The position numbers and the translations under genes are program-made. Source: a virus. From it: DNA of 28,003 nt. The notes under the pieces were generated by a model. That model worked only from the letters and a program-made list of their open reading frames with translations, was not told the DNA's origin and made no database searches. This document shows positions 1-28,003 of this stretch, one piece after another. Position 1 is the first letter of the stretch. The number at the start of each line of letters is the position of its first letter. The stretch is taken from positions 1 through 28,003 of the IMG/VR virus record IMGVR_UViG_3300030090_004058. The stretch is one strand, 5' to 3'.

Positions 1-1305
1 ATAGCCCATCACCAAGCATGGACAGTTGGTGAACTTAAAAACGAGTTTGGGTTAGGTATGATTGATCCAGACCGTTATGAGCAAATCATTGATAGCGCAG
101 GCATGAACAAAGTTCCTAGCGTTACTGATGACGATCCATTTAATCAAACAGGCAACAGCGGAAAACTTTGGGGTAAAAGAGAAAACGCCAACTTTCTTAA
201 TGTAGCGGAATGTTATTTCAACTACGAGCGACCAAGTGAGACGGACGAAGACGGTAATGAAAAAGTTGGTAACGTCGTTAAGATGTTTGCATTAGTTACG
301 CTAGATACACAGGAGATTATATGGGCTGACTATCTTGGTAACGTCACTCCACAAGCTGACTTGCCGTTCACAATTGTTACCTGTGACAAGAGGCGCAACA
401 GTTGGACGGGCGCAGGATTCCTGCAACGATTTGATCAAGAGCAACAGTTCATCGACGAGTGTTTTAATCAGATAAAGGTAAGAAATGATTATGCTGCTAA
501 CCCGATTGTAGTGATTGATAGAAAGGCATTTCAGGACGGAGAAACTGGTAAGGCATTTGAGTGGGGACCAGGGCTTCATAAGGAATTGAAAGGAAATGCC
601 GTTGCCTCAGAGGCAGTACAAATCATGGCATTACCTCAAATGGAGAATGAAACAAAGAGCATGATGGAAACAGTGATTCAAATGATCACTATGGATTCAG
701 GTGTATCAGGAGCAGCACAGGGAGACATGGGTGCTTTACCTCAGATGAATACAGCCACGGGAGTTAAACAGGTTTTAGGACATGGATCTATCCTAAACAA
801 GATGAGCATAAGAGAGGTTCAAAGAGGAGTTGAAAAAGCCATTCAAAACTTAACCAAGTTAATGCTCAATTCCATGGACCCTATCGAGACTATTAAATTT
901 TTTGAAGGTGAAAATGAGGTTGAAGCCATAATAGACAAGGACGACTTCAATCAACTGGATCTGGATGTAAGACTTACACTTACTAAGTTTCATCAAGATG
1001 AAGAGGAAAGTCGATTGATGAGAGTAATGATGACACTTGAAAGATATTTAGCCTTGCCAGTTTACTCAATGGAAAGAGCCAGACCTTTATTCGTCGATCA
1101 ATTACGAATCCTAGGTATTGAAGATGCAGAGGAGAAATTACCGTATGCACAAGAAGTTGCTATGGCTATGGCTCCACCAGAAGAACAGCCCACACAGCAA
1201 GAGGTAGAACAAGCAGAACCAGAATTACCTGTAAACGAAGCTGAGGAGGCTTCTGACGAGGCAGAGGAACTTATACAAGAAACAGATACTGACGTTAATA
1301 TCTAA
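1..1305 (+). CDS. Portal protein, 5'-truncated by window edge
   Basis: The reading frame is open from base 1, so the ATG at 58 is internal and the gene begins outside the window. A portal forms the dodecameric DNA-entry ring at the capsid vertex. The visible part has an acidic N-terminal half with a FNYERP region, a central segment (around residues 120-150 from the ATG) with DQEQQFIDECFNQIK and NPIVVID typical of the portal clip/wing, a helix-rich part with repeated Met/Gln (MALPQMENETKSMM) that fits the portal stem and crown, and a Glu-rich, low-complexity tail. It is followed by a TAATG overlap with the next gene. The family call rests on overall resemblance to podovirus-like portals. It is not adjacent to the terminase, which is on the other strand 5.6 kb away. 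Confidence 0.8.
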   Translation: MAHHQAWTVGELKNEFGLGMIDPDRYEQIIDSAGMNKVPSVTDDDPFNQTGNSGKLWGKRENANFLNVAECYFNYERPSETDEDGNEKVGNVVKMFALVTLDTQEIIWADYLGNVTPQADLPFTIVTCDKRRNSWTGAGFLQRFDQEQQFIDECFNQIKVRNDYAANPIVVIDRKAFQDGETGKAFEWGPGLHKELKGNAVASEAVQIMALPQMENETKSMMETVIQMITMDSGVSGAAQGDMGALPQMNTATGVKQVLGHGSILNKMSIREVQRGVEKAIQNLTKLMLNSMDPIETIKFFEGENEVEAIIDKDDFNQLDLDVRLTLTKFHQDEEESRLMRVMMTLERYLALPVYSMERARPLFVDQLRILGIEDAEEKLPYAQEVAMAMAPPEEQPTQQEVEQAEPELPVNEAEEASDEAEELIQETDTDVNI

Positions 1306-1583
1306 TGGCAACTGACGCTGGGGATGCAGAAAGGGCTGATTACCAGAGAGCGCACGTTCTGGGATTAGCTGAAAACAAAGGATATGAGTGTGTTACCAAT
1401 GTCCTAAACACGATGATAGAGCGTGAAAGGGAGCGTGTAGAAGCCTTAACGCTAGATGAAAAAGAGAATTTAATTGCTAGAGCAAGACTTAGCGCCCTTA
1501 TGGAAGTTGCCAGAATCCCTGCTGATATTGTAGAAAATGCTGACAAAATTCTCATAAAATGGGACAAGCGCTTCGATAAGTGA
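1305..1583 (+). CDS. Small helical protein after portal, function unknown
   Basis: A 92-aa, charged, mostly helical protein. Its ATG overlaps the portal stop codon (TAATG), so translation is probably coupled. The centre is rich in Arg/Glu (IERERERVEALTLDEKENLIARARLSAL). No signal peptide, membrane segment or known motif is visible. Position directly after the portal suggests a small virion or head-assembly factor, but that is inference from context only. Confidence 0.7.
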   Translation: MATDAGDAERADYQRAHVLGLAENKGYECVTNVLNTMIERERERVEALTLDEKENLIARARLSALMEVARIPADIVENADKILIKWDKRFDK

Positions 1584-1608
1584 GTCTATTTAGAAAGGTT
1601 GATAACAG

Positions 1609-1941
1609 GTGAAAAAAGGATTACGTTTCCCCAAAAAACAAAAGGGAAGAATCAAGATCTTCCCCAACCTGAAAAACAAGTTTATGAATATGTTGATCAA
1701 CTGGGCTAGAACAAAGCTCTTAGAATTTATTGCGTCATGGAAGACTAGTCTCGTGGGCGTTGCCTTGTTACTCGAAGCATCAGGTGGCTTACTAAGCACC
1801 GTACTAGATACAACAACACCTTTGGAGGTAGAAAGTCTACAAGGACGTTGGGAGCTTGTTGTCGCAGCATTAGGACTAATCATGGCTAGGGATAATACAA
1901 CGCCATCTGAAAAGGTGGCAGCAGCACAAAAAAAGAAATGA
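1609..1941 (+). CDS. Putative holin-like membrane protein
   Basis: Starts at GTG 1609 (110 aa), or at the in-frame ATG 1684 (85 aa), which would drop a Lys/Arg-rich N-terminus. The core 'SWKTSLVGVALLLEASGGLL' followed by 'VAALGLIMARDNTTPSEKV' matches a common pattern in small phage membrane proteins annotated as holins: a Trp-Lys-Thr entry, two short hydrophobic segments around a loop, and an ARDN...S/TSE end. It stands directly before a lipoprotein and an endolysin that lacks a signal peptide, so a pore-forming partner is expected here. The stop overlaps the next start (ATGA). Holin is the best guess, not proven by sequence. Confidence 0.6.
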   Translation: MKKGLRFPKKQKGRIKIFPNLKNKFMNMLINWARTKLLEFIASWKTSLVGVALLLEASGGLLSTVLDTTTPLEVESLQGRWELVVAALGLIMARDNTTPSEKVAAAQKKK

Positions 1942-2105
1942 AATACATACTATTAGCAATAGCCGTTATTGGATTGTCATCTTGCACTTTCAACAAAGTA
2001 CCGGTGGATTCCGCAGGTCTAATGTCAGGTGACAGAAATGTGGTAGGTCTTGAAGTAGGCTTACTAGATCATAAAGCAGGCGTAGGAGTCTGGGTAAATA
2101 AATAA
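1938..2105 (+). CDS. 55-aa lipoprotein in lysis cassette
   Basis: This short gene overlaps the holin-like gene by ATGA and ends 20 bases before the endolysin start. It encodes a typical lipoprotein signal: Met-Lys-Tyr, a hydrophobic run (ILLAIAVIGL) and a lipobox ending LSSC, with the modified Cys at residue 16. The mature part is only 40 residues, Val/Gly-rich, with an alternating VVGLEVGLLDHKAGVGVWV pattern that suggests beta structure. A tiny lipoprotein between holin and endolysin recalls outer-membrane spanin subunits (Rz1-type), but it has only one proline in the mature part, unlike Rz1. It might instead be an unrelated surface lipoprotein. Confidence 0.75.
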   Translation: MKYILLAIAVIGLSSCTFNKVPVDSAGLMSGDRNVVGLEVGLLDHKAGVGVWVNK

Positions 2106-2125
2106 ACGCTCACCCCGTATCCCTT

Positions 2126-2683
2126 GTGTTCAGGTTCCTAAAGAAGCTGCTAGGACGATTGCGTCGTAAATCCAAGCCTATACCTAAGAAGAAGGCACAG
2201 CCTCGTAGGCGCTGGGTATTTGATGCGAGAACCAAAAAGAATTTAGCCACTCTTAATCCAAAAGTTATTCCTGTCTTTACTGAGCTAACAGAAATAGCCA
2301 TGGAGATAGGTGACAAGTATGGCATCACCATCAAAATGATTTGTGGTTATAGGAGTTTTGAAAAGCAACTTGAGCTTTATAAGAAGGGAAGGTTTGGAGA
2401 CAAGGGTCCAAAGGTAACGACTGTTAAAGTGAGTCGCCATTGCTTTGGAATCGCTGCTGATTATGGTTGCTTCTCGAAGGGTAAATATCTCGATGCCACT
2501 AACTCGGTATTATCGAGCAAGATTTATGCTGAGATGTTTAAGAAGGCTCAGGAGTATAACCTTCCCATTATTCACGGAGGTCAATGGAAGTCCTTCCCAG
2601 ATCCTCCACACTTTGAATTTAGAAATGGCTTAACCATTAACCAAATGGTTCGACGCCACAAAAAAAATCAAGACGTCGTCTAA
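2126..2683 (+). CDS. Endolysin, M15 (L-alanyl-D-glutamate / VanY-like) peptidase
   Basis: A peptidoglycan-cleaving zinc peptidase of 185 aa. Visible landmarks are GYRS (74-77), SRHCFGIAAD (103-112) giving zinc ligands His105 and Asp112, and DPPHFE (159-164) giving His162; this spacing is that of the M15 DD/LD-carboxypeptidase fold. The domain runs from about residue 30 to 167. The start is GTG 2126; no Shine-Dalgarno is obvious, and a later start cannot be excluded. The first 30 residues hold 14 Lys/Arg and begin FRFLKKLLGRLRRK, a cationic amphipathic stretch with no signal peptide, so export needs the holin. The stop overlaps the next ATG (TAATG). Confidence 0.9.
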   Translation: MFRFLKKLLGRLRRKSKPIPKKKAQPRRRWVFDARTKKNLATLNPKVIPVFTELTEIAMEIGDKYGITIKMICGYRSFEKQLELYKKGRFGDKGPKVTTVKVSRHCFGIAADYGCFSKGKYLDATNSVLSSKIYAEMFKKAQEYNLPIIHGGQWKSFPDPPHFEFRNGLTINQMVRRHKKNQDVV

Positions 2684-2988
2684 TGGAAAATGACCCTCCA
2701 CTGATTGAAGCGATTGTGGGCTTGATAGCAGGTCTAGGAGCTTACTTATCTTGGAAGGCAAAGAGTGAAGCCTCAAAGGCTAACAAAGAAGCCTCACAGG
2801 CAAATAGAGCCGTTAACGGTAATCCTGATGGCAGTCCACGGTTGTATGAGATGGTTGGTACGATTAAGGAAAGACAAAGAGGCATAGATGAAAAGATTGA
2901 AGATTTAAAAGACACTCAGAAAGATCAAGCTCACACCCTACAAAATCATAGCAAAAAGCTAGAAATATTATGTAAGGAGGAGGAGTAG
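2683..2988 (+). CDS. N-terminal TM plus coiled-coil protein (i-spanin- or holin-like)
   Basis: 101 aa: a single hydrophobic segment at about residues 7-24 (LIEAIVGLIAGLGAYLSW), then an Ala/Lys/Ser helix (KSEASKANKEASQANRAV), a Gly/Asn/Pro turn, and a heptad-like C-terminal helix (IDEKIEDLKDTQKDQAHTLQNHSKKLEIL). One N-terminal anchor with a long exported coiled coil is the layout of an inner-membrane spanin; it also resembles small phage proteins of the DUF2746 type. It overlaps the endolysin gene and its end carries the purine-rich ribosome site (AAGGAGGAGGAG) of the next gene. The exact role is inferred. Confidence 0.65.
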   Translation: MENDPPLIEAIVGLIAGLGAYLSWKAKSEASKANKEASQANRAVNGNPDGSPRLYEMVGTIKERQRGIDEKIEDLKDTQKDQAHTLQNHSKKLEILCKEEE

Positions 2989-2989
2989 A

Positions 2990-3754
2990 ATGGCTTGGCA
3001 AACATTTATCGCATCAGCCGACACTCACGGTGACTTGATCGATCGCAAAGGTAAGAACAGTTACCAGAGTTACATTCTTCAATGGATTAAAGACCATAAG
3101 CCCAAGCTCCGGTTAATGCTGGGTGATTTTATAGACGCTAAAGCCATTCGTCGAGGAGCATCCATGGAAGAGCGCAGCAGTTCCATGAGAGAGGACTGTC
3201 GGGCAGCCGTAGGATTCCTAAGAGCATTCAGACCCCATAAGCTCACTCTAGGTAATCACGATCAAAGATTATGGATGTTGGCACAATCTGAAAAAGATGG
3301 ATTGGAAGTTGATTACGCAAGACAACTTGCCAAGCAATTTGAAAACGAGTTTGAGGCGATGGGAACTGAATGGGTTGAGTATGATGTAAAGAAAGGTTGG
3401 ATAGAGATAGGTCCAAGGGGAGCCAAGTCAGGACCAAAGCTAATGAGTCACGGATACTTTTCTAATATGTATCCGGCAAAAAGCATGACGCAGGCAGCAG
3501 GCACTTCAACGATAAGTGGTCACACCCATGCGTTCGACTTTTGGAGGCAAAACAATTTAGCAGGAGATGAGAGTTATGTTTCAGGGTGCGGATGCCAGAT
3601 TGCACAAGACTATAACAGAACTCACGCAAGAAGACTGAAGCATGAGCATTCTTTTTTAACAGGATCAATTAATGATCGCACAGGGGCTTGGATAATTTAC
3701 CGAGTCAAAAAAGACAACCAAACAAACACATGGCTAGATCCCAAAAGACTATAA
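2990..3754 (+). CDS. Calcineurin-like metallophosphoesterase
   Basis: 254 aa with the full set of two-metal phosphoesterase motifs in order: DTH (11-13), GDFID (45-49), GNHD (88-91), SHG (153-155) and GHTH (177-180). The family hydrolyses phosphomono- or phosphodiesters, and phage members can act on nucleotides, RNA or DNA ends. The substrate cannot be read from sequence. Start ATG 2990 sits behind a very strong ribosome site embedded in the end of the previous gene. Its place between a lysis block and a winged-helix gene gives no clear pathway hint. Confidence 0.9.
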   Translation: MAWQTFIASADTHGDLIDRKGKNSYQSYILQWIKDHKPKLRLMLGDFIDAKAIRRGASMEERSSSMREDCRAAVGFLRAFRPHKLTLGNHDQRLWMLAQSEKDGLEVDYARQLAKQFENEFEAMGTEWVEYDVKKGWIEIGPRGAKSGPKLMSHGYFSNMYPAKSMTQAAGTSTISGHTHAFDFWRQNNLAGDESYVSGCGCQIAQDYNRTHARRLKHEHSFLTGSINDRTGAWIIYRVKKDNQTNTWLDPKRL

Positions 3755-3969
3755 CTGACATATTAGACACGGCTGACAATTTGCTTGCTGCTTTACAAGA
3801 GGAGCAAGATCCGCAGCCTGAAGGAACAATAACTCCACGCCAGTATGCTGAACATCGAAAGATTACCATGTCAGCAGCAGGAGAAAAACTTCTACGACTG
3901 CATCGGGCTGGAAAGATGAAGAGACGCAAGTGGAGAAACACCCACGTTTATTGGAGAAATGAAGGATAA
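3730..3969 (+). CDS. Small winged-helix-like DNA-binding protein
   Basis: 79 aa from ATG 3730. An upstream TTG at 3688 keeps the frame but would overlap the phosphoesterase gene by 67 bases, so the ATG is preferred. The C-terminal half, ITPRQYAEHRKITMSAAGEK followed by LLRLHRAGKMKRR and a strand ending VYWRNEG, looks like a winged helix: helix, recognition helix, basic wing. The N-terminal part is an acidic helix (DILDTADNLLAALQEE). The leader is A/C-rich (AAACAAACAC) without a Shine-Dalgarno. It overlaps the following HExxH gene by 11 bases, and the pair probably works together, perhaps as regulator plus protease. Confidence 0.65.
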   Translation: MARSQKTITDILDTADNLLAALQEEQDPQPEGTITPRQYAEHRKITMSAAGEKLLRLHRAGKMKRRKWRNTHVYWRNEG

Positions 3970-4285
3970 ACTGCCACCAGTTCGGCACGTAATAATCTTA
4001 GGTCAGCTATACAGGATCGAGCTGTCTCAAGACATAAGCGACGATGAACTTGGCAGGTGTGAATCTACGCATCAGAAACTTTTTATCAATGAGAGACAAG
4101 GGGCTTGTTCAATGAGAGATACAGTTCTCCACGAAATAGGTCACGCTCTTTTCTATTTAATGAATTTAAAAGACGACTGTTCAGAGGAGGATTTTGTCAG
4201 TCGTTTCTCTACAGGCATGAGAGCTGTAATGCTGGAAAACAAAACCTTGAGCGAATGGATATTTAGTTCGCCTTACGAAGAATAA
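3959..4285 (+). CDS. HExxH zinc metallopeptidase, ImmA/IrrE-like
   Basis: 108 aa with a clear zinc-binding helix VLHEIGHALFY (His58, Glu59, His62) and a downstream acidic helix (SEEDFVSRFSTGM, around 75-87) that can supply the third ligand Glu. The short length and layout resemble ImmA/IrrE-type phage peptidases, some of which cleave partner repressors. It overlaps the winged-helix gene before it. That the two form a repressor/anti-repressor pair is a hypothesis from adjacency; the HExxH call itself is secure. Confidence 0.75.
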   Translation: MKDKLPPVRHVIILGQLYRIELSQDISDDELGRCESTHQKLFINERQGACSMRDTVLHEIGHALFYLMNLKDDCSEEDFVSRFSTGMRAVMLENKTLSEWIFSSPYEE

Positions 4286-4287
4286 TT

Positions 4288-4473
4288 ATGAGCAATAAAA
4301 CACTAGCAACAACTAATGCGTTAATCATCATGTTTCCAATGTTCTTGGGAATATGTGAGGAGTTAACAGGTAAACCAATAGCTAACCCATTACTCGTGGG
4401 TGTCGCAGGGCTGTTTATGATCATCTTTGGATTTTGGACTTGCCTACGCTTATACAAGCAGCCTGACCAGTAA
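4288..4473 (+). CDS. Two-TM small membrane protein
   Basis: 61 aa with two hydrophobic segments (ALIIMFPMFLGIC and PLLVGVAGLFMIIFGFWTCL) around a short polar loop, and a positively charged end (RLYKQPDQ). The hairpin topology is that of class II holins, which makes it a second holin/antiholin candidate besides the gene at 1609, but small two-TM proteins are common and the function is not shown. It starts 2 bases after the peptidase gene and its stop overlaps the next ATG (TAATG). Confidence 0.6.
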   Translation: MSNKTLATTNALIIMFPMFLGICEELTGKPIANPLLVGVAGLFMIIFGFWTCLRLYKQPDQ

Positions 4474-4838
4474 TGTTAAGGGGTCTTATATTTCTGCTAT
4501 TACTTCCCACGTTAATAAAAGCTGATGATCATTGGGGGACTACCCCCCCTGCTCCAGATATTACTTTGGAGCATGATCATTACAGTGGGATCGTGACAGT
4601 AAGTTGGATATCTGACTCAACCTTTGAAAAGCCAATTTGGTACATCGTCGAAGTTAAACAGGTTGATGAGAATAGAATTCCTGATCCAGAGTTCTTATGG
4701 TTCAGACCAATCGTTCCAATTCAAAGCAGCTTTAATGAATACATTTCAATCAGTCTTGATTACCGTGATAATAATGGATTGGTAAAGGATTGGTCACGGG
4801 CTGAGATATTCAGAATTAGAGCAATGTGGGGGGCATAA
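4473..4838 (+). CDS. Secreted small beta-sandwich-like protein
   Basis: 121 aa with a Sec-type signal peptide (MLRGLIFLLLLPTLIKA, cleavage probably after LIKA at residue 17). The mature part alternates strands and turns (ITLEHDHYSGIVTVSWIS, PIWYIVEVKQVDE, EIFRIRAMWG) in a way that resembles a fibronectin type III or Ig-like domain, a likeness from pattern only. It is the last plus-strand gene of the cluster; its stop codon touches the A-tract of the convergent minus-strand terminator. A phage-encoded exported protein could modify the host envelope. Confidence 0.65.
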   Translation: MLRGLIFLLLLPTLIKADDHWGTTPPAPDITLEHDHYSGIVTVSWISDSTFEKPIWYIVEVKQVDENRIPDPEFLWFRPIVPIQSSFNEYISISLDYRDNNGLVKDWSRAEIFRIRAMWGA

Positions 4839-4862
4839 AAAAAGAGAGGCGCTAACCTCTCT
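4837..4862 (-). terminator. Rho-independent terminator for minus-strand cluster
   Basis: A 7-bp perfect stem (AGAGAGG / CCTCTCT, 4843-4849 with 4856-4862) with a 6-nt loop. The A-run 4837-4843 on the plus strand reads as a U-run after the hairpin on the minus strand, so it ends minus transcription coming from 8.7-4.9 kb. There is no U-run in the plus direction. Confidence 0.8.
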
Positions 4863-4875
4863 TCGTGACTGACGT

Positions 4876-4947
4876 TTAATCTTCGTCGCATGAGCCATAA
4901 ATATCTATGGGTTCATCATCATAAGGGTTGTCCTCATCAATTAACAT
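4876..4947 (-). CDS. 23-aa acidic peptide
   Basis: A tiny frame downstream of the SprT-like gene and just before the terminator. It has one of the best ribosome sites in the window (AAAGGAGGTG, 4 bases before ATG 4947). The peptide, MLIDEDNPYDDEPIDIYG followed by SCDED, has ten Asp/Glu in 23 residues and no Lys or Arg. Such a highly acidic peptide could mimic nucleic acid or bind a basic partner, but no function is known to me. The strong ribosome site is the main reason to regard it as real. Confidence 0.6.
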   Translation of the reverse strand: MLIDEDNPYDDEPIDIYGSCDED

Positions 4948-4960
4948 CGTCACCTCCTTT

Positions 4961-5515
4961 CTATGCTACGAGTTTGAATTCTTCACCGTGCATTGGCAGA
5001 TCCATTTGCCTGCGCCTTGTGATCTTCTTAAGCTGATTCAGCTTATCCTGTTCAGCAATCTTAGCGTCGATGATTGGATTGACTAAGTCTTGCCTGAGCC
5101 AGCGGTAGATTCTTTGGAAGCCGTCACCATGAGATTTTTTATAGATGCCTTTTGAGCGCATAGCGCCTCTTTGAACATGGTGTGCGACTTCATGTGCAAC
5201 CGATATGAGAAGTCGATCATCTTTATCAGTTACCACCCTGTCGCCATAAACTTTATTCTTAGCAAACGCAGCATACTCTTCTTCAACACCAGCTCCCTTT
5301 CTGTGTTGCCAATAATTAAGATTAATTTGGATCACATGGTATCCCGCATAGGTTGCGCCTGTGACATCTTTATTTACGACCCTTGTTACCTTCACTGCCT
5401 TCTCGACATGAGAGCGAGTGATGTTAAGAGGGTATTCTTTTTTCTTCAAAAGGTTCATGCACTGACGAACCCATTTTTTAATTTTCTTTATTTCTTCTTG
5501 AGTTGGTTTATCCAT
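4961..5515 (-). CDS. SprT-like zinc metallopeptidase
   Basis: 184 aa from ATG 5515. The zinc site is VAHEVAHH (His108, Glu109, His112) followed by SHGDGFQRIYRWL (128-140), the H-G-x-x-F/W pattern of SprT/Spartan-type peptidases, which in cells act on DNA-protein crosslinks. An ATG at 5539 extends the frame by 8 codons but lies upstream of the -10 of the promoter-like element at 5528-5556, so 5515 is chosen. The N-terminal third is Lys-rich and helical. It is followed by the 23-aa acidic gene and the terminator. The physiological substrate is unknown. Confidence 0.8.
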   Translation of the reverse strand: MDKPTQEEIKKIKKWVRQCMNLLKKKEYPLNITRSHVEKAVKVTRVVNKDVTGATYAGYHVIQINLNYWQHRKGAGVEEEYAAFAKNKVYGDRVVTDKDDRLLISVAHEVAHHVQRGAMRSKGIYKKSHGDGFQRIYRWLRQDLVNPIIDAKIAEQDKLNQLKKITRRRQMDLPMHGEEFKLVA

Positions 5516-5527
5516 TTGAGTAATTCG

Positions 5528-5556
5528 ATTGTGACACATGTTAAAACATGAGTCAA
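5528..5556 (-). promoter_or_regulatory. Promoter with palindromic operator-like spacer
   Basis: On the minus strand TTGACT (5556-5551) is followed after 17 bases by CACAAT (5533-5528). The spacer and flank form an imperfect palindrome, TGACTCATGT-N4-ACATGTGTCA (9 of 10 positions pair). The element recurs upstream of 21438 and 23366 and in weaker form before the integrase. The predicted leader to ATG 5515 is very short. Confidence 0.6.
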
Positions 5557-5608
5557 TGTTTATATTAAAGACTCTTCGTATATGTAATGACTAATGAGTA
5601 ATATTGCT

Positions 5609-5884
5609 TCATGCTGCTTGTTTGACCCATGATGGAGGATTCTTACCGAACCAACCGACCTTATTGATCTGCGCTTTGGTTGGTTTGTTCTTGAGGACAC
5701 GGTTCCTTTTAAGAGCTTCCGTGAATATATCCTCAGGCATGTATGCCCAAGGTTGTTTAGTTGAAGCAGACACTTCGCCTGCTGGTGTGTAATGGGTTAT
5801 TCTGTAAGCCCTCCTACGCTTGATTAGTCGTGCCTTCCAGAACAATCCTGTCTTATTATTTTTAAGATAGATTATGTTCTTCAT
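5609..5884 (-). CDS. Basic hypothetical protein, 91 aa
   Basis: An Arg/Lys-rich protein (KARLIKRRRAYRITHY near residues 18-33) with several aromatic residues and a C-terminal segment GWFGKNPPSWV. It is not a family I recognise; charge suggests nucleic acid binding or a virion-associated role. On the minus strand TATATT lies just before the ATG as a possible -10, and a 7-bp inverted repeat (5898-5918) lies immediately upstream. The opposite strand also has a short open frame but with poor composition, so the minus frame is taken as real. Confidence 0.6.
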   Translation of the reverse strand: MKNIIYLKNNKTGLFWKARLIKRRRAYRITHYTPAGEVSASTKQPWAYMPEDIFTEALKRNRVLKNKPTKAQINKVGWFGKNPPSWVKQAA

Positions 5885-5897
5885 GAGGGTAATATAC

Positions 5898-5918
5898 CAA
5901 ACTCATTTTTAGAGTTTG
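5898..5918. promoter_or_regulatory. Inverted repeat in upstream region of 5884 gene
   Basis: CAAACTC and GAGTTTG form a perfect 7-bp inverted repeat with a 7-base centre, 14 bases upstream of the minus-strand ATG. It could be an operator covering that promoter. The rest of the gap up to the next gene (5919-6026) is A/T-rich and shows nothing else I can name. Confidence 0.4.
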
Positions 5919-6026
5919 TTAGGAATCACCCGATTTGGAGAGAAATAAAAAAATAGAAACTGCTATAACAGTCTTAAAAAAAAGTAAGAAAAAAATTTGA
6001 CGCTGTTTTGAACTTTTCTAACTCTG

Positions 6027-6128
6027 TTAGTTTTTTGAGCGTTTCTGTATGCCATTCGACACGGCAAAGAATCTGCAAACTAATATACAAAAAAGAATAT
6101 ATAATATAGATCCGATAAGTATTAACAT
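6027..6128 (-). CDS. 33-aa single-TM peptide
   Basis: Starts at ATG 6128, overlapping the stop of the DUF6321-like gene by 7 bases (ATGTTAA). A GAGGAG site sits 6 bases upstream, inside the end of that gene. The peptide has one hydrophobic segment, MLILIGSILYILFCILVC, then a basic tail (NGIQKRSKN), giving a predicted N-out or N-in anchor with a positive end. Tight coupling and a good ribosome site support it; function unknown. An upstream in-frame ATG at 6134 would add two residues but lacks the spacing. Confidence 0.55.
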   Translation of the reverse strand: MLILIGSILYILFCILVCRFFAVSNGIQKRSKN

Positions 6129-6388
6129 TTCCATCTCCTCAGTGCTTTAGCCTTACGAGTAGGTCTGCCTTTAGAATCTTTCATTGGACCTTTCACGCCA
6201 GACATTCTTGCACAGAAACTTCTTTTCCTAGCACCACCTTGAGGCTGTGGAGCCTTTAAGTTAGATCCCGTTTTACGATTGTAATAATCACGACCCTTCT
6301 TAGTAAGCCCGCCCTTCTCAGACTTGTGTTCCTTACGCAAGGATACACCTTTCCTCTTTGGGGGTCGCATTCTGGACTTATAGCTCAT
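6122..6388 (-). CDS. DUF6321-like basic protein
   Basis: 88 aa, rich in Lys, Arg and Gly. Recognisable elements in order are a basic N-terminus, SEKGGLTKKGRDYYNRKTGSN, PQGGARKRSFCARMSGVKG and a C-terminus ALRRWKC. These match my memory of the short phage family DUF6321 seen in many marine phages, usually near structural or terminase genes. The role is unknown; the composition fits DNA binding or packaging-associated proteins. It is coupled to the preceding gene by TAATG and to the 33-aa gene after it. Confidence 0.75.
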   Translation of the reverse strand: MSYKSRMRPPKRKGVSLRKEHKSEKGGLTKKGRDYYNRKTGSNLKAPQPQGGARKRSFCARMSGVKGPMKDSKGRPTRKAKALRRWKC

Positions 6389-6663
6389 TAACCTTGAGGA
6401 ACTCTGTAAACTGTATTGCGAGGTTCGGCAGGTATAAGTGAACGCTTAATGGCTCTTTTAGCCTTAGGTGTTTTTTTCTTTTTTGGCTTACGTAAATCAA
6501 CACCAAAAACTTTACTTAGACGCTTTGACTCTTTTCTTGATCTTGGATTGTTTGTTCCTCCGTAACCATATTGAGGATCGCCACTCATGTTAAATCGATT
6601 TGAATAACGAGGATCTGGCGGTCCCATCATCTCCTTAAATTTTCTTTTTTTCTTAGTATCCAT
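6388..6663 (-). CDS. Basic hypothetical protein, 91 aa
   Basis: Lys/Arg- and Pro-rich, likely disordered: MMGPPDPRYSNRFNMSGDPQYGYGG followed by KKKKTPKAKRAIKR. No known domain. It begins 2 bases after the 58-aa gene and overlaps the DUF6321-like gene by one base, so it belongs to the terminase operon. Similar basic proteins next to terminases may be minor virion or DNA-condensing proteins; that is inference. Confidence 0.65.
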   Translation of the reverse strand: MDTKKKRKFKEMMGPPDPRYSNRFNMSGDPQYGYGGTNNPRSRKESKRLSKVFGVDLRKPKKKKTPKAKRAIKRSLIPAEPRNTVYRVPQG

Positions 6664-6665
6664 AA

Positions 6666-6842
6666 CTAGGGTCTGATTGTAGTTTTAAATTTATTTCCTC
6701 TGCGCCTGCGTGGTCTTTTCTTAGCAGTCTTAGCTGCATCTTTAAAATCCTGATCAGAAGGAGCGCCCTTCTCACCTTTTTTCCTCATGCGTTCACCTCT
6801 CCTACGCTTGGCATGAATGTTTGCATATAGACCTTTTTTCAT
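6666..6842 (-). CDS. Conserved-type 58-aa basic phage protein
   Basis: Read by eye in the gap after the terminase. From ATG 6842 it encodes a 58-aa protein beginning MKKGLYANIHAKRRRGERMR, then KKGEKGAPSDQDFKDAAKTAKK and an Arg-rich tail. The 'KGLYANIHAKR...GEKMRKPG.KGAPT...F..AAKTAKK' pattern is one I have seen repeatedly in short proteins of marine phages, so this is most likely a true gene of a widespread but functionally unknown family. It lies between the terminase and the next basic gene. Confidence 0.8.
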   Translation of the reverse strand: MKKGLYANIHAKRRRGERMRKKGEKGAPSDQDFKDAAKTAKKRPRRRRGNKFKTTIRP

Positions 6843-6891
6843 AATATCATTAATAAAATTAGATCCCTAGTGTCAAAGTATTAAGATAGAC

Positions 6892-8679
6892 TCAATTATA
6901 GTCAGACTCAACAATAAGTGGTTTTTTCTTATCTTCATACAAATCCCCTTCATTTTGCAATTCGCAGGCGAGAGCAGTAGCAATAACATCGTCATCGTGA
7001 TTCCCTGCTGAGGCTTCAGGTTTGCCTGTTTTATTTCTTACAAAGGTCTGTAATTGTGAGGAAACTTGAGCGCACGGTATATCAATCCCCTCTTCTTTAT
7101 CCCTCACGGCATCAGCTAAAGCGCTTATAATGACCTCTCGGCTTCTCTGATCTGTAGACCATCCAATCTTTCTCAGCGTTTTTCCAGAGACTGAATCATA
7201 GATTCTCCTCCGCCATAGCCTAACACCAGCAGCTTTCAATGGGCTTACCCAAGCTAACCCTGAGTTATTTATTTCAAGAACCACAATACATTCCCCTGCC
7301 CACTTGCTTAATAGCCCTGTCTTTCCACAGCCGACAGTTGGATCGTCTTGGTTATCAGGCATAGTTCTTGCAATCAGTTTTAGTGGACGCATCACTCCAT
7401 CTTTGTCTTTGTATGGACATCTCCATAAAAGAACAGAGTTTCTGTCCTGCTTACTGTTACCAGTGCTGACCTCTTTTCCTATCATTGAGTCTACGGTTAT
7501 AAGATAATGCTTACCAAACTCCGGTTGTTCATCCCATGTTTGAAAGTCTGCGTCCTCCTTCTCACATTCCTCAAAAATGATTTTGCCATCGCTCTCAACA
7601 AGTTTGCCATTCTTTCTTTTTGGTCTAGCAACTCTAACATTGTTGGTAATATGAATAAGTCCCTCCATATCGAAACGTGGTGAACCTGAAACAAGGAAAC
7701 ACCTTTCTTCACTTTCAAGAAACTCTTGTTGAAATATTTCCTCTGAACCTCCCAGCTTGCTGTCGATTGTAACTCTCCTCCATTTAATTCTTTCAGCAGT
7801 AATCTTATCCCCTTGTTCTGCCATGACCCTTTTCTCTTCCATGCTTAGTGTAGAGAGAATATCCTCATACTCCATTTGACTATGAATTTTCATTTCATAC
7901 TCAGGAACGTCGTACCAACCGGTAACAATTTTTACCATTCCATTACCTCTCTTACCTTCCTTCCATTCATCAAGTGTCACGGCTCCCTCTTTCGATCCAT
8001 CACTGGCAGCATCAGGATCACCCGTTATCAGTTTAGAAAAATAATTGATACCGTCAGGCGTTGATTCATCAACTCCAAAAGTTTCTGGAGAATCAGCTAA
8101 CCCTGCCTTGAGCTGTGGCATGATAACGCTGGCATCTTTAGCTGCACCCTGTTTACCAAATTTTGCCGTCTCACTACTGCCAACAATTGTCCATGTTCCT
8201 CCAACCCCTGGGGCTTTGGATTCTGCTGAGGAGGTATATCTAACTGACCGGTTACTGGCTTCAGCTCTACGATCAAATAAAGCAAACTCATTCCCCCATG
8301 GAAACGGATCAAACTCTGCATAGGTTTGTATCATGTTACGGTGATAAGCGTTCGTTGCATTTGTGTCAGTTACCCAGATCGCTCTTGTTAATCTTGTTCG
8401 CATCCACCAATAAACAATCCAGTTCAAGGCTGTTGAGGATCCTGCTTGACGGGGTTTTAACACCAGCAATCTCAAAGCCTGCTTAGTGTTAAGAAAATGT
8501 TCTACCGTCTCGAATATTTTTTTTTGTAAATATGTCGGGTTAGGACCAATGATCCTACCTTGTTTATCGATAATTCTAGCAAGACCACTAAATGCACTTT
8601 CAATGCTAGATAGCTCAAATTTTGCCTTTCCTTCGTCAGTAATAACCTTAGGACGTTCTTCAGTGCCTATTTTTTCCAT
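6892..8679 (-). CDS. terL: Terminase large subunit
   Basis: 595 aa, the ATPase-nuclease motor that packages DNA. The N-terminal ATPase has a Walker A variant KPRQAGSST (75-83), the usual KxRQxGxS/T form of phage terminases, and SSE at 168-170 in the place of the Walker B/catalytic region. The C-terminal RNase H-fold nuclease shows ITVDS (Asp397), VVLEINNSG (Glu469) and HDDDVIATAL (Asp562-564). The gene is on the minus strand, back to back with the scaffold gene, 55 bases apart. No small terminase was recognised nearby. Confidence 0.92.
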   Translation of the reverse strand: MEKIGTEERPKVITDEGKAKFELSSIESAFSGLARIIDKQGRIIGPNPTYLQKKIFETVEHFLNTKQALRLLVLKPRQAGSSTALNWIVYWWMRTRLTRAIWVTDTNATNAYHRNMIQTYAEFDPFPWGNEFALFDRRAEASNRSVRYTSSAESKAPGVGGTWTIVGSSETAKFGKQGAAKDASVIMPQLKAGLADSPETFGVDESTPDGINYFSKLITGDPDAASDGSKEGAVTLDEWKEGKRGNGMVKIVTGWYDVPEYEMKIHSQMEYEDILSTLSMEEKRVMAEQGDKITAERIKWRRVTIDSKLGGSEEIFQQEFLESEERCFLVSGSPRFDMEGLIHITNNVRVARPKRKNGKLVESDGKIIFEECEKEDADFQTWDEQPEFGKHYLITVDSMIGKEVSTGNSKQDRNSVLLWRCPYKDKDGVMRPLKLIARTMPDNQDDPTVGCGKTGLLSKWAGECIVVLEINNSGLAWVSPLKAAGVRLWRRRIYDSVSGKTLRKIGWSTDQRSREVIISALADAVRDKEEGIDIPCAQVSSQLQTFVRNKTGKPEASAGNHDDDVIATALACELQNEGDLYEDKKKPLIVESDYN

Positions 8680-8699
8680 AATGAGTCAATAATTAAAGG

Positions 8700-8728
8700 T
8701 TGAATCATTGTTTGCACCACCTTAAATT
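8700..8728 (+). promoter_or_regulatory. Possible promoter of scaffold/capsid operon
   Basis: TTGAAT (8700-8705), 17 bases, TAAATT (8723-8728), upstream of ATG 8735. Spacing is ideal, -10 is weak, and the predicted start would give an almost leaderless message. A TGAGTCA motif (8682-8688) lies in the same divergent gap. Confidence 0.35.
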
Positions 8729-8734
8729 TAGCTT

Positions 8735-9694
8735 ATGTTAAGTAAAGAATCAGCGGGAGCTGAAACAAGCAGTGACTCTGCGGGAGCAGAAGTCGGAAGC
8801 AATTTAGATATTCAGGTTAACGAAGATGGATCAGTTGATCTTTATGATGCGGGAGCATCTGAGGAAACTCCGCCAGATTTGGAAGAACCTGAAGAGAATA
8901 GTGAATTAGATGCCCGTACACAAGGCATACTAGATTCTGGTAGAACACGGATCAAGAATCTACCTGAAGCCGATAGATTGGTAGTCGCCTACGCATCAGC
9001 GCATAACATAACTTTGTCAGAAGCGCAGTCGCAACTTGGAGGCAATCAACAGCAGGTTCAGGCGGATCCAGTTCAGGATGCTCCATCTTCCAACGCAGAG
9101 GAAGCTCTTACGGGTATCAATACGCAAATTACTGATCTTGATAAACAGATTGGTGAATTGCGAGCTGAGGGTGAGCTTGAGCAAGCCGACGCCTTACTGC
9201 AAAGGCGCTTTGATTTGCAAGAGCAAAAGATCAACGCTCAAATGGACATTCGTGAAGCCCAACAAAATGCCTCGGCTGAAGAGCAGCAAGCGTTTACTAG
9301 AAGTTGGGACGATGCTGCTGACAAAGCATTAGACCTCTACCCAGATTTAGAGGACGAGAATAGTGAACTGTTTAACTTAGTACAAAGTAAATACGACTCA
9401 CTTAAAGCCACTAATGATCCTTCTCTACACAATGCCGATTGGCCGTTTCAGGCAGCAGCGGTGGCAGCAGCGGAACTTGGTATCGCCAGTTCAAAAGCCC
9501 AGCCCGCAGAGCAACCTGAAAGCCCGTTCGGCAATCGTCGTCGTCCTACGAACGCTACTCCTACGAGTGGAAGCCGAACTGCAAGCGGTGGACCTCCAAT
9601 GGATATTGCTGGGACGGTTGACCTTTCCAAAATGACTGCTGACCAAGGCATGGATCTACTTAAAAAGATCGGTCGAGGTTTGCATGAAGAATAA
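8735..9694 (+). CDS. Capsid scaffold-type protein
   Basis: 319 aa, acidic and low-complexity, directly before the capsid gene: the usual place and composition of a scaffold. The first 50 residues hold repeated SAGAE/AGA blocks, reflecting three copies of the 8-mer GCGGGAGC at 8753, 8780 and 8849. The middle (about 125-185) is a long coiled coil (ITDLDKQIGELRAEGELEQA and following). The end (TADQGMDLLKKIGRGLHEE) is a short amphipathic helix that could bind the capsid. No protease motif is visible. The start has no Shine-Dalgarno. Confidence 0.75.
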   Translation: MLSKESAGAETSSDSAGAEVGSNLDIQVNEDGSVDLYDAGASEETPPDLEEPEENSELDARTQGILDSGRTRIKNLPEADRLVVAYASAHNITLSEAQSQLGGNQQQVQADPVQDAPSSNAEEALTGINTQITDLDKQIGELRAEGELEQADALLQRRFDLQEQKINAQMDIREAQQNASAEEQQAFTRSWDDAADKALDLYPDLEDENSELFNLVQSKYDSLKATNDPSLHNADWPFQAAAVAAAELGIASSKAQPAEQPESPFGNRRRPTNATPTSGSRTASGGPPMDIAGTVDLSKMTADQGMDLLKKIGRGLHEE

Positions 9695-9768
9695 TCACAG
9701 CCTGTAGCATTGACCTTCAGTCATTGTCTAGGGGCTGCAACATAAACCCAAAATAAAATAAAAAGACA

Positions 9769-11253
9769 ATGGCTGACATAAGTCCAACTACTGCTACATC
9801 TACATTTACTGATGTAGCTAACGCAAGAGCAAAAGTTTGGAAGGAAACTTTCAAGCGTTTTGCCAGTACGGCTGACGTTCTTTCCCCTCTTGAGGGACCA
9901 GAAGGATCGGGAGCTTCTATTAGTGTCCGTAACGACCTCAAAGGTCGTCGTGGCGATCGTATCGAGTTTACTGCCTCTTCTGAGTTAGGAGAGTTTGGTC
10001 AGCTTGGTGAAGGCATTCTTAAAGGTAATGAGGAGAGCTTAAAGTTTTCAGGTACTACCTGCACACTTGAGTTCAAGCGTCACGCAACAGCTCTTACTGA
10101 AAGTTTGAAAAAGAAAATGGCTGGTGGTCATACACTGGAGTCTCTCTCAGCAGAGGTTCTTGGTAACCACTTTGGTCAGTGGAAACAGAGAGACGCACTT
10201 CGTCGTTTAATTGACGGTGTTCGTGGATCTGGAACAGGTGCAAAGCAACTTACTGATGCAATTGATCAGGCTCTTATCGGTAACGACAAGAATACAATCA
10301 ATGACATTGTTGCTACTGACAGTCTAAGTGCTGACAGGATCACTGACCTTGTAACAACAGCAGCTTGGAACGGTGTCGAACCGGGAAGAATATCCAATAA
10401 CGGATATCAGTCCAGCCAAGACACTCACCATTACTGCTTATTAGCTGACTCACAGTTATTGCGTCCTGTATTCAGGTCTTCTGCATATCTTAATCAGGTG
10501 TCAAACACACCGAACGGACAGCAGAATGTTCTCCATAATGGTCAAATGAAAGACTATGATGGAACGAAGATTCTCAACATGAGGTCTTCTTATGGCGACG
10601 TTGATGGTCCTATTGGTTCTCCATTAGCTCCAGCAGCAAGAATCCATACAGCAGGAACAGGTGCAAATAACTTCATCCTTAAAGGCAGACAGTACAATGC
10701 GGATCCAACAGGTCTTCCTAAATACTTCATTGACTTTCCTGGTTATGATTACCAGTACACTGAAGAGCAGAGTGCAAGTGCTGACGACAACGTATATTAT
10801 GTGTTGATTGTTAACCCAAGTGGAACCTTCACATTTGCAAGTTATGCAGTTGGAGACAACAACGGCAACTCAATTACTTTGAGTGCTGATCCTGCTGATA
10901 ACACTCCTTTATCTGGAACAACCACAGTTGATAATAACGCTGGTGTTTTCTCCGGAAAACTTAGCGACACTATTGAGACAGGTGCATTAGCTTTCCCTGC
11001 TAACCAGCATGGACAACCTATTGCTTACAGTCTCCTTATGGGTGCTGACGCTCTTATCCGTGCATACGGTGAGGAGATGAGCCTTAAGACTGACAGTGAT
11101 GATTACGGATTCCGTAAAGGAATCGGGTATCAAGCTATGTTCGGTGACAATGTTTGGACTGATCGTAACGATCGTGTTCGTAACTATGTCCTCGGCATAC
11201 ACGCTTACAACCCAATCGGATCAGGTCTTCCAACAATAACTGGAACTGTATAA
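9769..11253 (+). CDS. Major capsid protein, N4-gp56/DUF4043 family
   Basis: 494 aa. The N-terminal third has the family's hallmarks: GDRIEFTASSELGEFGQ, a GILKGNEESLKF block (leave-one 'GNEE' motif), and FKRHATALTESLKKK, followed by WKQRDALRRL. The HK97-like core continues with HYCLLADSQLLRP and ends ADALIRAYGEEM and VRNYVLGIHAYNP. Residues about 335-400 contain an extra Ser/Thr/Asp-rich segment (FTFASYAVGDNNGNS, LSGTTTVDNN) that may be a surface insertion. The leader is A-rich with no Shine-Dalgarno. A long hairpin follows the stop. Confidence 0.85.
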   Translation: MADISPTTATSTFTDVANARAKVWKETFKRFASTADVLSPLEGPEGSGASISVRNDLKGRRGDRIEFTASSELGEFGQLGEGILKGNEESLKFSGTTCTLEFKRHATALTESLKKKMAGGHTLESLSAEVLGNHFGQWKQRDALRRLIDGVRGSGTGAKQLTDAIDQALIGNDKNTINDIVATDSLSADRITDLVTTAAWNGVEPGRISNNGYQSSQDTHHYCLLADSQLLRPVFRSSAYLNQVSNTPNGQQNVLHNGQMKDYDGTKILNMRSSYGDVDGPIGSPLAPAARIHTAGTGANNFILKGRQYNADPTGLPKYFIDFPGYDYQYTEEQSASADDNVYYVLIVNPSGTFTFASYAVGDNNGNSITLSADPADNTPLSGTTTVDNNAGVFSGKLSDTIETGALAFPANQHGQPIAYSLLMGADALIRAYGEEMSLKTDSDDYGFRKGIGYQAMFGDNVWTDRNDRVRNYVLGIHAYNPIGSGLPTITGTV

Positions 11254-11265
11254 TCCTAAATAATT

Positions 11266-11322
11266 CCCTAGTGCCAATGGTGGGGGTGGTCTTCGGGCTG
11301 CTCCTGCCTCGGCACTATCGGG
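11266..11322 (+). ncRNA. Long UUCG-capped RNA hairpin after capsid gene
   Basis: Between the capsid stop and the next gene the plus-strand RNA can form an outer 7-bp stem (TAGTGCC 11269-11275 with GGCACTA 11311-11317), a small internal loop, and an inner 13-pair stem (11279-11291 with 11296-11308) closed by C(UUCG)G. Seven of the inner pairs are Watson-Crick and six are G-U, so it is stable only as plus-strand RNA. CCC 11266-11268 can also pair with GGG near 11320-11322. No U-run follows, so it is not a standard terminator; it may protect or process the capsid message. Confidence 0.7.
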
Positions 11323-11347
11323 GATACAAAAAGAAAGGCACTAGAGA

Positions 11348-11842
11348 ATGACTTCAAAAAAAAGCACAAAGAAAAAAACCACGAAAACAAAAGTTGTTTC
11401 TGTTGGTTTACAAAGGGACAAGAATTTAGAAGTAGCTAAGATTATTGTATCTATTGACGGCTACCAGAGAGAGCCAATTAATTGGCAAGGCATACACAAC
11501 GCTTACACTTTCGTTTACGACCCCGTAATGGGTAAGCACATCATAGAATTCGATTCTGTGGAAGAATACGAAAAGGTAAGAGAAGATCTTATCCACAATG
11601 TTATGGGAAGATCAGCAAGAGCAACTGTCTTCCAAGTGCAAATTGTAACAGTTGCACAGCATGAAAAACTTCTAAGAGATAGAGAAGCTGCTAAAATAGC
11701 CAAAGAGAAAAAGCAAGAGGCTATGAGAAAAGCTAGAGAGGTGGTTGAAAAGGAAGTTGATGAAGCTGAAAAGCAGTTAGAAGAAGCTCGTGAAAAGCTA
11801 GGAGCGGTGAAATTAAAATCAACAAGCCTTAATATCGAATGA
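11348..11842 (+). CDS. Hypothetical virion-associated protein with C-terminal coiled coil
   Basis: 164 aa. It starts with a Lys/Thr/Ser-rich stretch (TSKKSTKKKTTKTK), has a compact alpha/beta middle (EVAKIIVSIDGYQREPINW to about 100), and ends in a long charged helix (residues 105-155, EKLLRDREAAKIAKEKKQEA and onward). It lies between capsid and connector genes and overlaps the next gene by ATGA, so a head-completion or virion protein is likely. I recognise no family. A GAAAGG ribosome site lies beside a copy of the hairpin sequence GGCACTAG. Confidence 0.65.
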   Translation: MTSKKSTKKKTTKTKVVSVGLQRDKNLEVAKIIVSIDGYQREPINWQGIHNAYTFVYDPVMGKHIIEFDSVEEYEKVREDLIHNVMGRSARATVFQVQIVTVAQHEKLLRDREAAKIAKEKKQEAMRKAREVVEKEVDEAEKQLEEAREKLGAVKLKSTSLNIE

Positions 11843-13425
11843 CAAGAGCCGACGTAGTACAAAGACTTTGGGATTTTATCAGTTCTGAGCCAGCCAAAGA
11901 TGGCGCTGGAAATACCATTATAAATGCAGAGGCACGGTCGATATTAGAATCCTGTAATGCTGCTATTCAAGAAATAGCTCATTACGCACCACGGGACTTC
12001 TTTAAGCAGACTCGATCTTCTTTATTAAGAACGCCCATATCCGCTACCGTTGACGTTACAGAGGACTCCAAGGCTTACACTAAGCTAAGGGCTGCAACCT
12101 CTATAAACATTGGTTCTACCAATTCCTCTAATACATTGCAATGTACTAACCACGGTCTGGTCGTTGGTGATAAAATTAGATTTGATGATGTTACTATTCC
12201 AACTGCTATTAGCGCAGGGGTTACTTATCATGTTGTCAATGTTGCAGACGCAAACAACTTCAAAGTCTCTTTAACTAGCGGTGGTTCACCAATAACGATG
12301 AACGCAAGCGATACCTTTAGCGCATTCAAAATTATTGACCCCTTACCCGAAGGTTGTTCAATCGAAATAGATGGAAGTGATGAGGTGATGAGGATCAATA
12401 CCTGTAAATACGACGTTGAAGCTGCTTCAGTTTCTATCGCTGTCTATTCAGGTACATCCAAAACAGTCTTTTTAGATGACACAGATGACCCCGAATCATG
12501 GCAAAGCACTTTAAAGGTAGGAGATACAGTGGCATTTGTTGATGCGGTTCCTGCTAATTCAAGCTCACTGGCTGTTGGGACTAGTTATTTTGTAACCCAA
12601 ATCACCTCCTTAGATGGAATAGGTTCAACAAGTGGGGCTGATACTTACAAGAGATACATAAGATTAGGAACTTCCGCAGGCAATAGTAATATTACAATCA
12701 CTGCAAGCAGCGGAACTTTTTCAATGATCAAAACCAGCAGTGTTGTTGGTGGAGTATATACAACGGGCGCTCAAGGGAATTTCCACGAGGAATACATGGG
12801 AACATCAGGCACGAAAACCTGCACTATTTATTACGATGCCGTGAAGTTGAATACAAAAGTGACTGAGATTCTAGGTTCCGTAGTCTTAAATGATGAAAGT
12901 GTATTAACACCTCTAATGAACAATGATCAATCTGACCGGCTTCATCGAGATAGATTAGATCAGAGTGAAAGGTTCGGAGAATATGGTTCAGGTTGGGAAC
13001 TGCCTAGCGAGTTACAGGATAAAAAAGGCACACCGAGTTATTACTATATAGACGCTGAACACAATGAGGTTACCAACGGTCAGAACTATTATTTAAGAGT
13101 ACGCCCGTTCCCAGAAAAGAAAGCTAGGTTAAGATTCACTGCTTCTGTATTGCCTGAAAAATGGGTAATCCAAGATACATATTCTAATACAGGTCAGGCT
13201 AAAGATACTGGTTGTCCTGCTGATTATGATGAAACGGTCTTGCTGCCTTTTGTCTATAAGAACTTTGTGAAGTTTATAGGCTTTGACGTACTTCCCTCTG
13301 AGGGATCACTGCAAAGCGGAAACATTCTCTTACAAATTGACGAGGACTATCAGCAAGCTAAGGAAATTTTAAAAGAACTTCAGCCACAATCTGAGAGCCA
13401 GCCTCTTTATTGCGTGGCTTGGTAA
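11839..13425 (+). CDS. Head-tail connector/adaptor-like protein with beta insertions
   Basis: 528 aa. The start (MTRADVVQRLWDFISS, SCNAAIQEIAHYAPRDFF) and the C-terminal part (ADYDETVLLPFVYKNFVKFI, YQQAKEILKELQPQ) look like a helical adaptor. Between them, at about residues 95-155 and 215-300, sit two beta-rich segments: the first has the common phage module pattern CTNHGLVVGDKIRF ... GVTYHVVNV ... NFKVSL, and the second repeats it (LKVGDTVAFVDA ... GTSYFVTQI ... KRYIRL). These resemble tandem Ig-like or receptor-exposed modules inserted in a connector. The exact gene name cannot be given. Confidence 0.6.
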   Translation: MTRADVVQRLWDFISSEPAKDGAGNTIINAEARSILESCNAAIQEIAHYAPRDFFKQTRSSLLRTPISATVDVTEDSKAYTKLRAATSINIGSTNSSNTLQCTNHGLVVGDKIRFDDVTIPTAISAGVTYHVVNVADANNFKVSLTSGGSPITMNASDTFSAFKIIDPLPEGCSIEIDGSDEVMRINTCKYDVEAASVSIAVYSGTSKTVFLDDTDDPESWQSTLKVGDTVAFVDAVPANSSSLAVGTSYFVTQITSLDGIGSTSGADTYKRYIRLGTSAGNSNITITASSGTFSMIKTSSVVGGVYTTGAQGNFHEEYMGTSGTKTCTIYYDAVKLNTKVTEILGSVVLNDESVLTPLMNNDQSDRLHRDRLDQSERFGEYGSGWELPSELQDKKGTPSYYYIDAEHNEVTNGQNYYLRVRPFPEKKARLRFTASVLPEKWVIQDTYSNTGQAKDTGCPADYDETVLLPFVYKNFVKFIGFDVLPSEGSLQSGNILLQIDEDYQQAKEILKELQPQSESQPLYCVAW

Positions 13426-13428
13426 GCC

Positions 13429-14784
13429 ATGTATCCTGATCCTCCAAACAATTCCAACAGTGCTGGTTCTGATTCAGCCCATAATTTTGCGGGTGAAAAC
13501 TCAGATATAACCAGCTCAAATACTAATGGCAGTAATCAGACTGTTTTAGATGACGGTACAGTTGTAGATACTACTGTTGAAATTGGTGATCTTTTACTGG
13601 AAAAGATACAGGATCTTGCCGATTTAACAGTTCAGACAAAAACCATTCCTTATGCACCGTCTCACGCCAGAGACACCTATGGACCTAATTACTATGCGCC
13701 TCTTACGGGTGCAACAGGTGCAGATGCAAATATTATTAACTCAGCGTCATTAACCAGTAAGTTTCCAGTTTATAGGGTGTTTTTCAAAGGGTCTGATGTT
13801 CCAACCGATATTATGACTCAGAGCGTCTGGTCTATATGCAGGCATAAGGGTCTATCTGCTGGAGTTGGCAATGAGAGTGGTTATTTTCAACGAGCCACGC
13901 ACATGACAAGCCTTCACTTTGCTGGCAACAAACACCCATGGAATCCATTAATTTTACCCGCTAACCCAATCAGAGGCGCTGGCAGCTCTCAAATATCTAA
14001 CGGCAATGCCAATATGGGCGACAACTATATGCCACTAGAAAATGTCGCAGCGGTATTTCATCGTAACGTCCTTGAGGGAGCTGCTAGTATCAATCACTCT
14101 GGAGATGGATATGGACCTGAAGTCATTAAAAGTAATGCTTACAGGGTGCATTTAAAGGGTGGAGGCACATTTGATTTGAACGCAGGAGGTTATGCGGTCA
14201 CCACTCAACCCTCATTACGCATGATAAAGGCTGAGGGTAACTTCGACACAGTTGATCGAATCGCCAGACCCACAACGCCTTTGGTATATTTTTACGCTTA
14301 TGGCGGGCAATATTATACAGGTGATTATCACAACGCCAAAACCTTTACTGGAAGCTATCCCGCCAACACTCAATCCCACTCTTATATGCTACGCACAGGG
14401 TTAGCAGGGTCTAAAATAGGGCATTTTACCTATGGTGACTCTAACTATACTGGACTCTCAGTAGACGGAAATGACGGTAATTACACAACAACTGTTCCCG
14501 ATCCTGTTAAGGGCGATCCTTTGAGCTTGGATACAGGGGCGACCTATTTACCTCTAGAAAATGTAATGTCTATTACAAAGTTAAACAGCGGAGATACTGG
14601 CTATTCCTTAAATAGCACCACGGATTTGAATAATTCCAATGTTTTGCCTTACCAAACCCATGTCAGGGATAGTCAAAATAACTCTCTTCCGGTGGTAAAC
14701 CTAGCTCTAGGCAATAATGAAAGAGGATATAGCAATATCTATCAGCCTGCCGATGCTGGCGCCAGTACAATAATGACTGAATAA
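13429..14784 (+). CDS. Putative tail/virion protein with PLENV repeat
   Basis: 451 aa, rich in Asn, Ser, Gly and Tyr with little charge, as in exposed tail proteins. The first 50 residues are low-complexity. Two segments carry the same phrase, NYMPLENVAAVF (about 201-212) and TYLPLENVMSI (about 375-385), each after a Gly/Asp-rich stretch, suggesting a duplicated beta domain. It follows the connector gene by 3 bases and is the last gene before the convergent regulator gene. No tail family was recognised. Confidence 0.55.
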   Translation: MYPDPPNNSNSAGSDSAHNFAGENSDITSSNTNGSNQTVLDDGTVVDTTVEIGDLLLEKIQDLADLTVQTKTIPYAPSHARDTYGPNYYAPLTGATGADANIINSASLTSKFPVYRVFFKGSDVPTDIMTQSVWSICRHKGLSAGVGNESGYFQRATHMTSLHFAGNKHPWNPLILPANPIRGAGSSQISNGNANMGDNYMPLENVAAVFHRNVLEGAASINHSGDGYGPEVIKSNAYRVHLKGGGTFDLNAGGYAVTTQPSLRMIKAEGNFDTVDRIARPTTPLVYFYAYGGQYYTGDYHNAKTFTGSYPANTQSHSYMLRTGLAGSKIGHFTYGDSNYTGLSVDGNDGNYTTTVPDPVKGDPLSLDTGATYLPLENVMSITKLNSGDTGYSLNSTTDLNNSNVLPYQTHVRDSQNNSLPVVNLALGNNERGYSNIYQPADAGASTIMTE

Positions 14785-14794
14785 TTTAATTATT

Positions 14795-14824
14795 AAGACT
14801 TAATGAGACTTAATAAGACTGGGA
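14795..14824. repeat. Three 10-bp direct repeats between convergent genes
   Basis: Units AAGACTTAAT, GAGACTTAAT and AAGACTGGGA follow each other with an exact 10-base period between the ends of the tail gene and the minus-strand regulator. The first two differ at one base; the third keeps AGACT. A period of one helical turn fits a protein-binding array, though function is unknown. No terminator hairpin was seen in this short gap. Confidence 0.5.
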
Positions 14825-14828
14825 CAAG

Positions 14829-15125
14829 CTAATTTCCCGTTCTGTTTCCTCTGTATCCCCTGTTGTTGGTGATGTTCTTTAACTTGGTTATAGTCTTTTC
14901 TAATAACTCAATAGAGGCAGCAGCGTTTTCTTTCATTGCCTTGTCTCTTGTTGTATCTAAAAAGTCTTTCCTAGCTTTACCTTCATTAAGGACAGAGTAA
15001 GCCATCGGCTCAAGGTAACTCTGCCAAGTCTCGCCCATTTTGGCTAAGTGGTTTTCGATTTTTATTTTGTCGGATTCCGGTAATCTAAAGGTGGTGACAA
15101 CTCGTCTTTCTGGCTTGGGTGGCAT
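14829..15125 (-). CDS. Ribbon-helix-helix-like candidate regulator
   Basis: 98 aa, basic. Residues 8-45 (RVVTTFRLPESDKIKIENHL then a turn and WQSYLEPMAYSVL) follow the RHH plan: a short basic strand that enters DNA, helix, turn, helix. The rest is a charged helix (EKTITKLKN) and an Arg/Asn-rich tail. It is the only regulator-like gene beside attP and its upstream region holds three TGASTCA motifs (15155, 15210, 15230), so it is the best candidate for the protein that binds the shared operators. No CI-type repressor was seen. The RHH call is moderate. Confidence 0.55.
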   Translation of the reverse strand: MPPKPERRVVTTFRLPESDKIKIENHLAKMGETWQSYLEPMAYSVLNEGKARKDFLDTTRDKAMKENAAASIELLEKTITKLKNITNNRGYRGNRTGN

Positions 15126-15154
15126 ATTGCATTATCGGTTTTTGTGTGTGGCTT

Positions 15155-15236
15155 TGAGTCAATTAACAAACTTAACATTAATAAAATATTAATTTATCAA
15201 ATGCTTCTATGACTCAATTAATAGATTAATGACTCA
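15155..15236. promoter_or_regulatory. Intergenic cluster of three TGASTCA motifs
   Basis: TGAGTCA at 15155 and TGACTCA at 15210 and 15230 lie upstream of the regulator gene. The first two are continued by AATTAA. A 7-bp inverted repeat ATTAATA-aaa-TATTAAT (15177-15193) lies among them. A candidate operator region for the minus-strand regulator. Confidence 0.45.
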
Positions 15237-15316
15237 CTTAGGTCAAATAAAAAGTGTGTCAGAATGTGTCACGTTTATTTTCACGACACAGAATGAACAA
15301 AAAGTATGAAAAATTT

Positions 15317-15335
15317 TGTCATAAAAGTGTCATAA
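15317..15335. promoter_or_regulatory. Left integrase arm-type sites
   Basis: Two direct copies of TGTCATAA (15317-15324 and 15328-15335), 11 bases apart, i.e. on the same DNA face. The same 8-mer occurs right of the attP core. Two weaker copies (TGTCAGAA 15257, TGTCACGT 15267) lie further left. Confidence 0.6.
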
Positions 15336-15381
15336 AGAATTTCACTACTCTTATAACTTGTTGATAATGTGTTACTTGTAG

Positions 15382-15410
15382 TGGCGGAGTGGACGGGACT
15401 CGAACCCAGT
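15382..15410 (-). other. attP: attP core: tRNA 3'-end segment
   Basis: Read on the minus strand this ends like a tRNA: T-loop TTCGAGT, then CCCGT, CCACTCC, discriminator G and CCA. Only the 3' part of a tRNA is present (no anticodon or D arm upstream), and the T-stem has an outer C/T mismatch, as expected where identity to the bacterial tRNA ends. Acceptor strand CCACTCC with discriminator G fits tRNA-Ser. It lies 134 bases before the integrase, flanked by arm-type repeats. Confidence 0.8.
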
Positions 15411-15431
15411 CGACCTTTAAAGGATGACTCG

Positions 15432-15490
15432 TTTCATATACTATTATAGCAGTATATGAAAATTTAATGACATCGATATTTCATTAAATT
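15432..15490. repeat. Two tandem perfect inverted repeats beside attP core
   Basis: First: TTTCATATACT (15432-15442) with AGTATATGAAA (15451-15461), 8-base loop. Second: AATTTAATGA (15461-15470) with TCATTAAATT (15481-15490), 10-base loop. Both are perfect and abut at base 15461, filling the space between the core and the right arm sites. Possible binding sites for an excision or bending factor, or a cruciform. Confidence 0.6.
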
Positions 15491-15491
15491 C

Positions 15492-15520
15492 TTTATTTAT
15501 GTTCTACTATGTGTCATATT
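15492..15520 (+). promoter_or_regulatory. Integrase promoter-like element, operator family member
   Basis: TTTATT (15492-15497), 17 bases, CATATT (15515-15520). Bases 15499-15517 match the spacer region of the promoter at 21384-21412 at 18 of 19 positions (ATGTTCTACWATGTGTCAT). The -35 is degenerate compared with the other members. Confidence 0.5.
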
Positions 15521-15540
15521 CTTGTCATAATTTGTCATAA
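15512..15540. promoter_or_regulatory. Right integrase arm-type sites
   Basis: Three direct copies: TGTCATAT (15512-15519), TGTCATAA (15523-15530) and TGTCATAA (15533-15540), 10-11 bases apart and in the same direction as the left copies. They lie directly before the integrase ATG and overlap its promoter, so integrase could repress itself. Confidence 0.6.
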
Positions 15541-15543
15541 GAT

Positions 15544-16776
15544 ATGCCAACAAAAACAAAGAAAGACTCACATAAAATAGAAAGACTCAAAGTAGGCTCA
15601 ACGTCCTTTTCAATATACCCTAATAATGGCTCATTCACCTTAGCTTGGTCTGCAAATAACAAAAGAATACGGAAAACTTTTAAGACTTTGAAGGAAGCAA
15701 AAGCAGCAGCTAGAAAAACCAAAATTACAAAACAAAGAGATGCCGTTACTTTAACGGGTCGTGAACTCAATGAGTATAAAGCAGCCGTCGATCTTCTAAA
15801 TTCTTTTGCCAGAATAAAAGATTCACCTGATCGACTCCGTATAGACACCCTCATTAATGAGGCTGTAACCAATCGACAAAAGCAGCCTGATGAGTTCACC
15901 CCCAAATCAACTGTGGCTATCTGGGACGAGCTTAAGCAGAACAAAAAGGATTTAAATCGGTGCAAATCAACAATAGGCGGTCTAAATATGATTCTTCCTT
16001 TCACGGAAATGTTTCCGTTTGATATTCACGAAATAACAGAGCAGGAGATTTTAGAGTGGAATACCTCTATTATTGCAGGGAGAGCGCCCAGAACAGTTTA
16101 TAATTATCAGGCTAAGATTATAGAGTTTTTCAACTATGCCCAAATGATGAAATATCTCCCATACGGCAATCATGCAGCCAACATCCTGCAAAAAAAGGCA
16201 ATACGCTCAAAAAAGGGCGTAGAAGAGGTCGAATTATGGGATATTGACTTATTGCCAACCTTACTCAAAACAGCCAGCGGGATGAGGTGTAAGACTAAAA
16301 ATAAAGAGGTGGTTATTATGATCGCCCTCGCTGCCTTTGCTGCCTGCCGAGTTTGTGAAATTTCGAGAATGACTTGGGAAAATAATTTTATATGGAAAAC
16401 GAAGTATCTGAGGATCCCCGCTGCTGTATCGAAAAACAATAAAGCTCACCGTAAAGTAGCCATCTCCCCCACCCTTGAGGCTTGGCTTCGCTATGCCGGA
16501 GCCGATGAAGACTCCAAAGGACCAATAGCCGGAACTGACTCAGCAAAGTATATAAGCAAACGTCTTGAGCATGCCTCAAAGCGATCAGGAGTTGAACACG
16601 TAGCCAACGGACACCGGCATACATGCATTAGCTCATGGGTTGCTACAGGAGTCGAAATGGGAGAAGCTGCGCTGCGAAGTGATAACTCCGTCGCCATGAT
16701 CAAATCAAACTACCTTGGCGAGATTACGCCAGAAGAAGGTGAAAAATGGTTATCGACTATGCCACCCTGTAAATAG
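15544..16776 (+). CDS. int: Tyrosine integrase
   Basis: 410 aa site-specific recombinase. A basic N-terminal arm-binding region (about 1-70) is followed by a core-binding helical domain (about 120-215) and the catalytic domain. Catalytic candidates are Arg269 (AACRVCEISRMTW), Lys297/300 in the beta-hairpin, Arg358 in NGHRHT, and nucleophile Tyr390 (KSNYLGEITPEE). The box II His expected three residues before Arg358 is Asn355, and the usual LGH motif is RSDNS. These substitutions and the TPEEGEKW end resemble PVC-type integrases. No Shine-Dalgarno; arm sites abut the ATG. It probably inserts the phage at the tRNA matching the attP core. Confidence 0.92.
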   Translation: MPTKTKKDSHKIERLKVGSTSFSIYPNNGSFTLAWSANNKRIRKTFKTLKEAKAAARKTKITKQRDAVTLTGRELNEYKAAVDLLNSFARIKDSPDRLRIDTLINEAVTNRQKQPDEFTPKSTVAIWDELKQNKKDLNRCKSTIGGLNMILPFTEMFPFDIHEITEQEILEWNTSIIAGRAPRTVYNYQAKIIEFFNYAQMMKYLPYGNHAANILQKKAIRSKKGVEEVELWDIDLLPTLLKTASGMRCKTKNKEVVIMIALAAFAACRVCEISRMTWENNFIWKTKYLRIPAAVSKNNKAHRKVAISPTLEAWLRYAGADEDSKGPIAGTDSAKYISKRLEHASKRSGVEHVANGHRHTCISSWVATGVEMGEAALRSDNSVAMIKSNYLGEITPEEGEKWLSTMPPCK

Positions 16777-17026
16777 GGTTAATAGGCAAGTAATTGACTT
16801 TGGGACCAACCTTTCCGGTAAATATTAATTTATCGACGCATTCAGCTTCTGCGATAGGCCATTGCCAAGTACCGCTTGGCGGAGGTGATGCTATTTCTGG
16901 ATCCCCTTCAGCTAACTCAACAATATTATCGGCTGAAAGAATCTGACCCTTTTTTAGTTGGCTTATAAAAAAGAAAGCATTTTCTTTCCATACTTCTACG
17001 TGAAAAAAATTATCAAGTTCGTCCAT
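16757..17026 (-). CDS. Hypothetical 89-aa protein convergent to integrase
   Basis: Its last 20 bases overlap the integrase 3' end on the other strand. The protein has balanced composition (VEVWKENAFFFISQLKKGQI, VELAEGDPEIASPPPSGTWQW) and fills an otherwise empty gap. The leader is A-rich without a ribosome site. No family recognised. Its position between integrase and early operon, on the opposite strand, would suit a lysogeny or excision-control gene, but no DNA-binding motif is visible. Confidence 0.5.
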   Translation of the reverse strand: MDELDNFFHVEVWKENAFFFISQLKKGQILSADNIVELAEGDPEIASPPPSGTWQWPIAEAECVDKLIFTGKVGPKVNYLPINPIYRVA

Positions 17027-17122
17027 TTTATTTTTGGTTGGTTATCAACAAGTTATTAGGAATATTTCCTGGCATTTTAATAAAGAATCCTAACATTAAG
17101 TTTTGAAATGTGTTATTACGTG

Positions 17123-17151
17123 TTGACATAGTTTACTTTTATTAATATTTT
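17123..17151 (+). promoter_or_regulatory. Sigma70-type promoter of early operon
   Basis: TTGACA (17123-17128), 17 bases, TATTTT (17146-17151): the best -35 box in the window with ideal spacing. The predicted start falls about 10 bases before ATG 17167. It probably drives the replication module. Confidence 0.75.
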
Positions 17152-17178
17152 GAGTCAACAAATATAATGAAGACTCAA
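17150..17178. promoter_or_regulatory. Operator-like inverted repeat over start of early operon
   Basis: TTGAGTC (17150-17156) and GACTCAA (17172-17178) form a perfect 7-bp inverted repeat with a 15-base centre. It spans the end of the -10 box, the transcription start and the ATG at 17167, a position where a bound protein would block both. Confidence 0.5.
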
Positions 17179-17385
17179 CTCAATATCACTGACAGTATTG
17201 AATGGCTGAATAAACACACGCAATCCTCATGGAGCCGTTCAAAATTTTACCGCTTACGCAAACTAGAATACTTCATCGGAAGCTGGCGAGCCGACAAATC
17301 CACTGAGCATTTCACTATAAATGAGCTTAAGAGAGGCTGCAAAGAGATTGGAATACCGATGAAGAAAGGCGTGAGATATGCGTGA
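17167..17385 (+). CDS. First gene of early operon, 72 aa, unknown
   Basis: A basic protein with a Trp/Arg/Lys-rich helical region (SIEWLNKHTQSSWSRSKFYR then LRKLEYFIGSW) and a second helix (FTINELKRGCKEIGIP). The arrangement could be a small helix-turn-helix regulator or excisionase, and a first-gene position with an operator-like repeat over its start fits, but I recognise no family. Overlaps the next gene by 8 bases. Confidence 0.65.
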   Translation: MKTQLNITDSIEWLNKHTQSSWSRSKFYRLRKLEYFIGSWRADKSTEHFTINELKRGCKEIGIPMKKGVRYA

Positions 17386-17656
17386 TCAAATCTCCAATGA
17401 ACAGCATCGCAAATGGAGAATCGAAAGATTCAAGTGCCTCAAAGCTAAAATTTTCTGGTGCAGAGTCATTCTTTGCAGTTTGATAGCTGCATTAGTCTTT
17501 TTCCTAATAGATAAACCTTTTGCAACCATTGGCTGCCTATTAGCGAATTTTATTTTCCTAGGTCTTCATCAGCAAGCAAAAATGAGGATTTTAGAAATTA
17601 AGCTCCTCAAATCAAAAATTTATAACGCTATTTTGATGGATAGAGCTGATGGATAA
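17378..17656 (+). CDS. Two-TM membrane protein in early operon
   Basis: 92 aa: a basic N-terminal region, then hydrophobic segments FWCRVILCSLIAALVFFLI and FATIGCLLANFIFLGL joined by a very short turn, and a C-terminal charged helix. A membrane hairpin expressed early could be a superinfection-exclusion or host-takeover factor; this is inference. It overlaps both neighbours (8 bases each). Confidence 0.65.
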   Translation: MRDQISNEQHRKWRIERFKCLKAKIFWCRVILCSLIAALVFFLIDKPFATIGCLLANFIFLGLHQQAKMRILEIKLLKSKIYNAILMDRADG

Positions 17657-18053
17657 AGAACTCAAAAAGGTGCTTGGGAAAGTCCCTAAAAGAAAAAACA
17701 AGTATGGGGCTAAAAAAGCAGGCTCACTTTTGTTCGAGGGACGGATGTTTGATTCCAAAGCTGAACGGGATCGTGCGGAACAACTGAAAGTGATGGAGAA
17801 AGATGGCGATATTAAAGATCTTGAACTCCAGCCACAAACATCTCTTTCGGATGCTGAAATAAAGTACAAGCCCGACTTTGCTTATACTGAAAAAGGTGTG
17901 CGAATTTATGAAGATGTTAAGGGCGTAGAGACGGAAGGATTCAGGATCAAGGCACGGCTCTGGAAAAAGTATGGTTACGGACCATTAAGAATTACAAAAC
18001 GCAAAGGCTCAAGATCGCCTTTCACAATTACAAAGACAATTTATGTGGATTAA
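17649..18053 (+). CDS. DUF1064 PD-(D/E)xK nuclease
   Basis: 134 aa. Landmarks of DUF1064: NKYGAKK (17-23), FDSKAERDRAEQL with Glu39, GDIKDLELQP (53-62), YKPDFAY (Asp76) and YEDVKG (Asp89, Lys91), then a Lys/Arg-rich end. These give the PD...DxK active site of the restriction-endonuclease fold. Phage members are taken to be endonucleases or resolvase-like enzymes working in replication or recombination. It stands directly before the replication initiator and overlaps it by 11 bases. Confidence 0.85.
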   Translation: MDKELKKVLGKVPKRKNKYGAKKAGSLLFEGRMFDSKAERDRAEQLKVMEKDGDIKDLELQPQTSLSDAEIKYKPDFAYTEKGVRIYEDVKGVETEGFRIKARLWKKYGYGPLRITKRKGSRSPFTITKTIYVD

Positions 18054-18723
18054 AGTACGAACAGAATTAAGGCACTCACCTAAAATGGTCACGATTGCGT
18101 CACGTACTGGCGTGACTAACGTCACAGCACTTGGAGCTATTGTTCACGCATGGATGATAGCCGACGGACACGCTGATGATGATGGCTACATTGATCACCT
18201 GAATTTTGACACCCTCAACACCATGGTGGGAATCGAAAATTTAGCACAGGCAATGGCAGAAGTCGGCTGGATAAAAGAAGTTGATCAAGGGCTGCAATTC
18301 ATTGACTACAAGGAACATAACGGAAGTACAGCCAAAACTAGGGCGCAGAATCAAAAGAGGCAGGCTAAGAAGAGAAAGAATGCTGTCACGGTAAAGCGTG
18401 ACGGAATGAACACCAGAATAGAGGAGAGGAGAGGAGAAGAGAATAAAGAAGTAGTAGAGGAAAACCCCTCAGCAGCAGCAGCTATGAAGTTTGCTAATGA
18501 GAAGTTTCCCATGATCGAATCCCTCAGACCTGTTATCACGAGCTTGGGAGAACTAACAACCAAGTGGCATTTGGATAGATCGGCTAACGGTTGGTTAACA
18601 AAATTTGGTCAACCCATTCAGGACTGGAGGGCAGATCTAACGCTGTACGCAGAAAGATGGTCTAAACATTTGAGTGAAGAACAGAAAAAAACTCCAAAAG
18701 AAAATTATATGCCACGACTATGA
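18043..18723 (+). CDS. Replication initiator / replisome organiser-like protein
   Basis: 226 aa. The N-terminal 95 residues (WIKVRTELRHSPKMVTIASR, ALGAIVHAWMIADGHADDDG, WIKEVDQGLQFIDYKEHNG) form a winged-helix domain like those of phage replication initiators and helicase loaders. A basic linker (KTRAQNQKRQAKKRK) and an Arg/Glu-rich stretch follow, then a C-terminal helical domain (FPMIESLRPVITSLGEL, GWLTKFGQPIQDWRADL) of DnaD/loader type. It overlaps the DnaB-type helicase gene by ATGA, so a loader role is likely. The origin may lie inside or near this gene, but no iteron array was seen. Confidence 0.75.
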   Translation: MWIKVRTELRHSPKMVTIASRTGVTNVTALGAIVHAWMIADGHADDDGYIDHLNFDTLNTMVGIENLAQAMAEVGWIKEVDQGLQFIDYKEHNGSTAKTRAQNQKRQAKKRKNAVTVKRDGMNTRIEERRGEENKEVVEENPSAAAAMKFANEKFPMIESLRPVITSLGELTTKWHLDRSANGWLTKFGQPIQDWRADLTLYAERWSKHLSEEQKKTPKENYMPRL

Positions 18724-20060
18724 TCGACGAACTTAATTATCAAGATGAAGCCTTGAAGGCAGCAGAGCTTAAAGTTATCGGATGCTTTGCTGCTGACGAA
18801 AGCTATGGAGATAGCTCTGGGGAAAACGCAGTCAACAAAGCTGTCAAAATTATTCCAAATGGATCGTATTTTTCTAACCCATGGAGAGGCAAAATATGGG
18901 ATCAAATTCTTGAAATGGTTGACGAGGATACCCCCTTAAGCCTTTCAGCGCTGGCAATCAAAGTTGGTCAAATGTCGGAAAAGCTCCCATCAGGAATTTG
19001 GAGCGAGATTATGGATGCCACTGACAACTCTCACGAAGCAGCCGATCATATTGAGTATTATGCAAACACAGTTGCTGACAAGCATGTACACAGAGCAACT
19101 CACCGAAAACTTCACAGCCTTACACAAGGCGTTGCTGATGGAACGGTAAACCTTGATCAATTGGAAGAAGGCATTCACTCACTTAAAGAGTTAAAGCAGC
19201 ATCACGCTGACCAATCTAAAACCATTGGAACTGTACTCAATGAGTTGCTTGACCAGCAAATGGAGAATCACAAAAACCCAGGAATTAAAGGAGCGCAAAC
19301 TGGGTTTGAAAAATTAGACAAAACGATTGGTGGACTTCAACGACAAGCATTCATCGTAGTTGGAGCAAGACCGTCCGCAGGAAAGACAGCACTGGCATGC
19401 AATCTCATGAGCGGATTGGCAAAAAATAATCACAGGAGTCTTTTCATATCGCTCGAAATGACAAGCGTACAGGTGAGTACACGACTCATAGCCGAAGCAT
19501 CACAAACTAGCTATCAGGTCGCCAGCTACGAAGAAAGACCTAATGCTGTTGAACATTCTAAAATTACCAACGCTATGAAAAATTTAAAGCAGTGGGATTT
19601 AGAAATTTATGATCCCCCCACCCTGACTATTGCACAAGCCTGCTCAAAGATTCGTGAAGCCGGAAGAAAAGGTATTGAAGTTGTTGTCATTGATTACATT
19701 GGACTTATCAGACCTGACAGCCAAGAACAGAGACAGAGTCGTTACCTTTTGATAACGGAATGTTCAGCAAAATTAAAGGCAGCAGCACGATCCGCCAACG
19801 TGGCTGTTGTTTGTCTCTGTCAACTCAGGAGAGAATCTGAAAAAAGTGAGCGCCCTAAAATGAGCGATCTAAGAGAATCAGGTCAACTTGAGCAAGATGC
19901 CGACGCTGTGATCCTTATTCATAGACCAGAAAGAGAACAAAGCATCGCCCAAGAAGATGGAGATTTGCTGGTATGTAAAAACCGGAACGGTCCCACGGGT
20001 GCAATAGATGTAGTGTTTAACAGAAAGACAATGACGTTTACAGAAGGAGTATTTCAGTGA
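18720..20060 (+). CDS. DnaB-type replicative helicase
   Basis: 446 aa, slightly shorter than cellular DnaB. The N-terminal domain (about 10-125) is the helical DnaB-N type. The RecA-like domain has Walker A GARPSAGKTA (215-224), LFISLEM (241-247), Walker B VVVIDYIGLI (Asp325), the CQLRRESE motif (367-374), DLRESGQLEQDADAVI (383-398) and KNRNGPTG. All core helicase motifs are present, so it should be active as a ring helicase. It is coupled to the loader-like gene and, by GTGA, to the small gene after it. Confidence 0.93.
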   Translation: MIDELNYQDEALKAAELKVIGCFAADESYGDSSGENAVNKAVKIIPNGSYFSNPWRGKIWDQILEMVDEDTPLSLSALAIKVGQMSEKLPSGIWSEIMDATDNSHEAADHIEYYANTVADKHVHRATHRKLHSLTQGVADGTVNLDQLEEGIHSLKELKQHHADQSKTIGTVLNELLDQQMENHKNPGIKGAQTGFEKLDKTIGGLQRQAFIVVGARPSAGKTALACNLMSGLAKNNHRSLFISLEMTSVQVSTRLIAEASQTSYQVASYEERPNAVEHSKITNAMKNLKQWDLEIYDPPTLTIAQACSKIREAGRKGIEVVVIDYIGLIRPDSQEQRQSRYLLITECSAKLKAAARSANVAVVCLCQLRRESEKSERPKMSDLRESGQLEQDADAVILIHRPEREQSIAQEDGDLLVCKNRNGPTGAIDVVFNRKTMTFTEGVFQ

Positions 20061-20299
20061 CCCTTGAAGATTTATCAGAAATAAATCCAGATGCGATGGA
20101 AGCACTGGGTTGGGAGGATGCCTTCATCGGTTACGTAGAGCGCTGCGGTCAGTTGCCAACAGCTTGTTACGATAAAGCAAAAATCATTGAGATAGCAGTA
20201 AGTGACGGGATGAGCGAAGAACAAGCGCTGGAACATTTTGAGGTCAATATCAATGGCGCCTTCGTGGGCGAGTTTACACCTTTTTATTTAACAAAATGA
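20057..20299 (+). CDS. Small conserved phage/plasmid-type protein
   Basis: 80 aa from GTG 20057, overlapping the helicase stop. The pattern GWEDAFIGYVERCGQL ... YDKAKIIEI ... MSEEQALEHFEVNINGAFVG EFTP is one I recognise as a widespread short family in phages and plasmids with no assigned function. Acidic, probably globular. Overlaps the next start codon region by 4 bases. Confidence 0.75.
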   Translation: MTLEDLSEINPDAMEALGWEDAFIGYVERCGQLPTACYDKAKIIEIAVSDGMSEEQALEHFEVNINGAFVGEFTPFYLTK

Positions 20300-20775
20300 T
20301 GGGAGAAATAATTATAAGATTAAATCAGGCTGAAAAAGAAATAGCTGCGAAAATGGCATTAATCAGGCAGGTAACTAATCGAAAGTTAGGAACCGTCAAC
20401 CAGAAGGTTCATGACAAGGATTCTCTTGAAGTAGATCGGGAAGGATTCGCTGGTGAGTTAGCATTCTGTAAAATCTATCGCCTCTATCCAGACCTTGGTA
20501 ACACCAGACAAGATGCCGATGCGTGGCATCCGAAGATGAAACATGTCGATGTTAAAACGGCTCCTGAGGATTATCACAATCTTTTAGTGAGACAAGAGAA
20601 GTATGATCACCCTGCTGACACTTATGCCTTGATGTTAGGCAAGTGGACGACAGGAGTTTTTAGTTTTGTTGGGTATGCAACAAGAGACATGGTCTTTAGG
20701 GAAGACAACTTAACCGATCCCGGTTTTGGAATTTGTCACATGATCAGACAAAAAGATTTAATACCACCACCATGA
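20296..20775 (+). CDS. PD-(D/E)xK-like nuclease
   Basis: 159 aa. EGFAGELAFCKIY (Glu54), a DAD segment (73-75) and HVDVKTA (Asp85, Lys87) in this order match the restriction-endonuclease fold (E ... D ... DxK). Two ATG codons in tandem (20296 and 20299) are possible starts. It sits between the helicase and the DEDD exonuclease, so a DNA-processing role is likely; the substrate is unknown. Overlaps the exonuclease start by ATGA. Confidence 0.65.
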   Translation: MMGEIIIRLNQAEKEIAAKMALIRQVTNRKLGTVNQKVHDKDSLEVDREGFAGELAFCKIYRLYPDLGNTRQDADAWHPKMKHVDVKTAPEDYHNLLVRQEKYDHPADTYALMLGKWTTGVFSFVGYATRDMVFREDNLTDPGFGICHMIRQKDLIPPP

Positions 20776-21299
20776 GCAATACACATATTATGTTAGACAT
20801 CGAAACGCTTGGAACTTCACCCAAGTCAGTCATCTTTTCGATAGCAGCAATTAAAATAAAAAGTAATAAGATAGCTGGCGAGTTTATTGCTCACCCCAGT
20901 GTTGAGTCAGGATTAGAACTAGGATTCAAAGTACAAGCGGATAGTCTTAAGTGGTGGATGTTTCAAGACGAAGAGGCAAGAGAACAAATCACGAACAGCA
21001 CTAGCGATCTACCTACTGCACTCAATGAATTAAGACACTGGATGGGACCAAACAACAACCTATACCTTTGGGGTAACGGAGCCGACTTCGATAATGCTCA
21101 TCTCGCAGAAGCCTACAAAACCTGTAAGATGCAAGTGCCGTGGAGATTCTGGAATAGTAGATGTTTTAGAACATTAAAGGAAACTTTTCCCTTATCAGAA
21201 ACACCACTTCAGGTAGGCACAAAACACCACGCATTGAATGATGCTTTATCTCAGGCGCATCACCTTATTCAAATCTTTAAAGACAATGCGATATCCTAG
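20772..21299 (+). CDS. DEDDh 3'-5' exonuclease
   Basis: 175 aa from ATG 20772, which overlaps the previous stop; an upstream ATG at 20733 would overlap by 43 bases and is rejected. Motifs: Exo I LDIETLG (Asp9, Glu11), Exo II GNGADFDN (Asp105), Exo III HHALNDA (His152/153, Asp157). The SLKWWMFQDEEAREQ region is typical of the RecE/Rv2179c-like phage exonucleases. It may act in recombination or host nucleic-acid degradation. Confidence 0.85.
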   Translation: MSNTHIMLDIETLGTSPKSVIFSIAAIKIKSNKIAGEFIAHPSVESGLELGFKVQADSLKWWMFQDEEAREQITNSTSDLPTALNELRHWMGPNNNLYLWGNGADFDNAHLAEAYKTCKMQVPWRFWNSRCFRTLKETFPLSETPLQVGTKHHALNDALSQAHHLIQIFKDNAIS

Positions 21300-21369
21300 T
21301 GATGATATTCCTATCTGGTTGCTGCTCTCTCTAGGCGTCTGCATCCTGTTAATTATTTTCTTACGTTAG
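21286..21369 (+). CDS. 27-aa single-TM peptide overlapping exonuclease end
   Basis: ATG 21286 lies 14 bases inside the exonuclease gene's end. The peptide is MRYPSDDIPIW followed by LLLSLGVCILLIIFLR: a short polar N-terminus and one hydrophobic span ending in Arg. Weak AAAG ribosome site. Coupled location and the clean membrane profile support it; chance remains possible at this length. Confidence 0.4.
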   Translation: MRYPSDDIPIWLLLSLGVCILLIIFLR

Positions 21370-21383
21370 TCTACTTTTAATTA

Positions 21384-21412
21384 TTGACTCATGTTCTACA
21401 ATGTGTCATTAA
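21384..21412 (+). promoter_or_regulatory. Promoter with shared operator-like element
   Basis: TTGACT (21384-21389), 17 bases, CATTAA (21407-21412). The interval TGACTCATGT-N4-CAATGTGTCA is an imperfect palindrome shared with 5528-5556 and 23306-23334, and 18 of 19 bases at 21391-21409 match the integrase upstream region. Confidence 0.6.
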
Positions 21413-21420
21413 TTATTTAT

Positions 21421-21437
21421 TAACTCAAATAACTAAC
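21421..21437 (+). promoter_or_regulatory. Shared leader, copy 1 (no Shine-Dalgarno)
   Basis: TAACTCAAATAACTAAC directly before ATG 21438. An identical copy precedes ATG 21732, and copies with one change precede ATG 23366 and 23698. It contains no purine-rich ribosome site, so it may be an alternative initiation signal or part of a regulatory site. Confidence 0.7.
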
Positions 21438-21653
21438 ATGACACTATATACATTATCTTACACACTCCACGGAAACGAAGACGAGCTTTACTACTTGCCT
21501 ACAAAAAAAGCAGCGTTGGAATACTTAAAAGAAGAAAAAGAGCGCCACGGCAAAAGCAACATCACTGAAACAAATATCAGCTCTTTTGATTTTAAACTTA
21601 CAAAAAAAGACATTGCCAGTCTTTTGAACAGCGAAGTAGGCACAGGTTTTTAA
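21438..21653 (+). CDS. Small early gene, 71 aa, unknown
   Basis: Starts at ATG 21438 after the shared leader; an upstream TTG (21384) is the promoter -35 and is rejected. The protein begins MTLYTLSYTLHGNEDELYYL, with alternating beta pattern, then a Lys-rich helix (KKAALEYLKEEKERHGK) and ends VGTGF. Probably one compact alpha/beta domain. First member of the small-gene block; no family recognised. Confidence 0.75.
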   Translation: MTLYTLSYTLHGNEDELYYLPTKKAALEYLKEEKERHGKSNITETNISSFDFKLTKKDIASLLNSEVGTGF

Positions 21654-21659
21654 TTCGAA

Positions 21660-21676
21660 ACTCCCTTAAGGGGAGT
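21660..21676 (+). other. Hairpin between small early genes
   Basis: ACTCCC-TTAAG-GGGAGT gives a 6-bp perfect stem with a 5-base loop, 7 bases after the stop of the 21438 gene. No U-run follows, so termination would be weak; an mRNA-end or processing role is as likely. Confidence 0.45.
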
Positions 21677-21714
21677 CATCAGCCTTTAGCAAGTTGATCT
21701 GACGAGATAGCTAA

Positions 21715-21731
21715 TAACTCAAATAACTAAC
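21715..21731 (+). promoter_or_regulatory. Shared leader, copy 2
   Basis: TAACTCAAATAACTAAC, identical to copy 1, immediately before ATG 21732. There is no shared promoter element just upstream here; a hairpin lies instead. Confidence 0.7.
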
Positions 21732-21992
21732 ATGAAATTAAATTACTTACCTACAATAACAATAAGTTATACTTACGGTGATGGTTACTCAGTTACCTAC
21801 GATTCTACCTTGGAGGAGCTAAGAGCGAGAGTACAAACCATCTACACACTCGATGCCAACGCAGAAGAAGATTACTCCCCTGCCGATGCTGTTGCTGTAA
21901 AGGAAAGATTGGCTGCGGAACTAAAGGCAATAAGAGAAACAATCAGCAGAATGAACAAGGTTGCAGATTCAATGTTAAGGAGGGAGGCGTAA
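21732..21992 (+). CDS. Small early gene, 86 aa, unknown
   Basis: An N-terminal beta part (LNYLPTITISYTYGDGYSVTY) followed by helices (LEELRARVQTIY, VAVKERLAAELKAIRETISR). Its last codons encode the purine-rich ribosome site of the next gene, giving the C-terminus RREA. The start is set by the shared leader. No family recognised. Confidence 0.75.
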   Translation: MKLNYLPTITISYTYGDGYSVTYDSTLEELRARVQTIYTLDANAEEDYSPADAVAVKERLAAELKAIRETISRMNKVADSMLRREA

Positions 21993-21993
21993 G

Positions 21994-22419
21994 ATGGTAA
22001 CTTTAAAAGGACTTAACAAAGCATTCGCCAGCTTAGGCATAGAACTTGTATGGGGTCACTCCTACGGAAGCGGAAGATACTTTTACTTTCTCATCTCAGA
22101 CATCGAACAGTGTCCTTTGCAATTCTGCAAGGGCGAGGATTTTGACAACGGGCATCAACTCGAAGAGTCATGGGGCTACGGATACCCATTAAATCACATC
22201 ACTCCTACAGGGTGGATGGAAGAGGCTGTAAGCCAATTGTGCAGTGTTGCAGAGCATTGGGATAGAGGTAATCACAAGTTCACCAACTGGGAAAAGACAG
22301 CTATGAGAATGGTGCTACATAACAAGTTGTCTAAGAACTACAAGGTTGAAGAGACATGGAAGCACCCAGAGGCGGGATCAGTTAACTGGAACCATCACGT
22401 TGTAAAGGAGGAGGCATAA
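21994..22419 (+). CDS. Small early gene, 141 aa, unknown
   Basis: Gly/Tyr/Trp-rich N-terminal half (GIELVWGHSYGSGRYFYFLI, EESWGYGYPLNHITPTGWM), then helices and a C-terminus of KEEA caused by the embedded ribosome site of the next gene. The start follows GGAGGGAGGCGTAA. The last 25 residues (EETWKHPE...NWNHHVV) loosely resemble the end of the following protein, hinting at common origin. Function unknown. Confidence 0.75.
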   Translation: MVTLKGLNKAFASLGIELVWGHSYGSGRYFYFLISDIEQCPLQFCKGEDFDNGHQLEESWGYGYPLNHITPTGWMEEAVSQLCSVAEHWDRGNHKFTNWEKTAMRMVLHNKLSKNYKVEETWKHPEAGSVNWNHHVVKEEA

Positions 22420-22420
22420 G

Positions 22421-22837
22421 ATGAAGATTGACCAACTAGGATTCACTAGAGATGAGAAAGGGTGCTATGTGTTTCACGACATTGGAGTGTTTCACTCTCC
22501 GATTAACACGACTATCGAATTGGATGATAGAAAGCTCTGGGATAACAAAACTCTCTTTACAGAATTGCCGACAAGTAAGGAAATTATGGCACGGCTCAAG
22601 AAGATTAACCCTACAAACCCTACGAAATTTTGTAGGCGTGATTTATGCTACCTTACAAGCAGGAAGGTTCTTAACACCACTAAAGGGACTATTGACTTAG
22701 GAACTTACCCTCTTCAATTTGTTGACTGGACATGGGATGAGGATGTTAAGCCGTATCTTCAGGAAGGCAGTCAATTCGAAGAGAAATGGCTGAGCTGGAA
22801 TAATCACGCTAAATGGACAGTTAGGGAGGGCGCATAA
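22421..22837 (+). CDS. Small early gene, 138 aa, unknown
   Basis: Mixed alpha/beta protein (YVFHDIGVFHSPINTTIELD, KEIMARLKKINPTNPTKFC) with an aromatic C-terminal part (FVDWTWDEDVKPYL, EEKWLSWNNHAKW). It starts at a purine-rich junction (AAAGGAGGAGGCATAAG) and ends in REGA, again encoding the ribosome site for the next gene. No family recognised. Confidence 0.75.
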   Translation: MKIDQLGFTRDEKGCYVFHDIGVFHSPINTTIELDDRKLWDNKTLFTELPTSKEIMARLKKINPTNPTKFCRRDLCYLTSRKVLNTTKGTIDLGTYPLQFVDWTWDEDVKPYLQEGSQFEEKWLSWNNHAKWTVREGA

Positions 22838-22838
22838 G

Positions 22839-23276
22839 ATGGATACACCAGAAGAGTTTCTAGAAGTAGTCAAAAAAAGTTATCCAAAAGCCGAGAGAAT
22901 CTATCTATCAGCTTTTAGGTGGGGTACTCCAACCGACGAATATAACCCTACTGCTGGCAAAGATATAATTACCAAAAGTACCCTGATGGATGTAGATGGT
23001 AATATAAAAAAGTTTACATGGCTAAACACTTGTTTCACATGGTTCCCTTATGAAAAAAGCACGGAGCAAACCCTACAAGAAATGTTTGGAGAGGACATGG
23101 AAATTTCTATGCCTTTACTGTCCTACCTATACAAGCATGGTGTAACCAGAATCCGTATTCTGGTAGAGGGTGATGGTCAAGAGTTGGCAAGAATGGCAAG
23201 CTACGGTCTTAGTGAGTTTGGCTTCTATTTCAAAGGCTGTACTCCACAACAACGTAGCGGGCTGATGGCTCTTTAA
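22839..23276 (+). CDS. Small early gene, 145 aa, unknown
   Basis: Starts at the third purine-rich junction. Predicted alpha/beta: FLEVVKKSYPKAERIYLSAF, then strands around FTWLNTCFTWFPY, and a C-terminal part with RIRILVEGDGQELARMASYG. Last gene of the 21732-23276 unit. No motif that allows a function. Confidence 0.75.
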   Translation: MDTPEEFLEVVKKSYPKAERIYLSAFRWGTPTDEYNPTAGKDIITKSTLMDVDGNIKKFTWLNTCFTWFPYEKSTEQTLQEMFGEDMEISMPLLSYLYKHGVTRIRILVEGDGQELARMASYGLSEFGFYFKGCTPQQRSGLMAL

Positions 23277-23305
23277 AAAAACTTAGTGAGTCTTTAATTA
23301 TATAG

Positions 23306-23334
23306 TTGACTCATGTGTCATCATGTTTCATATT
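23306..23334 (+). promoter_or_regulatory. Promoter with shared operator-like element
   Basis: TTGACT (23306-23311), 17 bases, CATATT (23329-23334). The interval TGACTCATGT-N4-TCATGTTTCA is a third copy of the palindromic element. It should drive the units starting at 23366 and 23698. Confidence 0.6.
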
Positions 23335-23348
23335 TATACCAACTTAAA

Positions 23349-23365
23349 TAACTCAAAAAACTAAC
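23349..23365 (+). promoter_or_regulatory. Shared leader, copy 3
   Basis: TAACTCAAAAAACTAAC before ATG 23366, one base different from copies 1 and 2 and identical to copy 4. Confidence 0.7.
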
Positions 23366-23674
23366 ATGGCTAAAACAACTTCTTTTCCTTCCTTATTTCC
23401 AACCTTCATGTTCGGCTTCGGTCAGAAGCTACAGCTCACTTATCAGTACGATGTTGAGATGGATGAATGGATTGGTTTTCCTATCTTCGATTCACTTGAT
23501 GATGACGAGGCGTGGATGGACGACCCTCGATGGGACATTCCTAGGAAAGAGCTTCGTCTCATTACTGATTCCTACAATGCGGGAGGACCAGCATTAGCTG
23601 ACCTTAAAACCAAGCTCCAGCACTTCCATTCTTTCGGATGGGGACCAGAAGGCAAAGATAAGTGGAGCGCATAA
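23366..23674 (+). CDS. Small early gene, 102 aa, unknown
   Basis: Acidic and aromatic: FPSLFPTFMFGFGQKLQLTY, then EMDEWIGFPIFDSLDDDEAW and a C-terminus HSFGWGPEGKDKWSA. Asp/Glu-rich centre, no signal or membrane span. Codon use and amino-acid composition match neighbours. Preceded by the shared promoter and leader; no family recognised. Confidence 0.75.
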   Translation: MAKTTSFPSLFPTFMFGFGQKLQLTYQYDVEMDEWIGFPIFDSLDDDEAWMDDPRWDIPRKELRLITDSYNAGGPALADLKTKLQHFHSFGWGPEGKDKWSA

Positions 23675-23680
23675 TTTAAC

Positions 23681-23697
23681 TAACTCAAAAAACTAAC
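23681..23697 (+). promoter_or_regulatory. Shared leader, copy 4
   Basis: TAACTCAAAAAACTAAC before ATG 23698, identical to copy 3. Confidence 0.7.
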
Positions 23698-24141
23698 ATG
23701 AAAAAACTTAACGATATTTACAACGATTTAGAATTAACTAAAATAGTTTACCTTGAAGATGCATTCGATTATCTCCATCCGTCTGAGACTCAGATCATTG
23801 AATCAGCTTTAAGAATGACGCATAAGCTACCGGCAATCTTTGAGCCTAACAGCTCCAGCACCTTGAACGCTATTAAGGTTGAACAGATTCTTGCGTCAGC
23901 TTCACACATGATTAATATCATTTTTGATTCTAAGCCAAAGCGTATAGCCCACGAACTAAAAACTGTATTTGATATATTTTTTAATATTAATGATCTTGGA
24001 AGCTGGGATAGATTTGAATTAGTTCTGGACGGTAAGGACTGGTGGTCAGAGCGTATGCCGTCCAAGTACACGGATTGGCATAACCTTGAGTACAACCAAG
24101 GCATGGCAGAGCATTCATACAAAGCAAGGAGGGAGGCGTAA
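23698..24141 (+). CDS. Small early gene, 147 aa, unknown
   Basis: Mostly helical (KKLNDIYNDLELTKIVYLED, AIKVEQILASASHMINIIFD, AHELKTVFDIFFNI) with a polar C-terminal part (DWWSERMPSKYTDWHNLEY) and end RREA from the embedded ribosome site of the next gene. Start set by the shared leader. No recognised family. Confidence 0.75.
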   Translation: MKKLNDIYNDLELTKIVYLEDAFDYLHPSETQIIESALRMTHKLPAIFEPNSSSTLNAIKVEQILASASHMINIIFDSKPKRIAHELKTVFDIFFNINDLGSWDRFELVLDGKDWWSERMPSKYTDWHNLEYNQGMAEHSYKARREA

Positions 24142-24142
24142 C

Positions 24143-24913
24143 ATGGATACAGCAGAAAAAATTCACCCTTTCGAGAAGTCAGGCATGGGCATAGGTCCAT
24201 TCGAGTTTGTAGGCAGCATACTTTTACCGTCACCGGCTTTAGCGGAACACAACCCTAGCGCATACAATGCAGCTCTTGACATGGCTCACAAGGAGGCTTC
24301 CAACTATGGAGTTGTACTTGGTAGCTGCTACCACTGCGGAATGGGACTAATGCACCACTGCATTATCGAGGATTCAAAAGGTAAGACCTTTATAGTCGGC
24401 AACGTATGCGTTCAAAAGACGGCAGACCAGTACCTTGGTGAAAAGACTAAGATCGCAGCCAGAAAAATGGCAGCAACAGTCAGAGAGCAGAATAAGCAGA
24501 TCAAGCACGAGATATGGCTCGCCTCTCCTTCTGAGGAAAACCCAGAACTTTCTAATGAGCAGTTAGCTGAGGTCAAACGTCAGGAACGTGAAGACCGTTA
24601 CCAGAAAGAAGCACAGCTCGCTCGTGAGAGATTTGTAATTACTTACCTCAAAGCCTGTGAAACTTGGGGATTCTTTTTTGATAAAGTGTGGGGAACCACA
24701 AACCTTGAAGAGTTAGAAAAGTTTTTAGATGACGCTTATCAGGGTTTTCTTGTCAGTGTCACTCAACAGATGATGAGAGGTGACAGTCTTTCGTGGAGGC
24801 AGTGGGATATATGTTCTGACATTTACGCTAAAACAGCAGGTCGCAGTAACAGCAAGGCTTACAGCGTAGCCTACGATGATTTTTCACATAGAGTTTCACA
24901 TTTGCGTGACTAG
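24143..24913 (+). CDS. Zinc-ribbon-like protein with coiled region
   Basis: 256 aa from ATG 24143, which follows GGAGGGAGGCGTAA at good distance; a frame extension to 24086 would lie inside the previous gene. Residues 55-91 (GSCYHCGMGL ... HHC ... GKTFIVGNVCV) carry Cys62, Cys65, Cys73 and Cys89, a treble-clef or zinc-ribbon-like pattern seen in phage proteins that read C..CG ... G..F.VG..C. A charged helix follows (about 130-170), then a globular C-terminus. Possibly binds nucleic acid; function unknown. Confidence 0.7.
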   Translation: MDTAEKIHPFEKSGMGIGPFEFVGSILLPSPALAEHNPSAYNAALDMAHKEASNYGVVLGSCYHCGMGLMHHCIIEDSKGKTFIVGNVCVQKTADQYLGEKTKIAARKMAATVREQNKQIKHEIWLASPSEENPELSNEQLAEVKRQEREDRYQKEAQLARERFVITYLKACETWGFFFDKVWGTTNLEELEKFLDDAYQGFLVSVTQQMMRGDSLSWRQWDICSDIYAKTAGRSNSKAYSVAYDDFSHRVSHLRD

Positions 24914-24937
24914 GTGAGCCTACTTTTATAGATTGAT

Positions 24938-25159
24938 ATGAATACAAGCAAAGCGAAAAAGATTTATAACGAAGCCAAATCAAGCAGGCTTCATGCTGAG
25001 GAGATACTTAAATGCCTTGAAGGCACACGAGAACTTCTTGAGGAAAGCATGAAGGAAATAGATGAGAGAATCATCGAAGTGATTAACCAACGTAGAGACT
25101 TTGAGAGTATCGAAGAAAAATCTTTAAAACATATACTCCCGCAACCATGGCACGGATGA
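24938..25159 (+). CDS. Small coiled-coil protein, 73 aa
   Basis: Almost entirely helical and charged (RLHAEEILKCLEGTRELLEE, SMKEIDERIIEVINQRRDFE), likely a dimeric coiled coil. It overlaps the next 44-aa gene by 13 bases. No function can be assigned. Confidence 0.65.
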   Translation: MNTSKAKKIYNEAKSSRLHAEEILKCLEGTRELLEESMKEIDERIIEVINQRRDFESIEEKSLKHILPQPWHG

Positions 25160-25281
25160 TCGAAGAGCTTAGAGAATATACCGGCAACGAAGCCACTCAT
25201 ATCGCTCAAGAGATTGAGGACAGAGAGCAAGAGGCTATTGAGGCGTGGGAAAAAGAAATGGAAGCAGAAAACAAATCATGA
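25147..25281 (+). CDS. 44-aa acidic helical peptide
   Basis: ATG 25147 overlaps the coiled-coil gene's end. The protein, MARMIEELREYTGNEATHIA followed by QEIEDREQEAIEAWEKEM, is a charged helix with excess Glu. Its stop overlaps the next start (ATGA), so it is part of a tightly coupled chain. Function unknown. Confidence 0.6.
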   Translation: MARMIEELREYTGNEATHIAQEIEDREQEAIEAWEKEMEAENKS

Positions 25282-25418
25282 CATTTGCAGAATACATAGA
25301 GCTAAAAGAATTTACCCCGAAGGGTGGCGATTACTACGAAGACGCTGGAGGAGCGATCTACCACGAAACAAACATCATTGAGGAGATGTTAGGCGAATAT
25401 CCAGACGCAGAAGAATGA
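25278..25418 (+). CDS. 46-aa acidic protein
   Basis: ATG 25278 overlaps the 44-aa gene by ATGA, and its stop overlaps the methyltransferase start by ATGA. It encodes MTFAEYIELKEFTPKGGDYY and a Glu/Asp-rich remainder ending EYPDAEE. The precise double overlap supports translation. A short acidic protein coupled to a DNA methyltransferase gene could be a partner or a DNA mimic, but this is speculation. Confidence 0.6.
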   Translation: MTFAEYIELKEFTPKGGDYYEDAGGAIYHETNIIEEMLGEYPDAEE

Positions 25419-26290
25419 TAGCCGATTCAAAGATCATGTTAGGAGATTGCAGGACTGAACTAGATTCATTACCTACCGAGTCTATTCAGTCTTGCATTAC
25501 CTCTCCACCTTACTGGGGGTTACGCAATTACGGCACGGGAGATGATCAGCTAGGACTTGAGCCTTCACCAGAAGAATACACTGAAAACATGGTTAAAGTT
25601 TTTGATGGGGTAAAGAGAGTCCTAAAGCCATCAGGAACGCTTTGGTTAAATCTTGGCGACACTTACTGCGGAACCGGAGATAAAGGCGATGGCAAGGATC
25701 CTAAGCACAAAGAAGGTAGAAACTGGGACGGGCATAAAGCCCTTAACAACAAGATTGATGGACTCAAGAAAAAAGACCTGGTCGGCATCCCTTGGAGAGT
25801 CGCCTTTGCATTGCAGGCTGATGGCTGGTATTTGAGGCAGGACATTATCTGGAGCAAACCAAACGCTATGCCGGAACCGGTTAAGGACCGCTGCACTAAA
25901 TCCCACGAGCATATTTTCTTACTCAGCAAATCACAAAACTATTTCTATGACTGTGATGCAGTAGCTGACACCACAAGCGCAGGAACGAGAAACAAGCGTG
26001 ACGTATGGTCTGTTAATACACAACCCTACAAGGACGCTCACTTTGCTACCTTTCCTGAAAAACTTATAGAGCCATGCATTCTAGCAGGAACACAAACAGG
26101 CGACACTGTACTGGACCCGTTCACCGGATCCGGAACCACTGGCAAAGTCTCTGTTGAAAACAGTAGGAATTTTGTAGGCGTGGAGATTAATCCAGATTAT
26201 AAAAAGCTGGCAGAAGGTCGCATCAATTCAGCTCAACCTCCCCTACTCTTCAATTCACAGAACACAAACACCGTAACCAAAACCCTATAA
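25415..26290 (+). CDS. DNA methyltransferase, beta class (N4-C or N6-A)
   Basis: 291 aa. Catalytic motif IV TSPPYWGLRNYG (29-40) comes first and the AdoMet-binding motif I DPFTGSGTTG lies in the C-terminal third, the beta-class order of amino-methyltransferases. SPPY fits N4-cytosine or N6-adenine enzymes. The target-recognition part lies between (about 80-200). No restriction endonuclease is adjacent, so it is an orphan enzyme that probably protects phage DNA from host restriction. Its start overlaps the 46-aa gene. Confidence 0.9.
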   Translation: MIADSKIMLGDCRTELDSLPTESIQSCITSPPYWGLRNYGTGDDQLGLEPSPEEYTENMVKVFDGVKRVLKPSGTLWLNLGDTYCGTGDKGDGKDPKHKEGRNWDGHKALNNKIDGLKKKDLVGIPWRVAFALQADGWYLRQDIIWSKPNAMPEPVKDRCTKSHEHIFLLSKSQNYFYDCDAVADTTSAGTRNKRDVWSVNTQPYKDAHFATFPEKLIEPCILAGTQTGDTVLDPFTGSGTTGKVSVENSRNFVGVEINPDYKKLAEGRINSAQPPLLFNSQNTNTVTKTL

Positions 26291-26300
26291 ATTACATACC

Positions 26301-26531
26301 ATGGAACTTAAAATACTAAGAACGAAAGAAGAACAGCCCAGCTTACAGGATGCACAACAATTTGTAGGCGGTCTTGTTGAGCTTGTTAACCTTGAAGACG
26401 GTGACCAAATGCTCGTCAATGAAGAAGGTGTAATGCACAATCTTCCAATTAATTACCCAGCCTCCTTTCAGGCAGGAAAAATCATATTAGGCAATGCAAT
26501 TATTTTAGAGGAGGAAGCCAAATGGGATTAA
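26301..26531 (+). CDS. DUF3846-like small protein
   Basis: 76 aa. LQDAQQFVGGLVELVNLEDGDQ, then VNEEGVMHNLPIN and ILGNAIIL match the DUF3846 pattern (vGG.ve.v.l ... nEeG.l..LpiN ... i.GnaIi). Family members are small phage/plasmid proteins of unknown function. It is the last confident gene of the early operon, 10 bases after the methyltransferase, with a strong ribosome site near its own end for a doubtful following frame. Confidence 0.75.
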   Translation: MELKILRTKEEQPSLQDAQQFVGGLVELVNLEDGDQMLVNEEGVMHNLPINYPASFQAGKIILGNAIILEEEAKWD

Positions 26532-26604
26532 AGACTTTTTCTTGTACTACCAACGAGAAAATACAGAAAACATAGTGTTTTCACTCATCTTATTATTATA
26601 TTGG

Positions 26605-26638
26605 ACCTCTCTCTGGGTAACTGGAGGGAGGTTTTTTT
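26605..26638 (+). terminator. Strong rho-independent terminator of early operon
   Basis: A 12-pair stem (26605-26616 with 26621-26632; nine Watson-Crick and three G-U pairs) closed by a GTAA (GNRA-type) tetraloop and followed by a run of seven T (26632-26638). It ends the long plus-strand early transcript. The remaining gap up to 26732 is A/T-rich without other clear features. Confidence 0.9.
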
Positions 26639-26732
26639 ATGCTGCAATCCAAGGAACGCAATCTCTAAAATTTCTCAGCAGCAATTCAAAATACGGATTT
26701 ACAACTAATTGATTAACTTTAGTTGACCTTTT

Positions 26733-26758
26733 TGAGTCTATAAACGACATTAGACTCA
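26733..26758. promoter_or_regulatory. Operator-like palindrome upstream of late virion unit
   Basis: TGAGTCTA (26733-26740) and TAGACTCA (26751-26758) form a perfect 8-bp inverted repeat with a 10-base centre. TTGACC at 26723 could be a -35 box but the matching -10 (GACATT at 26746) is poor. The palindrome lies 20 bases before ATG 26779. Confidence 0.5.
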
Positions 26759-26778
26759 CGCCACTGGGGCTTCAAATT

Positions 26779-27309
26779 ATGGCGTTAAAATCTATATACA
26801 AGAAGAGAGGTAATCCTATGATGGGTATGGGATCCATGCCTGCTGGGTATCCTTCAATGTCACAAAAACAACAGACGCCATATAAGCCCTTGCAGTTTCC
26901 GAGGCAAAGATGGCGACCATTGGCTCCACAACCACGCCAGCATACTACCTATAATCTTGCAGCACCGAATAGGAAGTTAAAGCAAAGAGGTCGTGCAATA
27001 ATCGACGCTAACCCGTACAGAACATCATTGAGAGCCTTACAGCGAGGCACAAACGTCCCAATTAGATTAATTGGAGGAGAGGTACGAGGACATGGCGGTT
27101 CGAGATATTCACGACAGAGAAAGGCATACTACGACAGGCTCAACAGAGAAGCTGCTGCAAAGGGCAACGCTGACAAGGAACCAAGAGATGTTAAAACAAA
27201 AAAAGAGAGAGATGATGAAAAGTGGTTGGATTTTTTTGGAGGGCAAAACCCAAGAGGAGAAGGGCTGACCTCAGCAGAAATTCTTGAGAAGCTAAAAAAT
27301 AGAAAATAA
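26779..27309 (+). CDS. Basic virion-type protein, unknown
   Basis: 176 aa, rich in Arg, Gln, Pro and Gly; likely disordered N-terminus (MGMGSMPAGYPSMSQKQQTP, QFPRQRWRPLAPQPRQ), then a basic middle (RKLKQRGRAIIDANPYRTS) and a charged C-terminus. No catalytic motif. As first gene of a new late unit it may be an internal virion or DNA-associated protein; family not recognised. Confidence 0.6.
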   Translation: MALKSIYKKRGNPMMGMGSMPAGYPSMSQKQQTPYKPLQFPRQRWRPLAPQPRQHTTYNLAAPNRKLKQRGRAIIDANPYRTSLRALQRGTNVPIRLIGGEVRGHGGSRYSRQRKAYYDRLNREAAAKGNADKEPRDVKTKKERDDEKWLDFFGGQNPRGEGLTSAEILEKLKNRK

Positions 27310-27326
27310 TTTAACAAACTAAACAC

Positions 27327-27707
27327 ATGTATAAATTCAACAAAAAGATTGATGGAGAATCCATTGAACCATTGGATAACGGAGTTACTCAAGTACACTC
27401 ACTGCCTGATCTAACCACAGAAAGCAGTTACGTCCGTTTAACTTTAGGGGCTAATGATGAAACTCAAGTTACACTACCTGTTAACTGTACGGGATTTGAG
27501 ATTGATACTGATTTAGATGAGCTTGTCATCAACTTTGAGGGGGCTATTTCAATTCCTGCCAAGATTACAACTACACCAGTAGCAGCTTCATCTTTTCAAA
27601 AAGGAGTCATAGCACCATCTGATAGGAGAAGTTTCACGATTGGTAAGAAAAGAACAATCTATCTCAAGTCAGCAGCAGCAGGTGACGTAAATATTTACGC
27701 ATTTTAA
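27327..27707 (+). CDS. Small beta-rich virion/decoration-like protein
   Basis: 126 aa with alternating strands: SSYVRLTLGANDETQVTLPV, GFEIDTDLDELVINFEGAIS, RSFTIGKKRTIYLKSAAAG, ending VNIYAF. Composition and size suit a capsid decoration or tail-associated beta-sandwich. The leader TTTAACAAACTAAACACATG lacks a Shine-Dalgarno and loosely resembles the shared early leader. Its stop overlaps the fibre gene (TAATG). Confidence 0.6.
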   Translation: MYKFNKKIDGESIEPLDNGVTQVHSLPDLTTESSYVRLTLGANDETQVTLPVNCTGFEIDTDLDELVINFEGAISIPAKITTTPVAASSFQKGVIAPSDRRSFTIGKKRTIYLKSAAAGDVNIYAF

Positions 27708-28003
27708 TGTCACGCATACCCAGATCATTACGATCTGCCAACTCTTCAACTAGGGCTGACGGACGTTTACGACAAGAGGAACAACCTGTATTACGCAGGG
27801 ATTATAATTTCTTGCGTAGCGATATACTCGATGATGACATAACTTTCTCTCGCAGTTCTAGCGCAACTCAAAGAAATAGTGAAGGCAAGATCTGTTATGC
27901 TCCTCATAACTTGTTGATTCATTCTGAGGCTTTTGATCAGTGGGGCAACGCAGCAGTAGCAACTGCAAACACTCACCCAAACCCCATTGATGGTTCGATT
28001 ACG
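27707..28003 (+). CDS. Tail fibre/spike-type protein, cut by window end
   Basis: The frame opens at ATG 27707 and runs to the last base (99 codons) without a stop. After an Arg/Ser-rich start, residues about 45-80 read ITFSRSSSATQRNSEGKICY then APHNLLIHSEAFDQW, which fits the frequent phage spike pattern 'fsRsStAT...dG...a..NLl.hSe.F..W' found at the N-terminus of fibre or spike proteins with carbohydrate-binding parts. The receptor-binding portion lies outside the window. Confidence 0.75.
   Translation, partial: MSRIPRSLRSANSSTRADGRLRQEEQPVLRRDYNFLRSDILDDDITFSRSSSATQRNSEGKICYAPHNLLIHSEAFDQWGNAAVATANTHPNPIDGSIT

Follow-up and report, generated by a model that had tools for sequence, protein, structure and literature searches.

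The closest known feature to the element described here, and its best analogue, is the Start-Associated Sequence (SAS) of the actinophages, found in Cluster K mycobacteriophages (PMC3203893) and in Cluster EF Microbacterium phages (PMC7302621). The reason why some phages carry near-identical sequences in front of their starts has been an open question since the description of SAS in 2011. Promoter early stem-loops (PeSLs), reportedly the subject of Arbiol 2010 and Comeau 2014 (both cited in PMC4503421), are said to shuffle modules in the T4-type phages. PeSLs are promoter-terminator cassettes lying between genes. Other systems concern starts that work without a Shine-Dalgarno (SD) sequence. 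It has been shown experimentally that a local lack of structure permits SD-less initiation, with no conserved motif reported (PMC3121790), an A at position -3 is a positive determinant of SD-independent initiation (PMC6847099), and in Caulobacter 75% of starts lack an SD and are used with equal efficiency (PMC4117421). A stop codon one base before ATG together with an upstream SD is the layout for coupling termination to re-initiation (PMC6728339, PMC10666635).

We have analyzed a stretch of 28,003 nucleotides, here called the window, from an IMG/VR virus record that encodes a capsid, a portal, a terminase, an integrase and a DnaB-like helicase. It contains four copies of a 17-nt leader, which is found in four uncultured phages only: this one (G0), G001 (IMGVR_UViG_3300030106_005380, 53.9 kb, ~95% identical), G002 (IMGVR_UViG_3300030104_004717, 53.3 kb, ~75% identical) and L030 (IMGVR_UViG_3300006751_001832, a 6.5-kb fragment whose gene J protein is 64% identical). 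We consider it probable, at roughly 0.6, that the 17-mer serves two early operons under operator control as their fixed translation-start leader, and doubles as a seam for the exchange of their head genes. If this is true, the phage swaps early, possibly host-interaction, genes yet keeps their expression signals.

The repeated leader

An ATG lies directly 3′ of all four 17-mers, at positions 21438, 21732, 23366 and 23698. The original prediction had described a 17-nt leader abutting the ATG of four genes with unrelated proteins behind it; the exact 17-mers are present at all four starts, and blastp among the proteins confirms that they are mutually unrelated. Recent duplication of the genes, which the prediction had weighed against its own proposal, is thereby excluded as the source of the similarity. 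Chance is also ruled out. When up to three mismatches were allowed the leader was observed 5 times against an expectation of 0.3, and none of 100 shuffles reached 5. There is no fifth copy within two mismatches in the whole 29,680-bp record.

The general form of the leader is [AACTYAAAW]-AACTAAC directly against ATG. Leader 3 has an additional upstream unit, reading AACTTAAAT-AACTCAAAA-AACTAAC, an arrangement that unequal recombination or slippage could have produced, taking the L030 form as reference. Exact matches in four other viral contigs (L006, L007, L009 and L010) precede unrelated or very short frames in unrelated contexts, and are taken as chance matches of a 19-letter pattern in a huge collection.

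Features of the two early operons. Abbreviations: G0, the record of the window; G1, G001; G2, G002; P, promoter; L, leader; sd, SD junction.
Feature	Position	Strand	Remarks
Promoter P1	21384..21412	+	Predicted; TTGACT-N17-CATTAA, 24-bp dyad TGACTCAT-N8-ATGTGTCA
Leader 1	21421..21437	+	TAACTCAAATAACTAAC; would form most of operon 1's 5′ UTR
Gene A	21438..21653	+	71 aa; protein 94% identical in G002; no copy behind the matching leader of L030
Spacer, gene A to leader 2	21654..21714	+	Hairpin ACTCCCTTAAGGGGAGT; 61/61 nt identical in G002
Leader 2	21715..21731	+	TAACTCAAATAACTAAC; in G002 precedes gene C
Gene B	21732..21992	+	86 aa; missing in G002, not present in L030 either
SD junction before gene C	21977..21993	+	AAGGAGGGAGGCGTAAG; SD and stop codon of gene B
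Gene C	21994..22419	+	141 aa; behind an SD junction here and in G001, behind the leader in G002 and L030
SD junction	22404..22420	+	AAAGGAGGAGGCATAAG
Gene D	22421..22837	+	138 aa
SD junction	22822..22838	+	TAGGGAGGGCGCATAAG
Gene E	22839..23276	+	145 aa; last gene of operon 1
Promoter P3	23306..23334	+	Predicted; TTGACT-N17-CATATT, related dyad operator
Leader 3	23349..23365	+	TAACTCAAAAAACTAAC; partial unit AACTTAAA upstream
Gene H	23366..23674	+	102 aa; absent in L030
Leader 4	23681..23697	+	TAACTCAAAAAACTAAC; before I here, J in G001, K in G002
Gene I	23698..24141	+	147 aa; missing in G001; unrelated gene K instead in G002
SD junction before gene J	24126..24142	+	AAGGAGGGAGGCGTAAC
Gene J	24143..24913	+	256 aa; HPFEKSGxGxGPF N-terminus; behind the leader in G001, behind an SD junction here and in G002 and L030
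Third promoter	5528..5556	-	Predicted; dyad operator shared; the ATG at 5515 is preceded by a shorter leader that ends TTACTCAA
Operon 1, G0 and G1			P-L-A-spacer-L-B-sd-C-sd-D-sd-E
Operon 1, G2			P-L-A-spacer-L-C-sd-F-D'-sd-G-sd-E
Operon 1, L030			P-L-C-sd-F-sd-E
Operon 2, G0			P-L-H-L-I-sd-J
Operon 2, G1			P-L-H-L-J
Operon 2, G2			P-L-H-L-K-sd-J
Operon 2, L030			P-L-K-sd-J

Starts with and without a Shine-Dalgarno sequence

The leader has no purine tract, and its calculated SD duplex energy is ~ +1.9 kcal/mol. With no SD in it, the repeat is not accounted for by strong ribosome binding. We scored ATG-started frames as having an SD at a duplex energy of -5 kcal/mol or below, and a strong SD at -8 kcal/mol or below; the frame caller takes the first ATG, and individual starts may be wrong. 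An SD is present at 7 of the 45 ATG-started genes of the record, compared with 21% of random internal ATGs, leaving ~85% of the genes of this phage without one. The counts in G001 (8/55) and G002 (12/54) are likewise not above random internal ATGs, whereas the same script assigns an SD to 56-77% of genes in lambda, T4, T7 and TM4. SD-less starts are therefore the rule in this phage. Within the window's record none of the 21 genes lying more than 30 nt from the previous gene has an SD, and all five strong SDs are found at 1-nt stop/start junctions (2990, 21994, 22421, 22839 and 24143). What stands out, then, is not that an SD is absent but that SD junctions occur and that the leader is repeated. 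The supposition that genes elsewhere use strong purine-rich sites was wrong.

For each of the eight leader starts in G0 and G002 the calculated minimum free energy from -25 to +25 lies between 0 and -0.2 kcal/mol; other starts average ~ -4.8 kcal/mol. Relative to composition-matched shuffles, however, these starts are not unusually unfolded (z ~ +0.5). The openness follows from composition, and we reject a special folding design of the region. Both marks of an SD-independent leader, no SD and no structure around the AUG, are thus found here. An alternative initiation signal, as originally proposed, is supported in the weaker sense that the start is SD-independent and unstructured, but it is no exception in a phage where most genes lack an SD.

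At the internal junctions the SD lies inside the last codons of the upstream gene, and the stop codon is one base before the ATG. Leader starts and SD junctions alike end in TAA[G/C] followed by ATG. Eight of the ten TAA[G/C]ATG heptamers on the plus strand of G0 are inside the 2.7-kb region, and all eight are gene starts.

Predicted promoters and a probable shared operator

A pattern TTGACYCAT-N8-ATGTGTCAYWAT is shared by sites upstream of leaders 1 and 3 and by the minus-strand site at the third promoter. It occurs three times in the window and in none of 100 shuffles, a test that is partly circular as the pattern was derived from the sites. The dyad promoter sites are conserved in the three relatives. 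A generic sigma-70 promoter scan gave nothing above shuffles. Lying over the -35 and -10 boxes, the dyad is most simply the operator of a phage regulator, either repressor or activator, and we regard this as likely. The predicted -10 box is 9 nt away from leader 1 and 15 nt away from leader 3, counted from its end, which would make the leader the greater part of the 5′ UTR. No dyad promoter adjoins leaders 2 and 4, which lie within the operons.

Exchange of genes behind the leader

In the window the exact leader precedes A, B, H and I, and in G001 it precedes A, B, H and J. G002 has the leader before A, C, H and K in altered form, with an A inserted or a T replaced by A; the extra A is present in three copies. 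The L030 form, AACTTAAAATAACTAAC, is found before C and K, and both copies have the same C to T change and an extra A. Seven unrelated genes (A, B, C, H, I, J and K) thus follow the leader across the phages. On this comparison the leader marks an operon-head slot and not a gene family. The original prediction had allowed that relatives might keep the genes without the leader; we find that they retain the leader though the gene changes. Pfam and PHROGs searches gave no function for genes A-J.

Genes C and J have the leader in some phages and an SD junction in others, with the sequence switching exactly at the ATG. These natural swaps provide ready-made test pairs. Alignment blocks break and resume exactly at leader plus ATG, at 23702/24139 between G0 and G001 and at 21734/21990 between G0 and G002. 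L030 has a single leader where the other three have leader-A-spacer-leader and leader-H-leader; the leader-flanked genes A and H are both missing there, and no direct recombinants were seen. Identity between G0 and G002 moves in steps along the region, from 72% in the exonuclease gene upstream of gene A to 97-100% in A and the spacer, 88% in C, 98% in E, 91% in H and 77% in J, and the region is therefore a mosaic. In G001 gene J starts ATGAAT instead of ATGGAT, and the A following the ATG matches that of the missing gene I. It is as if gene I had been lost by a crossover in TAACATG(A), although a single point mutation would also explain this.

The proposal of a recombination seam is supported to the extent that gene content changes exactly at the leader-ATG boundary in three relatives. 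Comparison of the genomes shows cassette exchange at the leader; from it we infer active recombination there, and its mechanism. Breakpoints at the ATG are no proof that the leader promotes recombination, since selection alone would leave only swaps at gene boundaries. The likeness of copies within one genome fits either exchange among the copies or co-evolution with a binder, and the copies are too few to decide.

Among named phages there was no megablast or capsid match, and helicase matches were below 60% identity (~30% for the best). A host and prophage search by capsid and gene J through ~85,000 species found no relative in bacterial genomes.

A model for the leader, and alternatives

The order of promoter, leader and junctions suggests how the operons might work. 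Transcription from P1 and P3 would start ~6-8 nt past the -10 box, making the leader most of a 20-25-nt 5′ UTR. Being A/C-rich, the leader is predicted to stay unfolded with any gene behind it, and ribosomes would initiate at the adjacent AUG without an SD, as they would at most genes of these phages. The internal genes would be ATG-to-stop cassettes whose last codons hold the SD of the next gene (approximately RAGGAGGNNGCNTAAS and then ATG), suited to coupled re-initiation. The shared TAA[G/C] end before the ATG would let the same gene sit behind either type of start. Leaders 2 and 4 would be extra copies bordering inserted head cassettes (A with its spacer, and H), which could be lost by recombination between leader copies. 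The transcription start sites, SD-less translation at the leader and re-initiation at the SD junctions are what we infer from this layout, and recombination at the seam would be homologous or act through microhomology. Generic SD-less initiation works with no fixed sequence, and so for the copies to be this nearly identical either homogenization or a specific binder is required.

A bolder form of the scheme, which we think rather unlikely, is a two-part plug-in grammar. A head socket (operator-promoter plus SD-less leader) and internal SD sockets would share the TAA[G/C]-ATG seam, such that any cassette recombines into either, and a dedicated factor may read the head leader.

It is improbable, in our estimation, that the repeat is passive, a trace of recombination and of duplication of a promoter-leader or a cassette, with no sequence-specific role and any A-rich open sequence serving as well. 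Such an origin is consistent with the identity in G0 and G001 of the leaders that flank the same gene (1 and 2 around A, 3 and 4 around H), with the resemblance of leader 3 to an expansion of the L030 form by a 9-nt unit, and with most genes of this phage starting SD-less behind unrelated A-rich leaders. Yet the copies are alike across phages that are ~70-75% identical, at every operon-head position, against the ATG and before different genes.

We would give marginally poorer odds to a translational operator, the remaining proposal of the original prediction, in which a phage or host RNA-binding protein or small RNA reads the leader and switches the head genes together. Four near-identical single-stranded copies at the AUG of early genes would suit such a reader, as would the parallel changes in the two L030 copies, as if these followed a binder; concerted change is, however, also expected from recombination among the copies. 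In T4, the RegA protein has unstructured A/U-rich binding sites that coincide with the AUG or lie immediately 5′ of it (PMC3014915). From G001 to G002, 16 of 17 positions of leader 1 are kept, which puts it near the top of 37 orthologous start pairs although it is not unique, where other SD-less leaders such as that of the capsid gene diverge to 11-12/17. Against an operator, some relatives have genes C and J with no leader in front and the analysis yielded no candidate binder, and Rfam and tRNA searches returned nothing relevant and no known element at the leader.

A transcriptional element acting as DNA or nascent RNA (an initial transcribed sequence or antitermination signal) could use the position of leaders 1 and 3, 9-15 nt downstream of predicted -10 boxes, but is very improbable given that leaders 2 and 4 have no recognizable adjacent promoter, that all copies are in fixed register with the ATG, and that behind the third promoter, which shares the operator, the leader is short and only partly similar.

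Comparison with known systems

The proposed start leader and exchange seam shares features with several systems. As with the operators of T4 RegA (PMC3014915), the leader copies are A-rich, lack structure and stand at early-gene AUGs; unlike the leader, the RegA sites have no fixed sequence, and no RegA-like binder was identified for the leader. Like PeSLs, the leaders are repeated expression signals bordering exchangeable early genes, but the leader abuts the ATG and a promoter precedes only two of the four copies. With the SD-independent systems (PMC3121790, PMC6847099; Caulobacter, PMC4117421) the phage has in common the SD-less rule, the open start and the A at -3. Those systems share no fixed leader, whereas here one leader is repeated beside strong SDs at 1-nt junctions.

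The likeness to SAS goes further. Both are short asymmetric repeats in one orientation upstream of the ATG of unrelated non-structural genes, both are confined to a group of phages, and in both a gene family can have the repeat in one phage and not in another. Our pipeline, run as a 12-mer test, recovers SAS in TM4, and gives nothing in lambda, one pair in T7 and a few in T4. The contig L032, from a distant phage that has a homologue of gene J, holds AGAAAGGACAGAACA five times without mismatch, each time two bases ahead of an ATG; this repeat is SD-bearing and SAS-like. There are also differences. SAS, GGGATAGGAGCCC, contains an SD (core AGGAG or AAGGA), typically lies 3-7 bp from the start, and is present in 11-19 copies; the leader has no SD, a spacing of 0 and four copies (two in the L030 fragment). 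About half of the SAS sites have a linked extended inverted repeat (ESAS) upstream; the 24-bp dyad, which lies upstream of leaders 1 and 3, spans a predicted promoter and is absent at leaders 2 and 4, may or may not be its counterpart. Unlike SAS, the gene swaps of the leader break exactly at the ATG. As it lacks the SD and the spacing of SAS we do not class the leader as a member; it is a variant of a broader kind, the repeated start-linked sequences of phages.

A third copy of the predicted dyad promoter (-35/-10 elements with a 24-bp dyad) lies on the minus strand, where it would drive the gene downstream. The product of this gene contains a HEVAHH (HExxH) motif, and is possibly SprT-like. 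A longer reading frame would start at 5539, but because this falls within the predicted promoter, translation more probably begins with the ATG at 5515.

Features in the window
Feature	Position	Strand	Context
SD junction	2970-2990		GTAAGGAGGAGGAGTAGA directly followed by ATG
Predicted dyad promoter, third copy	5528-5556	-	upstream of gene 4961-5515 (-)
Spacer	21654-21714		between gene A and leader 2
GCTCTTTAA	23268-23276		on the gene E stop codon, just upstream of P3

The sole strong SD beyond the early operons is also placed at a 1-nt stop/start junction, like those within them, and this junction is kept in both relatives (G001 and G002). Each relative has one open reading frame of ~5,250 codons, which takes up almost 30% of its genome (L016-L021).

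The 61-nt spacer contains a strong hairpin and is 100% identical in G002, compared with 72-97% for the flanking genes. It could be a regulatory or processing RNA.

Judged by sequence, the distant phage contig L032 (IMGVR_UViG_3300030329_003374) has its own start-associated, SD-bearing repeat, with five exact copies of AGAAAGGACAGAACA within 6426-9940, each 2 nt upstream of an ATG. A further viral contig that encodes a homologue of gene J, L035, has AACGAAAGCGAATC repeated at 4293 and 5555, each copy directly abutting an ATG.

The sequence on the gene E stop codon is kept in G001, and resembles a boxA antitermination core.
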